In this document: positions 1 to 64,000 of the stretch, piece after piece | Layout of the letters: every line of letters begins with the position of its first letter | Numbering within the stretch: the stretch's first letter is position 1 | Assembly (NCBI GenBank): GCA_003567685.1 | Contig: PWYW01000018.1 | Location: 62,001 to 126,000 of the forward strand | DNA: 64,000 bases | Source: Gammaproteobacteria bacterium | GTDB lineage: Bacteria > Pseudomonadota > Gammaproteobacteria > Xanthomonadales > Wenzhouxiangellaceae | Direction: 5' to 3' | Notes under the pieces: generated by a model | The model's input: the letters and a program-made list of their open reading frames with translations, nothing else | Databases searched by the model: none | What the model was told of the DNA's origin: nothing | Translations under genes and position numbers: made by a program

Positions 1-414
1 GGGCGCACCGCCTCGGTGGATTTCGCCAACCAGGACGAAGGCTTGCTGATGGCGCCGACGGTGGCCGTTGCCGAAATGCTGCAGAAGGCGGATCTGACGC
101 TGCAGGATTTCGACTTTTACGAAATCCACGAAGCCTTCGCAGCCCAGGTGCTGTGTACCCTCAAGGCCTGGGAATCCGATCGGTATTGCCGGGAGCGTCT
201 GGGGCTGGATGCTGCCCTGGGCAAGATTGACCGCAGCAAAATGAACGTTCGGGGCGGCTCGGTGGCCATTGGCCATCCTTTCGCTGCCACCGGCGCGCGC
301 ATCCTCTCTACGCTGGCTGCCATCCTTGAACAAGCCGGCTCCGGACGCGGCCTGATTTCTGTCTGTACCGCGGGCGGCATGGGGGTCTCGGCGATTGTTG
401 AGCGCGAGAGCTGA
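1..414 (+). CDS. fadI: Acetyl-CoA C-acyltransferase (FadI-type thiolase), 3' part only
   Basis: The reading frame is open from the first base of the window, so the N-terminal two thirds and the acyl-accepting Cys lie outside. What remains is a thiolase C-terminal domain: the HEAFAAQ block (the His variant, typical of FadI/trifunctional beta-type thiolases, rather than NEAFA), then GGSVAIGHPFAATGAR with the catalytic His, and CTAGGMG near the end with the second catalytic Cys. The family catalyses the thiolytic last step of fatty acid beta-oxidation. The fadJ-like partner would be expected upstream, outside the window. Family assignment is firm; the exact paralogue (FadI or a biosynthetic acetyl-CoA acetyltransferase) is an inference from the HEAFA motif. 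Confidence 0.85.
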   Translation, partial: GRTASVDFANQDEGLLMAPTVAVAEMLQKADLTLQDFDFYEIHEAFAAQVLCTLKAWESDRYCRERLGLDAALGKIDRSKMNVRGGSVAIGHPFAATGARILSTLAAILEQAGSGRGLISVCTAGGMGVSAIVERES

Positions 415-450
415 GTTTTAGCGCATTGCGGGAATGGTCTGCCCGTCCTG

Positions 451-503
451 CCCGGGAGGATCTCCTCCGGGGCAGCGGGTGGTCCGGGACTGACCGGGCC
501 ACC
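451..503. other. Two tandem GC-rich hairpins after the thiolase gene
   Basis: Two strong inverted repeats lie in the 199-bp space between the thiolase stop and the end of the convergent TRAP genes. The first pairs 451-459 with 464-472 (8 of 9 pairs, loop ATCT). The second pairs 478-487 with 494-503 (10 of 10 counting one G-T, loop GACTGA). Neither is followed by a T-tract on either strand. They may act as a factor-assisted bidirectional terminator or as 3'-end stabilisers. The rest of 415-613 shows nothing I recognise. Confidence 0.4.
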
Positions 504-613
504 CAGTCGTGGCTGGCCACAGGCTCGATTCGGTCGTGCAAACAAAATCCGGCCCGATCACCGCGCGAGTTGATGGGCTATCCGGGCGAACGGAGGTGCT
601 GAGATCTGGCGAA

Positions 614-1576
614 TCAATCGCGTGGTGCGCGCGCGGATCCTGGCAGGCAGAACCGGCCCAACACGAGCAGCGATAAAAGTCCGACGCCAGCAATATCCGG
701 CGTCAGAGGCAGGCGCTCGGTGAGCCACGGCAGCCAGGGAGCGAGGGTGGCCATCCAGACCAGTGGTGGTAACAATCTGCTCAGCAGCAATACGCTTACT
801 GTCAGCATCAGGACCAGCGATACATCGGCAAACAGGCCAGGTGCCATGGACGATGCGTTGTTTGCGAGCTTGACCAGCACCATCGACAACCCGAACAACA
901 GAAGCAAGGCCCCCGCTTGTGCCGCCGCGCTGGCGAGTCGGTCGACATAATCACCCAAAAAGCGACTGCCTTTGGCTTGCTCCGCCCTCCCCGACCACCA
1001 GGCCAGATGGGCCAGTAACAGCCGGTAAAGCACTAACCAGATCAGCGGCAGCAGGCCAACGTAGAACGCCGCCAGGGCGGCAGCGATGCTCCAGGTGCGC
1101 GGCGAGTTGAACACTGACCGAGGTTGTGGGGGCAATGACCAAAGATTGAACAGGGCAAAGCCGAGCATTGGAACGAGGGCTGCCCGATGCACCGAGAGTG
1201 CCATTCCTCCATCACTGGACAAGTGCTCACCCAGGGCTACTGCCAGTAAAACCAGCGCTGCAGACGGCGCTAGCAAAAGGCTGCCGGCCGCGCCTGTCGG
1301 AACCCGTCTGTCCCGACGATCAGCCGAGGGTCGGGCTGTGCGAGGCAACGGCCAGCCATGGTTCAGTTCAGCGAGAGCGTCACGGGGCTGCAGATGGCTG
1401 GCGACCAACAGGCACACCAGCAGCAGCCACTCGGGTCTGGCCAGTTCGTCGACCAGCATCATTGCCAGAAACAGGGGGGCCATGTCCTGTGCATGCAATT
1501 GCAGCAGGCCGAGTGCAGCCAGGCCAAGGAACAGCGGCAGTCCGAGAGCGACCGCAAAAAGAAGCGAAACCTTCAT
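614..1576 (-). CDS. TRAP-type transporter large-permease-like (DctM-like) membrane protein, short
   Basis: This is a 320-residue, strongly hydrophobic protein with many predicted membrane helices. Its start ATG overlaps the stop of the preceding DctQ-like gene by 4 nt (ATGA, 1573-1576), so I reject the longer upstream extension, which reads through that gene out of frame. The arrangement small permease then large permease is that of TRAP transporters, which use a Na+ gradient and a periplasmic binding protein to import organic acids. The protein is about 100 residues shorter than a usual DctM (about 425), and the sequence is divergent, with an Arg/Pro-rich linker around residues 75-95. No binding-protein gene (DctP) is nearby. 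Assignment rests mainly on context and hydrophobicity; function is uncertain. Confidence 0.6.
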   Translation of the reverse strand: MKVSLLFAVALGLPLFLGLAALGLLQLHAQDMAPLFLAMMLVDELARPEWLLLVCLLVASHLQPRDALAELNHGWPLPRTARPSADRRDRRVPTGAAGSLLLAPSAALVLLAVALGEHLSSDGGMALSVHRAALVPMLGFALFNLWSLPPQPRSVFNSPRTWSIAAALAAFYVGLLPLIWLVLYRLLLAHLAWWSGRAEQAKGSRFLGDYVDRLASAAAQAGALLLLFGLSMVLVKLANNASSMAPGLFADVSLVLMLTVSVLLLSRLLPPLVWMATLAPWLPWLTERLPLTPDIAGVGLLSLLVLGRFCLPGSARAPRD

Positions 1577-2082
1577 CGCCCCTGTTGCTGCATCGGCGCG
1601 TCTTTTGCCAGCCAGGCTTCTGGTGCCAGCGTCATCGCAGCCAGGCGGGCAGTCAGCATGGCCAGAGCCAGCGGCATAACCAGCAACACCTGCCAACTGG
1701 GCAAGCCGGCGGCCCACTCCCCCTCGAAACGTATCTCGAGGGCGACCAGGCCCAGAGTCGCCATCGACAACATCAGGCAAACCAGGCTCCCAAGCGCGAA
1801 CATCAATCGCGTCAGCCAGACCTGGATGCGTGCTGAGAAGCGGCGAAACAAGATCAGTCTTGGATGCTCATCGGTAGCCATGGCTCTGCTGGCTCCCAAC
1901 ATCAACAGCCATAAAAGCCAGGCTGTTGACCAGTCGCCTTGTTCGATGCCAATTTCGATATTCAATGCGAGAAGCAGGCTGAAAATGACCAGACCCAGGC
2001 AAAGCAAGGCCAGGGTGGTTCTTTCCAGCTGTTCCAGTGCGTCGTGAAATGCCTGAAACCAACCCTCCTCCGGCTTGCTCAT
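1573..2082 (-). CDS. TRAP-type transporter small-permease-like (DctQ-like) membrane protein
   Basis: The 169-residue product has four hydrophobic segments (about 26-45, 54-68, 86-110 and 128-152), the topology of DctQ small permease subunits. An N-terminal amphipathic stretch with Glu and a polar segment ending ATDEHPRL between helices 2 and 3 resemble the DctQ pattern in which a helix is followed by an acidic/His-containing loop. It lies 31 bp downstream of folD and is coupled by ATGA to the DctM-like gene, so the two should be made together. In the family, DctQ scaffolds the large subunit in the inner membrane. Sequence similarity is faint, so a different small membrane protein family remains possible. 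Confidence 0.6.
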   Translation of the reverse strand: MSKPEEGWFQAFHDALEQLERTTLALLCLGLVIFSLLLALNIEIGIEQGDWSTAWLLWLLMLGASRAMATDEHPRLILFRRFSARIQVWLTRLMFALGSLVCLMLSMATLGLVALEIRFEGEWAAGLPSWQVLLVMPLALAMLTARLAAMTLAPEAWLAKDAPMQQQGR

Positions 2083-2113
2083 GCGGGAGGCTCTGAACGG
2101 TTGGCCAAAGATT

Positions 2114-2983
2114 TCAAGGTGCTTTGATGACCAGCCCGGCAGCCTCTGCGGTGTTTTGCATCAGGGTGGCCACGGTCATCGGTCCGACGCCGCCAGGTAC
2201 GGGAGTAATCCATTGGGCACGTTTGGCCGCAGCATCGAAATCCAGGTCGCCGCAGATACTGCCGTCGTCTCGTCGGCTGATCCCGATGTCAACGACCACG
2301 CTGCCTGGTTGAATCCAATCTGCCTGGACCAGGCCCGGCTTGCCGACGGCAACACAGACCAGGTTGGCATTGGCAACGTGGAAACGCAGGTCGCGGGTGA
2401 ACCGATGAGCCACATTGACGGTCGCGCCGGCAAGCAGGAGTTCAAGTGCCAGTGGCCGGCCGACAATGTTTGACGCACCGATGACGAGGGCATTCATGCC
2501 CTTCGGGTCAATCCCGTGGGCAGAGAGCAGTGTCATGACCCCGCGCGGCGTACAGGGACGCAGCCCGGGGTCCCGGATGGCGAGGCGGCCCATGTTGACG
2601 GGGTGAAAGCCATCAACGTCTTTTTCCGGCTTGATGCGCGCCGTGACGGTGCGCTCGTCAAGATGAGACGGAAGTGGCAATTGCACGAGAATGCCATCGA
2701 CTACATCGGATTCGTTCAACTCATCAATCAGCGCAAGAAGTTCGCTTCGACCGACACCGTGCGGCAGACTGTGATTGAATGACCGCAGACCTGCTCGCTC
2801 GCAGGCCTTGATCTTGGAGCCAACATAAACACTGGAAGCAGGGTCATCGCCGACCAGGACCACGGCCAGTCCGGGTGCACGGCCACCTTTGCTGGTGTGC
2901 GCGCGCACGGCATCCGCCACGTTCTGAATCAATCGGTTGGCAACGGCTTTGCCGTCCAGAAGCTGGGCAGAGGATTGGCTCAC
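2114..2983 (-). CDS. folD: Bifunctional methylenetetrahydrofolate dehydrogenase/cyclohydrolase FolD
   Basis: FolD oxidises 5,10-methylene-THF to methenyl-THF with NADP+ and hydrolyses it to 10-formyl-THF, supplying formyl groups for purines and initiator tRNA. The 289-residue protein shows the YxxxK motif (Tyr53, Lys57), the GILVQLPLP block, KDVDGFHP, the nucleotide-binding GASNIVGRP loop and the C-terminal [11 protein letters not shown] signature. I place the start at the GTG at 2983, which has GGA seven bases upstream and gives the usual FolD N-terminus. A TTG at 2998 would add five residues but has no visible ribosome site. It is divergent from the GPx-like gene with about 65 bp between starts. 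Confidence 0.95.
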
Positions 2984-3047
2984 AATGAATTCCGGCAAGG
3001 GTCGAGTTACGATACGGATATTGCTGACCTGATCGGGAGCGCCAGCG

Positions 3048-3536
3048 TTGAACCTCTACGAGTATAACTTCATTGGCCTTGACGGTGCGCGGCTATACAT
3101 GCGCCGCTATCAAGGCCAGCCGGTGCTGCTGGTCAATACTGCCTCCGACCTTGGGTATACCTACCAATATCGCGGTTTGCAGACGCTCTACAACGATTAT
3201 GGCCACTCCGGGCTGGTCGTCCTTGGTATTCCCTGCAATGATTTTGGTCAGCAGGAGCCAGGTACGGAAGCTGAAATCCAGGATTTTCTGGAGCGGTATT
3301 ACGGCATCACTTTCCCGATGACCAAAAAATACACCGTATTCGGCCGGCAGGCTCATCCCCTGTTCCGCGACCTGGTCGAAGCCTATGGTTCAGACTGCCT
3401 GCCGCAATGGAACTTCACAAAATATCTGTTCGATCGTCAGGGACAGTTGCTTGAACGCTGGCCTTCCAGGGTTTCACCCAACGACCCGCTGATCGTGCAT
3501 GAAATCAATCGAAACCTGAAATCCTGGTCGCTGTGA
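3048..3536 (+). CDS. Glutathione-peroxidase-family protein lacking the peroxidatic Cys
   Basis: The 162-residue protein spans the whole GPx thioredoxin fold: [13 protein letters not shown] (residues 29-41), [11 protein letters not shown] (62-72), the TFPM segment and QWNFTKYL (120-127). In catalytic members the first motif reads ASxCG with the peroxidatic Cys or Sec; here the residue is Leu35. The usual Gln of CNQFG is Asp65, while Trp121 and Asn122 of the tetrad are kept, as are Cys63 and Cys117. Classic peroxidase activity therefore looks lost, although the protein is intact and not frameshifted. The start is a TTG with GGGAG about 10 bases upstream; the next Met is inside the fold. Role unknown; a binding or regulatory function is inference. 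Confidence 0.85.
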
Positions 3537-3547
3537 ACATGCGCAAT

Positions 3548-4687
3548 TCAGCGCTTGCCGCAATCCGGACAAGAGGGGTCTGGGTGAAGGCGGATTTCAC
3601 GGAAACGGCCTTCAAGGCCATCAATCAGGAGTAATCGATTTTTCAGGCTGCCATCGAGGTCAAGCAGGATTTTCAAGACTTCGTTGGCCTGAAGGCAACC
3701 GACAATGCCAGGCATGACCCCAAGAACACCTGCCTGCGAACAGTTCGGCGCGTCCTCCGGAGCCGGCGGTTCGGGAAAAAGACACCGATAACAGGCACCG
3801 CCATGGCTGCCGTCGAACACTGCCACCTGTCCTGAAAACTCCATCACCGCGCCATAAACCATCGGTAAACCGTTCTCGACACAGAAACGATTGACCAGAT
3901 AGCGGGTCGGGAAATTATCCGATCCATCAACCACCAGATCCACCGATTCCAGCAATCGATCGATGTTGGTTTCTTCCAGCCGTTCGGCGTGGGTTTGCAC
4001 CGAGACGGTCGGGTTTAGCTCATGCAAGCGCTCAGCCGCCGAGTCGACTTTCAGATGCCCTACCCTGTGATCAGCGTGCAAAATCTGACGCTGAAGATTG
4101 CTGCGCTCGACGCGGTCGCCGTCGATCAGTGTGATCTTTCCAACGCCGGCTGCAGCCAGATAGAGTGCGACTGGTGAGCCGAGACCGCCCGCGCCGATGA
4201 GTCCCACATGGGCTTGCCCGAGTGACTGCTGACCGGCAAGGCCAACTCGCGGCATGGCCAGATGTCTTGCGTAGCGTTGATGAAACCAGGGGTCAGGATT
4301 TGCCTCCGGTGCATCGACCGGAAGGCCCTGCTCTTGCCAGGCATTGAAACCACCGGCCAGGCTGGCTACCTGTCGATAACCAAGCTCGACCAGGGACCGT
4401 GCTGCCAGTCGCGAACGGTCACCACCGGCGCACATCAGAATGATGGCCTGGTCCTGATCGGGTGCGTGCTGGTCGATCGTCATTTCAAGCGTGCCGCGAC
4501 TGAGCTTGAGTGCCCCCTCAGCGCTGCCGTCGGCCCATTCCCAGGTCTCGCGAATATCGATGAGCAAAGCGCCGTGAGTGCGCTGCCTTGCCAACGCGGT
4601 CGGCGGATCAATCTGTTCGATCCCGCTGCCTGCCTGATCGAGCAGCGAACGCAGTCTTTCAGCGGCGGCTTTTCTTTCGTCGTCCAA
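3548..4687 (-). CDS. moeB: MoeB/ThiF-type adenylyltransferase with N-terminal rhodanese domain
   Basis: The 379-residue protein joins a rhodanese domain (about 20-125, active loop with Cys86 in CAGGDRSR) to an E1-like adenylyltransferase (about 133-379). The second part has the GAGGLGS nucleotide loop (165-171), DGDRVERSNLQRQ, DGSDNF (254-259), and a four-Cys zinc site (299, 302, 373, 376). The family activates the C-terminus of a ubiquitin-like sulfur carrier (MoaD or ThiS) with ATP; the rhodanese part would deliver persulfide sulfur. In MOCS3/MoeZ proteins the rhodanese is at the C-terminus, so the order here is reversed. Its 5' end overlaps der by 29 nt. No moaD, moaE or thiS gene is in the window, so the pathway is open. 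Confidence 0.88.
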   Translation of the reverse strand: MDDERKAAAERLRSLLDQAGSGIEQIDPPTALARQRTHGALLIDIRETWEWADGSAEGALKLSRGTLEMTIDQHAPDQDQAIILMCAGGDRSRLAARSLVELGYRQVASLAGGFNAWQEQGLPVDAPEANPDPWFHQRYARHLAMPRVGLAGQQSLGQAHVGLIGAGGLGSPVALYLAAAGVGKITLIDGDRVERSNLQRQILHADHRVGHLKVDSAAERLHELNPTVSVQTHAERLEETNIDRLLESVDLVVDGSDNFPTRYLVNRFCVENGLPMVYGAVMEFSGQVAVFDGSHGGACYRCLFPEPPAPEDAPNCSQAGVLGVMPGIVGCLQANEVLKILLDLDGSLKNRLLLIDGLEGRFREIRLHPDPSCPDCGKR

Positions 4688-6059
4688 GGTTCTTGAGTCG
4701 CTGGCGTTTGCGTATTTGCTGCGGGGTCAACACGTTCTTGCGCCCCGCGTAGGGATTGTCACTGTCCTTGAACAACAGGCGAATCGGGATGCCGGTGAAG
4801 TCAAACTGCTTGCGCAGTTGATTGATCAGGTATCGTCGATACTGGTCAGGGATCTGCGAGGTTCGGGTACCGTGGATAATGATCCGGGTCGGGAACGTGC
4901 CGCCAGAGTGGGCATAGCGCAGTTTGGGGGTCGCCCGTTTGCCGCCCGGGGGCGCATGGGCCTCGACCGCGTTCCTGAGCAGCCGGGTCAGAGCAGGCGT
5001 GGAGAGGGTCTGGTTGGCCTGTTTGAACACGTGCCCGACAGCGTCAGTGAGTTCCCCCAAGCCACTGCCATGGAGTGCCGAGGTGGTCACGACGGGAGCG
5101 AAGCTCGTGAAGTCCATCCGCTCGGCCATTTCAACCAGTACGCCGTGACGCGCTTTTTCGTCCAGGCTGTCCCATTTGTTCAGAACCACTACCAGCGCTC
5201 TGCCGGCGTCGATGACGTGGCCGGCCAGTCGTGCATCCTGTTCGGTCACGCCGTCAGTGGCGTCAAGCAGTAGCGCGACCACTTGCGCTTTTTCCATGGC
5301 CTGAAGGGCCTTGATGGTACTGAAGCGCTCAATGCCTTCATGGCTTCCCCGGCGGCGGCGTATGCCGGCAGTGTCGACCAGATGGAATCGCTGGCCGTTG
5401 CGCTCGGTGGTGGCATGAATCGGGTCGCGCGTGGTACCAGCCATGGGGGTGGCCAGGGCACGCTCTTCGCCCAGCAGGCGGTTCAGCAGGGTCGATTTGC
5501 CCGCATTGGGGCGACCGATCAGGGCCAGGTGAATGCCGTCGTCCGGTCGTTCCTCTGCAGGCGCTTCTTCCGGCAGGGCTTCTTCGCAGCGACGGGCCAG
5601 GTAATCCAGGCCGCGACGGTGACTGGCTGCCATCAGGACGGGTGAATCAAGCCCCAACTCGGCGGCTTCGGCGAGCACCAGGTCCTCGTTCAAGCCGTCG
5701 CTTTTATTGACCGCGTGAATGACCGGTTTGTCAAGCCGTCGCAGCGACTGGGCAATCTCGTGATCAACCGGCATTACGCCATCGCGTGCGTCGGTAACGA
5801 ATACGACCAGATCGGCTTCTTCAATCGCCTGGTGGGTTTGCTGCTGCGTACCAACTTCGATAGCGCCTTCGGCATCATCCAGCCCGCCAGTATCAATCAG
5901 GATCACATCCCGATCGGCCAACTGCGCTCTACCGTAGATCCGGTCACGGGTTACTCCGGGCTGGTCGGCGACCAGCGCATCACGGGTTCGCGTCAAGGCA
6001 TTGAACAACGTGGATTTGCCAACGTTGGGGCGCCCGACAATGGCAACGACAGGTAGCAT
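4659..6059 (-). CDS. der: Ribosome-biogenesis GTPase Der (EngA)
   Basis: Der is an essential GTPase that helps mature the 50S subunit. The 466-residue product contains two tandem G domains: the first with GRPNVGKST (8-16), DTGG and NKSD, the second with GRPNAGKST near residue 183, DTAG and NKWD. A KH-like C-terminal domain and a very basic tail follow. Length matches the family (about 440-490). It follows bamB by 13 bp, the same order as in Escherichia coli (yfgM-bamB-der), and runs into moeB with a 29-nt overlap. Confidence 0.97.
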   Translation of the reverse strand: MLPVVAIVGRPNVGKSTLFNALTRTRDALVADQPGVTRDRIYGRAQLADRDVILIDTGGLDDAEGAIEVGTQQQTHQAIEEADLVVFVTDARDGVMPVDHEIAQSLRRLDKPVIHAVNKSDGLNEDLVLAEAAELGLDSPVLMAASHRRGLDYLARRCEEALPEEAPAEERPDDGIHLALIGRPNAGKSTLLNRLLGEERALATPMAGTTRDPIHATTERNGQRFHLVDTAGIRRRRGSHEGIERFSTIKALQAMEKAQVVALLLDATDGVTEQDARLAGHVIDAGRALVVVLNKWDSLDEKARHGVLVEMAERMDFTSFAPVVTTSALHGSGLGELTDAVGHVFKQANQTLSTPALTRLLRNAVEAHAPPGGKRATPKLRYAHSGGTFPTRIIIHGTRTSQIPDQYRRYLINQLRKQFDFTGIPIRLLFKDSDNPYAGRKNVLTPQQIRKRQRLKNLGRRKKSRR

Positions 6060-6072
6060 GATGACGACTCGC

Positions 6073-7233
6073 CTAGTTGGAAAGCCGCCAGGCGCTCAGA
6101 TTGCCATCCTCATCCAGCAGGAATACCTCATTGCCAATTACCAGGGGGTCGGCGACAGGCTGGTTGCGGCTGGCTCGGACCCGGGCGGCAAACTCGCCAC
6201 TGCCTGCTTCGTAGAAGTGCAAGAAGCCCTGGCTGTCGCTGACAACCACCAGATCGGCAATGAACATCGGCCGGCTAACGCCACGGCGCGCCAGGCGATC
6301 ATCTCGCCACAGGGTAGATCCGTCTCGACGGTCCAGTAACCAGACTGCATCGTCACGATCAGTGGCGGCAAGTTGCGTGCGAAGCACCGTCAGACCGGAC
6401 GCAGAAGGCAATTCAGTAACCCAGTTGATGCGCCCGGCATCCAGAGCCAGACTGGCCGTGCGGCCGCGGTAGGTGGCGACGTAGAGCTCGCTACCAACGA
6501 TGGCCATTGGGCCGTCGATATCGGCAAGACGGTCCAGTTCGGTTCGCCCTTCCGGTTCGCTGACCCGCTGTTCCCACAGCAGGCTGCCGTCGGACACTCG
6601 CAGGGCGGCTACGGCACCGTCGTCGTAGCCAATGAAGACCTGTCCGGCCCGAACAAGGGGGTCGCTATTGCCGCGCAGCGTCAGTACCGGCACGCTGCGA
6701 TCGTGGACCCAAAGTCGACGACCGCTATTCGCGTCCAGACCATAAGTGCGACCGTCAATGGACCGAACAACCACAATGCCGTCCTGAACGACCGGGTAGG
6801 AAATCACTTCCGAGGAGAGCTGGGCAGTCCATAACGACTCACCGTCGCCCGGGTCAAGCGCGATCAACCGTCCATCAAAAGTGGCAACCAGTGCCAGTCC
6901 TGGGCTCATTGCCGGCCCAGCAGAAAGCGATAGTCCGGTATCGAACCGGCGAACAATATTGCCGGAGTCGATATCCACCGCAACAATTCGACCGCGATGG
7001 TCCGCCACCCAGAGATTGCCCTGGAAGGCCACCGGCCTGAAGGCAGGGCGACTTCGGTTCATGCCGGCCCCTGTGTTGCGGGTCCAGAGCCGTTCTACCG
7101 AGCGGGTCTGAGTGAAGTCAACCAGCTCCGCAGGCGCGTCTTCCTTGTCCCGCGAGAACCAGCCACCAACGGTCTGGCAGCCAGACAGGAAGGCAAGTAA
7201 GGCAATCGTGAGCAGTAGTCGGCTCAAACTCAC
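6073..7233 (-). CDS. bamB: Outer-membrane protein assembly factor BamB (lipoprotein)
   Basis: BamB is the beta-propeller lipoprotein of the BAM complex that inserts beta-barrel proteins into the outer membrane. The 386-residue precursor has a lipoprotein signal with lipobox LSGC (Cys19). Repeated PQQ-type blades follow, recognisable by recurring patterns such as VDIDSGNIVRRF, LDPGDGESLWT and LDANSGRRLWV. Its start overlaps the yfgM stop by 4 nt (ATGA, 7230-7233), indicating translational coupling. Confidence 0.95.
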   Translation of the reverse strand: MSLSRLLLTIALLAFLSGCQTVGGWFSRDKEDAPAELVDFTQTRSVERLWTRNTGAGMNRSRPAFRPVAFQGNLWVADHRGRIVAVDIDSGNIVRRFDTGLSLSAGPAMSPGLALVATFDGRLIALDPGDGESLWTAQLSSEVISYPVVQDGIVVVRSIDGRTYGLDANSGRRLWVHDRSVPVLTLRGNSDPLVRAGQVFIGYDDGAVAALRVSDGSLLWEQRVSEPEGRTELDRLADIDGPMAIVGSELYVATYRGRTASLALDAGRINWVTELPSASGLTVLRTQLAATDRDDAVWLLDRRDGSTLWRDDRLARRGVSRPMFIADLVVVSDSQGFLHFYEAGSGEFAARVRASRNQPVADPLVIGNEVFLLDEDGNLSAWRLSN

Positions 7234-7883
7234 GAAGGATCTCCGTCTGAAGCCGGGCCCGTGGCGTCAAGTTTGAGCTGCAGCAGAAACTCGTTCCCGC
7301 CAGAACCAATCAAGTTATCGAGTGCTTCCTGGTAAGCAAGGCGCGCCTGGTCGAGGTCACCGCGGGCGAAATACAAATCGCCACGCAGTTCGGCCCATGG
7401 GCCCTCAAAGCCAACCGGCGCCCCACCATCGAGAACGGCAATCGCAGCCGGAATGTCTCCCTGCGCTTCAAGTACCCGCGCGAGTCGCAGGCGCGTCGAT
7501 GGCCAGAGGGCGCTAAGGCGTCGATTTTCGAGCAGTTCCCGGTACAAACGCGCCGCGGGCTCCAGGTTGCCCTCTTCGATATGGCCGGCTGCCAGCAGCA
7601 ATTTGGCCAGGCCAACATAGGCACTACGGCCGGCTTCATCTCGAAGCGCCTCGAACCGCTGTTCCGCCATGTCGAGCTGTCCGGCGTCCAGCTCGCGCTG
7701 GATCTGGCCAAAATAGTCGGCCGCCAGCGCCTGCTGGCCCAGCTGGTGATCCTGCCATTGACGGAAGCCGAAAATCCCGGCGAATGCCAGCACCAGGCCG
7801 ATGACAATGGAGTATCCGTATTCGCGAATCCATTTGCGGACGCGTTCGCCCTGTTCGTGTTCGTCGTAAAGCTCTACGGCCAT
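7230..7883 (-). CDS. yfgM: YfgM-family TPR membrane protein
   Basis: YfgM is an inner-membrane protein that contacts the SecYEG translocon and periplasmic chaperones. The 217-residue product has the typical short charged N-terminus (YDEHEQGERVRKWIREYG), one membrane helix at about residues 24-41, and a periplasmic helical-repeat region to the end. Length and position between hisS and bamB match the family. The ATGA overlap with bamB fits a shared envelope-assembly role. Confidence 0.92.
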   Translation of the reverse strand: MAVELYDEHEQGERVRKWIREYGYSIVIGLVLAFAGIFGFRQWQDHQLGQQALAADYFGQIQRELDAGQLDMAEQRFEALRDEAGRSAYVGLAKLLLAAGHIEEGNLEPAARLYRELLENRRLSALWPSTRLRLARVLEAQGDIPAAIAVLDGGAPVGFEGPWAELRGDLYFARGDLDQARLAYQEALDNLIGSGGNEFLLQLKLDATGPASDGDPS

Positions 7884-7937
7884 GTAAAGAGTGTCCTGCG
7901 TAGGTTAATCGTTAATGATAAATCAGACGGACGGGGT

Positions 7938-9227
7938 TTAGCCAATGACCGGCGTCTGGTCGGTCGATGAGAGCCAGTGACTCAAGGCCTGATCGAGTCT
8001 GTCGGCAGCGACCAGTTCCGGCTCGCGATCTCCGCGCATCGGCTTGATCTGCACTTGGCCGGCTTGCCACTCGGCCTCGCCCAGAACCAGGGCCAATCCC
8101 GCGCCGCTGCGATCAGCTCGCTTGAATTGGGCCTTGAAACTGCCGCCAGCCAAGTCCATCGTCAGCAGCAGATCGGGCAAACGTTCACGGAGTCTTTCGG
8201 CCAGCGCCAGCGTGAAGCCCAACGGCGCCTGGCTGACCAGATAGACCTGTGGGACTTGCCGGTGTTCCGTGCCGTCGGCTTCAAGCAAGCTGAGGAGTCG
8301 CTCTGCTCCCATGGCGAAACCGATTCCCGGGGTCGGTTTTCCGCCTTGCATGGCAACCAGATCGTCGTAGCGTCCTCCGGCACACACGGTGCCCTGAGCC
8401 CCCAAATCGTCGGTGATCCACTCAAATACCGTGCGGCAATAATAGTCCAGCCCACGGACTAGCCCGGGATTGACCGTGTACGCCACTCCCAATTGATCGA
8501 GCAAGTCGCAGACAGTCGCGAAATGGTCACGGGCCTCGTCACCCAGGTGGTCGCCCAGCCGAGGGGCGTCGGCCATGATCGCCTGGGTCTGAGGGTTTTT
8601 GCTGTCGAAAATCCTGAGCGGGTTGGCATCAAGACGACGCTGGCTGTCCTCATCCAATTGGGTCCGGAAGGGTTCAAGGTAATTGATCAGTCGCTCGCGA
8701 TACTGCAGGCGATCCTGCTTGTCACCCAGGGTGTTGATTTCCAGTCGGACCCTGTCGGACAAGCCCAGCAGCCGCCACAGTCGCTCGACCACGAGAATCA
8801 GTTCCACGTCAGTGCCTGGCTGAGGCAAACCGAAAACCTCGGCGCCGAATTGGTGGAATTGCCGTTGTCGACCCTTCTGGGGGCGTTCGTGGCGAAACAT
8901 TGGCCCGCGATACCAGGCCTTCAGGCCCGGCGTGTGCAGCAGGCCGTGCTGAATGGCCGAGCGCACCACGCCCGCGGTTCCTTCCGGTCTGAGACTCAGT
9001 AAGTCCCCGTTCCGGTCATTGAAGGCATACATTTCCTTCTCGACCACGTCGGTGGTTTGCCCCATCGCTCGCGTGAAAACCTCGGCCTGTTCGAGAATCG
9101 GGGTCCGGATTTCCTCGAACCCATAGGCCGTGAACAGCTGCGCAATGATGGATTCGAGCCACTGCCAGGAAGGAGAGTGTTCCGGCAGGATGTCGTGCAT
9201 TCCGCGAATGGACTGGATCTTTTTCAT
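7938..9227 (-). CDS. hisS: Histidyl-tRNA synthetase
   Basis: This class II aminoacyl-tRNA synthetase charges tRNA-His. The 429-residue protein starts with the classical MKKIQSIRGMHDILP, carries motif 2 around RPEGTAGVVR and the FRHERPQKGR segment, and has the HisRS-specific LVRGLDYYCRTVFEW stretch and GGRYD. The C-terminal anticodon-binding domain begins near residue 330. It lies between rodZ and yfgM. In E. coli ispG would sit just upstream; here only a 105-bp spacer with a strong hairpin is found. Confidence 0.97.
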   Translation of the reverse strand: MKKIQSIRGMHDILPEHSPSWQWLESIIAQLFTAYGFEEIRTPILEQAEVFTRAMGQTTDVVEKEMYAFNDRNGDLLSLRPEGTAGVVRSAIQHGLLHTPGLKAWYRGPMFRHERPQKGRQRQFHQFGAEVFGLPQPGTDVELILVVERLWRLLGLSDRVRLEINTLGDKQDRLQYRERLINYLEPFRTQLDEDSQRRLDANPLRIFDSKNPQTQAIMADAPRLGDHLGDEARDHFATVCDLLDQLGVAYTVNPGLVRGLDYYCRTVFEWITDDLGAQGTVCAGGRYDDLVAMQGGKPTPGIGFAMGAERLLSLLEADGTEHRQVPQVYLVSQAPLGFTLALAERLRERLPDLLLTMDLAGGSFKAQFKRADRSGAGLALVLGEAEWQAGQVQIKPMRGDREPELVAADRLDQALSHWLSSTDQTPVIG

Positions 9228-9241
9228 TGTTCAAATCCCAC

Positions 9242-9266
9242 GAAAGCCCGCCTGTGGCGGGCTTTC
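9242..9266. terminator. Perfect 11-bp hairpin between rodZ and hisS
   Basis: Positions 9242-9252 (GAAAGCCCGCC) pair perfectly with 9256-9266 around a TGT loop. The stem carries A's on one side and T's on the other, the symmetry of bidirectional intrinsic terminators, although no long U-tract follows on either strand. On the minus strand it lies after the rodZ stop and 15 bp before the hisS start codon, so it could separate the ndk-rodZ transcript from hisS or act in the hisS leader. Confidence 0.65.
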
Positions 9267-9332
9267 TCAATGGTGTGTCAAACCACCAGGCGTTCGCGAT
9301 CGAATCGAAAACGTCCAGCGTCCAGGCTGGCC

Positions 9333-10301
9333 TTAATCGTTGCTGACGACGTTTCCGTCCTCGTCCAGCCTGAGTTGGACAAGCCCGCTGCGATTTTGGC
9401 CTTCGAAGGAAACCGTCTGTTCATTGAGGGTGAGTTCAACGGCATTGGCTCGACCCAACAAAAGTCTGAAGGGAGGTTCTGCCAGGTAGCTGCGCTCGGC
9501 GCCCGCTCTGAGCAAGTCGAATTCAAGCCGGCGATCATTGGCATCGTAAACCTCGACCCAGCTATCGTCGCTTAATCTCAACATGAGTTGGCGGCGAGGA
9601 TCGATGGTCTCGGGCTCGAGCAAGGCCACGCCCTCGAATGCTGGCTCGACCGCTGGGGCCGTCGCCTCTTCGAGTCGGGTATCAACCAGTGGGCGTACCG
9701 GCAGTGCGGATGCGGAAGTGCGACGTGGTGAATCCTCGTCCGTCGTCTCGGTTGCCGAATCGCCACCAATCGCCCGGCTCAGTCGAGTCAATCCATCAAT
9801 TCTTTGTGTCTGCCCGGGCTGAGAAGCATCGGTTGCTGCCGTCTGGCCATAGTCCTGGTCGAGTATGCGCGAACCTGTCTGGACATAGAACAGTACGAGT
9901 GGAATGACGACTACCGCGGTGGCTAGCGCATAACTGGCCCGCTTGAAGTGACGCTCCAGTCGACTGGCACGGCGATCGACCGGCAACACCTCCTTGAGAT
10001 CAGGCGGCGGCTCCTGACTGAGCAGTGCCAGCAATGGAACTGGGTCCAGGCCGAGCAATCGTGCGTAATTGCTGACGTAGCCGCGTCGATAAATCGGTGC
10101 CACATGATCAATGCGACCCTCTTCAATTGACGACACCACGCTGACAGCGAGGTGGAGACTTCGGGCCACCTGATCACGCTCGAGCCCCCTGTTCAGCCTG
10201 GCTTGCGCCAATTGCTGGCCAATCTCGGCGTAATGGTTGATGGGCGTTCGGTCTTTGTTTTGCTGATCGGCGTTGCTGGACGCCTGTTGTTGATCAGTCA
10301 T
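9333..10301 (-). CDS. rodZ: Cytoskeletal/transmembrane regulator RodZ
   Basis: RodZ links MreB filaments to the cell-wall elongation machinery. The 322-residue protein has a cytoplasmic Xre-type helix-turn-helix domain (about 24-90, including YRRGYVSNYARLLGLDP), a basic juxtamembrane segment, one membrane helix (about 123-140), a low-complexity Ser/Thr-rich periplasmic linker, and a C-terminal beta-rich domain of the DUF4115 type (about 225-320). Its 5' end overlaps pilF by 8 nt. Length matches the family. Confidence 0.93.
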   Translation of the reverse strand: MTDQQQASSNADQQNKDRTPINHYAEIGQQLAQARLNRGLERDQVARSLHLAVSVVSSIEEGRIDHVAPIYRRGYVSNYARLLGLDPVPLLALLSQEPPPDLKEVLPVDRRASRLERHFKRASYALATAVVVIPLVLFYVQTGSRILDQDYGQTAATDASQPGQTQRIDGLTRLSRAIGGDSATETTDEDSPRRTSASALPVRPLVDTRLEEATAPAVEPAFEGVALLEPETIDPRRQLMLRLSDDSWVEVYDANDRRLEFDLLRAGAERSYLAEPPFRLLLGRANAVELTLNEQTVSFEGQNRSGLVQLRLDEDGNVVSND

Positions 10302-11082
10302 TTTGTTCTAAAAGCCTCCTCAACTCCCTTGCTTCACTCGAATCTGGAAAGTCTTCTTCGAGACGTCGAGCATACCCGTCGGCCTGGGCTGGATTATTCA
10401 GGCCGGATTCGATTCGATACCCTAGCAGCAGCGCTCCCGGGTCTTCCCTCGCCACTGCTTCAAAACGCTGCAAAAACGCACGGGCTCTTAATGATTCATC
10501 CCGCAAATAGGACACCTTGGCTAGCTGGAACAAAGCATCCGGATACAACGAGTCATACTCTAGCGCCGTTCTGAGTTGCCGCTCGGCTCGTTCGAGGTCG
10601 CCATTGCGACGGGAACAGGCGCCGGCATTTGCCCAGGCGACTTCGGGGGTATCGTAAAACGGATCATCGATTGCGCGCATGAAATGCCGCTCGGCCTGAT
10701 TGAAATCGCCCTGACGGCAAAGGAACACCGCATAAGCATTCTGCGTTGCTCCATCGTTGGGGGCCAACCGAGACGCCTGGCGATAGTGCCGCCCGGCCTG
10801 CTGGGAATCGTTGATGGTTTCGTAAATCAGAGCGAGCGCAAGGTGGGCGGGCACATGTTCCGGATCATGTCGAAGCGCGGTCTCGAGCTTCTCCATTGCC
10901 AGCTGCAATTGGCCACGTTCCATGTAGCCAATGCCGAGACGTGTATTGACTTCGGCGCCGCGGACGGGACTGATGCGATCCATGCCACTGCCAGTCTCGG
11001 CGTGTTGGCTGCCCATGCCGGCACAGGCACCCAGTAGCGCCATCAAAAACAGTAAAAGTAGCCCTCGCGCGATCACTTTCAT
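10294..11082 (-). CDS. pilF: Type IV pilus biogenesis/stability lipoprotein PilF (PilW)
   Basis: PilF is an outer-membrane TPR lipoprotein needed to assemble the PilQ secretin. The 262-residue precursor has a lipoprotein signal with lipobox LGAC (Cys20) and consecutive TPR motifs (for example LGIGYMERGQLQLAMEKLE, LALIYETINDSQQAGRHY, ANAGACSRRNGDLERAE). The position between rlmN and rodZ is conserved in pilus-forming gammaproteobacteria. It overlaps rlmN by ATGA (11079-11082). Together with pilH at 44.6 kb it implies twitching motility. Confidence 0.94.
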   Translation of the reverse strand: MKVIARGLLLLFLMALLGACAGMGSQHAETGSGMDRISPVRGAEVNTRLGIGYMERGQLQLAMEKLETALRHDPEHVPAHLALALIYETINDSQQAGRHYRQASRLAPNDGATQNAYAVFLCRQGDFNQAERHFMRAIDDPFYDTPEVAWANAGACSRRNGDLERAERQLRTALEYDSLYPDALFQLAKVSYLRDESLRARAFLQRFEAVAREDPGALLLGYRIESGLNNPAQADGYARRLEEDFPDSSEARELRRLLEQND

Positions 11083-12206
11083 GCGGTCAGGGCCTGTCGG
11101 GCGAGCTGTTCCTGAACGACCCGTCGACGCTCGCTGGGGCTCAACAGCTGACCGACGAGTTGACCACAGGCCGCGTCGATATCGTCACCGCGCGTCTTGC
11201 GAACAGTGGTGATGATCCCGGCAGCCCGAGTTATCTTCTGGAATTCGTAGATGGCCTCATCCGTCGACGGCTGGAAAGGCGTTCCCGGGAAGGGGTTGAA
11301 AGGGATCAGGTTGATTTTGCATGGCAACCCGTTGAGCAATCTGACCAGGCCCTTGGCCTGCGCTCGACCGTCGTTCACGCCATTGATCATGGTGTATTCG
11401 AAGGTAATCGAGCGGCGGTGATGCACTCGGACGAAGCGCTGGCAGGCGGCCATCAACGCTTCCAGCGGGTATTTGCGATTCAGAGGTACCAGACGTTCCC
11501 GCAATTCATCGGTAGGCGCATGCAGGGAGACGGCCAGAGCAAACTCTTCACCATCAGCCAGTTGATCGATTCCAGGTACGACACCCGCCGTGGATATCGT
11601 GACCCGCCTGGAAGCCAGGCCATAAGCCAGATCGTTGCGCAAAAGTGCCAGCGCAGGGATGACGGCATCGAGATTGAGCAACGGTTCACCCATGCCCATG
11701 AAGACGATATTGGTAACTTTCCGGTCGCCGAATCGCCCATCAGCCAGGGTGTTGACCGCATGCCACACCTGGCCAATGATCTCGGCGCTGCTGAGGTTGC
11801 GCTTGAAGCCCTGGGTCGCCGTTGAGCAGAAGGTGCAGTTGAGCATGCAGCCAACCTGAGACGAGATACAAAGGGTGCCGCGCGTTTCCTCAGGGATGAA
11901 AACCGTTTCGACCGCGCTACCACCAGCTTCCGACAAAAGCCACTTGACTGTGCCGTCTGCCGAGCACTGCTCTCGAATGACTCGAGGGGGGACGATTTCA
12001 GCGACGGATGCCAGTTTCTCCCGCAGGTTGCGGGAGAGATCTGTCATCTGCTCAAAGTCGGTAACACCACGCTGGTGGATCCACTGCAACAGCTGCCGCG
12101 CACGGTAAGGCTTTTCGCCCAGTTCGGCAAAATAACCTTCCAGACCGGCCTGATCGAGACCGATCAGGTTGGTTTTGATGGCGGGCCCAGCGGCCATGAT
12201 TTTCAC
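11079..12206 (-). CDS. rlmN: Dual-specificity 23S rRNA/tRNA (adenine-C2) methyltransferase RlmN
   Basis: RlmN is a radical-SAM enzyme that methylates A2503 of 23S rRNA and A37 of certain tRNAs. The 375-residue protein has the CxxxCxxC cluster motif (Cys120, 124, 127). The two mechanistic Cys residues are at about 113 (in TLC) and 347 (in AACGQL). Other family blocks include NIVFMGMGEPL and EYTMINGVND. Translation may start at the GTG at 12206 or the ATG three codons later; neither has a strong ribosome site. Confidence 0.96.
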   Translation of the reverse strand: MKIMAAGPAIKTNLIGLDQAGLEGYFAELGEKPYRARQLLQWIHQRGVTDFEQMTDLSRNLREKLASVAEIVPPRVIREQCSADGTVKWLLSEAGGSAVETVFIPEETRGTLCISSQVGCMLNCTFCSTATQGFKRNLSSAEIIGQVWHAVNTLADGRFGDRKVTNIVFMGMGEPLLNLDAVIPALALLRNDLAYGLASRRVTISTAGVVPGIDQLADGEEFALAVSLHAPTDELRERLVPLNRKYPLEALMAACQRFVRVHHRRSITFEYTMINGVNDGRAQAKGLVRLLNGLPCKINLIPFNPFPGTPFQPSTDEAIYEFQKITRAAGIITTVRKTRGDDIDAACGQLVGQLLSPSERRRVVQEQLARQALTA

Positions 12207-12220
12207 TTGGTTACAAAGTC

Positions 12221-12640
12221 TTAGCGTGAGTATATCTCATCGTCGCCAAAAAAGAAGGCGATCTCCGTGCGCGCGGTATCTTCCGCGTCGGAGCCGTGCA
12301 CGGCGTTGGCATCGATACTGTCGGCGAAGTCGGCGCGAATGGTTCCCGGCGCTGCCTGGCGTGGGTCGGTCGCACCCATCAGTTCACGATTGCGAGTGAT
12401 GGCTTCAGGGCCTTCGAGGACCTGGATCATGACCGGGCCTGAGGTCATGAATTTCACCAAATCGGCGAAGAAGGGGCGCTCGCGATGGACGCCGTAGAAA
12501 CCCTCGGCTTCTTCGGTGCTCAGGTGTTTCATGCGGGCAGCCACAACCTTCAGTCCAGCGCGCTCGAAGCGGCTGTAGATTTCGCCAATCACGTTCTTGG
12601 CGACGGCGTCGGGCTTGATGATGGACAAAGTGCGTTGCAT
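12221..12640 (-). CDS. ndk: Nucleoside diphosphate kinase
   Basis: Ndk transfers the gamma phosphate of ATP to nucleoside diphosphates via a phospho-His intermediate. The 139-residue protein contains the active-site His115 in [12 protein letters not shown] and the conserved N-terminal [12 protein letters not shown]-like block ([11 protein letters not shown]). The ATG at 12640 is chosen because GGAG lies six bases upstream; a TTG four codons earlier is unlikely. It heads the ndk-rlmN-pilF-rodZ run. Confidence 0.97.
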
Positions 12641-12836
12641 GGGAGTCTCCAATTCTTCAGTCTGATGGTGGTCGGTAAGACCGGCTGTCTATTTCAGCCG
12701 GAAAACTCCCCATTTTACCCGTATTGGCGGCTCCTCGTGGCCGACCAGGCAATGTTTTGATTCTGCTGCATTGACGATTGCTGGTGGGCGGAACGTTCAT
12801 GGAGCAATGGGCGAGCGATCAGAAAAATCAAAGCGC

Positions 12837-12895
12837 TGGACATAATGAAACTTGTAAGCATAAGTGAACCCTAATATGATGTTGACATAATATTC
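12837..12895 (+). promoter_or_regulatory. Candidate promoter and operator for the sqr operon
   Basis: Upstream of the SQR gene, TGGACA (12837-12842; 5 of 6 matches to the -35 consensus) is followed after 16 bp by CATAAG (12859-12864; 4 of 6 to the -10). Just downstream is an imperfect inverted repeat: 12872-12881 (TAATATGATG) against 12886-12895, 8 of 10 pairs with a 4-bp spacer. That location, near the expected +1, is where a repressor site would act. The region is AT-rich compared with its surroundings. This is inferred from pattern only; no regulator gene is adjacent. Confidence 0.35.
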
Positions 12896-12910
12896 ACGGG
12901 GTAGAGAACG

Positions 12911-14248
12911 ATGAAAGACCGCAACCTTGACCTGCAATCAGGTCGTCGACAGTTCCTCAAGGCCGCCGGGCTTGGTAGTCTGGCGTTGGGTGCCGCCAGC
13001 AGTGGCCTGGTGGTCAGCCGCCCTGCCCAGGCGTTGAGCACCCGTGCCCGTATCGTGATTGTTGGCGCCGGCGCTGCCGGCATCGCTGCCGCCAACCGCT
13101 TCTCGCGCGAGCTGAACGGTGCTGAAATCATCATCATTGACAAGCGCGAGCGCCATCTCTACCAGCCCGGCCTCACACTGGTGGCGACCGGGCTGTGGAA
13201 GCCTGGCAAGGTCATTGATCGAAATGATCGCTACATGCCCTCGAACGTGCGCTGGATTCACGACATGGTCAGCGAATTCGACCCGGAAGCCAACCAGGTC
13301 ACGACCGGCTCGGGCGAGCGTATTGACTATGACTTTCTGCTTGTTTCGACCGGCCTGACCGTCGATTTTGATGCCGTTGAAGGCATGAGCCCGGAATTGA
13401 TCGGACAGCACGGTATCGGTTGTGTCTACGACAATCCGGAGCATGCCAGCCGCACCTGGACCATGATTGACCAGTTTTTGACCACCGGAGGCGTGGGTCT
13501 TTTCACTCGCGGGCCGGGCGGCATCAAGTGTGCCGGGGCGCCACTCAAGGTCACCATGCTGACGGAAGATCTTGCCCGGCGCCGCGGGCAACGCGATGCT
13601 GTGAGCATGGTCTACAACTCGCCGTCCGAAGGCCTGTTCTCGCAGCCCGACATGGACCAATTCCTCAAGCAGGAATTTCCCAGTCGGGACATTGCCATCA
13701 ACTGGAACCATCGCCTGGTGGGCATTGAACCCGAACTCAAGCGGGCCACGTTTGCCACCCCGAATGGCGAGCAACGGATCGACTACGATTTCATTCATGT
13801 GGTGCCGCCGATGCGCGCGCCCGACCCGCTCGGCAACAGCGCGCTGGCCTGGCAGGACGGTCCGTTTGCCGACGACGGTAACTGGATGGAAGTTGACCGC
13901 GCCACGTTGCAGCACGCCCGTTTCCCCAACGTTTTTGGGGCGGGCGATTGCGTGGGCACGCCGATCGGCAAGACCGCGGCCAGCGTCAAGGCCCAGGTGC
14001 CGGTTGCCGTCGAGAACATGCTGGCCATCATCCAGGGGCGCGAGCCGGTGTCGCAATACGATGGCTACACCTCCTGCCCCCTGATCACCGGACAGGGACG
14101 CGGCATTCTGGTCGAGTTCGACTATGCGCTGAACATGGTTCCGTCCTTCCCCTTCATCAACCCGTACCGTGAGCATTGGGTGCCCTGGGTGATGAAAGAC
14201 CGCATGCTGCTGCCCGCCTATAACGCGATGCTTCGCGGCCGAATCTGA
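12911..14248 (+). CDS. sqr: Sulfide:quinone oxidoreductase, type II-like, with Tat signal
   Basis: SQR oxidises sulfide to zero-valent sulfur and passes electrons to quinone. The 445-residue flavoprotein has a Rossmann FAD loop (VGAGAAG, 51-57) and GAGDC (344-348). It keeps both Cys blocks of human SQOR-type enzymes: Cys207 in IKCAGAPLK and Cys389 in YTSCPLIT. A twin-arginine signal precedes it: GRRQFLK (11-17), a hydrophobic stretch, and a likely cleavage near PAQA (38-41). Export by Tat suggests the enzyme works on the periplasmic face. The ribosome site is GGGGTAGAG before the ATG. It heads a three-gene operon with a small membrane protein and a porin. A related flavocytochrome-c-type sulfide dehydrogenase is the main alternative. 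Confidence 0.85.
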   Translation: MKDRNLDLQSGRRQFLKAAGLGSLALGAASSGLVVSRPAQALSTRARIVIVGAGAAGIAAANRFSRELNGAEIIIIDKRERHLYQPGLTLVATGLWKPGKVIDRNDRYMPSNVRWIHDMVSEFDPEANQVTTGSGERIDYDFLLVSTGLTVDFDAVEGMSPELIGQHGIGCVYDNPEHASRTWTMIDQFLTTGGVGLFTRGPGGIKCAGAPLKVTMLTEDLARRRGQRDAVSMVYNSPSEGLFSQPDMDQFLKQEFPSRDIAINWNHRLVGIEPELKRATFATPNGEQRIDYDFIHVVPPMRAPDPLGNSALAWQDGPFADDGNWMEVDRATLQHARFPNVFGAGDCVGTPIGKTAASVKAQVPVAVENMLAIIQGREPVSQYDGYTSCPLITGQGRGILVEFDYALNMVPSFPFINPYREHWVPWVMKDRMLLPAYNAMLRGRI

Positions 14249-14263
14249 CAGGAGTTTCCCGAC

Positions 14264-14608
14264 ATGGCGTTTTCACTGTTTGGCATCCTTGCCGTCATTC
14301 TTGAGGCCATCCGGCCGTTTCTCTGGCTGATTGCCGCCGTTGTAGTGATCGAGTTGCTGGTGCTTTTCCGTCTGCTCGGTCGACGCGGGCATGCCTGGCG
14401 CAAAGCGTTGCGCCCGGCCCTGCTGCTGGGCGGAGTGGTCATGGTAGTGGCTGTTTTCATCGGCCCGTGGCTGACCTCGGCCGGTTTTGCGGATCTGGTC
14501 GGCCTGCTGGACTGGCTGTCGCTGATTGGCGGCAGCATCGCGGCCGGCCTGGTTGCCGCCCTGCTCTTCTGGCCGTTGCTGACGCTGGTGGGGGGGCGCC
14601 GCGCATGA
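14264..14608 (+). CDS. Small membrane protein in the sqr operon
   Basis: The 114-residue protein has three hydrophobic segments (about 5-35, 48-70 and 80-108) and a basic loop with RLLGRRGHAWRKALR between the first two. It follows sqr by 15 bp and overlaps the porin gene by ATGA (14605-14608). Small membrane proteins occur beside SQR-like genes in other proteobacteria (possibly the DUF5368 family, from memory and unverified). A role as membrane anchor or quinone-side partner for SQR is inference from context only. Confidence 0.75.
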   Translation: MAFSLFGILAVILEAIRPFLWLIAAVVVIELLVLFRLLGRRGHAWRKALRPALLLGGVVMVVAVFIGPWLTSAGFADLVGLLDWLSLIGGSIAAGLVAALLFWPLLTLVGGRRA

Positions 14609-15654
14609 CCTTGCGGAAGCTTGTTGTCTGCGCAGGGCTTACTGCCGGGCTGATGGCTCAGGCCGCTCCGTCACTGGCCGACGATCGCCAGCATCTGAGC
14701 CTGCTGCTCAGGGTGCAACCCGAGGCAGTCAACGCCAGCGGTGACATTCCAGATCGTCGTGGCTCCAGCGGCACGTCGATCACTGATGGCTGGGGCAACG
14801 GCGTGGCCAACAGCCACAATTGGGGCGCCTTCTTTGCCGATGCGCATCATCGCTTCGATGAGAACTGGCGGCTGTTTGCCCGCTACGGTCTGAATGTCGA
14901 CATGGAGGGCCTCAAATCGGGTGACGCGCGCGAGCGGGAGGTCGAGATTGGCCTGAACACACCGATCGGCGAGTTTCGCGCAGGCCGCCTGGAAACCCCT
15001 TACAAGCGGGCGGCGCTGGGCTGGGACCCGCTCAACGCCACCTTCATGCAGGCCCGGGCCAACACCGGACGAAGCGGCGGTGCCTTTGGTCATGGCGGCT
15101 ACGTCGATAACGCCCTGGGCTACACGCATCAGTTCGGCACCATCGGCGTCGATGCCTTTGCCGCCGTTGACCGCTTGTCGAACGTGGGCAGCCGTCTGGC
15201 CGACGACAATCTGGTTTGGGCGTTTTCGCTCAACGCACCACTGGGCCCTGTGGACGTAGTGCTGTCGCACATCGATGCCAGCCGCTTCGACGGCGGTCCG
15301 GCCAAGCGCACCGGCACCAAGCTGGGCGCACGCTGGAACGAAGGCCCCTGGACGCTGGCCGGCCACTATGAGTTTCGCGGCGAGGGTCTGGAAGACGGGG
15401 ATTTTCTGTTTCTTTCCACCAGCTATCGCCATGAGCAATGGCAGTTCAGCCTGAATTACGGCCACTTCAGCGAAGACGAAACGCCGGGAGACGATGCCCG
15501 CTACCTCGCCTTGGGTGCTCGTTACTCGGTCAGCCCGCTGATTTCCTTTCACGGCGGCCTTCGCCGGGTGGAACGGGACCAGAGCGGCGATGAGCACATC
15601 GCCGGCCTGGGTGCTCGCTTCATTTTCCGGACAGGAAATCTGCTCGCGCAATAG
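14605..15654 (+). CDS. Outer-membrane porin (Gram-negative porin family)
   Basis: The 349-residue precursor has a signal peptide (MTLRKLVVCAG..., cleavage likely after the ALA-like site near residue 25). Alternating hydrophobic/polar beta strands follow, with many aromatic residues, typical of 16-stranded porins. Recognisable elements include NSHNWGAFFADAHHRFDENW, the repeated GRLETPYKR/GLNTPIG patterns and LGYTHQFG. It ends in TGNLLAQ rather than the usual terminal Phe, which is uncommon for a BAM substrate. The start overlaps the previous stop by 4 nt. Operon placement suggests it admits a substrate or releases a product linked to sulfide oxidation, but specificity cannot be read from sequence. 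Confidence 0.8.
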   Translation: MTLRKLVVCAGLTAGLMAQAAPSLADDRQHLSLLLRVQPEAVNASGDIPDRRGSSGTSITDGWGNGVANSHNWGAFFADAHHRFDENWRLFARYGLNVDMEGLKSGDAREREVEIGLNTPIGEFRAGRLETPYKRAALGWDPLNATFMQARANTGRSGGAFGHGGYVDNALGYTHQFGTIGVDAFAAVDRLSNVGSRLADDNLVWAFSLNAPLGPVDVVLSHIDASRFDGGPAKRTGTKLGARWNEGPWTLAGHYEFRGEGLEDGDFLFLSTSYRHEQWQFSLNYGHFSEDETPGDDARYLALGARYSVSPLISFHGGLRRVERDQSGDEHIAGLGARFIFRTGNLLAQ

Positions 15655-15728
15655 GCAGACGGAACACCCGGTTTCGGCGAATTGACCTCGGCCAGCTACA
15701 CTGCAGACCGTTTCCGAGCGAGAACCTC

Positions 15729-17021
15729 ATGACTGATCAAGCCTTCGAGCGCGCTTTGAAGCGCCTGGACGATGCTGCCGAGCATGTGGATGTACCAGAA
15801 GAGACGCTACAGCGTCTGCATTTTCCGCGAGCCGTGCTGAGCGTGGCGATACCGGTTCGCATGGACGACGGCAAGTTGCGCGTCTTTCATGGCTACCGTG
15901 TTCAGCACAGCAATCTGTTGGGCCCCTGCAAGGGCGGTTTGCGTTATCACCCGGAAGTGGATCTGGACGAATGCAAGGCGCTGGCGTTCTGGATGACCTG
16001 CAAGTGCGCCATCATGGAATTGCCGTTCGGGGGCGGCAAAGGCGGTGTCGCGGTTGATCCCAAGCAGCTGTCGATGCTGGAAATCGAGCGCCTGAGTCGC
16101 GGCTTCATCCGCCAGATGGGCAACTTCATTGGCCCGGAAACCGACATTCCTGCGCCGGACGTGTATACCAACGAACGCATCATGGGCTGGATGATGGATG
16201 AGTACGCCCATAGCTCCGGTCGCCGTGAGCCGGGCGTCATCACCGGCAAGCCGGTCGCCCTGGGCGGCTCGGTTGGCCGAACCGAAGCCACCGGTCGCGG
16301 TGGATTTGTCTGCCTGGAGCGTTTGGCCAAGGCGCGCGACTGGAAGGCCGAAGAACGCAGCATCGCCATTCAGGGTTTTGGCAACGCCGCCCAGGCTTTT
16401 GCCCGATTGGCGGCCGAGGCGGGCTACAAGATTGTCGCTGTCAGCGATTCGGGCGGTGGGATTTATCGCCAAGACGGCTTCGATGTCGATGAGCTGATCG
16501 ACTTGAAAAACCAGGGAGGAAAGATCGAATCCCTCTACTGCGACGGCTCGGTGTGCGATGGCGCCAACGGCGCGGCGCGCAAAATCGATAACCAGCAACT
16601 ACTGGCGCTGGAGGTGGATGTGCTGGTGCCGGCCGCGCTGTCGGATGTCATCGACGGCGACAATGCCGATGACGTCAAGGCCGCCGTCATCATTGAGCTG
16701 GCCAATGGGCCCTTGAGCGATGAGGCCGATCAGGCCCTGGAGAAACGGGACATCACCGTAGTGCCTGACATTCTGGCCAACGCCGGTGGCGTGACCGTGA
16801 GCTACTACGAGTGGGTCCAGAACCGGACGGGGGATTACTGGCCGATTGAAACCGTCCAGGAGCGTCTGGAGCAGCGCATGGCCCGACAGTTTGATCGGGT
16901 CTGCGTGATTGCCGACGAGCACGATATTTCAATGCGTCGGGCCGCCTACGTGCTGGCCTTGGAACGATTGGGTGCTGCAGCCGAGGCCATGGGCACGGAT
17001 CGGCTTTTCAACGGCGCTTGA
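15729..17021 (+). CDS. Glu/Leu/Phe/Val dehydrogenase (catabolic-type glutamate dehydrogenase)
   Basis: The enzyme interconverts glutamate and 2-oxoglutarate plus ammonia. The 430-residue protein is of the hexameric RocG/GudB type. It shows the substrate-binding block CKGGLRYHP, Lys92, the catalytic Lys104 in GGGKGGV, the DIPAPDVYTN segment near residue 140, and the nucleotide-binding IQGFGNAAQ. The domain order (ELFV dimerisation then Rossmann) and length are normal. It stands alone between the porin and a convergent peptidase gene, followed by a clear hairpin. NAD preference is likely for this type but not proven. Confidence 0.92.
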   Translation: MTDQAFERALKRLDDAAEHVDVPEETLQRLHFPRAVLSVAIPVRMDDGKLRVFHGYRVQHSNLLGPCKGGLRYHPEVDLDECKALAFWMTCKCAIMELPFGGGKGGVAVDPKQLSMLEIERLSRGFIRQMGNFIGPETDIPAPDVYTNERIMGWMMDEYAHSSGRREPGVITGKPVALGGSVGRTEATGRGGFVCLERLAKARDWKAEERSIAIQGFGNAAQAFARLAAEAGYKIVAVSDSGGGIYRQDGFDVDELIDLKNQGGKIESLYCDGSVCDGANGAARKIDNQQLLALEVDVLVPAALSDVIDGDNADDVKAAVIIELANGPLSDEADQALEKRDITVVPDILANAGGVTVSYYEWVQNRTGDYWPIETVQERLEQRMARQFDRVCVIADEHDISMRRAAYVLALERLGAAAEAMGTDRLFNGA

Positions 17022-17035
17022 GCCTGTTGTGAAAC

Positions 17036-17068
17036 AGCCCGGGGCAAGCTGCTCGCCTGCCCCGGGCT
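17036..17068. terminator. Bidirectional terminator hairpin between gdh and the S9 peptidase
   Basis: Positions 17036-17046 (AGCCCGGGGCA) pair perfectly with 17058-17068 around an 11-nt loop. It lies in the 76-bp gap between two convergent genes, where a shared terminator is expected. No long T-run follows; a short CACTTATTTA stretch is on the plus side. Confidence 0.7.
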
Positions 17069-17097
17069 CACTTATTTACTCCAGCTGTCAGTCACGA

Positions 17098-19155
17098 TCA
17101 GTCGAGCAGCCAGCGAGCCAGCCAGTCGCTGACTTCGCCATAGAAATGCCGCGAGTTGTGGCCGTTCATGATCCAGTGATCTTCGTCCGGATAGACCAGC
17201 AGGCGGCTTTCAACCTGCATACGCTGCAGAACGGTCCAGTATTCCAGCGTGTTGGCGAGCGGCACGCGCTCGTCGCGCTTGCCAATGGTGACCAGGACCG
17301 GCGTCGAGAAGTTCTCGGCAAAGCGAATCGGATTCTGCTCGGCCCAGACTTCGGGCAGCTCCCAGAATGGGCCGCCCATATTGGCTTCCCGATGGAACAC
17401 CGCGTCGCTGGTGCCCCACTGGGTTTTCAGGTTGACCAGGCCGGCATGGCTGATCAGGCAGCGATAGCGGTCGGTACTGGCCTGCATCCAGTTGGCCAGG
17501 TGGCCGCCGTAGCTGGCACCGCCGGCGCACTGGCGATCGCCATCGATGAAATCAAAGCGCTCGATCGCCACGTCGGCTGCCTGGTTGATTTCATTGGCCG
17601 GGCCGCGCAGCGGGTCACCCTGGATACCGCGGGCAAAGTCCTCGCCAAAACCGGTTGAGCCCGTGTAGTTGGTCGCCAGGACCACATAGTCGGCACCGGC
17701 CAGCAGGTGGTAGTTCCAGCGCAGGAAGAAGTAGTCGCGGAACATGATGTGCGGGCCACCGTGCATCAGCACCAGCAGCGGGTACTGGCGATTGGGGTCG
17801 AAGTTGGCAGGCTTGATCAGCAGGCTGTGGATGTCGGCGCCGTCATCGCTTTCGAACCAGAAATGTTCGACCGGCGCCAGGTCCAGTTCGGCGACGGCGT
17901 CGGCCGTGAAATGCGTGAGCCGCTGGTGGCCGGACCCGCCAAGGTCAAAGCGAACCACTTCGGCCGGCTCGGCCGCCGATTCAAAACGGGCCAGCAGCTG
18001 GCCATTGGCATAGGCCAGGCCGGTGTAAATGCCGCGGTCGCGATCAAAGACCGGGACAGCGTCCGTCGAGCCGGGCTCGACGCTGAACAGCCGCACCAGG
18101 CCCGCATCCTGGGCAAGTATGAATATGCGGCCGTCGTCGCCAAGCTGGTACTCGGCAATTGCGCGGATGTCAGGCATTTCGATCTGCTCTTGAACGGCAG
18201 CTGCCGGCCACTCCAGACGTGTCAGGCGGGAGGCGTTGTAAACCCATTCGGTGGCAGGGATTCGAAGCGTGTAAAGGGACTGCCCATCCGACGAGAAGCG
18301 AGGTTGACCCCAGCTATCACCGGCCTCCCCGTCATGGCCAGTCAGGCGCCTTGGTTCATCGCCGCCCAGTCCAACCTGCCAGAGGTCATTGTTGGTACGG
18401 GCAAAGGCAAACCGATCCCGGTTGTCGCTGGCCACAAACACCAGAGACTGGCCGTCAGGCGCCCAAATGGCATCCAGTTCCGAGCTGCCAGCACCGCGGC
18501 GGCCATCGAAGCCCGGGGCGCGGGCCAGTTCGGTGTCAGCCAGCAGGTTGCGCGCCTCGCCTCCGTTGGTCGGGATCACGAACAGATTCGGTCGTGACTC
18601 ATCCAGCCAGCGATTCCAGTTTCGAATCGGAAAACCGGTATAGGTGAGCACGTTTGGGCCATTCTCGCTTGCTTCGTCATCCTGCCCGGGTTTGATGTTA
18701 CTGACGAAGGCAATCAGCTCGCCATCGGGTGAAAAGCGCGGGTGGCGAGCGCCCTCGTCAAGGCTGGTCAGGCGACGGGCCTCGCCACCCCGTAAATCGA
18801 GCAGGTAAATTTGAGCGGCGTCATCCCCCTGGCGTCGAGCGACGAAGGCAATCTGTTGCCCATCCGGGCTCCAGTCTGCCTGAAACTCGGGGGCAGGAAC
18901 ATGGGTAAGCTGGCGCGGTTCGCCGCTGCCGTCGGTGCGAATCAGCCAGTAATGCGAGGCTTGGTCATCTCTGTCGTAGGCCGGAGTGGTCAGCTGGACC
19001 AGGGCATATTGGCCGTCCGGGCTGATTATCGGCGTTCCGACGCGGGGCATCAGCCACATGTCCTCATGGCTGATGGGTCGGAGTGAGTTGGCCGTGGCGG
19101 CTGCCGAAAACACCACTAGAAGCGCCAAACAGCAGGCTTTCCATTGCAAATTCAT
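17098..19155 (-). CDS. Exported S9-family prolyl oligopeptidase-like peptidase
   Basis: The 685-residue protein has a signal peptide (about 1-22, ending AAATANS), an N-terminal beta-propeller with WD40/TolB-like repeats (RFSPDGE, WSPDGQQIAF, WAPDGQSLVF) and a C-terminal alpha/beta-hydrolase domain. The likely triad is Ser548 in GGASYGG, Asp628 and His660. The family cleaves short peptides, often after Pro or as acylaminoacyl/dipeptidyl peptidases. The ATG at 19155 has AAGGAG nine bases upstream, which rules out the longer N-terminal extension overlapping recJ. It lies 14 bp after recJ and may be cotranscribed. Substrate unknown. Confidence 0.9.
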   Translation of the reverse strand: MNLQWKACCLALLVVFSAAATANSLRPISHEDMWLMPRVGTPIISPDGQYALVQLTTPAYDRDDQASHYWLIRTDGSGEPRQLTHVPAPEFQADWSPDGQQIAFVARRQGDDAAQIYLLDLRGGEARRLTSLDEGARHPRFSPDGELIAFVSNIKPGQDDEASENGPNVLTYTGFPIRNWNRWLDESRPNLFVIPTNGGEARNLLADTELARAPGFDGRRGAGSSELDAIWAPDGQSLVFVASDNRDRFAFARTNNDLWQVGLGGDEPRRLTGHDGEAGDSWGQPRFSSDGQSLYTLRIPATEWVYNASRLTRLEWPAAAVQEQIEMPDIRAIAEYQLGDDGRIFILAQDAGLVRLFSVEPGSTDAVPVFDRDRGIYTGLAYANGQLLARFESAAEPAEVVRFDLGGSGHQRLTHFTADAVAELDLAPVEHFWFESDDGADIHSLLIKPANFDPNRQYPLLVLMHGGPHIMFRDYFFLRWNYHLLAGADYVVLATNYTGSTGFGEDFARGIQGDPLRGPANEINQAADVAIERFDFIDGDRQCAGGASYGGHLANWMQASTDRYRCLISHAGLVNLKTQWGTSDAVFHREANMGGPFWELPEVWAEQNPIRFAENFSTPVLVTIGKRDERVPLANTLEYWTVLQRMQVESRLLVYPDEDHWIMNGHNSRHFYGEVSDWLARWLLD

Positions 19156-19169
19156 CAATCGAGTCTCCT

Positions 19170-20876
19170 TCATGACTGTTCCACAAAGTGTTGGATATTC
19201 AGCTGTAACCGCGTTGAGCCACGCCAACGGTTGATGTCCAATCGATAGGTCAGGTGAAGTCGATCGGGCAGTTCCCGATAACACCAGTCGCCAGCCCGAA
19301 AGGCAATCGCATCAATGGGGTCACCGCCATCTTCGGGTTGGACGGTCATCTTCAGGTGAGCTTGACCGACCACGCGCCGTTCCAGGACCCGGAAGCGCCC
19401 GTCGAACAGCGGTTCGGGCCAGCCCTGTCCCCAGGGCCCGGCGGCCTGGAGCACCTCAGCCGTCGCGACCGTCAACTCTGACGAGGCGAGCGGGCCGTCG
19501 CTGTCGATCCGTTCCGACTGGCAGGGGAAACGGGCGGCTTCGGCGCCTAACTGATCGACAAACGCGTCGTAATCCGCCGCTTCCAGGCTGAGGCCAGCGG
19601 CGCGTGCATGGCCGCCAAACCGACTGATCAACCCTGGCCTTGCCGCGTCGATGCTGGCCAGTAAATCCCGCATATGGACGCCGGCGGTTGAACGCGCCGA
19701 GCCCTTCAACTCGGTGCTGTCGGGTTCGGCTGGAGCAAAGGCGATGACCGGGCGCTGAAGACGCTCCATGAGCCGGCCGGCGACCAGCCCAACCACGCCG
19801 GGGTGCCAGTCGGGATCATGAACGCAAACCGCCGGCACCTCCGGGTCCAGAGTGCTCAGCAAGTTCTCGATCTGCGCTTCAGCCTCCTCTTGCATGTCGG
19901 CCTGGATGGATTGACGCTCGGCATTGAGCTGGTGCAGTTGCGATGCCAGGTCTGAGGCCTGCGATTCAGTATCGGCCAGCAGACAGCGAATGCCAATGGA
20001 CATGTCGTCGAGTCGCCCAGCGGCGTTCAGGCGGGGAGCCGCGGCGAAGCCAAGATCGGCTGACTGGACATCCTGCAGTCTCCGCCCGGCGACCTCCAGC
20101 AGGGCTCGCAGCCCGGGTGCGCAGCGACCGGCACGGATACGTTGAAGCCCCTGGAAGACCAACAGCCGATTATTCCCGTCAAGCTGGACCAGGTCGGCGA
20201 CCGTGCCGAGTGCAACCAGGTCTAGAAACTGATCCAGCCGTGGTTCGCGACGCTTTGCGAACCAGCCCTTTTCCCGCAGGCGTGCCCGCACGGCCATCAA
20301 GGTGTAAAACATCACCCCTACCCCGGCGAGGTGCGGCGAGGCAAAATCATCAGCCGGGAGGTTGGGGTTGACGATAGCGTCGGCCTCGGGAAGGGTCTCG
20401 CCGGGCAAATGATGGTCTGTGACGAGCACCTTGAAGCCACGCTGACGCGCTGCCCGGACGCCGGCGTGCGAACTTATCCCCTGGTCAACCGTCACCAGCA
20501 GGTCCGGCAGCGGCTCGCTTAGCTCTTCTACCAACTGCCGGCTCAGACCATAGCCATGGCGGAAACGGTCGGGTACACGCCAATCAACCGAGACAGCGCC
20601 CATGGCGCGTAGCGCGCGCACCGCCAGGGCGACCCCGGTGGCTCCGTCGGCATCGAAATCGCCAACCACCAGGATTCGCTGACCCTGGCAAATCGCTGTA
20701 GCCAATAGCTCGCTGGCAATTTCCAAACCGGACAATGTGGGCGGCAGAAGTTTCCCCAGACGATAGTCGGGTACCTGGTCGAGGCCGCGATTAGCCAACA
20801 CCCGGGCAACCACCGGGTGAACGTCTTTGGGTATTGCAGCCGAATGCTGCCGTCGTTTGACCTGAACCAGTCTCAT
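19170..20876 (-). CDS. recJ: Single-stranded-DNA-specific 5'-3' exonuclease RecJ
   Basis: RecJ resects 5' ends in recombination and mismatch/base-excision repair. The 568-residue protein has the DHH-family motifs: GDFDADGATG (72-81), VTVDQGIS (128-135) and TDHHLPG (153-159). DHHA1 (FGGHARAAGLSL) and an OB-like C-terminal domain follow. The ATG at 20876 overlaps the rpfE stop by 4 nt. The order greA-rpfE-recJ is what I recall for the Xanthomonas rpf region. Confidence 0.96.
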   Translation of the reverse strand: MRLVQVKRRQHSAAIPKDVHPVVARVLANRGLDQVPDYRLGKLLPPTLSGLEIASELLATAICQGQRILVVGDFDADGATGVALAVRALRAMGAVSVDWRVPDRFRHGYGLSRQLVEELSEPLPDLLVTVDQGISSHAGVRAARQRGFKVLVTDHHLPGETLPEADAIVNPNLPADDFASPHLAGVGVMFYTLMAVRARLREKGWFAKRREPRLDQFLDLVALGTVADLVQLDGNNRLLVFQGLQRIRAGRCAPGLRALLEVAGRRLQDVQSADLGFAAAPRLNAAGRLDDMSIGIRCLLADTESQASDLASQLHQLNAERQSIQADMQEEAEAQIENLLSTLDPEVPAVCVHDPDWHPGVVGLVAGRLMERLQRPVIAFAPAEPDSTELKGSARSTAGVHMRDLLASIDAARPGLISRFGGHARAAGLSLEAADYDAFVDQLGAEAARFPCQSERIDSDGPLASSELTVATAEVLQAAGPWGQGWPEPLFDGRFRVLERRVVGQAHLKMTVQPEDGGDPIDAIAFRAGDWCYRELPDRLHLTYRLDINRWRGSTRLQLNIQHFVEQS

Positions 20877-21796
20877 GCGCGAAGGGGCCACCAGAGTTGG
20901 CCAGAAGTCAGGCGGAAGGCTTGCTCCCGCCCGGCCAGCGTCAGGCTTGCCAGGCGTCCCCAGCGAAGCGAACGCCGGGCCGGTTTCAGCCATTCGCCCA
21001 AGGCATCAAGGTTGGCGGCGGCGCTGTCGGCTGTTTGTGCAGACCAATCAACCAGTCCCCTGCCCTTTGGGCAGTTGGCCAAGGTATCCGGCCGCGCAGC
21101 GAGGCGTTTGATCCCATTCCAGTCGGCAGCAGCTCGCAGTACGATGTCGCTGCTGGACAGCCAGTCGATCGTGGCGCGGGTATCCTCTGATGCCGGAAGC
21201 GAACCTCCACCCCAGAACCATAGCCCCTGGAAGCCCAGATCACCCTGCCCGGCTGCCTGATGCAGAACCATCTGCACCTCGTTGCCCAGGCGTCGCCAAT
21301 CGCTGGCATCCCGGCCTTCAGGCAACAGCTCATCCAGGCTTTTTCCGGCAGTTTGTTGCGGCGACAGGAAGCGGCAGTCAGGCGCGCCGGGCAGTTTCAG
21401 GTATCCCCGGTGAGGATGCGGCAGCCTGAATTCGTAACCGTATTCGGCGAACAGCGCTTTCAAGGGAGGTTCGATGGCTTCAGGCTGAACGGCCCGGCCG
21501 GGCAGCACCCAAACTGCCCGCATGTCGGCCCGGAGACCAACCGGGTCGGCCCTCAGCCAGTAATCGGCGACCTCGCCTTCAGCATCGGCTACTGGGAGAT
21601 CCACCCGACGCGTCAACGGAGCAACCGGCAAAGGCCGGTCGAAAACCAGATCGGTGCCGCCTGCGGCCGCTTCCAGCCGACGTGACTCGCCGTGGCGCAG
21701 GAATCGCCTCAGCCAGCCCGGCAGTGCCGGGCCAACCGAAGACATCAGGTCTTCAAGGTCCGTAACCCGGACAATCAGCGTCGACGCATGACTCAC
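20873..21796 (-). CDS. rpfE: RpfE-like protein of unknown function
   Basis: The 307-residue protein begins with the pattern [30 protein letters not shown]. It contains [19 protein letters not shown] and the block [11 protein letters not shown], both typical of RpfE-like proteins that neighbour recJ. Some databases name relatives as phosphoglycerate-mutase-like; no catalytic site is obvious to me. It sits between greA and recJ with ATGA overlaps on both sides, so it is translated with them. In Xanthomonas rpfE was found within the regulation-of-pathogenicity-factor cluster, but no DSF signalling genes (rpfF, rpfC, rpfG) occur in this window. Confidence 0.8.
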
Positions 21797-22272
21797 CGAT
21801 ACTCGACGTCGACAATCTCGTAAACGCGCAAACCATTCGGGGCCTTGAATTCGACCACATCGCCTACTTCACGACCGATCAGGGCGCGCGCCAACGGCGC
21901 GCTGATGGCCAGGCGGCGTTCGGCAATATCGGCTTCCAGATCGCCAACGACCTGCCAGGTGACTTCCTCGGCGCCATCGACATCCTCAAGCAGGGTTACC
22001 GTGCCGCCGAACACCACCTTGTTGCCGGCGTTCAGGCTGGTCACGTCAATCACGCGGGCATTGCCGAGCGCCGACTCAAGGTCCTGGATACGGCCCTCGA
22101 TGAAGCCCTGCTGTTCGCGCGCGGCATGATACTCGGCGTTTTCTTTCAAGTCGCCATGAGCGCGGGCTTCGGCAATGGCTTCGATGACAGCCGGTCGCTC
22201 GACCTTTTTCAGGCGCTCAAGCTCGGCTTTGAGGCGCGTGGCTCCCTGTTGCGTGAGCGGGATCTGGCTCAT
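21793..22272 (-). CDS. greA: Transcription elongation factor GreA
   Basis: GreA rescues backtracked RNA polymerase by stimulating transcript cleavage. The 159-residue protein has the N-terminal coiled coil with the tip acidic residues in [10 protein letters not shown] and the C-terminal FKBP-like domain ([16 protein letters not shown]). It overlaps carB and rpfE by ATGA at both ends. Linking greA to carAB is common in gammaproteobacteria. Confidence 0.97.
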
Positions 22273-25200
22273 GGGGTCTCCTTGATGGCGTGCAATTCAC
22301 CGAGGCTGCGAACGCCGCGCTCATTCCAGTGATCAAGCGCGCGCAGCGTAGCCCGGGCGCCGGCAATGGTGGTCGAATAGTTGACCTTGCGCTGCAACGC
22401 CTGTCGGCGAATGGAAAAGGAATCCGAGATGGCCTGGCGGCCTTCGGTCGTGTTGACGATGTAATCGATCTCGTCGTTCTTGATGGCATCCACGATATGC
22501 GGACGGCCCTGGATCACCTTGTTGACGTAATCGCAGGCCAGGCCACGCTCGGTCAGGAACTTCCAGGTGCCCTCGGTGGCGACCAGACTGAAGCCACGCT
22601 CGAGCATTTCCTCGGCGACTGGCACCAGACGCTCCTTGTCGGCATCACGCACGCTCAAGAATACCCGGCCGCTGCTGGCTGCCTTGATGCCAACGCCCTG
22701 CTGGGCACGAGCGACGGCAGCCCCGAAATTCAAACCCACGCCCATGGCCTCGCCGGTTGAGCGCATCTCTGGTCCGAGAATCGGGTCGACCCCCGGGAAC
22801 TTGATGAACGGGTAGATCGGCTCCTTGATAGAGTAGAACGGGGATGAAAGATCTTGGGTAACACCCTGATCCTTAAGCGTTTTCCCCACCATGCAGCGCG
22901 CAGCAACGCGGGCCAGCGGGGTGCCGGTTGCCTTGGCCACGAAGGGCACGGTGCGCGATGCCCGCGGATTGACTTCCAGCACGTAGATATCCTCGCCGCG
23001 CACGGCAAACTGGACATTCATGAGGCCAACCACGTTAAGGGCAATGGCCATCTGACGGGTCTGCTGGCGAATATCCTCGATCACCGCCTCGTCGAGCGAG
23101 AACGGCGGCAGGCTGCAGGACGAGTCGCCGGAGTGGACGCCAGCCTCCTCAATGTGCTCCATGATGCCACCGATGATCACCGAGTCACCGTCGCAGACCG
23201 CGTCGACGTCCACTTCGATGGCATGGTCGAGGAAGCGGTCGAGCAGCACCGGAGAGTCATTGGACACCTTGACCGCTTCGCGCATGTATCGGCGCAATTC
23301 TTCCTCGCCGTAAACAATGTCCATGGCCCGCCCGCCCAGCACGTAAGACGGCCGGACGACCAGCGGGTAGCCCACTTCACGGGCCAGGACGATGGCCTCT
23401 TCCGGATCGCGCGCGGTGCGGTTGGCCGGCTGTTTCAAGCCCAGCTCCTTGAGCAGGGCCTGGAAACGCTCGCGGTCTTCAGCCAGATCAATGCAATCCG
23501 GCGTCGTGCCAACGATCGGCGCGCCCGCGGCTTCCAGGTCACGCGCCAGTTTCAGCGGCGTCTGACCGCCGAACTGGATGATGATGCCTTCAGGTTGCTC
23601 AACCTCGATGATCGACAGCACGTCTTCGAGTGTCAGCGGTTCGAAATAGAGCCGGTCGGAGGTGTCGTAGTCGGTAGACACGGTTTCCGGGTTGCAATTG
23701 ACCATGATGGTCTCGTAGCCCAGATCGCGCATCGCCAGTGCAGCATGCACGCAGCAGTAGTCAAACTCGATGCCCTGCCCGATCCGGTTCGGGCCACCAC
23801 CCAGCACCATGATCTTGGGTTTGTCGGTAGGCGCTGCTTCGCAAGCCTCGCCCCAGGTCGAATACATATAGGCGGTTTCGGTGGCGAACTCGGCAGCGCA
23901 GGTGTCCACGCGGCGGTAAGCCGGTCGCAGACCGAATCGCTGGCGCAGGCGACGAATGGTGGATTCCTCCACACCGGTAAGCTCGGCCAGCCGCAGGTCG
24001 CTGAAGCCCTTGCGCTTGAATTCCAGCAGCCGTTCGGCGGTGAGTTCAGCCACGCCGTGCTCGTTGACGTCCTGCTCGATCTCGATCAGCTCGGCGATCT
24101 GGTCGAGGAACCAGGGGTCGATCCGCGTCAATCGATGAATCTCGTCAAAGTCGAGGCCGCGACGGAACGCCTCGGCGGTATAGAGCAACCGCTCGGGACC
24201 GGCCTCGCGAAGCTCGCGTCGCAGCAGCGTCAGTTCATCACTCTCGCCGTGGTCGATGCTGATCGGGTTCAGGCCGCTCAGGCCGGTTTCCAGACTGCGC
24301 AACGCCTTCTGCAGCGATTCCTGGAAACTGCGGCCCATGGCCATGGCCTCCCCGACCGATTTCATCTGGGTGGTCAGGCGGTCATTGGCAGCCGGGAATT
24401 TTTCAAAGGCAAACCGCGGAATTTTCGTGACCACATAGTCGATGGTTGGCTCGAACGACGCCGGGGTCTGGCCATTGGTGATTTCATTGGCCAGTTCATC
24501 GAGGGTGTAGCCCACGGCCAGCTTCGCCGCCACCTTGGCAATCGGGAAGCCGGTCGCCTTGGAGGCCAGCGCCGACGAGCGCGAGACGCGGGGGTTCATT
24601 TCAATCACCAGGATTCGGCCGGTGTTGGGGCAGACGGCAAACTGCACGTTCGAGCCACCGGTATCAACGCCGATCTTGCGCAGTACCGCAATCGCGGCGT
24701 TACGCAGTTCCTGGTATTCCTTGTCGGTCAGGGTCATGGCCGGCGCGATGGTGATCGAATCGCCGGTGTGCACGCCCATGGGGTCGAGGTTTTCAATCGA
24801 GCAGATGATGATGCAGTTATCCGCCCGATCGCGAACCACTTCGAGCTCGAATTCCTTCCAGCCCAGCACCGACTCCTCGAGCAGAACTTCGTTGGTCGGT
24901 GACAGGTCCAGCCCGTGTTCGACGATTTCCAGGAATTCCTCGCGGTTATAGGCAATACCGCCGCCCGAGCCGCCCAGCGTGAAAGACGGCCGGATGATGG
25001 TCGGGAAGCCGATCCGCTGCTGGATTTCCAGTGCTTGCTCAACGCTGTGGGCAACGGCAGCTTCCGGACAGCTCAGGCCGATTTCGGCCATGGCCAGCCG
25101 GAAGCGGTCGCGGTCTTCGGCCATGTCGATGGCATCTTGTGAAGCGCCGATCAACTCGACCCCGAATTCATCAAGGACGCCTTCGCGGGCCAGATCCAGC

Positions 25201-25496
25201 GCGCAGTTCAGCGCGGTTTGGCCGCCCATCGTTGGCAGCAGGGCGTCCGGGCGCTCGCGTTCAATGATGTCCCTGACCACATCCCAGCGGATCGGCTCGA
25301 TGTAGACCACATCGGCGGTTTCGGGGTCGGTCATGATGGTGGCCGGGTTGGAGTTGACCAGGATGACGCGATATCCCTCTTCGCGCAGCGCCTTGATCGC
25401 CTGAACGCCGGAATAATCGAACTCGCAAGCCTGACCAATGACGATCGGACCTGCGCCAATGATCAGAATGGACTTAATGTCAGTACGTTTGGGCAT
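22269..25496 (-). CDS. carB: Carbamoyl-phosphate synthase large subunit
   Basis: CarB makes carbamoyl phosphate from bicarbonate, ammonia and two ATP for arginine and pyrimidine synthesis. The 1075-residue protein has the duplicated ATP-grasp halves with the CPSase signatures ([32 protein letters not shown]), [18 protein letters not shown] and [20 protein letters not shown]-terminal allosteric MGS-like domain starts near residue 940. Only 7 bp separate it from carA. Confidence 0.98.
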
Positions 25497-25503
25497 CGGA
25501 ATC

Positions 25504-26628
25504 TCAAGCCTTGGCGGTCGTCATCATGGCGGTGAATCGATCGAACAGGCCGCGCACATCATGCGGGCCCGGGCTGGCCTCAGGGTGTCCCTGGAAGCCC
25601 ATCGCCGGCACACCCTCGATACGGATCCCCTGCAAGGTTCCATCAAACAGCGAGCGATGGGTCGCCACGACATGGCTGGGCAGGCTGGCCTCATCAACGG
25701 CAAAGCCGTGATTCTGGCTGGTAATCAACACCTGGCCGCTTTCCAGATCCTTGACCGGGTGGTTGGCGCCATGGTGGCCGAACTTCATTTTCAATGTCCT
25801 GGCGCCTGCGGCCAGGGCCAGAAGCTGGTGACCCAGGCAAATGCCAAATACCGGAACTTTGCGCTCCAGCAGCCCGCGGATCGATTCGATGGCGTAGGTA
25901 CAGGGTTGCGGGTCGCCGGGTCCGTTGGACAGCATCACGCCGTCAGGCTTCAGGGCCAGAACCTTGTCCAGCGGCCACTGGGCCGGCACCAGGGTGACAC
26001 GGCAGCCGCTGTCGACCAGCAGCCGGAGGATATTGCGCTTGACGCCGTAGTCATAGCAAACCACGTGGAAGCGCTCATCCAGTTCGTGGAAGCGTTGCTG
26101 ACCCAGGGCCCAGGTACCTTCGGTCCAGACGGCCGGTTCGCTGATGCAGACCTGGCTGGCCAGATCAAGCCCACTCATCGGCGGGCAGTTCCTGGCCAGT
26201 TGCACCGCCTCGGCCGGATCCACCGACTCGGCAACCATCAGGCAGCCGTTTTGCGCGCCCTGTTCGCGCAGGTGCAACGTCAAAGCGCGGGTATCCAGCT
26301 CGGCGATGCCCGGAACACCGGCCTCGGCCAGATAATCGGACAGCGACTGAGACGCTCGCCAGGAGCTGTGGCGGCGAGGCAGGTGCCGAATGATCAGGCC
26401 CTTGCAGTGGATCCGATCCGATTCGGCATCTTCGGCGTTGACGCCGGTGTTACCAACCTGGGCGGCGGTCAGGGTGACAAGCTGCCCGGAATAGCTCGGA
26501 TCGGTGATGATTTCCTGGTAGCCGGCCATGGCCGTGTTGAAGACCACCTCGCCCGTGCTGATCGCGGGCGCGCCAAAACCATAGCCGGAAAACGTGGTGC
26601 CGTCTTCCAACGCGAGAACTGCCTGCAT
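25504..26628 (-). CDS. carA: Carbamoyl-phosphate synthase small (glutaminase) subunit
   Basis: CarA hydrolyses glutamine and channels ammonia to CarB. The 374-residue protein has the N-terminal CarA domain ([30 protein letters not shown]) and a class I glutamine amidotransferase domain with nucleophile Cys264 in FGICLGHQ and the [11 protein letters not shown] block holding the His/Glu. I list the ATG at 26628, but a TTG three codons upstream (26637) has a much better-placed GGAGG and may be the true start. A hairpin lies in the leader. Confidence 0.96.
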
Positions 26629-26662
26629 ACGGGACAAAGCCTGACCTCCGGGTGTGCGAAAC

Positions 26663-26686
26663 GGGCCGATGCGTGAGTATCGGCCC
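26663..26686 (-). promoter_or_regulatory. Hairpin in the carA leader
   Basis: Positions 26663-26670 and 26679-26686 form a perfect 8-bp stem (GGGCCGAT/ATCGGCCC) with an 8-nt loop, roughly 30 nt upstream of the carA start and just upstream of its GGAGG. There is no U-tract after it, so it is not a standard attenuator terminator. It could influence ribosome access. Pyrimidine or arginine control of carAB is common, but the mechanism here is not visible. Confidence 0.45.
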
Positions 26687-26750
26687 AAGTCGAGTCGCTT
26701 TATTCAACCGCTCGTGCCGATTGGCCCGAGCGAACAAACTCCGGGTGAAG

Positions 26751-26780
26751 ATTGTACCCAACCTTGACGGTCGGGTTCAG
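26751..26780 (-). promoter_or_regulatory. Candidate carA promoter
   Basis: On the minus strand a TACAAT -10-like hexamer (26751-26756) is preceded after 18 bp by the weak -35-like CTGAAC (26775-26780). It lies about 120 bp upstream of carA, which would give a leader of roughly 115 nt containing the hairpin at 26663-26686. It rests on hexamer similarity only. Confidence 0.35.
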
Positions 26781-26823
26781 GGAATTATCGGGGTGGCTCG
26801 GACAAAAGGGTCAAACCTGCCCC

Positions 26824-27324
26824 TTAGCCGGCCTCTTGGGCAACCAGAGGCGGCAAAACCGCCGGCGCTTCCTCGGCAGGATGCAGTGTTGCAGCGCTGT
26901 GTCCCTGGGCCAGCAAATAATCCAGCCACTTCAGCAAGGCCTGATTCAGGCGCCAGTTGCGAACCACCAGCCCATGAAGCGGCAGCTCTGGACCGGCAAA
27001 GCGTTGAATGCCCTGCTCCGGGCTGAAAGCCGTAGCCTCGGCCATACGCGCATCATGATAGAGACGAATGTGGGCGTTGGGATTGTGCTGCTGCTCGTTA
27101 CCGATCACGTAGGTCAGGCGCAGGAACGTCGTGTAGTCGTGACGCTCGATGACCTGCAAAAACAGATCCGGCCCGTCACCGATTCTCGACACCAGGGTAT
27201 CGCTACGGCCCAGGCCGTCCGGCAGCAGAATATTCAGAGCCCGAAAAACCGCGCTGTGCAGGTCCGGCAGGCGCCGGGCCAGCACCCGGGTGGGTGGATG
27301 CAGATTGCGCACTCTCGTCAGCAT
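26824..27324 (-). CDS. DUF1249 (YqiB-like) protein
   Basis: The 166-residue protein matches the DUF1249 pattern: RALNILLPDG, a central beta-rich part with FLQVIERHDYTTFLRLTYVIG, and NAHIRLYHDARMAEATAF, comparable to the VRLYHDAMVAEV block of E. coli YqiB. The C-terminus carries NQALLKWLDYLLAQGH. I place the start at the Met before LTRVRNL because the preceding residues are low-complexity and unlike the family. It lies 5 bp after ppsR on the same strand. Molecular function is not known for the family. Confidence 0.85.
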   Translation of the reverse strand: MLTRVRNLHPPTRVLARRLPDLHSAVFRALNILLPDGLGRSDTLVSRIGDGPDLFLQVIERHDYTTFLRLTYVIGNEQQHNPNAHIRLYHDARMAEATAFSPEQGIQRFAGPELPLHGLVVRNWRLNQALLKWLDYLLAQGHSAATLHPAEEAPAVLPPLVAQEAG

Positions 27325-27473
27325 GGCAGGCCTTGGGCTCCTGTGGGTTGAATGGGTCGGACGCTTTTTCACCGCCCGTGAATCACGGACAGCGAGTCTG
27401 GCACTTGGTTCACGGCAATGGCTCTCGCCTGGCGAGGGGTCGCCTCTGCCAGAATCCACCGCGCACAAGCGCG

Positions 27474-28289
27474 TCAGAATACTTCGCGTTGCAGTCCAAG
27501 TTCAAGCAAAATCCGACTGGCCAGTTCCTCAACCGACGAGTCGGTGGTCGACAGCGTGGGCACCTTGTCGGTTCGGAGCAGCGCTTCGGCGGCTTCGACT
27601 TCGTAGCGACACTGTTTGAGGGAGGCGTAGCGGCTGTTGGGGCGACGGTTTTCGCGGATCTGTGACAAGCGCTCGGGGTCGATGGTCAGGCCGAACAGCT
27701 TGGGCAGATGCTGGCGCAGGAAGACCGGCAGCCTTGGCTGTTCGAGATCTTCCTCGGTGAGCGGGTAATTGGCCGCCTTGATGCCGTAGTGCAGCGCCAT
27801 GTACAGGCAGGTGGGCGTTTTGCCCGAACGCGATACGCCAACCAGGATGACATCGGCCTGGTCCAGCTTCTTGCTGATGCCGTCGTCATGGGTCAAGGCA
27901 TAGTTGGTTGCCTCCATGCGGTCCTCATAGGCATGCGAATTGCCCATGCCGTGGGCCTGCCCGACGCGCGGTGACCGACTGACCCCCAGGACTTCCTCCA
28001 ACGGCGTAATGAAGGTGGCGAACATGTCGAACAGGTGTCCCTTGCAGTCCCGCAGGGCGCCGCTGACGTTTTGATCGACGATGGTGCTGAACACCAGCGG
28101 AGGCGCTCCATCCACTTCGGCGGCACGCTCAACCAGCGAGGCGGCATCCCGCGCCTTGTTCTCGGTATCGACGAACGGCAGGCGCACCTGCCGAAAGTCC
28201 AGGTTGGAAAATTGGGTCAACAAACTGTGGCCGAAGGTTTCGGCGGTGATGGCCGTGCCATCGGAGATGAAAAATACGGTTCTGCGCAT
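27474..28289 (-). CDS. ppsR: Phosphoenolpyruvate synthase regulatory protein PpsR (DUF299)
   Basis: PpsR is a bifunctional kinase/pyrophosphorylase that inactivates and reactivates PpsA by reversible ADP-dependent phosphorylation of a Thr next to its catalytic His. The 271-residue protein begins [16 protein letters not shown] and contains the P-loop-like [11 protein letters not shown] and [20 protein letters not shown], all diagnostic. It is divergent from ppsA with 76 bp between starts, the arrangement usual for this regulator and its target. Confidence 0.96.
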
Positions 28290-28365
28290 TGGCTTATTTC
28301 GACGGCGGTCAAGGCGCTACAATACGGGCCATTCCACTCACAAACAAGACAGGGTTTTGACCGCG

Positions 28366-30723
<2,358 letters not shown>

Positions 30724-30746
30724 ATGGGCTCAGCTGGCTGTCTGCT

Positions 30747-30773
30747 CACTGGCGCGCAAGATGCGCGCCAGTG
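30747..30773. terminator. Terminator-like hairpin between ppsA and orn
   Basis: Positions 30747-30757 (CACTGGCGCGC) pair perfectly with 30763-30773 around a 5-nt AAGAT loop, giving an 11-bp GC-rich stem in the 63-bp gap between convergent genes. No T-tract follows on either strand, so it may be a weak or Rho-assisted bidirectional terminator. Confidence 0.65.
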
Positions 30774-30786
30774 CAAAGGCATTCGT

Positions 30787-31338
30787 TCAACCCTGCCCTG
30801 CCAGCGGGCCCATGAACCGCCGATAATAGCGAAGCTCGTCAATCGAATCCCGAATGTCATCAAGCGCCAAGTGACGGCTGTCTTTTTCGAAACCCGCGGC
30901 GATCTCCGGTGCCCAGCGCCGGGCCAGCTCCTTGATGGTGCTGACGTCCAGGTTTCGGTAATGAAAGAACGCTTCAAGCTCGGGCATGTGACGGGCCAGA
31001 AAACGCCGATCCTGACCAATCGAGTTGCCGCACATCGGCGAGCTGCCCGCCGGCAGATGCTGGCTCAGGAACGCCAGGGTTTGCCGCTCGGCCGAGGCCA
31101 CATCCACAGTGCTGTCGAGACAGCGCCCGACCAGGCCGGATTCGCTATGTGTACGGGTACACCACTCGTCCATCTGCGCCAGTCGCGCCTGCGGTGTGGC
31201 AATGGCAAAGACCGGGCCAATCGCAATCTCTTCAAGCTGGCTGTCGGTCACTACCGTGGCAATCTCGATAATCAGATCGCTGTCCGGGTCAAGCCCGGTC
31301 ATTTCAAGATCAATCCAGACCAGATGACTGGCATCCAT
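30787..31338 (-). CDS. orn: Oligoribonuclease
   Basis: Orn degrades di- and short oligoribonucleotides, including the pGpG left after c-di-GMP turnover. The 183-residue DEDDh exonuclease shows [10 protein letters not shown] (Asp10, Glu12), [11 protein letters not shown] with the third acidic residue, the Tyr-region [18 protein letters not shown], and [18 protein letters not shown] with the His/Asp of ExoIII. I choose the ATG at 31338; a TTG two codons upstream is also in frame. It is divergent from rsgA, the conserved orn/rsgA pairing of gammaproteobacteria. Confidence 0.96.
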
Positions 31339-31382
31339 GGGCAACTCGCTCGGGTGGGGAAACGCCGATCAATATATCAGCC

Positions 31383-32303
31383 ATGGGTGGTCGGGTGACT
31401 GCCAGTGTCGACGTCAACGCGCTGGTGGTCGAGGCCTATGCCAACCGCGGCGTCGCCGTGCGCCAGGATGGCCGGCTGGCCCCGTTTCACTTTCCGCGCA
31501 AGCTGGTCAGACCGCTGCCGGGCGACCATATCGAGCTGAGTAGCGACGACCGCCTGCTTGGCATCGCTCCGCGCCGCAACGAATTCGGGCGCGGCGACCC
31601 GAAGGGCCGCTTTCGACCGGTCGCCGCCAACCTCGACCAGGCCGTCATTGTCATTGCCGCCGAACCCGCACCCAGTCCCGATCTGCTTCACCGCTACCTG
31701 GCCGCCGCGCTGATTGCAGGCATTCGCCCGATCGTGGTCATCAACAAAGACGACCTCCCCTTGCCCGATCAACCACCGTTCAACGAACTCGATGCTCTTG
31801 ATGCCTTGGGTGTTGTCACCGTCAGGACGCGATGCAAGCCGATTATCGAGATTGATCGACTGGAGACGCAATTGGCGGGGAAGACCAGTCTGCTGGCCGG
31901 GCAGTCGGGTGTCGGCAAGACATCGCTACTGAACGCCCTCATACCGGATCTGGACGCCCAGACTGGCGCGCTGTCAGCGGTGACTGGAAAAGGCCGCCAT
32001 ACAACCACTTCCGCCACACTTCACCCTCGGCCTGGCCAAGGCGCTGTCATCGACTCACCCGGGGTCTGGGAATACGGCCTCTGGGCAATGCCAATCGAGC
32101 AGCTGATGCTGGGCTTTCCCGACGTTCAGGCACATGCAAATGACTGCCGGTTCAGGAATTGCAGCCATGATCACGAGCCGGGTTGCGCGGTGCGGGCGGC
32201 GGTGGACTCGGGCAAGATTCATCCGGGACGCTATCAGGCGTGGCGCCGCTTGTTGGCAGAACAGAAGCGTCTCGGTGGCCTCCGGGGTACACTACAGCGG
32301 TAG
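31383..32303 (+). CDS. rsgA: Ribosome small-subunit-dependent GTPase RsgA
   Basis: RsgA is a circularly permuted GTPase that assists late 30S maturation. The 306-residue protein has an N-terminal OB fold, then G4 (NKDD) before G1 (GQSGVGKTSLLNAL) and G3 (DSPG), which is the permuted order. A C-terminal zinc knuckle uses the Cys-x4-Cys-x-His-x5-Cys pattern around DCRFRNCSHDHEPGC. The start used is ATG; a GTG four codons later is possible. Only about 45 bp separate it from divergent orn. Confidence 0.95.
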   Translation: MGGRVTASVDVNALVVEAYANRGVAVRQDGRLAPFHFPRKLVRPLPGDHIELSSDDRLLGIAPRRNEFGRGDPKGRFRPVAANLDQAVIVIAAEPAPSPDLLHRYLAAALIAGIRPIVVINKDDLPLPDQPPFNELDALDALGVVTVRTRCKPIIEIDRLETQLAGKTSLLAGQSGVGKTSLLNALIPDLDAQTGALSAVTGKGRHTTTSATLHPRPGQGAVIDSPGVWEYGLWAMPIEQLMLGFPDVQAHANDCRFRNCSHDHEPGCAVRAAVDSGKIHPGRYQAWRRLLAEQKRLGGLRGTLQR

Positions 32304-32343
32304 GGGAGGATTTTGTACCGACACGAGGGAGCACACAGGAAAC

Positions 32344-32652
32344 ATGACCATGATCAGGAAATTCGCTACTGCTGGCATCTTCTTGCTTCTGGCGGTCGCC
32401 TGGCCGCCAGTACAGGCTGATATTTTGCTGATTGAAAAGGTTGAACAGCGTATGCAGCTCGACCTGCCGGGCAATGGCATGCGGATGGCCGACGTCGAAA
32501 ATCGCTTCGGCGAGCCCCGTGAGCGCCGTGCTGCAGTCGGCGACCCTCCCATAACTCGCTGGGTTTACGAAGACTACAGCGTGTTCTTCGAGCACGACCA
32601 GGTCATCGAAAGCGTTCTGCATCCGGAACGTGTCAGTCAACACGAGCCCTGA
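32344..32652 (+). CDS. Small exported protein, SmpA/BamE-like pattern
   Basis: The 102-residue precursor has a clear signal peptide (MTMIRKFATAGIFLLLAVAW, cleavage near VQA-D). The mature 70-odd residues include MRMADVENRFGEPRERRAA and RWVYEDYSVFFEHDQVIESV. This pattern of 'sets up V..xFG.P', a W-Y strand and a final strand is reminiscent of the SmpA/OmlA (BamE-like) fold, but there is no lipobox. It lies between rsgA and aguA, 18 bp before the latter. I do not recognise a named family. Function unknown; a periplasmic role is all that can be supported. Confidence 0.75.
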   Translation: MTMIRKFATAGIFLLLAVAWPPVQADILLIEKVEQRMQLDLPGNGMRMADVENRFGEPRERRAAVGDPPITRWVYEDYSVFFEHDQVIESVLHPERVSQHEP

Positions 32653-32670
32653 CGCAGAAAGGCTTCGAGC

Positions 32671-33660
32671 ATGGCTGAAACCCTTGCGCGACTGCCGGCC
32701 GAATGGAGTCGGCAGAAAGCGACGCTGCTTGCTTTCCCATCAGCCAGTGGAGATTGGCGTGGCCAATTGGCCGGTATTCGTCAGGAATATCGTCGACTGA
32801 TCGATGCTATCAGCCGTTTCCAGTCCGTCATCCTGCTCACACCGCCCGAAGAGCCGGAGCTTTCCGGTGAGTGGTCCGGGCAGGAAAGCGTCGTGTGTCT
32901 ACCCGTCAGCATCAATGACACCTGGTGCCGGGACTACGGGCCAATTTGTGTTCACCGGGACCAGGAAACCCAGGCACTGGATTTCCATTTCGATGGCTGG
33001 GGAGGCAAGTACGACGCAAGCCTCGATAATCGAGTGAATCGCACGCTGGCCGATCATCCGGCGTTTTCCAACTATCGTTTCAAATCGCTGTCGTTCGAAC
33101 TGGAAGGCGGAGCGATCGAGTCTGATGGCATAGGCAGCTTGCTGGTCAACTGGCACTGCCTGCAAACCCGGCACGCCGAACTCGACCGTCAGGAGCTTGA
33201 ACGGGAGCTTTGCCGGTTATTGGCCGTTGACCGGGTGATTGGCATCGATGTGCCGCCGACCGAGGGCGATGATACCGATGGCCATATCGATACGCTGGCC
33301 CGCTTCGTTGATGAGCAAACGATTGCCTGGCAGCGCCAGGCCGACGCTGAGCGAAGCGAACGGATCGAAACCCAGCTGCAGGCGCTTCGCCGGCCGGACG
33401 GCACACGCTATCGACTGATCGCTTTGCCACAGCCGACGGGCTTTGACCCCGGACTTCCGGCCAATTACGCCAATTTTCTGTTCGTCAACGGCGGTTGCCT
33501 GGTACCAGCCTACGATGTTCCTGCCGACGAAGAGGCAAGGATGATGCTTGCTCAAGCGTTGCCCGAGCATGAAGTCATCAGCGTGTCCTCGGCAATACTG
33601 ATCAGCCAGTTCGGTAGTATTCACTGCGCCACAATGCACATCCCGGAGTCCCATTCATGA
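32671..33660 (+). CDS. aguA: Agmatine deiminase
   Basis: The enzyme hydrolyses agmatine to N-carbamoylputrescine and ammonia. The 329-residue protein is of the PAD/AguA fold: TWCRDYGP near residue 90, LEGGAIE, GDDTDGHIDTLARF with the catalytic His, and the nucleophile Cys319 in SIHCATMH close to the C-terminus. A good AAAGG site precedes the ATG. The stop overlaps the start of aguB (ATGA), as expected for a two-step pathway from agmatine to putrescine. Confidence 0.93.
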   Translation: MAETLARLPAEWSRQKATLLAFPSASGDWRGQLAGIRQEYRRLIDAISRFQSVILLTPPEEPELSGEWSGQESVVCLPVSINDTWCRDYGPICVHRDQETQALDFHFDGWGGKYDASLDNRVNRTLADHPAFSNYRFKSLSFELEGGAIESDGIGSLLVNWHCLQTRHAELDRQELERELCRLLAVDRVIGIDVPPTEGDDTDGHIDTLARFVDEQTIAWQRQADAERSERIETQLQALRRPDGTRYRLIALPQPTGFDPGLPANYANFLFVNGGCLVPAYDVPADEEARMMLAQALPEHEVISVSSAILISQFGSIHCATMHIPESHS

Positions 33661-34541
33661 GCGCGTACCGACGCGTCGCGGTGGTCCAGCACGCCATGTG
33701 CGAAGACCTCGACCGAAATTACGATGCCACCCTGGCTGGCATCGAGAGAGCTGCCCGCCAGGGCGCGGAACTGATTCTGCTGCCCGAGCTCCACGCCAGC
33801 GAGTACTTCTGCAAATACCAGGATCCTGACCTGTTTGACCTGGCCGAGCCGCTCGACGGCCCGACCCGACGGATGCTCTCGGACGCCGCTCGCCAGTTCG
33901 AGGTCGTGATCGTCGGCAGTCTGTTCGAACACCGCGCGCCTGGCCTGGCTCACAACACGGCCGTGGTGATGGAGCGTGACGGCAGCCTGGCCGGTGTTTA
34001 TCGCAAGATGCACATCCCGGATGACCCAGGCTACAACGAGAAATTCTATTTCACCCCCGGCGACCTGGGCTTCGAGCCCATCGACACCAGCGCCGGCCGA
34101 CTGGGCGTGCTGGTGTGCTGGGACCAGTGGTACCCCGAGGCTGCGCGCTTGATGGCGCTGGCCGGCGCCGAGATTCTGCTCTACCCGACGGCAATCGGCA
34201 AAGACCCTAACGACGACGAAGACGAGCAGCTGCGTCAGCTTGATGCCTGGCGCACCATTCAGCGCGGTCATGCCGTGGCCAATGGATTACCGGTGCTGGC
34301 CTGCAACCGGGTGGGTTTCGAGCCCGATCGCTCAGGTGGTGGCTGCGATGCCGAGTTCTGGGGCCACAGCCTGATCATCGGTCCGCAAGGTGAGATCATC
34401 GATGAAGCCGGCACTGACGCCGAAGTGCTGATTGCCGATCTGGATATGGCGCGCGGTGAACAGGTGCGACGGCTGTGGCCGTTCCTGAGAGACCGCCGAA
34501 TCGACGCCTATCAGGATCTTCTCAAGCGCTGGCGGAAATAG
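33657..34541 (+). CDS. aguB: N-carbamoylputrescine amidohydrolase
   Basis: This nitrilase-superfamily enzyme releases putrescine, ammonia and CO2 from N-carbamoylputrescine. The 294-residue protein shows the Glu-Lys-Cys triad: Glu44 in LLPELHAS, Lys117 in YRKMHIPDD and Cys154 in VLVCWDQWYPE. The motifs and the overlap with aguA make the substrate assignment strong. No arginine decarboxylase gene is in the window, so agmatine must come from elsewhere. Confidence 0.94.
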   Translation: MSAYRRVAVVQHAMCEDLDRNYDATLAGIERAARQGAELILLPELHASEYFCKYQDPDLFDLAEPLDGPTRRMLSDAARQFEVVIVGSLFEHRAPGLAHNTAVVMERDGSLAGVYRKMHIPDDPGYNEKFYFTPGDLGFEPIDTSAGRLGVLVCWDQWYPEAARLMALAGAEILLYPTAIGKDPNDDEDEQLRQLDAWRTIQRGHAVANGLPVLACNRVGFEPDRSGGGCDAEFWGHSLIIGPQGEIIDEAGTDAEVLIADLDMARGEQVRRLWPFLRDRRIDAYQDLLKRWRK

Positions 34542-35344
34542 AAACCAGGGTTATCGTCGAAACCCTGATACGTAAAGAAAAAGGCGTCAGAAAACCAGTC
34601 GGCTGCCGGCACGTAGCCCTGCTCATGATTCTATGAGACCAGTCTGAGGATCCGGTGCCTTTAGAGGGCTCCGAGCATCCGGTGGCGCCAGGTGCTTCGG
34701 GCCAACCGGGGCGTTCGGCTTGCCTGCCATCTTCAGGCTCAAGGGAGCTTGAGTGACCTCGAGATCACACTTTCGGAGCGGAAGGGTTTGCGACCTCGTT
34801 GAGCTTGGTGCCAGCGGATGGAGGCTGAGGGTTACCAGAAGGCTTCCGCGCCCCGACCGGCCCGAAGCACCTAACGCCCCCCGATGCAGCAGGCTGAAAG
34901 ATCGCAGGGGGAAAACCCGCCCGTTCCTCTAAACCATCAGCGGGGAGTGGTGTTGGCTGTTGGCGAGCGCTGGCGCGCGGCGGCGGGCACGGTGGATCAG
35001 CGGTTTCAGGCGCCCGGGACTCAACCCGAAACCGCAGAGCCTTCAATGGCCTCGGTGGTATTCGTTGGCACCCAAGCTCCTTTGAACCCGCTGAATCGAC
35101 ACCGCCGGATAGCGCCAGCCCTCGCCAGCAGCCGGCACCGCTCGCCGCCGGCCCGCAAGTTCTCCGTATCGGAGTCCATGGCCGATTTATCTGCGTAACC
35201 TGCAAGATTCCTGAAGAATCCGGCAACCAAAGCTCGAATCAGCTCGAAGCTCCCAGGCATCGCTGTCGGGTCGAGCTCGGTTATCATTGACGGTTTGCCG
35301 AGCGGCCCTCGCGGCCGATCAATCAAAGCCGGGAACTACACGCC
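34542..35344. other. Gene-free 800-bp region with inverted and direct repeats
   Basis: I find no convincing gene here. Just after aguB, 34546-34552 and 34561-34567 (CAGGGTT/AACCCTG) form a hairpin. Downstream, 34691-34713 and 34849-34871 are inverted repeats with 20 of 23 bases complementary, including an unbroken 13-base arm (34691-34703 against 34859-34871). A 12-base direct repeat (11 identical) occurs at 34646-34657 and 34673-34684. Smaller hairpins lie at 34738-34753 and 35162-35174. The open frames that cross it are low-complexity and share no motif with known families. It may be a dispersed repeat, a decayed gene, or a structured RNA; it also must hold the purB promoter. Confidence 0.6.
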
Positions 35345-36724
35345 ATGGAACTGACCTCTTTGACTGCCCTGTCGCCGCTGGATGGCCGTTACGGCAGCCG
35401 TCTGGACGACCTGAGAACGCTGTGCTCGGAAGCCGGCCTGATTCGCCAGCGGGTGACCGTGGAGGTCGCCTGGTTCAAGGCCCTGGCCGGGCATAAGGAT
35501 TTTACCGCCCTGCCCGCCCTGCAACCGGACGATGCTGCCTTCCTGGACGGCCTGGTCGAGCGGTTCTCTGCCGACGATGCCGCCGAAGTCAAGGCGATTG
35601 AGCGAACCACGAATCACGACGTCAAGGCCGTCGAATACTGGCTGAAGCAGCGGATGGGCGAGCGCCCCCGGCTGGTGCCGTACCTGGAATTTGTCCACTT
35701 TGCCTGCACGTCCGAAGACATCAACAATCTGTCCTGGGCGCTGATCATCAAGGGTTCGATCGAGCACAGCCTGGACCCGCTGCTGGCGCGTCTTGACGAA
35801 CGGCTGCAGAGCATGTCCGTTGACCATGCCGATCTGCCCATGCTTTCGCGCACTCACGGGCAAACCGCCTCACCCACCACCCTGGGCAAGGAACTGGCCA
35901 ACGTGGTTTTCCGCCTGCGTCGCCAGCGCCGTCTGCTCAACCAGGTTGAGCTGACCGGCAAGATCAACGGGGCCGTGGGCAATTTCAACGCTCATCTGGC
36001 GGCCTGCCCGGACCTCGACTGGCCCACCCTGGCCCGCGACTTTGTCGAAAGCCTGGGCCTGGTCTGGCACCCGTACACCACCCAGATCGAGCCGCACGAC
36101 ATGACCGCCGAAGTGGCCCATGCCCTGGTTCGCATCAATACCGTTTTGCTGGATTTTGCCCGCGACGCCTGGGGTTATGTCTCGCTTGGCTACTTCAAGC
36201 AAAAGCTTATCGAGGGTGAAGTCGGTTCCTCCACCATGCCGCACAAGGTCAACCCGATCGACTTCGAGAACGGTGAAGGCAACCTGGGTCTGGCCAATGC
36301 ACTACTGGAACACCTGGCGGCCAAGCTGCCGGTGTCTCGCTGGCAACGCGACCTGACCGATTCCACCGTGCAACGCAGCATTGGGTCGGCCTTTGGCTAT
36401 TGCGCCCTGGCCTGGGGATCGATCCTGCGTGGCCTGGACCGCATCGCGCCCGATCCGGAACGCCTGGCGGCCGACCTGGATCGTTCGTGGGAGGTGCTCG
36501 CTGAACCGGTCCAGACCATCATGAGAATGCATGGCGTGCCCGAAGCCTATGAAAAACTCAAGGCGCTGACGCGCGGCCAGGGCATCAGCCAGCAAGCCCT
36601 GATCGAGTTCGTCGAGCAACTGGATATTCCCGCGGAAGACCGCCAGCGTCTGCTGGAGATGACCCCCGGCAGCTATACCGGCAACGCCGCCGAGATGGCC
36701 CGGGCCATCACGCGTTACGTCTGA
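35345..36724 (+). CDS. purB: Adenylosuccinate lyase
   Basis: PurB catalyses two fumarate-releasing steps in purine synthesis (SAICAR to AICAR and adenylosuccinate to AMP). The 459-residue protein has SLTALSPLDGRYGSR at the N-terminus, the FVHFACTSEDINNLSWALI region, LSRTHGQTASPTTLGKE with the catalytic His, and the superfamily signature GSSTMPHKVNPIDFEN near residue 296. Length equals the proteobacterial family. The next gene starts 15 bp after it. Confidence 0.97.
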   Translation: MELTSLTALSPLDGRYGSRLDDLRTLCSEAGLIRQRVTVEVAWFKALAGHKDFTALPALQPDDAAFLDGLVERFSADDAAEVKAIERTTNHDVKAVEYWLKQRMGERPRLVPYLEFVHFACTSEDINNLSWALIIKGSIEHSLDPLLARLDERLQSMSVDHADLPMLSRTHGQTASPTTLGKELANVVFRLRRQRRLLNQVELTGKINGAVGNFNAHLAACPDLDWPTLARDFVESLGLVWHPYTTQIEPHDMTAEVAHALVRINTVLLDFARDAWGYVSLGYFKQKLIEGEVGSSTMPHKVNPIDFENGEGNLGLANALLEHLAAKLPVSRWQRDLTDSTVQRSIGSAFGYCALAWGSILRGLDRIAPDPERLAADLDRSWEVLAEPVQTIMRMHGVPEAYEKLKALTRGQGISQQALIEFVEQLDIPAEDRQRLLEMTPGSYTGNAAEMARAITRYV

Positions 36725-36739
36725 GGCGGACGAGCACCT

Positions 36740-37852
36740 GTGATCGCTCGATTGGAACCTTTTGACCAGGCGCGCTTCCTGGCTGAATTCTGGCAGCGCA
36801 AGCCCTGTTTCATCCCCGGCTGGCTGCCGGTCAGGCCGTGCCCGCTGTCTACGCTGATGACGCTGATCGATGAGCATGAACTGCCTGCTCGACTGGTACG
36901 TGGCAGCCAGGCGGCCGGCGACTGGCAACTGGAGCACGGGCCGTTCCAGTTTGACGACCTCCCTCATGGCGACAGTGACTGGACCGTGCTGGTCCAGGAA
37001 ATCGACAAGGTCTACCCGCCTGCCGCTGAACTGATGCAGGCGTTTCGCTTTCTGCCCGACTGGTGCCTGGACGATGTGATGGTGTCATGGGCGGCCGACG
37101 GCGGTTCGGTGGGTCCCCACCTGGATGCTTATGACGTGTTCCTGGTTCAGACCGAAGGACGGCGCCGATGGCAGCTTGCCGAGGGCCAGGGGTTTGAAGC
37201 CGATACACGCTTCGAACTGGCCCTGCTGAAAGACTGGCACGCGCAGACCGAACTGCTGGCAAAGCCCGGCGATGTGCTCTACCTGCCCGCCGGCTATGCA
37301 CATCACGGCGTGGCCGACGGGCCGTGCCAGACCTGGTCGGTGGGCATCCGCACGCCCTCCGGTCCGGAATTTTTGATGTCGCTGGTCGAGCAGCTGGCCA
37401 ACAGCGCCCGGCGCTGGCCGAGACTGTCACTGGGCGCGATCAAGGCCGAGCACGGCGCCCGGATAAGCCCTGCCCAGCTCGCCGAGCTCCGGCAGCTGAT
37501 GAGCGACTGCCTGGCGATGGACGATCAGGCGCTGGAGCAACTGGCCGGCAGTTTCCTGAGCAGCTGGCGACTCTGGCCAGCCAATGACACCGCCGAGCCC
37601 GAGGACAACGACGAACTCCGGCAACGGCTGGCCGGCGACAGTGCGGTTCGCCTGCACCCGGCAAGCCGATTGGCGGTGACTGGATCAGGCGATCACACGC
37701 GGCTGTTTGTCAATGGACACGAGATCCCGTGTTCGCCCGAACTGACCAACTCCCTGACGCAGGCGCGTGCGCTGGATGAACGCTGGCTGGGTTACCCAGT
37801 AGCGCTGGAGGCCCTGCTTGAGGCCGAAGCCCTCGAACTTTGGTCGGATTAG
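36740..37852 (+). CDS. roxA: Ribosomal protein uL16 arginine 3-hydroxylase (RoxA/YcfD-like)
   Basis: RoxA is a 2-oxoglutarate/Fe(II) oxygenase that hydroxylates an Arg of ribosomal protein L16 (uL16). The 370-residue protein has the JmjC/cupin HxD...H triad: His127 and Asp129 in GPHLDAYD, and His188 in PAGYAHHG. The winged-helix-like C-terminal part typical of YcfD follows. The N-terminal FWQRKPCFIPGWLP motif is diagnostic. It starts with GTG 15 bp after purB and is probably cotranscribed. Confidence 0.9.
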   Translation: MIARLEPFDQARFLAEFWQRKPCFIPGWLPVRPCPLSTLMTLIDEHELPARLVRGSQAAGDWQLEHGPFQFDDLPHGDSDWTVLVQEIDKVYPPAAELMQAFRFLPDWCLDDVMVSWAADGGSVGPHLDAYDVFLVQTEGRRRWQLAEGQGFEADTRFELALLKDWHAQTELLAKPGDVLYLPAGYAHHGVADGPCQTWSVGIRTPSGPEFLMSLVEQLANSARRWPRLSLGAIKAEHGARISPAQLAELRQLMSDCLAMDDQALEQLAGSFLSSWRLWPANDTAEPEDNDELRQRLAGDSAVRLHPASRLAVTGSGDHTRLFVNGHEIPCSPELTNSLTQARALDERWLGYPVALEALLEAEALELWSD

Positions 37853-37886
37853 CGGCTTTCGCTGCCCAAGAAGTGCCTGACACCGT

Positions 37887-37892
37887 TATAAT
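37887..37892 (+). promoter_or_regulatory. Candidate -10 element for sucA-sucB-lpdA
   Basis: A perfect TATAAT lies 42 bp upstream of the sucA ATG in the short intergenic space after roxA. No good -35 hexamer is visible 17 bp upstream (TGCCCA at best), so an activator-dependent promoter would fit. Sequence match only. Confidence 0.45.
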
Positions 37893-37934
37893 CTTGGGTT
37901 GTTCCCCACTTTCTGAATCCTGGGCGTCCATTCC

Positions 37935-40748
37935 ATGACCGACTACCTGAAGGAGCAGTACCGGGCATCGCCCCTGTCTGGCTCCAACGCCGCGTTCGTC
38001 GAAGAAATTTACGAACAGTGGCTGGATGATCCCGACAGTGTTCCGGATCATTGGCAACGTCTCTTTTCTGAGCTGGCCGACGGTGCCAGTGACGATACTC
38101 GCCACCTCGCCATTCTGGATCATTTTCGCGATCTTGCCGACAGCGGCTATTACCGCTCGGCTGCGGTCAGTGCCGAGGACTACAAACAGGCTGGCGTTCT
38201 TCGTCTGATCAATGCGTACCGGGTTCGCGGCCATCAGCGAGCCAAGCTCGACCCGCTGGGTCTCAGCCAGCGCCCCGAGGTGCCCGATCTGGAACTGGGC
38301 TTCCACAAGCTCAGCGAAACCGATCTGAAGACCTCCTTCCACACTGGCACGCTGGCCGGGCCGGATCACCTGACGCTGGGCGAAATCGTCGACATCTGCA
38401 AGAAGACCTACTGCGGTTCGATTGGCGTTGAATACATGCACATTGCCGACACCAACCAGCGCCGCTGGCTCCAGCAGCGGCTGGAAGGAACGCGCGGCAA
38501 CTACACCCCACCTAGCGATGAGCGGCTGAGACTGCTCGACAAGCTGGCAGCGGCCGAGGGCATGGAAAAATTCCTGCACTCCAAGTACGTGGGGCAAAAG
38601 CGCTTTTCGCTGGAAGGCGGCGAAAGCATGATCCCGCTGTTTGACACCCTGATTCGCCACTCCGGCAGCCAGGGCGTCAAGGAGATGGTTATCGGCATGG
38701 CCCACCGGGGCCGACTAAACGTTCTGGTGAACGTGCTGGGCAAGAGCCCCGGCGACCTGTTTGCCGAGTTCGAGGGCAAGATTGCCGATGACGACCCGAA
38801 TCGCTCGGGCGACGTCAAATATCACATGGGCTTCAGCTCCGATGTACGCACGCCCGGCGGTGTGATGCACCTGGCGCTGGCCTTCAACCCGTCGCACCTG
38901 GAAATCGTCAACCCGGTGGTCGCCGGGTCATCGCGCGCACGCCAGCAACGGCTCGGCGATCACCGTCACGAGCAGGTATTGCCGGTGCTGGTTCACGGCG
39001 ATGCCGCCATTGCGGGCCAGGGCGTGGTGATGGAATTGCTGAACATGTCTCAGGCCCGCGGATTTGCGATTGGCGGCACCTTCCACATCGTGGTCAACAA
39101 CCAGATCGGTTTTACCACCTCCAACCCGATCGATGCGCGTTCAACGCTGTACTGCACCGAAGTGGCCAAGATGGTCCAGGCACCCATCCTGCACGTCAAT
39201 GGTGATGATCCGGAAGCCGTGCTGTTTGCCACCCGCCTGGCTGCCGACTTCCGGCGCGAGTTCAAGAAAGACGTGGTGATCGACCTGGTCTGTTATCGCC
39301 GTCACGGCCACAACGAGGCCGACGAGCCTGCCGCCACGCAGCCGCGCATGTACCAGGTCATCCGCAAGCTGGACTCTGTTCGCAAGCAGTATGCTGACCA
39401 ATTGATTCAGGAAAAACTGGTTGACCAGGCGACGGTCGACAAGGCGGCGGCTGATTATCGAAACAAGCTTGACGCCGGTGAACCGGTTGTCGAGCTGGTG
39501 CCCGCTGCCGAAGCCGTCGAGACCACGGACTGGTCACCCTATCTGGAGGCGGATTGGCGCGCTGAAGCCGACACGTCTCTTCCTCTGGACCAGGTTCGCA
39601 GCCTGAACGAGCAACTGACTACTCTGCCGGAGGGCTTCAAGCTTCACCGGCAGGTCGAGCGGATCATCGAGTCGCGCAACAAGATGGCCGCAGGCGAGAT
39701 GCCGCTGGACTGGGGTTTCGCCGAAACCATGGCCTATGCAGGACTGATTCGCCAGGGCTATGGCTTGCGGCTGGTCGGCCAGGATTCCGGCCGCGGCACA
39801 TTCTTCCATCGTCACGCCGTGCTGCACAACCAGGCCGACGGCAGCTACCGCCTGGGCCTGGCAGAACTGGCCGACGACCCGCATCGCGTTCGCGTCATCG
39901 ACTCACTGCTGTCGGAAGAAGCTGTACTGGGCTTCGAGTACGGCTTTGCGACGGCTGACCCGAACTCGCTGGTGATCTGGGAAGGCCAATTCGGCGATTT
40001 CGTCAACGGCGCCCAGGTCGTTATTGACCAATTCATCACCTCAGGCGAAGCCAAGTGGGGTCGTCTGTGCGGCCTGGTGATGTTCCTGCCGCACGGCTAC
40101 GAAGGCCAGGGGCCGGAGCACTCCTCTGCCCGGCTAGAGCGTTTCATGCAGTTGTGCTCGGGCAACAATATTCAGGTCTGCGTCCCTTCGCTGCCCAGCC
40201 AGATGTTCCACATGCTGCGCCGCCAGATGCTGCGGCCTTTCCGCAAGCCGTTGATCGTGATGACACCCAAGTCGTTGCTGCGCCACAAGGCCTCGACCTC
40301 AAGCCTCGAAGACCTGACGCAAGGCAGCTTCCAGGTCGTGATCGACGACCCGCGCCAGCCCAAGCCGGACAAGGTCAAACGCCTGGTGCTGTGTGCCGGC
40401 AAGGTCTACTTTGATCTGGCGGCCGCGCTCGAGGAGCAGGGCATCGACGATATTGCCGTGGTTCGCGTCGAACAGCTCTACCCCTTCCCGCGTGAAGAGG
40501 TTCAGGCGATTGTCGAGCGCTACAGCAAGGCCGACGAGGTGATCTGGTGCCAGGAAGAGCCCATGAACCAGGGCGCCTGGTTCCAGATCCGTCACCATCT
40601 GCAAGCCTGCGTGGAGGCGCGACACAGCCTCAAGTACGTCGGGCGCGACGGCTCGGCATCGCCGGCGGTTGGTTACTACCAGGTCCACATCGAACAACAG
40701 AAACGACTGGTCAGCCAGGCGCTGACCCATGGTGAAGGCATCCAGTAA
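37935..40748 (+). CDS. sucA: 2-oxoglutarate dehydrogenase E1 component
   Basis: SucA decarboxylates 2-oxoglutarate with thiamine diphosphate and passes the succinyl group to SucB, in the TCA cycle. The 937-residue protein has the N-terminal SucA domain, HRGRLNVLVNVLGK, the ThDP-binding stretch from HGDAAIAGQGVVME to NNQIGFTTSNP, and the C-terminal domain with MFLPHGYEGQGPEHSSAR and PLIVMTPKSLLRHK. Length fits E. coli (933). It heads the sucA-sucB-lpdA run. Confidence 0.98.
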   Translation: MTDYLKEQYRASPLSGSNAAFVEEIYEQWLDDPDSVPDHWQRLFSELADGASDDTRHLAILDHFRDLADSGYYRSAAVSAEDYKQAGVLRLINAYRVRGHQRAKLDPLGLSQRPEVPDLELGFHKLSETDLKTSFHTGTLAGPDHLTLGEIVDICKKTYCGSIGVEYMHIADTNQRRWLQQRLEGTRGNYTPPSDERLRLLDKLAAAEGMEKFLHSKYVGQKRFSLEGGESMIPLFDTLIRHSGSQGVKEMVIGMAHRGRLNVLVNVLGKSPGDLFAEFEGKIADDDPNRSGDVKYHMGFSSDVRTPGGVMHLALAFNPSHLEIVNPVVAGSSRARQQRLGDHRHEQVLPVLVHGDAAIAGQGVVMELLNMSQARGFAIGGTFHIVVNNQIGFTTSNPIDARSTLYCTEVAKMVQAPILHVNGDDPEAVLFATRLAADFRREFKKDVVIDLVCYRRHGHNEADEPAATQPRMYQVIRKLDSVRKQYADQLIQEKLVDQATVDKAAADYRNKLDAGEPVVELVPAAEAVETTDWSPYLEADWRAEADTSLPLDQVRSLNEQLTTLPEGFKLHRQVERIIESRNKMAAGEMPLDWGFAETMAYAGLIRQGYGLRLVGQDSGRGTFFHRHAVLHNQADGSYRLGLAELADDPHRVRVIDSLLSEEAVLGFEYGFATADPNSLVIWEGQFGDFVNGAQVVIDQFITSGEAKWGRLCGLVMFLPHGYEGQGPEHSSARLERFMQLCSGNNIQVCVPSLPSQMFHMLRRQMLRPFRKPLIVMTPKSLLRHKASTSSLEDLTQGSFQVVIDDPRQPKPDKVKRLVLCAGKVYFDLAAALEEQGIDDIAVVRVEQLYPFPREEVQAIVERYSKADEVIWCQEEPMNQGAWFQIRHHLQACVEARHSLKYVGRDGSASPAVGYYQVHIEQQKRLVSQALTHGEGIQ

Positions 40749-40757
40749 GGAATCCCA

Positions 40758-41966
40758 ATGAGCATTGAAGTCAAAGTTCCCAATCTCCCCGAATCCGTTT
40801 CCGACGCGACGGTGGCCAAGTGGCACAAGAAGCCCGGCGATTTTGTTTCGCGCGATGAAAACCTCGTCGACCTGGAAACCGACAAAGTTGTACTGGAAGT
40901 GCCGGCACCGGCAGATGGCATCCTGAAGGCCATCTCTGCCGACGAGGGCGAGACCGTCACTGAAGGCCAGGCGCTGGGACAGCTGGAAGAGGGCGAAGCG
41001 CCTGCCGACGACGGCAAGGACGACGGCAAGGAAGACCAGGCCAAGTCCGAGGAAAAAAACCAGGACAGCAAGTCCGATGCCGGCTCGGGTTCTGCCAAGC
41101 GCGACGACTCTGCGTCGAAGGGCGCGAGCCAGGGCGGAGCGCCCTCGCCGTCGGCCAAGCGCGCTGCAGCCCAGAACGACGTCGACACCAGCGAAGTCAG
41201 CGGCAGCGGCCGCGGCGGTCGGGTGACCAAGCCAGACGTGATGAAACACATCCAGAGCGGTGGACCGCGCCAGGAAGAGCGCGTCAAGATGTCGCGCCTG
41301 CGTTCACGCATCGCCGAGCGCATGAAAGACGCCCAGAACACCGCGGCCATCCTGACCTCTTTCAACGAGGTCAACCTGAAGGCCGTCATGGACATTCGCG
41401 CCCGCTACAAGGACGACTTCCAGAAGCGCCATGGCGTCAAGCTGGGGTTCATGTCGTTCTTTGTCAAAGCCTGCTGCGAAGCCCTGCAGAAGCACCCGGT
41501 GGTGAATGCCTCGGTCGACGGCGACGAAATCGTGTACCACGGCTACCAGGACATCGGCATTGCCGTCTCGACCGACCGCGGTCTGCTGGTCCCGATCCTG
41601 CGCGATGCCCACCGCATGAGCCTGGCTGAAGTGGAAATGGCCATTGCCGAATACGCCGACAAGGCACGCAAGGGCTCGATCCAGCTCGAAGACCTGCAGG
41701 GCGGAACCTTCACGATCACCAACGGCGGCGTGTTTGGTTCTTTGCTGTCGACGCCGCTGCTCAACATGCCGCAGAGCGCCATTCTGGGCATGCACACCAT
41801 CAAGGAACGACCAATCGCTGAAAACGGCGAGATCGTCATCCGTCCGATGATGTACATCGCTCTGTCCTATGACCACCGCATTATCGATGGCAAAGACGCC
41901 GTCCAGTTCCTCGTGGCAGTCAAGGATGCGCTGGAAGATCCGGCTCGCATGTTGCTGGGGCTTTGA
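40758..41966 (+). CDS. sucB: Dihydrolipoyl succinyltransferase (2-oxoglutarate dehydrogenase E2)
   Basis: SucB forms the core of the complex and moves succinyl groups to CoA. The 402-residue protein has one lipoyl domain (1-75; lipoyl-Lys43 in ETDKVVLEV), an acidic/Lys-Ser-rich linker (about 78-125), a peripheral-subunit-binding domain (about 130-165, [12 protein letters not shown]), and a catalytic domain ending with the HxxxD motif in [13 protein letters not shown]. It follows sucA by 9 bp. Confidence 0.98.
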
Positions 41967-42031
41967 CCCCCCGGCAACTTGCCTGAACGTCTGACATTTG
42001 AACGCTCTCAAAGCAACAAGGAATTTTTGTC

Positions 42032-43459
42032 ATGGCTGACAAGGAATATGATCTGATCGTCATCGGCGGTGGCCCGGGCGGCTATGCCGCAGCCATTCGT
42101 GCGGCCCAGCTTGAAAAGCGGGTCCTGCTGATCGACGACCGCCAGGACGACAACGGCAAGCCTGCCCCAGGCGGCACCTGCCTGAATGTTGGCTGCGTAC
42201 CCTCCAAGGCGCTGCTCGATTCATCCAAGCACTACCACCATATCCAGCATGATTACACCGATCACGGCATCAGCGTTGAAAGCGTTTCGATGGACATCGG
42301 GAAAATGCTCGATCGCAAGCGCAAGGTCGTCAAGCAGCTCAACGGCGGCCTGCTGCAACTGTTCAAGGCCAACAAGATTGATTTCGCCAACGGTCGCGGC
42401 AAATTGTTGGCCGACCGCAAGGTTGAGGTTCGTCCGCACGACGGTGAAACCTACACGGCCGCGGGTAAACACGTCATGCTGGCTGCCGGCTCCGTCCCGT
42501 TCACGATCCCGAACGTGGAAATCGACAACAAATACATCCTGGACAACGAAGGCGCGCTTGAAATCGGCGAAGTGCCCGAGCGGTTTGGCGTGATTGGCGC
42601 TGGCGTCATCGGTCTGGAAATGGGCAGCGTGTGGTCACGCCTGGGCGCAGAAACGGTGCTGCTGGAGGCCATGGACACCCTGCTGGCCGTGGTCGACACC
42701 GACATGTCGCGCGCTGCCGCTCGTGAGTTCAAGAAACAGGGCTTGGATATCCGCCTGGGCGCCAAAGTGTCTAAAGCCACCGTCAAGGACGGCAAGGTGG
42801 AAGTTCACTACACCGACGGCAAGGGCGACCACACCGAGGTGTTTGACCGCCTTCTCGTGGCGGTGGGCCGCCGGGCCGCCAGCGATAATCTGTTGTCCGA
42901 CGACAGTGGCGTCGAACTGACCGAACGCGGCCAGGTCAAGGTGGATGAGCACTGTCATACCACCGCTAAAGGCGTCGTCGCCATCGGCGATCTGGTGCGT
43001 GGCCCGATGCTGGCTCACAAGGCCAGCGAGGAAGGCATTGCCGTGGTCGAGGCCCTGTTCACCGGTTATGGTCATATCAACCTCGACACCATCCCATGGG
43101 TGATCTACACCGACCCGGAAATCGCCTGGGTGGGCAAGACCGAAAAAGACCTGAAAGAAGCGGGTATCGACTACAAGGCCGGTAACTTCCCGTTTGCCGC
43201 GACCGGCCGTGGCCTGGCCATGGGCAATGCTTCCGGCCACGTCAAGATCCTGGCCGATGCCGAAGACGACACCCTGCTGGGCGTTCAGATTTTTGGCCCG
43301 AATGCCTCGGAGCTGATTGCCGAGTGCGTCGTTGCCATGGAATTCCACGGCACCAGCGAAGATCTGGCCCGCATCGTCCATGCGCATCCGACACTGTCGG
43401 AGGCCGTTCACGAAGCGGCGCTATCGGTCGACAAGCGCGCCATCCACAAGGCCAACTAG
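42032..43459 (+). CDS. lpdA: Dihydrolipoyl dehydrogenase (E3)
   Basis: This flavoprotein reoxidises the lipoyl groups of 2-oxoacid dehydrogenase complexes with NAD+. The 475-residue protein has the FAD loop GGGPGGYAAA, redox-active Cys50/Cys55 in GGTCLNVGC, the NAD-binding GAGVIGLEMGSVW, and the C-terminal His-Glu dyad in HAHPTLSEAVHEA. A small insertion (DDRQDDNGKPAPGG) precedes the first Cys, as in E3s of the OGDH type. It may also serve the glycine cleavage system (gcvP at 49 kb). Confidence 0.97.
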   Translation: MADKEYDLIVIGGGPGGYAAAIRAAQLEKRVLLIDDRQDDNGKPAPGGTCLNVGCVPSKALLDSSKHYHHIQHDYTDHGISVESVSMDIGKMLDRKRKVVKQLNGGLLQLFKANKIDFANGRGKLLADRKVEVRPHDGETYTAAGKHVMLAAGSVPFTIPNVEIDNKYILDNEGALEIGEVPERFGVIGAGVIGLEMGSVWSRLGAETVLLEAMDTLLAVVDTDMSRAAAREFKKQGLDIRLGAKVSKATVKDGKVEVHYTDGKGDHTEVFDRLLVAVGRRAASDNLLSDDSGVELTERGQVKVDEHCHTTAKGVVAIGDLVRGPMLAHKASEEGIAVVEALFTGYGHINLDTIPWVIYTDPEIAWVGKTEKDLKEAGIDYKAGNFPFAATGRGLAMGNASGHVKILADAEDDTLLGVQIFGPNASELIAECVVAMEFHGTSEDLARIVHAHPTLSEAVHEAALSVDKRAIHKAN

Positions 43460-43468
43460 GGCGTTTCC

Positions 43469-44470
43469 ATGAGCATCCCTTCCCGCTTTTACGCCCTGCG
43501 AATCTTCAACGACGACGATGGCTACCAGGCCCGAATCGTCGAGCAGTCCATCAATGAGCAGAGCGAAGGCGACGTCGTTGTCCAGGTGCACTACTCCAGC
43601 GTGAACTACAAGGACGCGTTGGCCGGCACTGGCAAGGGCAAGATCCTGCGTCGCTTCCCGCTCAACGGCGGGATTGACGCTGCCGGGATCGTCGCCCAAT
43701 CATCCAGCGACCGGTTCAAGGAAGGCGATGAAGTGCTTATTACCGGCTGCAGCCTGTCGGAGACCCGCGACGGCGGCTACAGCCAGTACCTGCGTGTGCC
43801 GTCGGAATGGCTGGTGCCGCTGCCTGATGGCCTTAGCCTCAAGGAGGCCATGATCCTGGGTACTGCCGGCTTTACTGCTGCGCTTGGGCTCTACCGCATG
43901 GAGGCCAACGGCCAGCAGCCCGACATGGGCGCCATCTGCGTTACCGGGGCCAGCGGTGGCGTTGGTTCCCTGGCCGTGGATATGTATTCACGCGCGGGTT
44001 ATCAAATCACCGCCATTACCGGCAAGCTGGACGAATTCGACTGGCTCAGTCAACTGGGCGCCAGCCAGTGCATATCTCGCCACGAACTGCACTGGCCGGA
44101 AACACCGCTGGCCTCGGCTCAGTTTGCCGGCGCACTCGACAACGTTGGTGGCGACACACTGGCCGGCCTGACCCGCGTCGTCAAGCCCTGGGGCAATATT
44201 GCATCCTGCGGCATGGCGGGTGGCATCGGTCTGAACACCACGGTAATGCCCTTCATCATTCGCGGAATTGGCCTGTTAGGCATCAACTCCGCGGCCTGTC
44301 CCTACCCGCTCAGGGAGACCCTCTGGGCTCGCCTTGCAAGTGACTGGAAGCCTCGCCATCTCGAAAAAATTGCGGGAGAGACGGTGTCACTGCGTGATCT
44401 GTTCCCCGTTTTCGATCGACTGATGGACGGTGGTGGACGGGGGCGGACGGTCGTCAGCCTAATCGACTGA
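43469..44470 (+). CDS. acuI: YhdH/AcuI-type quinone oxidoreductase (acrylyl-CoA reductase-like)
   Basis: This is a medium-chain dehydrogenase/reductase without zinc. Relatives (AcuI, E. coli YhdH) reduce acrylyl-CoA to propionyl-CoA with NADPH. The 333-residue protein has SSVNYKDALAGTGKGKI near the N-terminus, the PGIDAAG-like NGGIDAAG segment, the nucleotide loop VTGASGGVGSLAVD, and INSAACPYPLRETLWARL, typical of the YhdH/YhfP family. It is 9 bp after lpdA and probably the last gene of the suc transcript. Physiological substrate uncertain. Confidence 0.88.
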   Translation: MSIPSRFYALRIFNDDDGYQARIVEQSINEQSEGDVVVQVHYSSVNYKDALAGTGKGKILRRFPLNGGIDAAGIVAQSSSDRFKEGDEVLITGCSLSETRDGGYSQYLRVPSEWLVPLPDGLSLKEAMILGTAGFTAALGLYRMEANGQQPDMGAICVTGASGGVGSLAVDMYSRAGYQITAITGKLDEFDWLSQLGASQCISRHELHWPETPLASAQFAGALDNVGGDTLAGLTRVVKPWGNIASCGMAGGIGLNTTVMPFIIRGIGLLGINSAACPYPLRETLWARLASDWKPRHLEKIAGETVSLRDLFPVFDRLMDGGGRGRTVVSLID

Positions 44471-44480
44471 GTATCAAACC

Positions 44481-44505
44481 GTCGCAATGCGTTGCTCGCA
44501 GCGAC
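44481..44505 (+). terminator. Hairpin after the acuI-like gene
   Basis: GTCGC (44481-44485) and TGCG (44488-44491) pair with CGCA (44497-44500) and GCGAC (44501-44505) around a 5-nt loop, with a two-base AA bulge. It lies 10 bp after the stop codon. No T-run follows, so it is at best a weak or Rho-assisted terminator of the suc transcript. Confidence 0.4.
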
Positions 44506-44621
44506 ACGTCAGACCGGTTTGCAGTATGATTCGTCGTATAACCAGAATGGCATGAGCCGTCGATCATCAGTGTTTGAATCGATCGACAATGCCTCAACAA
44601 CTTGAATTAAAAGGGTGTCGC

Positions 44622-44987
44622 ATGGCCAAAGTACTTATCGTTGATGATTCGGAAACGCAGTTGTTTTCCTTGACCAAGATTGTCGAAGGTGAAGGCCATC
44701 AGGTCGTTACCGCCAACAATGGCGAGGAAGGCGTAGAGATGGCCAAGGCTGAAACGCCAGACCTGATCCTGATGGACGTTGTCATGCCTGGCCTCAATGG
44801 TTTCCAGGCGACCCGGAAAATTTCAAAGGACAAGACCACCGCTGATATCCCGGTCATTTTCGTCACCACCAAGGATCAGGAAACGGACCGTATCTGGGGC
44901 ATGCGTCAGGGCGCTTCCGCGTACATCACAAAACCCGTCGACAAGGGGACGCTGGTTAAAGCCATGAAAGAAGCGCTCGGAGCCTGA
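44622..44987 (+). CDS. pilH: PilH-like single-domain response regulator
   Basis: The 121-residue protein is a stand-alone receiver domain: acidic pocket Asp8/Asp9, phospho-acceptor Asp52 in ILMDVVMPGLNG, the Thr in IFVTTKD and Lys in YITKPVD. The phrase PGLNGFQATRKI and TTKDQETDRIWGMRQGA match PilH, the CheY-like regulator of type IV pilus retraction in the Pil-Chp pathway. AAGGG precedes the ATG at 44622; the 16-residue upstream extension has no family support. No pilG, pilI, pilJ or chpA adjoins it. The next gene begins 1 bp after its stop. Confidence 0.88.
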   Translation: MAKVLIVDDSETQLFSLTKIVEGEGHQVVTANNGEEGVEMAKAETPDLILMDVVMPGLNGFQATRKISKDKTTADIPVIFVTTKDQETDRIWGMRQGASAYITKPVDKGTLVKAMKEALGA

Positions 44988-44988
44988 G

Positions 44989-45480
44989 ATGATCAAAGCA
45001 GGCGATAAGCTGCCGGCAGTTCAGGTCACCATTCTTTCAGAACACGGACCAAAGGCAGTGCCGCTGGACCAGGTGCTCGGCAATGGCCGGGTGGTGTTGT
45101 TTGGTGTACCTGGCGCATTTACCCCAACCTGCTCGGCTAACCATTTGCCCGGGTTCGTCGAGCATCGTGAAGCATTGCGTCAGGCAGGCGTCGAAAAAGT
45201 TGCCTGCATGGCAGTCAACGACATTTTCGTCATGGGTGCGTGGGAGAAGGCCAGCGCCAGTGAGAACCATGTTTTGATGATGGCGGACGGCAACGCCGAT
45301 GTCACTCGAGCTATGGGTCTTGAACTGGATGCCTCAGCTTTCGGAATGGGCCTTCGCTGCCAACGGTTCAGTTTGCTGGCCGAAGATGGCGTTGTCATCG
45401 AAGTGTTTGTCGACAGCGGCGGGGAATTCCGCGTCTCCAGCGCCGAACATATGCTGGAGTTCCTCTGCGATCAGTCCTGA
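44989..45480 (+). CDS. Peroxiredoxin, PRX5/glutaredoxin-dependent type
   Basis: Members reduce hydroperoxides with thiols from glutaredoxin/glutathione or thioredoxin. The 163-residue protein has the peroxidatic Cys48 in PGAFTPTCSANHLPGF, the AVNDIFVMGAW segment, and the conserved Arg/Cys region GLRCQRFSLL of the Prx5 subfamily. It is separated from pilH by a single base, so it is likely cotranslated. A strong intrinsic terminator follows. Confidence 0.92.
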   Translation: MIKAGDKLPAVQVTILSEHGPKAVPLDQVLGNGRVVLFGVPGAFTPTCSANHLPGFVEHREALRQAGVEKVACMAVNDIFVMGAWEKASASENHVLMMADGNADVTRAMGLELDASAFGMGLRCQRFSLLAEDGVVIEVFVDSGGEFRVSSAEHMLEFLCDQS

Positions 45481-45505
45481 ATCCAACCAACATACCGGCG
45501 TGAAT

Positions 45506-45537
45506 ATCGGGGGCTATCGGGCCCCCGATTCTTTTTT
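45506..45537 (+). terminator. Intrinsic terminator after the peroxiredoxin gene
   Basis: A 9-bp GC-rich stem, ATCGGGGGC (45506-45514) with GCCCCCGAT (45521-45529) and a 6-nt loop, is followed by TCTTTTTT (to 45537). It is one of only two textbook Rho-independent terminators I found in the window. Confidence 0.9.
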
Positions 45538-45559
45538 CGGCCATGATTTTCGGCCAGGA

Positions 45560-45790
45560 TCAGGGTGGAGCCGGATAGCGGACAGGGTTGACGCCCTGTG
45601 GTTCGATGATTCCGAACTGGAAACCCAGCCATAGAGCGATCACCAGGCCCATTGACAAGCCGACTCGCCAACTGAGACGTCGGACTGTCCGTTCACCGTC
45701 TCCATCATCTTTGATCATAAAATAGAAACTGGAAGCCAAGGTATACAGGATGGCCAGAAAAACTCCAATAATCAGAACTTTGCTTAACAA
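45560..45790 (-). CDS. DUF2909-like twin-helix membrane protein
   Basis: The 76-residue protein has two membrane helices (about 4-24 and 43-62) separated by a charged loop DDGDGERTVRRLSWRVGLS. This pattern, LxxF-short acidic/basic loop-LxxRVxLS, is typical of the DUF2909 'twin transmembrane' family that sits beside SURF1 in cytochrome oxidase clusters. It is divergent from SURF1 with 46 bp between starts. Function of the family is not established; a role in oxidase assembly is inferred from neighbourhood. Confidence 0.8.
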   Translation of the reverse strand: MLSKVLIIGVFLAILYTLASSFYFMIKDDGDGERTVRRLSWRVGLSMGLVIALWLGFQFGIIEPQGVNPVRYPAPP

Positions 45791-45836
45791 TGCTTAATAC
45801 CAATTCTTGACGCAGACTGCATTATAAAGGCCTATC

Positions 45837-46559
45837 GTGACGAATCCCCGGCGCACTTTTTCCTGGCGAGGTCTGATTCCCCACCTGGCAGCTTTGGTGG
45901 CCATCGTGTTGTGTCTGCGCCTGGCTCTTTGGCAGGTCGATCGAGCCGGCGAGAAAACCGAACTGCTCACGCTCTGGGACACCTCGGAGCCGGTATCTCT
46001 CCTTGATTTGAATCCGGCAATTGCCGCCTTCAGTCCGGCCAGTGGCAAGGGTGTCTTCGATGGTCGTCGCACTATCCTGCTCGACAACCAGGTTCGAAAC
46101 AATCACCCAGGCGTACATGTTTTCTCTCCATTTGTTCCCGAAGGTGGAGAGACCATCGTCCTGGTGAATCGTGGTTGGCAACCCTGGTTGCGTCGCAGCG
46201 GTGAGTGGCCCGTATTTGACACGCCCGAGGGGACAATCGAGCTTGAGGGGCGTCTGTCCGAGCCTCCTCGTGTCGGCCTGCAGCTTGGCGAGGAGCCTCC
46301 GATCGAGACCGAGCACTGGCCCAGTCTGATGACGTATTTCGATATGGATCGACTACGCGAGGTTTTCGGCGATCAACTTCATGAGCAAGTGCTATTGCTG
46401 GACCCTGCACATCCTGCCCATCTCAGTGGCGACGCCTGGGCACCGATCAACATGGGCCCTGAAAAGCACATGGGCTACGCTTTCCAGTGGGTCAGCATTG
46501 GTTCGGCCATTCTGATCATCTGGCTTGTTCTCACTCTGCGGAATCTCAGACGACGATGA
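45837..46559 (+). CDS. SURF1-family cytochrome oxidase assembly protein
   Basis: SURF1 helps insert haem A into subunit I of aa3-type cytochrome c oxidase. The 240-residue protein has the expected two membrane helices (about 12-30 and 216-234). Between them are the family motifs: the LLDNQVRNNHPGVHVFSPF block, VNRGWQPW and GYAFQWVSIG at the second helix. It starts with GTG and its stop overlaps the next ATG by 4 nt. Confidence 0.9.
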   Translation: MTNPRRTFSWRGLIPHLAALVAIVLCLRLALWQVDRAGEKTELLTLWDTSEPVSLLDLNPAIAAFSPASGKGVFDGRRTILLDNQVRNNHPGVHVFSPFVPEGGETIVLVNRGWQPWLRRSGEWPVFDTPEGTIELEGRLSEPPRVGLQLGEEPPIETEHWPSLMTYFDMDRLREVFGDQLHEQVLLLDPAHPAHLSGDAWAPINMGPEKHMGYAFQWVSIGSAILIIWLVLTLRNLRRR

Positions 46560-47134
46560 AAAAGAACCAAGTAGCCATAGTGGCTGTATTCCTGGTGTTC
46601 GGTGTGCCCGTAATTCTGGCCACCCTTCTCCACAGCACCTGGTTTGACTGGCGTCCTGATGGGACTCGCAACCATGGTGAGCTGATCAGTCCGGTGATCG
46701 CGCTGCCTGATTTCTCGCTGGCCATGCCGGATCAGTCGCCGGTTGAGCGGGCCGATCTCCTCGAACGCTGGCAACTGGTTCATGTGCGCAGCGGAGAGTG
46801 CTCTGAAGCTTGTTTGGAGCACCTGTACTGGTTGAGGCAGGTGCGTGCGGCGCAGGATCGACATCAGCCCGATATTGGCCTTCTCCTGATCGCCACGGAC
46901 GATCTCAGTAGCGAAACGCTGGAACAGATCAATCTGTTGGCGACGGATTTTCGGGTGCTTCACGGGGCTGAAGGACAATATATGGCCAGCTACTTCCCGC
47001 AACCTGTCGAAGCCCAGGCGAGCTACATCCTGGACCCTATGGCCAATATAATACTGGCCTACGAGGCTGGGGCAGACCCCAATGGAATTCGGCGAGACTT
47101 GCGTCGCCTGCTCACCTGGACCCGTCGCGACTGA
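46556..47134 (+). CDS. Membrane-anchored Sco/thioredoxin-like protein
   Basis: The 192-residue protein has an N-terminal membrane helix (about 5-24) and a periplasmic part with Cys82-Ser-Glu-Ala-Cys86, a CxxxC like the copper-binding site of Sco proteins. LLIATDDLSS and SYILDPMANIILAYEAGADP resemble the thioredoxin-fold strands of Sco. Its position between SURF1 and ctaA is where a Sco-type copper chaperone or thiol reductase for CuA would be expected. The downstream Sco His ligand is not obvious (FRVLHG is a candidate). The start overlaps SURF1 by ATGA. Confidence 0.75.
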   Translation: MKKNQVAIVAVFLVFGVPVILATLLHSTWFDWRPDGTRNHGELISPVIALPDFSLAMPDQSPVERADLLERWQLVHVRSGECSEACLEHLYWLRQVRAAQDRHQPDIGLLLIATDDLSSETLEQINLLATDFRVLHGAEGQYMASYFPQPVEAQASYILDPMANIILAYEAGADPNGIRRDLRRLLTWTRRD

Positions 47135-47146
47135 CCTTACACAGCA

Positions 47147-48145
47147 ATGACCCTCAAAACCTACAACCGCTTGGCGCTGACTGCGCTTTATCTCACCTTC
47201 GTCGTGATTGTTCTTGGTGCCTGGGTGCGTTTGACCGACGCAGGGCTCGGTTGCCCGGACTGGCCGGGCTGCTACGGCCACCTTACCTGGCCACAGAACG
47301 ATGAAGCGCTTGCCGCTGCAGACCAGGTTCGGCCAGACCGCTCGGTAGATGTCGGCGAAGCGATTCGCGAGATGGTCCACCGTTATGCCGCAGGCATTCT
47401 CGGCATCCTGGTTTTGCTGCTGGCAATCTTCGCCTGGAAACGTCGTGACGAACCAGGGCAACCGGTCAAGCTGCCCATGGCATTGCTCGTTTTGATCATT
47501 GCGCAGGCCACGCTGGGTGCCTGGACAGTCACCATGTTGCTCAAACCGGCGATCGTCACGCTCCATCTGGCCGGCGGCATGCTTACTTTCAGCTTGCTGA
47601 TGTGGCTATATCTGGCTACGCGCCCGGCCCGTCCGGCCAACACCCTTGATCAACGCAAGCTAAGGGTGCCGCTGGTGGTTGCAACTTCCGTACTTGTCGC
47701 GCAAATTCTTCTGGGGGGCTGGGTCAGCACGAATTACGCCGCCCTGTCCTGCCCGGACTTTCCGACCTGCATGGGCCAGTGGTGGCCGGAGAGTAACTTC
47801 TCTGAGGGCTTTACGCTGTGGCGCGGTGTCGGTGTGGATTTCGAAGGCGGCGTGCTCGACCAGGATGCCCGGGTAGCCATCCACCTCACCCACCGGATCG
47901 GCGCCCTGTTCATAGTCGCGGTTTTCGGTTGGTTGCTACTCAAGCTTTTCCGTACGCCTGGACTCAAGGCCCCGGCCTCGATCCTGACCGCATTGCTGAC
48001 GACCCAGATTACCTTCGGCATTCTGAACGTCGTGCTTGGCCTGCCCTTGTGGATTGCCGTTGCGCACAATGGCACGGCGGCCTTGCTTCTGGCCTGCATG
48101 GTTTACTTGCTGACGCGAACGTCTGCGCCGCAACGGTCGGGTTGA
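47147..48145 (+). CDS. ctaA: Haem A synthase (COX15/CtaA)
   Basis: CtaA oxidises the C8 methyl of haem O to give haem A. The 332-residue protein has about eight membrane helices and two homologous halves. The motifs include GAWVRLTDAGLGCPDWPGCYG, EMVHRYAAG, the TLHLAGG His and LTHRIGALF, with the final HNGTAALLLA. Length and order (ctaA before ctaB) fit proteobacteria. Confidence 0.94.
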   Translation: MTLKTYNRLALTALYLTFVVIVLGAWVRLTDAGLGCPDWPGCYGHLTWPQNDEALAAADQVRPDRSVDVGEAIREMVHRYAAGILGILVLLLAIFAWKRRDEPGQPVKLPMALLVLIIAQATLGAWTVTMLLKPAIVTLHLAGGMLTFSLLMWLYLATRPARPANTLDQRKLRVPLVVATSVLVAQILLGGWVSTNYAALSCPDFPTCMGQWWPESNFSEGFTLWRGVGVDFEGGVLDQDARVAIHLTHRIGALFIVAVFGWLLLKLFRTPGLKAPASILTALLTTQITFGILNVVLGLPLWIAVAHNGTAALLLACMVYLLTRTSAPQRSG

Positions 48146-48154
48146 TCCAATTTC

Positions 48155-49030
48155 ATGGGCCTGAAAAAAACTATCGGGAGCTTCCTCGGCCTTTGCAAGC
48201 TCCGTGTGGTCGCCCTGATCGTCTTCACTGCCATTGTGGGCATGGCTCTGGCGGTTCCGGGGGTGCCCGATCTCTTGCTGGTGGCCATCGCCAGCCTGGG
48301 CATCGGGATGGCCGCTTCCAGTGCCGCAGCCATCAACCATCTGCTCGACGCTCGGGCAGACCAGGTCATGGTTCGAACGCGCCATCGTCCCCTGCCCTCA
48401 GGCCAACTTGCTTCCGGACAGGTGTTGGCGTTTGCGCTTGGTCTTGCAGCACTGTCAATGATCATCCTGGTGTTGTACGTCAACGTGCTGACGGCGATCC
48501 TGACCTTTGCAAGCCTGATCGGATACGCCGTGATTTACACGGCCTGGTTGAAACGCGCCACGCCGCAGAACATCGTCATTGGTGGCGCGGCCGGGGCTGC
48601 ACCACCAGTGCTGGGCTGGACCGCCATGACCGGCGAACTGCATGCCTATGCACTGATCCTGTTCCTGATCATTTTTGTCTGGACGCCCCCTCATTTCTGG
48701 GCATTGGCCATTTTCCGCCGGCATGATTACGAGGCAGCTGATGTACCCATGATGCCGGTCACTCATGGCGTGGAATTCACCCGCTGGCAGATCCTCTTCT
48801 ACAGCATCATCCTGGTGCTGGTAACCCTGCTGCCATGGCTGACGGGCATGAGCGGTCTTGTCTACCTGGCCGGGTCCATCGTGCTGAACATCGGTTTCAT
48901 GGGCTATGCGATCGCCTTGATGAAGCCGAAAAGCGAACAGCTTGCCATGCAAATGTTCAACTATTCCGTGATCTACCTGATGGCCTTGTTTGCCTTCCTG
49001 CTGGTGGACCACTACCTCACACTGACTTGA
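48155..49030 (+). CDS. ctaB: Protoheme IX farnesyltransferase (haem O synthase)
   Basis: CtaB/CyoE attaches a farnesyl group to haem B, making haem O. The 291-residue polytopic UbiA-family protein has the two Asp-rich motifs: [15 protein letters not shown] and the conserved [21 protein letters not shown] region, and [27 protein letters not shown]. It is 9 bp after ctaA. Together with ctaA this implies an aa3-type terminal oxidase encoded elsewhere. Confidence 0.96.
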
Positions 49031-49050
49031 CCTCTTGAGAGACGCTGCGC

Positions 49051-51975
49051 ATGCCTGACAACCGCCTCAATCCGAACCACCGGCCCGGGACGCCCTTGCA
49101 TCATCTGGAAGCTCACGACGAGTTCATCGCTCGACACAACGGGCCCGACGAATCCGAAGTCGCGGACATGCTCGGCTGTGTTGGCAGCGAGACCCTCGAT
49201 AGCCTGATGCTCGAGACCATGCCCGGCAGCATCATCAGCGAGACGCCATTTGATCTGGCTCCCAGCGACAACGAAGACCGCGTTCTGGAAGAGCTCAAGG
49301 GCATCGCCAGCCAGAATACGGTCAACCACAGCCTGATCGGGCTGGGCTACCACCCGACTCTCACCCCGCCAGTGATTTTGCGTAACGTGCTGGAGAATCC
49401 CGGTTGGTACACCGCCTACACGCCCTACCAGGCCGAGATTTCCCAGGGTCGCCTCGAGGGCATGCTGAATTTCCAGCAGATGGTCATGGATCTGACCGGT
49501 ATGCCCCTGTCCAACGCTTCTCTTCTCGACGAGGCCACTGCAGCCGCCGAAGCAATGGCCATGCTGAAGCGGGTCAACCGCAAGTGCAAGAGCGACACCT
49601 TTTTGATCGACGCGGCTTGCCTGCCCCAGACCATCGAGGTGGTTTGCAACCGCGGCAAGCACCTGGGCTTCGAAGTACGAATCAGCCATGACCTGGCCAG
49701 TGACCTGGCCGAGATCGACTGTTTCGGCGTGCTCACCCAGTACCCGACCGCCAGCGGCCAGGTCGTGCCGCTTGATTCAGTCGTCGAGCGCGCCCATGCG
49801 CGCGGTGCGCTGGTTGCCGTTGCCACCGACCTGCTCTCTCTGGTCTTGCTCAAGCCACCCGGAGAAGCCAACGTCGACGTCGTGGTCGGGTCTGCCCAGC
49901 GATTCGGCGTGCCCATGGCCTATGGTGGCCCTCATGCCGCCTTCCTTGCCACTCGCGACGAATACCGTCGCAGCGTACCGGGACGGATCATTGGCGTGTC
50001 ACGCGATCGGCACGGAAATCCTGCGCTGCGCATGGCTCTTCAAACGCGCGAGCAACATATTCGCCGAGAGAAGGCCATGAGCAACATCTGTACCGCCCAG
50101 GCGCTGCTTGCCGTAATGGCCGGGTTCTACGCAGTCTGGCATGGCCCCCAGGGGCTGAGGAAAATCGCCGGTCGCGTACACCGCCATGCCTGCCTGCTGG
50201 CCGCTCAGCTGAAGCAAGCCGGTTTCGAGCTTGAGCACGCTGATTTCTTCGATACCATCAGCGTCCGTGTCGACGAACCAAGGCGCCAGCAGGTGCTGCA
50301 CGATGCCCGACAGGCCGGTCTCAATCTGCGGGCTGACCGCGAAGGCTTCATTGGCGTCAGCATCAACGAATGCACCCGGCGCCGTCATGTTGCTGCCCTG
50401 CTTGAAATCTTCCTGGGTGAGCCCGTGGACATTGAGGCGCTTGACGCCAGTCTGAGTGCCGAGGCTTCGGCCATTCCCGATTCGCTGAAGCGCGAGAGTG
50501 ATTTCCTGACCCACGAGATCTTCAGTCGATTCCATTCGGAAACCGATATGCTTCGTTATCTGAAGCGACTGGAAAACAAGGACTTGAGTCTGGCTCACGC
50601 CATGATTCCGCTGGGTTCATGCACCATGAAACTCAACGCGACCGCCGAGATGATTCCAGTCACCTGGCCGGAATTTTCCGAGCTTCATCCCCTCTGCCCC
50701 TGGGACCAGGCGCGCGGCTACCACCAGATGATCGAGGAACTCGAGCAGATGTTGGGGGCGCTCACTGGCTTTGCCGGAATCTCCCTTCAGCCCAACGCCG
50801 GCTCGCAGGGTGAGTATGCCGGTCTGCTGGCCATTCGCGGCTGGCACGACGACCGTGGCGACCAGCACCGTAAAGTCTGTCTGATCCCTTCGTCAGCTCA
50901 TGGCACCAACCCCGCCAGCGCCCAGATGGTTGGCATGGATATCGTTGTGGTCGGGTGCGACAACAAAGGCAATATCGACCTCGCTGATCTCGAAGGAAAA
51001 ATCGAAAAACACAAAGACCAGCTTGCCGCACTGATGATTACTTACCCCTCGACGCACGGTGTGTTCGAGGAGGACGTTGTCACGATTTGCAACAAGGTAC
51101 GAGCGGCTGGTGGTCAGGTGTATCTTGATGGTGCCAACATGAACGCTCTGGTGGCCTGGTCGAAAGTGGCCGACTATGCGGATGTCTGTCACATGAACCT
51201 GCACAAAACCTTCTGCATTCCGCATGGCGGCGGTGGGCCAGGCGTCGGACCGATTGGCGTGCGAGAGCACCTCATTCCGTTCTTGCCGGGGCACGGCAGC
51301 GGTTTGCTGGGTCCGGTTCATGGGCATAACCTGCCAGTGGCCGCTGCGCCCTGGGGGAGCGCCGGCATCCTGCCGATCTCCTGGGCCTACATTCGGATGA
51401 TGGGCAAGGATGGCCTGCGCAAGGCCACTCAGCTGGCCGTCCTCAACGCAAACTACATCGCCCGGCGCTTGCAAGGGCATTACGACATCCTCTACACGGG
51501 CCGCAATGGACGCATTGCGCATGAGTGCATTGTCGATCTTCGTCCCTTCAAGGAAAGCAGCGGCATCAGCGAAGAGGATGTCGCAAAACGCCTGATTGAC
51601 TACGGCTTCCACGCACCGACCATGTCCTGGCCGGTTGCCGGCACGCTGATGATCGAGCCGACCGAAAGCGAATCCAAGGCCGAACTGGACCGCTTTATCG
51701 AGGCCATGATCGCGATCCGTGGTGAAATTGATCAGGTCGCTGAAGGCAAATGGGATGCTAACGACAACCCATTGAAGAATGCCCCGCACACCATCCAGGA
51801 AGTCAGCGGTGACGACTGGCCGCATGAATACAGCCGCGCAACAGCTGCCTGGCCGGTTCCCGGCTTGAGATTGGGCAAGTTCTTTGCCAGCGTGGGACGG
51901 GTTGACAACGTGTACGGTGATCGCAATCTGGTCTGTTCCTGCCCGCCAATGGAAATTTGGCAGGAAGCCAGCTGA
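49051..51975 (+). CDS. gcvP: Glycine dehydrogenase (aminomethyl-transferring), P-protein
   Basis: GcvP decarboxylates glycine and transfers the aminomethyl group to lipoyl-GcvH. The 974-residue single-chain form combines the GcvPA- and GcvPB-like halves. PLP-Lys719 lies in MNLHKTFCIPHGGGGPG, and the half-1 motif YTPYQAEISQGRLE and SSAHGTNPASA are present. It begins 20 bp after ctaB. The other glycine-cleavage genes (gcvT, gcvH) are not in the window, and no glycine riboswitch fits in the short upstream gap. Confidence 0.97.
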   Translation: MPDNRLNPNHRPGTPLHHLEAHDEFIARHNGPDESEVADMLGCVGSETLDSLMLETMPGSIISETPFDLAPSDNEDRVLEELKGIASQNTVNHSLIGLGYHPTLTPPVILRNVLENPGWYTAYTPYQAEISQGRLEGMLNFQQMVMDLTGMPLSNASLLDEATAAAEAMAMLKRVNRKCKSDTFLIDAACLPQTIEVVCNRGKHLGFEVRISHDLASDLAEIDCFGVLTQYPTASGQVVPLDSVVERAHARGALVAVATDLLSLVLLKPPGEANVDVVVGSAQRFGVPMAYGGPHAAFLATRDEYRRSVPGRIIGVSRDRHGNPALRMALQTREQHIRREKAMSNICTAQALLAVMAGFYAVWHGPQGLRKIAGRVHRHACLLAAQLKQAGFELEHADFFDTISVRVDEPRRQQVLHDARQAGLNLRADREGFIGVSINECTRRRHVAALLEIFLGEPVDIEALDASLSAEASAIPDSLKRESDFLTHEIFSRFHSETDMLRYLKRLENKDLSLAHAMIPLGSCTMKLNATAEMIPVTWPEFSELHPLCPWDQARGYHQMIEELEQMLGALTGFAGISLQPNAGSQGEYAGLLAIRGWHDDRGDQHRKVCLIPSSAHGTNPASAQMVGMDIVVVGCDNKGNIDLADLEGKIEKHKDQLAALMITYPSTHGVFEEDVVTICNKVRAAGGQVYLDGANMNALVAWSKVADYADVCHMNLHKTFCIPHGGGGPGVGPIGVREHLIPFLPGHGSGLLGPVHGHNLPVAAAPWGSAGILPISWAYIRMMGKDGLRKATQLAVLNANYIARRLQGHYDILYTGRNGRIAHECIVDLRPFKESSGISEEDVAKRLIDYGFHAPTMSWPVAGTLMIEPTESESKAELDRFIEAMIAIRGEIDQVAEGKWDANDNPLKNAPHTIQEVSGDDWPHEYSRATAAWPVPGLRLGKFFASVGRVDNVYGDRNLVCSCPPMEIWQEAS

Positions 51976-52013
51976 GCCAACACGCTGCGCCGGGAAAGCG
52001 TTTTACGGCTGAA

Positions 52014-52104
52014 GGCCTCCGTGAGTTAATGCGGAGGCCAGCTCGGCGAATGTCCTTTATTCAGGGGTGCTTTTGACCCGGCAATCAGCCTGGTTGCCGG
52101 GTCA
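52014..52104. terminator. Two hairpins between convergent gcvP and gyrA
   Basis: The first hairpin pairs 52014-52021 (GGCCTCCG) with 52032-52039. The second pairs 52074-52084 (TGACCCGGCAA) perfectly with 52094-52104 over a 9-nt loop. The second has TTT just 5' on the plus strand but no T-tract after it in either direction. Both lie in the 157-bp gap between convergent stop codons and probably end transcripts from both sides. Confidence 0.65.
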
Positions 52105-52132
52105 CCATAACGTCAGCTCAACCTCGCAGTAC

Positions 52133-54700
52133 CTACTCTTCTGCGTGAACTTCGTCCTCGTCGTCTTCGTCTGAGGCGGCAACACGAGCCATACCAATCA
52201 CCTGCTCATTGTCGCCGAGGCGAATCAGCGTCACTCCCTGTGTGTTGCGCCCAAGTCGCGAAATCTCGCCAGCCGACGTGCGAACAAGAGTGCCACTATT
52301 GGAAGTCAGCATGACGTCATCATCCTCATGCACGGCCAGGGCTGAGACCAGGGGTCCGTTGCGATCAGAAACCTGAATTCCGATCACGCCCTGTCCACCG
52401 CGTTTATAAACCGGAAACTCGTTCATGTCGGTGCGTTTGCCATAGCCGTTGGCGGTTGCGAGAAGCACGTCGGCTGCATCATCCCCGGTAACCAACATTG
52501 AGACCACTTCCTGGCCATCTTTCAGCCGTATACCGTTCACGCCGCGGGTCTGGCGACCCATCGGCCGGGCATCGTTCTCGTTGAAGCGAATGGTCTTGCC
52601 TGCTGAGGAGAACAACAGGATGTCGCGACTGCCATCGGTAAAGGCCACGTCGACCAGCTCGTCGTCGTCTTCCAGATACACCGCCCAGATGCCGTTCGAA
52701 CGGATATTGGCGAAATCCGACAGCGGGGTCTTCTTGACCCGGCCGGAGCGGGTGGCAAAGAACACGAACCAGTCGTCCGGGAATTCGCGGGTCGGCAGCA
52801 CCGCGTTGATGCGCTCACCTTCATCAAGCGGCAGAAGATTGACCATTGGCCGCCCGCGGCTGTTGTGGCCAGCCTGCGGCAGTTCGTAAACCTTGGTCTT
52901 GTAAACCTTGCCGGCACTGGTGAACACCAGCAGCGTGTCATGGGTATTGGTGACCCAGAAACGCTCGACGAAATCCTCATCCTTGGTCCGTGCGGCACTG
53001 CGGCCACGACCACCACGACGCTGGGCGCGGTAGCGGTCCAGGGCCTGGTACTTGGCGTAGCCGGCATGGGAAAGCGTGACCACCACGTCTTCCGGAGTAA
53101 TCAGGTCCTCCATGGTGAGATTGAGGTGATCTTGAACGATTTCCGACCGGCGCGGATCGTCATACTGGGCCTTGAGTGCGTCCAGTTCATCGCGAATGAC
53201 CTGCATCAGCGCATCGGGCTCGGACAGGATGCGCATCAGTTCCTTGATCTGACCCAGAATTTCCTGGTATTCCTCGGCCAGCTTTTCCTGCTCCAGGCCG
53301 GTGAGCTTTTGCAGGCGCAAATCCAGAATGGCTTGCGCCTGGGCCGGCGAGAGCTGGTAGCCCTCGTCGCTGAGGCCGTATTCGGGCAACAGGGCCTCCG
53401 GCCGTGACAGCTCGGCACCGGCCTGGCCCAACAAGGCTCTGACCATGCCGGCATCCCAACGCCGGCCCTGCAGGCGCTCGCGCGCCTCGGCGGGCGTCGG
53501 CGAGGTTTTGATCAGCTGGATCACTTCGTCCAGGTTGGCCAACGCCACGGTCAGGCCTTCCAGGATATGAGCCCGATCACGGGCCTTTCTCAGCTCGAAC
53601 AAGCTGCGCCGAGTGACCACTTCACGACGGTGGGCCAGGAAGGCCAGCAGCATGTCGCGAATGTTCAACAGGCGCGGCTGGCCGTCGGCCAGGGCCACCA
53701 TGTTGATACCGAAAACCGTCTGTAGCTGGGTTTGCTGATACAGGTTATTCAGCAGCACTTCGGGCACTTCGCCGCGCTTCAGCTCGACGACCATGCGCAT
53801 GCCGTCCTTGTCGGACTCATCGCGCAGCTCGGAAATGCCTTCGAGTTTTTTCAGCTTGACCAGCTCGGCGATTTTTTCCAGCAGTCGGGCCTTGTTGACC
53901 TGGTACGGCAGCTCGGTCACGACGATGCGCGAGCGACCGGTGTCGTCGTCGGTTTCCACGTGCGAACGGGCCCGCAGATAAATGCGGCCCCGGCCGGTGC
54001 GATAGGCCTGTTCGATACCATCTGCGCCGTTGATGATGGCGGCCGTGGGGAAGTCGGGGCCGGGCAGAAACTCCATGATCTGCTCGATGCCCATGTCCGG
54101 CTGATCAATCAATGCCAACAGTGCGCTGACCACTTCGCCAAGGTTGTGCGGCGGAATATTGGTGGCCATGCCCACGGCAATGCCCGAAGAGCCGTTGATC
54201 AGCAGATTCGGAACTTTGGTCGGCATGACGGTCGGCTCGGATTCCGACTCGTCGTAGTTGGGAATGAAATTGACCGTTTCCTTGTCGATGTCGGCCAGGA
54301 TTTCGTGCGCCAGCCGGGCCATGCGCACCTCGGTGTATCGCATGGCGGCGGCGGAATCCCCGTCAATCGAGCCGAAGTTGCCCTGCCCGTCAACCAGCAT
54401 GTAGCGCATCGAGAACGGCTGGGCCATGCGCACGATGGTGTCGTAGACCGCGGTATCCCCGTGCGGGTGATACTTACCGATTACGTCACCGACCACACGG
54501 GCCGATTTCTTGTAAGGCTTGTTGTAGTCGTTGCCAAGAACGTGCTGGGCGTAAAGCACGCGTCGATGAACCGGTTTCAGGCCGTCCCGGACATCCGGCA
54601 GAGCGCGTCCGACGATCACACTCATCGCGTAGTCCAGGTAGGACTGCCGCATCTCGTCTTCCAGGTTGACCTGGAGCACTTCGCGTGCCATTTCCGTCAT
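52133..54700 (-). CDS. gyrA: DNA gyrase subunit A
   Basis: GyrA carries out DNA breakage and religation in the gyrase tetramer. The 855-residue protein has the winged-helix domain with catalytic Tyr122 in RYTEVRM, the tower and coiled coil, the GyrA-box QRRGGRG, and six beta-pinwheel blades. The acidic C-terminal tail is [12 protein letters not shown]. In the quinolone region position 83 is Thr (GDTAVYDT) and 87 is Asp; Thr83 is the natural residue in several species, so it is not by itself a resistance sign. I place the start at [10 protein letters not shown] to match the family. Confidence 0.97.
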
Positions 54701-54808
54701 CAGGAATTTCCAGTCGTTTTTGTGGGTCGAGTTGGCGCAACGGCGCCCTTCAACGGTCAAAATTCGTGTCCCGAGCACTCCCCCTGCAAGGCCCGGGATA
54801 AAGGTGGA

Positions 54809-54817
54809 ATAATACCA
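54809..54817 (-). promoter_or_regulatory. Candidate extended -10 for gyrA
   Basis: On the minus strand TGGTATTAT, an extended -10 of the form TGnTATNAT, lies about 110 bp upstream of the gyrA start in the space shared with the divergent GDPD gene. No clear -35 is present, which is usual for extended -10 promoters. Supercoil-sensitive control of gyrA is typical but cannot be seen here. Confidence 0.35.
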
Positions 54818-54913
54818 CACAGAGCCCCTCCCAGGCCCGCTCGGAAAGGCCTCGGAGTCTCATCAAAACCGGTGCTTGCACTGGCAAATCCACCGCAACG
54901 AAGTCCATTGTGA

Positions 54914-55687
54914 ATGCCGCTGACCGACCTTCAATTCCAACGCCTTGAAACCGACCGGAAACTGATTGCTCATGCTTGCGGCGGCAGTCACGCCGGCAGT
55001 TATCCAAATGCCGTGGAAAGCCTGGACATCGCCTACGAGCGGGGCTATCGCTGCTTTGAATTTGATTTGCAATGGACGCGCGATGGCCAACTCGTCGGGC
55101 TGCACGACTGGCGCTCCACGTTGGCCCACTGGTACGACCTGGGCCAGCTTCCGATGCGCTGGCGGTGGGCCAGGCGCTTGCGACCCGGCTGCGCACTGCC
55201 CGCTTCGGTCTTCTTCTCATTGCCAATGCGCCTGGGCTGGACACCGATCACCCCGGACCGTCTGCGCGAATGGCTGACCAAGCACCCCGACTGCTGGCTA
55301 GTTACTGACATCAAGCGCGACAATGCTCATGCTCTCAACCGGCTTGCTCATACATTTGGGGAATCAAGATCCCGTGTTCTGGCCCAGGTGTTCAGCCTGG
55401 CGGAACTAGACCTGGCCAAAAGCCTGGGTTTTGGACGAACAGGCTGGGCCAACTATGGCCCGAAGTGGTCCCTGTCGCGTCTGATTGAGACACTGCCTGG
55501 CCGAGGCCTGGATGTGCTGGTGCTGGATGCACAACGGATTCGACCATTACGGGATAAGGCCCTGCTGGAACGTCTTCAGAAGGACGGTCTGGAACTTTGG
55601 GTATTCACCGTCAACGACAAGGAACAACTGCGCCGGTTGCCGGCGAGCATCAGCGGTGTGATCACTGACAGCCTGTTACCAGGCTGA
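54914..55687 (+). CDS. Glycerophosphodiester phosphodiesterase family protein
   Basis: GDPD enzymes hydrolyse glycerophosphodiesters to glycerol-3-phosphate and an alcohol. The 257-residue protein keeps the key residues: His20, Glu49 and Asp51 in FEFDLQWTRDGQLV and His64 in LHDW. However, the usual HRG(G) motif is replaced by HACGG, and the ENT motif by YPNAVES. No signal peptide is visible, so it should be cytoplasmic. Residues VVTDIK/NDKEQLRRL and ITDSLLPG near the end resemble the family barrel. Divergent from gyrA. Substrate uncertain. Confidence 0.8.
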   Translation: MPLTDLQFQRLETDRKLIAHACGGSHAGSYPNAVESLDIAYERGYRCFEFDLQWTRDGQLVGLHDWRSTLAHWYDLGQLPMRWRWARRLRPGCALPASVFFSLPMRLGWTPITPDRLREWLTKHPDCWLVTDIKRDNAHALNRLAHTFGESRSRVLAQVFSLAELDLAKSLGFGRTGWANYGPKWSLSRLIETLPGRGLDVLVLDAQRIRPLRDKALLERLQKDGLELWVFTVNDKEQLRRLPASISGVITDSLLPG

Positions 55688-55826
55688 TCGGCTGCCACAG
55701 GACGACCGCTTTGGTGCCCGCTATCGTGAACAGGTCGGTTTTGACCAGGACGTCGCGCGTCCGAATCAGTCATCGCTCACTAGCCATTTCCGATACACTG
55801 GTGGTTGAATTTTTACCTGATTACCG

Positions 55827-57032
55827 ATGCGCCCCGAACAACGTGCCCTGTTCGCCAATGAACCGGTCGAACACCTGGTAGTTGACCAGGTTGAATACAG
55901 CCTACTTGGAACCGCTCATGTCTCGCGCACCAGCGCAGAGGCGGTCGCTCGCCTGCTTGAAAGTGGTCATTACGACGCCGTTGCTGTCGAACTGTGTCCA
56001 TCGCGCTACGCGGCGATGACTGACCGCGACGCCTGGCGCAACCTGAACCTTTTCACGGTTTTACGCGAGGGCAAGGCCGGCATGATGATGGCCTCGTTAG
56101 CCCTTGCCGCCTACCAGCGCCGCATTGCAGAGCAGTTCGGCATTGAACCGGGAGCCGAAATGAAGGCCGCCATCGAGGGGGCACGTCAGGCCGGTGTGCC
56201 GGTGCAACTGGTAGACCGGGAAATTGGCATCACCCTGCGACGGGCCAGTCGACGGCTGTCCTGGTGGCGACGCTGGGTCCTGATTAACGGGCTCATTTAT
56301 TCGCTGTTTTCACGAGAGAAGATCGACGAGGCCGACATCGAACGCCTGAAGGAAGGCGATATTCTCACCGAAACTTTCAGTGAGTTCTCGGAAAGCTCGC
56401 CAGCCCTCTACGAGGCTCTGATCGCCGAACGTGACCAGTTCATGGCAGCCCGATTGCGCGAAGAGAATGCCGATCAGCCTGGTCGCAAAGTCCTGGCTGT
56501 GCTGGGCGCCGGGCATTTGTCTGGCACCGTCAAGGCGTTGAAGGCCGATGTCGATCCGGCGGACGAAGTGGCCCGACTGAACGTTATGCCGCCGGCCTCC
56601 AAAGTGTTCAAAGCGATTCCCTGGATCATTTTGATTGCCGTGCTCAGTGGTTTTGCCATCGGCTTTTCACGCTCCAGCGAGCTTGGCTGGAGCCTGGTCC
56701 TGGCCTGGGTGTTGATCAACGGCACGCTGTCGGCACTCGGCGCCCTGATTGCGCGGGCCCATCCGCTGACGATCCTGACCGCGCTGTTTGCCGCTCCGCT
56801 TACCTCGCTTAACCCAACCATCGGTGCTGGCATGGTCACTGGCGCCGTCGAGGCATCGCTGAAAAAACCCCGAGTGGGCGACTTTGAAACTCTTCGGGAC
56901 GATGTCACCAAGCTGTCGGGCTGGTTCAGGAATCGGGTTTCCCACGTATTCGTCGTGTTTTTCCTGTCCAATCTAGGGTCAGCGGCCGGGACATGGATTG
57001 CCGGCGCGCGAATGGTTCAACAATTGCTCTAG
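55827..57032 (+). CDS. TraB/PrgY-family membrane protein
   Basis: The 401-residue protein has the TraB domain: GTAHVSRTSAEAV (28-40), VAVELCPSRYAAM with the conserved Glu, EIGITLRRA, and GAGHLSG. These are the GTAH/GxGH patterns of the Tiki/TraB/GumN metalloprotease-like fold. At least three membrane helices follow (about 258-395). PrgY of enterococci, a relative, reduces secreted pheromone activity; the role of chromosomal proteobacterial members is not known. It stands alone between gdpD and the convergent crcB operon. Confidence 0.85.
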   Translation: MRPEQRALFANEPVEHLVVDQVEYSLLGTAHVSRTSAEAVARLLESGHYDAVAVELCPSRYAAMTDRDAWRNLNLFTVLREGKAGMMMASLALAAYQRRIAEQFGIEPGAEMKAAIEGARQAGVPVQLVDREIGITLRRASRRLSWWRRWVLINGLIYSLFSREKIDEADIERLKEGDILTETFSEFSESSPALYEALIAERDQFMAARLREENADQPGRKVLAVLGAGHLSGTVKALKADVDPADEVARLNVMPPASKVFKAIPWIILIAVLSGFAIGFSRSSELGWSLVLAWVLINGTLSALGALIARAHPLTILTALFAAPLTSLNPTIGAGMVTGAVEASLKKPRVGDFETLRDDVTKLSGWFRNRVSHVFVVFFLSNLGSAAGTWIAGARMVQQLL

Positions 57033-57043
57033 CGTAAGCTTGC

Positions 57044-57328
57044 CTACCGCTGCCGCCGGAAGCGCCGCAGCCATCCGAGTCCAAAGGTCGCAAGCAGAAA
57101 CAGGTAGGCACCAGCGAGTGCCATGATGCTGCGGTCCGGACCCTCCCAGGCAGACAGTGCGTTGTGTACCCCGAACAGGATGAGTTGGGCACCCACAAAA
57201 GCGATGCCGGCGATAACCCAGTCGATCAGGCGCTGATTCCTGGGCCAGTCTGCCGGCGTCGAAAACCAGAAAAGCCAGACCATGAACAAGGAAAGCGGGA
57301 CGAAAATAAGACTATCAATCAATGGCAT
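57044..57328 (-). CDS. Small three-helix membrane protein after crcB
   Basis: The 94-residue protein has three hydrophobic helices (about 5-24, 35-55 and 66-86) and ends in a basic RRFRRQR tail. It follows the second crcB gene by 30 bp on the same strand and is the last gene of the trpS operon. I recognise no family. Function unknown. Confidence 0.7.
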   Translation of the reverse strand: MPLIDSLIFVPLSLFMVWLFWFSTPADWPRNQRLIDWVIAGIAFVGAQLILFGVHNALSAWEGPDRSIMALAGAYLFLLATFGLGWLRRFRRQR

Positions 57329-57358
57329 ATACGCTTTCTTTAATCAAACTTCTGAGAC

Positions 57359-57757
57359 TTACAGACGCGTTCCCAGCATCCACCCGAGGCTCACCCCGAT
57401 CAGCCACGAACCCAGAGCCAGGCCCAGGTATACCAGCGCGCCCGAAACATTGTCGCCCTGCCACATCAAGGCCAACTCAAGACTGACAAACGAGAACGTT
57501 GTCAATCCGCCACAGAATCCAGCCAGCCAGAATGCCTGCCAGCTCGGGCTCATCATCCAGCGGTGTCCCGGTTGACTGATTGCTGCCAATACCCCGATCA
57601 ACGTAGCGCCCAGAACATTCACCAGGAATGTGCTCCACGGGAAGGCCTGGGGTTGAACGCCGACCAGCACAAGCGATGCACCAAGGCGAGTCGCACTGCC
57701 CAGCGCACCGCCGAGGCCAGCCGCCAGCAGGAAGCGAATTGTGTCGATTTTCGTCAT
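57359..57757 (-). CDS. crcB: Fluoride channel CrcB/FluC, canonical-like copy
   Basis: Fluc channels are dual-topology dimers that let fluoride leave the cytoplasm. The 132-residue protein has four helices, the GGALGSATRLG N-terminal motif, the TFLVNVLGATLIG segment with the conserved Asn, and GFCGGLTTFSFVSLE. In canonical sequences the last motif reads TTFSTF; here the first Phe is kept and the second is Val. The start overlaps the stop of the other copy by ATGA (57754-57757), so the two are made together and may form a heterodimer. Confidence 0.92.
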   Translation of the reverse strand: MTKIDTIRFLLAAGLGGALGSATRLGASLVLVGVQPQAFPWSTFLVNVLGATLIGVLAAISQPGHRWMMSPSWQAFWLAGFCGGLTTFSFVSLELALMWQGDNVSGALVYLGLALGSWLIGVSLGWMLGTRL

Positions 57758-58179
57758 ACCCGTGGCCCGTTGAATAGCCAGCCACCCAGGAAAAGGCCGA
57801 GCAGAGCCATCAGCGGCCCGCTGGTCAGGCTGGCTACCAAATAAGCCACTGCCGATCGGGTGCGTCCGGCGCGAAGCATCAGCAAACTCTCAAGCGCCAG
57901 GCTGGAGACTGTCGTGTAGGCGCCGACCATGCCCACGCCAACCACGATAAATAGTTCGGACCGGCCGCCTGTTGCCATAAGCGCAGCTAGAAGCAGGCCC
58001 AGCGCGAGACTGCCGGAAGCGTTCACCACCAGCGTTCCATGGGGAAAACGACCCGGCGGGACCTTGAGCCAGAATTGGCTTACCAGCACCCGCAGCACGG
58101 TACCCAGTCCACCACCGGCCGCTGCGGCCAGCATCAGGACAGGCCAGGTGCTTTCGGCTGGAGGCAGCAACTCCTTCAC
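57754..58179 (-). CDS. crcB: Fluoride channel CrcB/FluC, divergent copy
   Basis: The 141-residue protein has four helices, GGGLGTVLR near the N-terminus, and HGTLVVNASGSLALG with the Asn. The Phe-box segment is GMVGAYTTVSSLALE, so both pore Phe positions are Val/Leu and the GG before TT is GA. It overlaps both neighbours by 4 nt. In Gram-positive Fluc heterodimers one pore is degraded in a similar way; that parallel is inference. No fluoride riboswitch fits upstream because the gene overlaps the FAH hydrolase. Confidence 0.88.
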   Translation of the reverse strand: MKELLPPAESTWPVLMLAAAAGGGLGTVLRVLVSQFWLKVPPGRFPHGTLVVNASGSLALGLLLAALMATGGRSELFIVVGVGMVGAYTTVSSLALESLLMLRAGRTRSAVAYLVASLTSGPLMALLGLFLGGWLFNGPRV

Positions 58180-58859
58180 GTCGATGCCAAATGGAATTCC
58201 AGGTCTGGCAAACCGTCAATACGCGCCAGGACGCGGTCACCGGGATTCAGGCTGCCCACTCCGGCCGGCGTGCCGGTGAACACCACATCACCCGGCTGCA
58301 AGGTGAATTCAGCCGACAAGCGCTCAAGAAGCGCTGGCACCGGCCAGATCATGGTGCCCAGCTCAGCCTGCTGGCGGACTACCCCGTTGACCTGCAACGA
58401 AATCAGGTGTTCGGCAGCCGGCTGCCATTCCGTTGCCAAGCGGGCTGCTCCCACCGGGCCGGACTGATCAAAGCCCTTGCTGATTTCCCATGGCTGGCCG
58501 GCTTTTTTCAGGCGATCCTGCACGTCGCGGCGGGTCAGATCCACACCCGCGGCATAGGCGTGGATGCGATCGGCCCATTCCGAGGCCGACACGTTGCGCC
58601 CGCCTTCGGCCAGAAGAACCACCAGTTCCACTTCATGGTGAAGGGATTCGGTTTCCGCCGGAAACGTCACCCGGCTCTGGCCATGCACCGCCTGGGCCGG
58701 CTTGGCGAAAAACACCGGGGGCGAGCTGGTGGGGTCCACGCCCATTTCGCGCGCATGCTCGGCATAATTGCGCCCAACGCACCAGGCCTGGCGAACCGGG
58801 AAAGCCGGCTGGCCAAGCACGGGCAACAACGGCGGCTCCCAGCGAACCATTCGAGTCAT
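58176..58859 (-). CDS. Fumarylacetoacetate hydrolase family protein
   Basis: FAH-family enzymes cleave or decarboxylate 2-oxo/beta-diketo acids (for example fumarylpyruvate, acylpyruvates, oxaloacetate). The 227-residue protein has CVGRNYAEHAREMG, PPVFFAKP, and the metal-binding acidic triad with HHEVELVVLL and DLTRRDVQ, ending with FTGTPAGVGSLNPGD. This matches the small YcgM/FAHD1-like group. The ATG at 58859 has GAGG eight bases upstream. It is 10 bp downstream of trpS and overlaps crcB. Substrate is open. Confidence 0.88.
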   Translation of the reverse strand: MTRMVRWEPPLLPVLGQPAFPVRQAWCVGRNYAEHAREMGVDPTSSPPVFFAKPAQAVHGQSRVTFPAETESLHHEVELVVLLAEGGRNVSASEWADRIHAYAAGVDLTRRDVQDRLKKAGQPWEISKGFDQSGPVGAARLATEWQPAAEHLISLQVNGVVRQQAELGTMIWPVPALLERLSAEFTLQPGDVVFTGTPAGVGSLNPGDRVLARIDGLPDLEFHLAST

Positions 58860-58869
58860 GGCCAGTGCC

Positions 58870-59880
58870 TCAACCCAGCCGCCGAATGCCGACCGCTTCG
58901 CGCAGCTCGGCAATAAACGGACGGCTTAGCTCGCGCGCGCGCTCGGCGCCCACAGTCAGCTCCTTTTCAACCTTGGCCGGGTCACTGATCAGCGCCTCGT
59001 AGCGCTCACGCGGCACCGTCAATTCGGCGTTGATCAGCTCGAACAATTGTTGCTTGACCTCGCCCCAGGCGATGCCGTCGGCAAAGGCCTGGCGCATGGC
59101 CGCGCGCTGTTCCGGGCTGGCGAAAGCCGCGTAAACCGAGAACACCGCAGCCGAATCCGGGTCCTTGGGCTCGCCCGGTTCCTGGGAATTGGTCTTGATT
59201 TTCATGATCGCCTTGCGCAGCTTCTTCTCCGGCAGCCACAGCGGGATGGTGTTGTCGTAGCTTTTCGACATCTTGCGCCCATCAGTGCCCGGCAGGGTCG
59301 CCACGTGCTCGTCCACCTCGGCTTCCGGCAGCTCGAAAAGTTCACCGTAACGATGATTGAAGCGCTGGGCAATATCGCGCGCCATTTCCAGGTGCTGAAC
59401 CTGATCCTTGCCCACCGGCACACGCTTGGCGTTGAACATCAGGATATCGGCGGCCATCAATACCGGGTAGGAATACAGGCCCATGGTCACGCCGAAGTCC
59501 GGGTCTTCTTCGGCTTTCAGGTTGGCGTCCACGGAAGCCTTGTAGGCATGGGCCCGGTTCATCAAGCCCTTGGCGGTTACGCAGGTCAGCAGCCAGGTCA
59601 GCTCGGGAATCTCGGGCACATCAGACTGTCGATAAAACACCGAGCGTGAAGTATCCAGGCCCAACGCCAGCCAGGTTGCCGCAATTTCCAGGGTAGACCG
59701 CTGCACGCGCTCAGGGTCTTCGCATTTGACCAAGGCGTGGTAGTCGGCCAGGAAATAGAACGAATCGATATCGTCCGCGCGCGAGGCGGCAATGGCCGGT
59801 TTGATGGCGCCGACGTAGTTGCCCAGGGGCGGCGTGCCGGTGGTGGTAATCCCGGTCAGAACGCGCTGTTTCTTGCTCAT
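58870..59880 (-). CDS. trpS: Tryptophanyl-tRNA synthetase
   Basis: TrpRS charges tRNA-Trp. The 336-residue class I enzyme has the signature [16 protein letters not shown] (the HIGH region in its TrpRS form) and KMSKS in [10 protein letters not shown] near residue 206. [19 protein letters not shown] is the Trp/Tyr-type substrate block. It is the first gene of a minus-strand operon with the FAH hydrolase and two crcB copies. Confidence 0.97.
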
Positions 59881-60012
59881 GAGTCGTGTTTCCAGAATTC
59901 AATACAAGCGAATAGTTCATTGTAACCGCCGGATCAGGCCATCTTCGTTCAGGCTTCCCCTTTGTCGCCGGGCCTTCTATCCTGAGGGTTGAGCACCAAC
60001 ACCTGAAAGACC

Positions 60013-61128
60013 GTGGAACTGATCGAAGCCGACTACTTGGCAAGCCAACCAGAACGCCCTCCCGAGCAGTTGGCCGAGGCCATTGCGCGGGAGCAGAGCC
60101 TGGAAATCCTGGACGCGCTGATTCCCGACCACATCCGGCGTGATTTTCTTGGCCGGGTCCTGTCGGTTGAAGCAATCCGTGACGATCAATGGCGACTACG
60201 CATTGGCTACCCTGCCCACCTTGCTTCGGCACAGATCGGCCAGTTGATGCATCTGCTCTATGGCAACGTATCGTTTTACCCGCGCATTCGGCTGGTGGAT
60301 GTGCGCCTGCCTGCCTCATTGCTCGACGCCCTGCCCGGCCCGCTGGGCGGAATTCCGGAAATACGGCGGCTTGTCGGCAGCCAGAACCGTGCCCTGTTGC
60401 TGACCGTGCTCAAGCCCCGCGGCTCCTCGCCGGAAACCCTGGCCAGACTGGCCGAGGCGTTTGCCCTGGGCGGTGGCGATATTCTCAAGGATGACCAAAA
60501 CCTGGTCGAGACCGATCCGAACCAGTTTCGCCAACGCCTTGCCTGTTGCGCCCAAGCGATTGAACGGGCGGCCCAGACGACCGGTCGGCGCTGCCTGTAC
60601 CTGCCTCATGTAGCCGGCAGCGGGCAGCACCTGCAAAAACAGCTCGACATCGTGGCCGAACTTGGCCTTCATGGCATGGTGCTGTGCCCCTGGTTCATGG
60701 GCATGGAAACGGCTGCGGAGGCCGCGCGTTCCCGTCAGCTGCTATGGTTGGCTCACCCCGCCGGTGCCGGCGTATGGACCGAAACGCCCGATCGCGGCGC
60801 GAGCGCCGAGTTGATCTTCGGGCAGTTGCCCCGACTGGCCGGTGCCGACTTGAGCATCTACCCGGGCAGCGGCGGCCGAATCACTGCCCAACAGGTCGAT
60901 GATCCCGGGATTATTCGTGCCCTGACTCAGCCCCTGGGCCATCACCTGCCCACACTGCCCTGCAGCGGCGGCGGCAAGACCCTGGCACAAGTGCCTGAAC
61001 TGGCGTCCCGACTAGGACCGGATCTGGCCGTGGTTGTCGGCGGCGATCTGCTTTTGCACGGCGATGGGATTCAGGCGGTGGTGTCGTCCACGATCAGCAA
61101 GCTGATCAACGGCAACCCGGGCTCATGA
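60013..61128 (+). CDS. RuBisCO-like protein (form IV-type, orphan)
   Basis: The 371-residue protein aligns with the RuBisCO large-subunit fold: YPAHL, LLYGNVSFYPRIRLVD, GPLGGIPEIRRLVG, then LKPRGSSP with Lys134 (Lys175 of spinach), and GGGDILKDDQNL. There Lys159 and Asp161 match the carbamylated Lys201 and Asp203, but Glu204 is Gln162. His248 (LAHPAG) matches His294; CSGGGKT and VVVGGDLLLHGDG form the phosphate sites. The loop-6 Lys334 is absent. It is therefore unlikely to fix CO2. Known RLPs act in methionine salvage or sugar-acid catabolism, but none of those genes are nearby. Starts with GTG; divergent from trpS. Specific function unknown. Confidence 0.85.
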   Translation: MELIEADYLASQPERPPEQLAEAIAREQSLEILDALIPDHIRRDFLGRVLSVEAIRDDQWRLRIGYPAHLASAQIGQLMHLLYGNVSFYPRIRLVDVRLPASLLDALPGPLGGIPEIRRLVGSQNRALLLTVLKPRGSSPETLARLAEAFALGGGDILKDDQNLVETDPNQFRQRLACCAQAIERAAQTTGRRCLYLPHVAGSGQHLQKQLDIVAELGLHGMVLCPWFMGMETAAEAARSRQLLWLAHPAGAGVWTETPDRGASAELIFGQLPRLAGADLSIYPGSGGRITAQQVDDPGIIRALTQPLGHHLPTLPCSGGGKTLAQVPELASRLGPDLAVVVGGDLLLHGDGIQAVVSSTISKLINGNPGS

Positions 61129-61197
61129 ATCGCCTCAAATGGCTCTGCTCGACTCCGGGATCAGTAAAGGACACGTTGAAAACGGAAGGCTCACACT

Positions 61198-61383
61198 ATG
61201 CTGCCCAGCATCTGGACGATCATTGGCCAGACCTTCACGCTTCTATTCCTGCTTGGTTTCCTGGCCTTGATCATTGCCATACCGATCTGGTTGTTTCGAA
61301 TCAGCAGGAACACCCAGCGTCTTGTTGATCTCAAAGAGCAAGAGAGGCAAGACCAAAACCCCACTCCACCTGGCGGGAAGTAG
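61198..61383 (+). CDS. Small single-helix membrane protein
   Basis: The 61-residue protein has one long hydrophobic segment (about 6-33) followed by a charged, coiled-coil-like tail (RISRNTQRLVDLKEQERQDQ). A GGAAGG site lies eight bases before the ATG. It follows the RuBisCO-like gene by 69 bp and might be cotranscribed. I recognise no family; the topology resembles small membrane scaffold or toxin-like peptides, but nothing specific supports either. Confidence 0.55.
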   Translation: MLPSIWTIIGQTFTLLFLLGFLALIIAIPIWLFRISRNTQRLVDLKEQERQDQNPTPPGGK

Positions 61384-61547
61384 ATGCGCCGCATGAGAAC
61401 CCCTGGATGAAACAAGCTCGCCGGGTCGGCGCAGCGTTACTGAGCCTCGATGACAACGAACCGTACAGTGCCTGCCTGATTCAATGTCGGTTCGAGTGTG
61501 CCGGCGGCTTCAGGCCGGTTCTGGATCGACGAAACAACTGATTCCGA

Positions 61548-62735
61548 TCAGCCGGACATGGGCTTCACAGGCCTGAATAGCCCGGTCCTGGACATGTTTT
61601 TGTGCTGCTCGAAAGCTGCCAGCACATCAATCGGATCCAGTTCGCCCAGCCGCTCTGGATCAATGGCCTCCCAGCGCGCACGGTCGATGCGTACCGAAAA
61701 CAGGCACTCATCTTCGTCCTGACCAGTGGATGGATTCATCGCAGTCCGGAATGCCGACAGCAACACCATCTCCAGGCTGCCAATGCTGCGCAGGGCAACG
61801 CCGGCCAGCAAGATGGCCAGGGCGTGGACATGCCGGGCGTAATTCATGCGAACCGCCCTGCCCGACAACGGTTTCAGGGTTGGCGCCAGACTTCGCTGAT
61901 TGAATCCATGCTCGGCGGCGGGCAAATCGTCTTCCTGCGGCAAGTCGATATCCAGGTTCAGCGCATTGCCGTCAAACGAAAAACAGGCTTCGGTGTGAAA
62001 AGGAAAATCCAGCCCTTCGATCAGGGCGGATAACAAGGCCTCGCGAGCACCCTGTTCGCCCCGCCCCGCCTGTTCGATTTGCTGGCTGATACGAGCGATG
62101 GTCTGCTCGCGCTGCTGAGCATGCTGGCTGAGTGCCTGCTCATGTGCAGCGCGGGCCTGCTCATAGCGCTGCTGGCGCCGACGAAACAGCGGTGGAATCA
62201 GCCGCAGCCAGGCCGACGGCGGCTTTTCCGACAGAAGCGCCGGCGGTTGATCGGCCAATTCAACCGGAGGCAGCAAAGCCTCCAGCGGGCTGAAGTCCGC
62301 CGTCAACTGGCGATGGACATGGACAGCAGCATCCTGACGGGCTTGCAGTGCCTCGGCCCGGGCCAGGCCCAACTCAATCAATGCCGAACGATTGGCAGCA
62401 AGAATCTCGGTCTGAACGAGGTTGGGCAGAGGCGCGTTGCGGGTCGCATCCACCACGCTGGGCTGGTTGGCATCCAGCGGCCAGCGCAGTTCAAGCGCCA
62501 TGGCCTCTGAGCTGTGTCGGGCTTTTGTGGAGTTCGGCCGTGTCGCACCGGGCCTGTCCAGACGGCTGCGCTTGCTAAGACCAGTACCGGGCAGGCCCAG
62601 ATTGCCGTAGATACCACGACGACCGGCCGTCACCGTACTGCCGCGTGGACCGGCGCTTAGTGAGACCCCACCCTTGCTCAGGTTCAACCGCAGGCCAGGA
62701 AACAATCGCACGCGGCGCTGAAACCGGAACGTCAT
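61548..62735 (-). CDS. DUF4236-domain protein with long helical region
   Basis: The 395-residue protein begins with a DUF4236 module (about 1-55): FRFQRRVRLFPGLRLNLSK, GGVSLSAGPRG, and GRRGIYGNLGLPGTGLS. A Leu/Gln/Glu/Arg-rich helical stretch (about 130-240) follows, containing a basic RLIPPLFRRRQQRYEQ, then a compact domain with ACFSFDGNALNLDIDLPQ and WEAIDPERLGELDP. No signal or membrane helix is visible. DUF4236 has no established function. I take the ATG at 62735 because the DUF starts there, although the frame is open further upstream. Confidence 0.8.
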   Translation of the reverse strand: MTFRFQRRVRLFPGLRLNLSKGGVSLSAGPRGSTVTAGRRGIYGNLGLPGTGLSKRSRLDRPGATRPNSTKARHSSEAMALELRWPLDANQPSVVDATRNAPLPNLVQTEILAANRSALIELGLARAEALQARQDAAVHVHRQLTADFSPLEALLPPVELADQPPALLSEKPPSAWLRLIPPLFRRRQQRYEQARAAHEQALSQHAQQREQTIARISQQIEQAGRGEQGAREALLSALIEGLDFPFHTEACFSFDGNALNLDIDLPQEDDLPAAEHGFNQRSLAPTLKPLSGRAVRMNYARHVHALAILLAGVALRSIGSLEMVLLSAFRTAMNPSTGQDEDECLFSVRIDRARWEAIDPERLGELDPIDVLAAFEQHKNMSRTGLFRPVKPMSG

Positions 62736-62891
62736 TTTGCTTGACCCCTTTGTTTCACCAACTGTCAGCATACTCGACCAGGCTGGCCACGCATCTGGCA
62801 ATCCTGGCCCGACGGCCTCTGCGTGATCGGGAGATGGTATGGTAAGCGGTTCATTCAGACCGGGTGCACAGTGCATCCAAAAAGGAACGAC

Positions 62892-63356
62892 ATGCAAATT
62901 GCCAATAACAGCGTGGTCGCGATGGACTACACCCTCACCGACCAGGAAGGTCAGGTCATCGATACCTCGGACGGTCGCGAGCCGCTGGTGTATCTCCATG
63001 GCCACAACAACATCATCCCCGGCCTGGAGAAGGCGCTCACCGGCCAGGAAGCCGGTGCCGAGATGGACGTGGTGGTTCAGCCTGCCGAAGGCTATGGCGA
63101 GTATCGCGAGGAATTGGTCCAGGCCGTCCCGCGTGATGCCTTTGCCGGCGTCGACAAGGTCGAGCCCGGCATGAGCTTCCGCGCCGAATCCAACGCCGGC
63201 CCGATGAACGTGATCGTGCGCGAAGTCAGCGACGACAGCGTCACCGTCGACGGCAACCACGCCCTGGCCGGCCAGGTGCTGAATTTCAAGGTCGCCATTC
63301 GCAGCGTGCGCGAAGCCACCGACGAAGAAATCAGCGAAGGTCGCGCTGCCGCCTGA
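62892..63356 (+). CDS. slyD: FKBP-type peptidyl-prolyl isomerase (SlyD-like)
   Basis: SlyD catalyses proline isomerisation and has chaperone activity. The 154-residue protein has MQIANNSVVAMDYTLTDQEG, PLVYLHGHNNIIPGLEKAL and VQPAEGYGEYREELVQAVP, the FKBP core with the IF flap (about 70-125). It lacks the Cys/His-rich metal-binding tail of E. coli SlyD, ending EISEGRAAA. The ATG at 62892 follows AAAGGAA. A clear terminator follows. Confidence 0.92.
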   Translation: MQIANNSVVAMDYTLTDQEGQVIDTSDGREPLVYLHGHNNIIPGLEKALTGQEAGAEMDVVVQPAEGYGEYREELVQAVPRDAFAGVDKVEPGMSFRAESNAGPMNVIVREVSDDSVTVDGNHALAGQVLNFKVAIRSVREATDEEISEGRAAA

Positions 63357-63384
63357 TTGGTTGAACTGATTGATTTCGACGCAG

Positions 63385-63411
63385 GGCGGTCCACTGGGCC
63401 GCCTTTGTTTT
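63385..63411 (+). terminator. Intrinsic terminator after slyD
   Basis: GGCGGTCC (63385-63392) pairs with GGGCCGCC (63396-63403; one G-U) over a 3-nt ACT loop, followed by TTTGTTTT (63404-63411). Position 28 bp after the slyD stop fits a Rho-independent terminator. Confidence 0.85.
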
Positions 63412-63458
63412 ATCCGCTTTCGGTATGATCAAACAGCCGCCCATTTCCCGAGCCCAGC

Positions 63459-64000
63459 ATGACCGACAAGCCGACTGCCTGGCACCACCTTGAGCCCGAC
63501 GACTGCAGGAAACAGCTCGAAGCCTCCGCCGATGGCCTGAGCAATCAGGACGCCCAAAGGCGACTGGAGCAGTACGGCCCCAATCGTCTGCCTGAAGCCG
63601 CCAAGCGGCCGGCATGGCTGCGCTTCCTGTCGCAATTCCACAACGTGTTCATCTACGTGCTGCTGGCCGCTGCCGTGATTGCGGCCCTTTTGGCGCAGTG
63701 GGTCGATACCGGCGTCATCCTGGCGGTAGTCATCATCAATGCGCTGATCGGCTATATCCAGGAAGGCAAGGCCGAACAGGCCATGGCTGCCATCGGCAAG
63801 ATGCTGGCGCTGTCGGCCCGGGTCCGGCGCGATGGGCAGTGGCAGGAAATCGATGCCGACCAACTGGTGCCAGGCGACCGCGTTCGACTGAAGGCTGGCG
63901 ATCGCATTCCGGCCGACATTCGCCTGACCGACGCCCATGACCTGCGCACCGATCAGGCCGCCCTGACTGGCGAGTCCTTGTCGGTCGGCAAGAACACCGT
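63459..64000 (+). CDS. Cation-transporting P-type ATPase, N-terminal part
   Basis: The frame is open to the window end, so only about 180 residues are seen. They include the cation-transporter N-terminal domain (AQRRLEQYGPNRLPE), the first two membrane helices (about 62-100, with an INALIGYIQEGKAEQAM segment), and the actuator domain with DQLVPGDRVRLKAGDRIPAD and the phosphatase loop TGES. This pattern matches P2-type (Ca2+/Na+/Mg2+) pumps. The phosphorylation DKTGT motif and ion-site helices are outside, so ion specificity cannot be given. Confidence 0.9.
   Translation, partial: MTDKPTAWHHLEPDDCRKQLEASADGLSNQDAQRRLEQYGPNRLPEAAKRPAWLRFLSQFHNVFIYVLLAAAVIAALLAQWVDTGVILAVVIINALIGYIQEGKAEQAMAAIGKMLALSARVRRDGQWQEIDADQLVPGDRVRLKAGDRIPADIRLTDAHDLRTDQAALTGESLSVGKNT

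Follow-up and report, generated by a model that had tools for sequence, protein, structure and literature searches.

The RuBisCO-like protein (RLP) encoded in the window, by which we mean the whole 64,000-nucleotide stretch of Wenzhouxiangella DNA analysed here, is read, with a probability of about 0.6, as a DeepYkr-type, MtnA-linked sugar-phosphate isomerase of methylthioadenosine (MTA) breakdown whose downstream step has been lost or replaced. What the analysis establishes is the fold, the clade and the residue pattern, the absence of the cupin (with its loss as the likeliest history), the lack of partner genes and the link with mtnA; the substrate, the reaction and the role of the metal-site residues are predicted by analogy with related enzymes. 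The case is built from the placement of the protein in its superfamily, the partners carried by its closest relatives, and the pathway genes that accompany it across the genus.

The gene, its fold and its metal site

The host genome (G000; genus Wenzhouxiangella) measures 2.74 Mb and is 99.6% complete. The features on which the argument draws are given below, the residue equivalences being read from an alignment with RuBisCO 6hun and given in RuBisCO numbering (Lys175, Lys201, Asp202, Asp203, Glu204, His294, Lys334).

58870..59880, minus strand: trpS (PF00579), divergent neighbour of the RLP gene
60013..61128, plus strand: RLP, 371 aa, GTG start, N-terminal domain and barrel, without a cupin tail
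60412..60414, plus strand: K134, equivalent of RuBisCO Lys175; Lys in 124 of the 124 Gln/His-type rows tabulated
60487..60498, plus strand: K159-D160-D161-Q162, equivalents of Lys201-Asp202-Asp203-Glu204; Q162 is the Glu-to-Gln change
60607..60609, plus strand: H199, just past barrel strand 3
60754..60756, plus strand: H248, equivalent of RuBisCO His294; His in 124 of the 124 Gln/His-type rows tabulated
61198..61383, plus strand: 61-codon open reading frame 3' of the RLP gene, a small membrane protein as judged by eye

The product matches PF00016 (E 6.6e-21), and its AlphaFold model, made with 53 aligned sequences (mean pLDDT 95.3, pTM 0.92), comprises the N-terminal domain and the whole barrel. 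Foldseek places 3qfw_B first among the matches of this model (TM 0.87), VIA-align gives 3qfw a Z of 43.8 over 348 residues, with 2zvi, 2oem and 3qfw tied at Z 43.8-44.3, and 3qfw is also the best PDB match by sequence (E 3e-56, the next being 5e-35). A sequence-only reading of this DNA had described a complete RLP barrel with equivalents of Lys175 and Lys201, Gln162 in place of Glu204 and no loop-6 Lys334, and the model and the 6hun alignment together bear out these points; RuBisCO itself was rejected for the two missing residues, Glu204 and Lys334. The length of 371 residues, to which the same reading had drawn attention, is correct but not unusual, the 3qfw chain having 378.

Locally the gene is the orphan it was said to be: its neighbours in the window are trpS, the small open reading frame and a DUF4236 gene, with no pathway cluster among them, and the methionine-salvage genes of the genome sit elsewhere. 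The housekeeping gene trpS is no pathway partner of the RLP, and a cupin remnant, sought throughout the 64-kb window, was not found. The idea that Gln162 betrays a foreign gene was rejected, because the residue is common to 28 family sequences, the composition is ordinary (GC and GC3 resemble those of three neighbours), and trpS-homologous reading frames stand just upstream of the RLP gene in 17 of the 18 Wenzhouxiangellaceae loci compared. Elsewhere in the window (32671-34538) lie agmatine deiminase-like and N-carbamoylputrescine amidase-like genes (putrescine synthesis), below model cut-offs.

Clade placement and the residue at position 204

RLP matches at E 1e-3 or better occur in 37 of the 61 genomes searched, a set made up of the window's own genome and its relatives (37 of the family, including 30 of the genus, of which 15 are at least 90% complete, and 24 from other families of the order). 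The RLP is carried by 25 of the 30 genus genomes, being cut by a contig end in G009 and G022 and reduced to a fragment in G012. A class-level search at 1e-30 gave matches in 17 of 274 genomes, one of them G000, and the nearest named relatives among the matches listed, at 58-64% identity, belong to Wenzhouxiangella, Wenzhouxiangellaceae or gammaproteobacterial bins. PLSDB holds 358 plasmid records with RLP- or RuBisCO-like sequences, most often from Rhizobium and Sinorhizobium and below 60% identity to the query. The open-licence literature yielded no paper naming both 'RuBisCO-like protein' and Wenzhouxiangella.

For phylogeny, 125 rows were reduced by the 21 that were more than 97% identical to a kept row, L030 and shorter fragments were left out, and the resulting 104 relatives were joined to 8 reference stretches in a quick tree of 112 rows. 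The 103 Gln/His rows and 3qfw form one group (SH-aLRT 99), which stands apart from MtnW (2zvi, 2oek, 4nas), from the Photo RLPs (2qyg, 1tel, L046), from RuBisCO 6hun, and from 3nwr, which on its long branch is the sole representative of other RLPs. A Photo RLP was rejected on this placement outside the 2qyg/1tel clade, as was OiaX (3-oxo-isoapionate-4-phosphate decarboxylase) on a score of 74.3 bits against an NCBIfam cut-off of 700. To our knowledge, no enzyme of the Gln subclade defined below has been assayed.

The functional assignment of the larger group hinges on 3qfw. According to a passage of PMC5893883, R. palustris has two RLPs, RLP1 (DeepYkr) and RLP2 (Photo), and RLP1 and its R. rubrum counterpart isomerise 5-methylthioribulose-1-phosphate. 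The record titles give 3qfw as an R. palustris RLP and 2qyg as rlp2, and because the organism has two RLPs and 2qyg bears that title, 3qfw is taken to be of the RLP1 type (RPA2169 type), that is, presumably a DeepYkr 5-methylthioribulose-1-phosphate 1,3-isomerase. By its grouping with 3qfw the window RLP would then be a member of the DeepYkr-type clade. It resembles the DeepYkr proteins (R. rubrum Rru_A1998, R. palustris RLP1 and, on the assignment just made, 3qfw) in clade, length, fold, the residues K134/K159/D161/H248, the loss of Glu204 and the tie to mtnA; it differs from 3qfw in having Gln rather than His at position 204 and His rather than Asn at position 199, and from the DeepYkr systems in that no cupin of the Rru_A2000 kind was detected in its genome and neither DXR nor a DXS-like match in its lineage, apart from the cases named below. 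The earlier suggestion of an uncharacterised RLP clade survives for the Gln subclade, for which we found no biochemical report, but not for the whole group, which through 3qfw reaches what is probably a characterised clade; 3qfw, too, is without Glu204 and has His at the site.

Gln162 is present in all 28 family rows that cover the site (window, L002-L028). Among 45 rows fetched regardless of residue 204 (window, L002-L029, L031-L046) the count is Gln 33, His 11 and Glu 1, the sole Glu row being L046, placed by the tree with 2qyg, a Photo RLP. Over all 125 rows the count is Gln 82, His 42 and Glu 1, of which 80 (L157-L236, the best 80 of at least 551 confirmed relatives) were preselected for Gln or His by a scan with the pattern [GVI]D[ILV][IVL]KDD[QH][NG] only. 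Throughout the clade, as far as it was sampled, Glu204 is lost, and Gln characterises a 59-row subclade (SH-aLRT 91), with two Gln rows, L217 and L224, outside it; Gln162 is conserved in the family, as a check on the sequence-only reading was to establish, but the loss of Glu204 is not peculiar to it, since 3qfw has His.

That reading had suggested that Gln162 could go with a changed metal chemistry and an uncharacterised RLP function, a proposal that we consider improbable. It gains from the frequency of Gln in the unselected rows (33/45) and from column 199, the next best separator of the two types, where among deduplicated, partly preselected rows 52 of 61 Gln-type sequences have His and 37 of 42 His-type sequences have Asn, as if the histidine had shifted strand; as a structural hypothesis, it may have relocated from strand 2 to strand 3, at the strand end in both cases. 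The swap between His/Asn and Gln/His at positions 162 and 199, however striking its counts, has no statistical support, the tree containing just 2-3 independent pairs. Against the proposal, 3qfw and the His-type rows have themselves lost Glu204, and the barrel mouth shows no enrichment of the 20 residues specific to Wenzhouxiangella (8/20 versus 36/117, p 0.44). The clade as a whole may have a changed metal chemistry.

Cupin fusions and split transketolases beside the RLP

In four of the five RLP-bearing family genomes outside the genus (G031, G032, G035, G036; the exception is G030) the RLP is extended at its C-terminus by a further domain, to 482-549 aa. A profile (A2) of 22 rows, comprising the fused C-terminal domain and cupins adjoining other RLPs, matches 3jzv ('uncharacterized protein Rru_A2000') at E 5.8e-41, and Rru_A2000 is given in a passage of PMC4958253 as the cupin-like MTXu-5P sulfurylase of R. 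rubrum. RLP-cupin fusions, in Wenzhouxiangellaceae and in other phyla, are the closest relatives of the window RLP; they bear the Rru_A2000-like cupin at the C-terminus, which the window RLP lacks, and they share its Gln in 23 of 42 deduplicated, partly preselected fused rows. The bins that carry fusions include Gammaproteobacteria, Acidobacteria, Planctomycetota, Nitrospirae, KSB1, FCPU426, Hydrogenedentes and others, and we found no report of such a fusion in the open-licence literature.

Among the best 80 of at least 551 loci, 38 have a fusion, 4 a cupin in the locus, 7 a split transketolase and 31 none of these, the last being 15 of the 17 Wenzhouxiangellaceae loci (L157-L173) and 16 others, some of them near contig ends. 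Taken separately, L174-L236 (63 of the best 80 loci, one of them G031 again) comprise 36 fusions, 4 more loci with a cupin, and 16 in which both cupin and split transketolase are lacking; Wenzhouxiangella is thus not alone in missing a partner. In an Elusimicrobia locus where no cupin was seen, a gene of the TauE/SafE sulfite-exporter family (L188:7137-7904) directly precedes a Gln-type RLP. A cupin, fused or in the locus, accompanies 28 of 42 His-type and 24 of 61 Gln-type rows (23 of the latter being fusions; the rows are partly preselected), and Gln alone therefore marks no different pathway.

The tree orders these arrangements. The 24 unfused rows of the genus and G030 form a clade (SH-aLRT 100) whose sister is the fused L025 (99); next outward come the fused L026, L027 and L028 together with the unfused L199 (99 at the joining node), and a careful 36-row tree without L199 has the same nesting with a bootstrap of 100. 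Forcing the fused rows into one clade without Wenzhouxiangella costs 109.8 log units (AU p 6.7e-9), in a test of 36 hand-picked rows out of 104 and of a group named after the first tree had been inspected. The most economical reading of these sequences is that one loss of the cupin would have preceded Wenzhouxiangella, several separate gains of the fusion being conceivable in its place.

Nor is the lost domain found elsewhere in the genus: over the 61 genomes the cupin profile gives the four fused proteins 151-191 bits, against a maximum of 33.8 in the genus and 28.3 in G000, and comparably low scores occur in genomes without an RLP (for example G023 and G048), so that no recognisable methylsulfurylase was found in the genus. 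Neither the genes 3' of the RLP in W. sediminis (a thioesterase, a carboxymuconolactone-decarboxylase-family protein, an AhpC-family protein and a LysR regulator) nor the conserved reading frames beside mtnA (PpiB, LpxH and fumarase, by eye) look like a dedicated substitute for the cupin. The Gln form that has neither cupin nor DXR is a variant of a known family, and a report of it was not found in the open-licence literature.

A second kind of partner is seen in L222, L223, L228, L235, L221, L219, L236, L041 and L045, whose RLPs lie near split transketolase subunit genes (only the C subunit in L041) and belong to one His-type subclade spread over Lokiarchaeota, Firmicutes, Nitrospiria, Chloroflexi and some gammaproteobacteria. 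They belong to the same large RLP clade as the window protein and differ from it in being His-type and in having two transketolase-like subunit genes in place of the cupin; the L222 locus adds mtnK and mtnA, and L223 has mtnA with an APH-family kinase where L222 has mtnK. A thiamine enzyme may replace the cupin step in these loci, and we found no report of such an RLP-transketolase operon in the open-licence literature. As the cupin's replacement in Wenzhouxiangella the split transketolase was rejected, its C subunit being matched in the genus only on one 9.8 kb contig, G017:C120. This contig also bears a second RLP (L296, 32% identical to the window RLP), a second mtnA and, by eye, apparent sugar ABC transporter genes, and it may be a contaminant.

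MtnA, the missing MEP route and the proposed reaction

The window's genome encodes MtnA (G000:C1:15997-16959, 410.2 bits against a cut-off of 279) and is among the 25 of 30 genus genomes with mtnA, G028 having only a piece below the cut-off. Across the genus, RLP and mtnA occur together in 24 genomes, RLP only in 1, mtnA only in 1 and neither in 4 (Fisher p 8.8e-4); among genomes at least 90% complete the counts are 13/0/0/2 (p 0.0095), both tests ignoring kinship. The RLP-only genome has a fragment with a stop, and the mtnA-only genome is 65% complete. This speaks in part against the sequence-only reading, in that mtnA, elsewhere in the genome, tracks the RLP and the relatives are RLP-cupin fusions. 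The tie is also supported by loci that hold both RLP and mtnA, 7 of the best 80 of at least 551. On the other side, mtnA occurs without an RLP match in G033, G034 and 14 of 24 genomes of the order's other families. An MTAP-family protein (G000:C35; E 3.6e-68) scores 229.7 bits, under the cut-off of 274.85, and could be a relative such as methylthioinosine phosphorylase.

MtnB, MtnC and MtnD reach their cut-offs together in exactly 5 of the 30 genus genomes (G000, G006, G016, G022, G026), which fall in one six-row RLP subclade (SH-aLRT 97) whose sixth member is G028 (83% complete); G033 and G034 have MtnBCD and mtnA with no RLP match. In the window's genome the RLP thus stands beside the full canonical route, which draws on the same product of MtnA. 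In 19 of the 24 RLP+mtnA genomes, many of them incomplete, none of the three is over its cut-off, and the same holds for 8 of the 13 with a completeness of 90% or more; nor does any class II aldolase in the 19 match the MtnB model at 1e-3. With no MtnBCD found there, the RLP is the only recognisable enzyme for the MtnA product.

These counts bear on the notion that the RLP is an MtnW (YkrW)-type enolase of the canonical salvage pathway, with which it shares superfamily, fold and a place in MTA salvage, and whose model is its best NCBIfam match by E-value. MtnW requires MtnB upstream, and the 19 genomes, many of them incomplete, have no MtnB match to make its substrate, whereas MtnC is present wherever MtnB is. 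The bit scores fall far under the NCBIfam equivalog cut-offs (167 against 409, and 123 against 513.6), and 2zvi, 2oek and 4nas keep Glu204 (KDDE) in a separate clade; we rejected this enolase as very improbable. A relic losing its function after the loss of the cupin is only slightly easier to credit: G012 has no mtnA match and, in a genome 84% complete, only an RLP fragment with an in-frame stop (G012:C168:7919-8320), and the window's genome has MtnBCD as an alternative, but K134, K159, D160, D161 and H248 are all kept in 24 rows (window, L002-L023, L024).

The usual destination of the pathway is also missing. Long DXS-like proteins, presumably DXS, occur in 21 of 24 genomes of the order's other families and in none of the 37 family genomes at E 1e-15 (the sole match, in G017, is the split transketolase), as judged with a split-transketolase query rather than a DXS model; DXR, too, is found in 21 of those 24 genomes, in 1 of 37 in the family (G035) and in none of the 30 of the genus. 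In the window rodZ (9336-10301, below the model cut-off) is followed directly by hisS (7941-9227), between which in E. coli ispG sits, and the absence of ispG at 9227-9336 is in line with loss of the MEP route. A mevalonate pathway is reported for Wenzhouxiangella in a passage of PMC7691419; with this route and no DXR or DXS-like match, any 1-deoxyxylulose-5-phosphate (DXP) made in the genus would lack a known path into isoprenoids. G035 (L025, L288; 91% complete) combines an RLP-cupin fusion with DXR and no DXS-like match, and is a candidate for DXP made by the shunt. G031, G032 and G036 have the fusion with neither DXS-like match nor DXR found, and a shunt there would be cut off from isoprenoid synthesis.

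In the mechanism that we favour, MTA would be split to 5-methylthioribose-1-phosphate, which MtnA would convert to 5-methylthioribulose-1-phosphate; the RLP would take this product, pull a proton by way of an enediolate held on the metal at K159/D161, and carry out a 1,3-isomerisation towards 1-methylthioxylulose-5-phosphate, as the R. rubrum RLP and R. palustris RLP1 do. In the relatives the fused or adjacent cupin would then strip off the methylthio group to give DXP. In Wenzhouxiangella, where neither the cupin nor DXR nor a DXS-like protein was found, the classical MTA-isoprenoid shunt cannot operate as described; the product may go to another next enzyme, or the RLP may serve a related substrate.

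One such substrate suggests a different outcome. 5'-Deoxyadenosine is a waste product of radical-SAM enzymes, and its salvage by the same phosphorylase and MtnA would yield 5-deoxyribulose-1-phosphate, which the RLP might isomerise directly to DXP. The reaction would be an exact analogue of the known 1,3-isomerisation; with no methylthio group to remove, no cupin would be needed, and DXP would be available for thiamin or pyridoxal phosphate without DXS. This would explain together why RLP and MtnA are kept and why the cupin, a DXS-like match and DXR are absent, and a passage of PMC6302742 places the enzyme of the step, which we read as MtnA, in 5'-deoxyadenosine catabolism of M. jannaschii as well. 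We nevertheless hold it unlikely. Its extension, that the Wenzhouxiangella RLP is a stand-alone DXP maker for vitamins B1 or B6 while isoprenoids come from mevalonate, and that the RLPs of the clade combine with interchangeable enzymes for the next step (a cupin, fused or adjacent, a split transketolase, or none that is recognised), is equally doubtful.

For the family, these results mean that the RLP of the MTA-isoprenoid shunt and the enzyme that follows it are often joined in a single polypeptide, as in the 38 fusions counted above. For the genus, a lineage in which no DXR or DXS was found keeps the RLP and not the cupin, which overturns the assumption that RLPs of this type work for isoprenoid synthesis, and the 19 of 30 Wenzhouxiangella genomes in which the RLP is the only recognised user of the MtnA product offer a clean test bed. 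For enzymology, the clade also supplies naturally occurring replacements of Glu by His and by Gln at the RuBisCO metal site. The Gln has turned out less special than first thought, but the break in the pathway poses a genuine puzzle that experiments can address.
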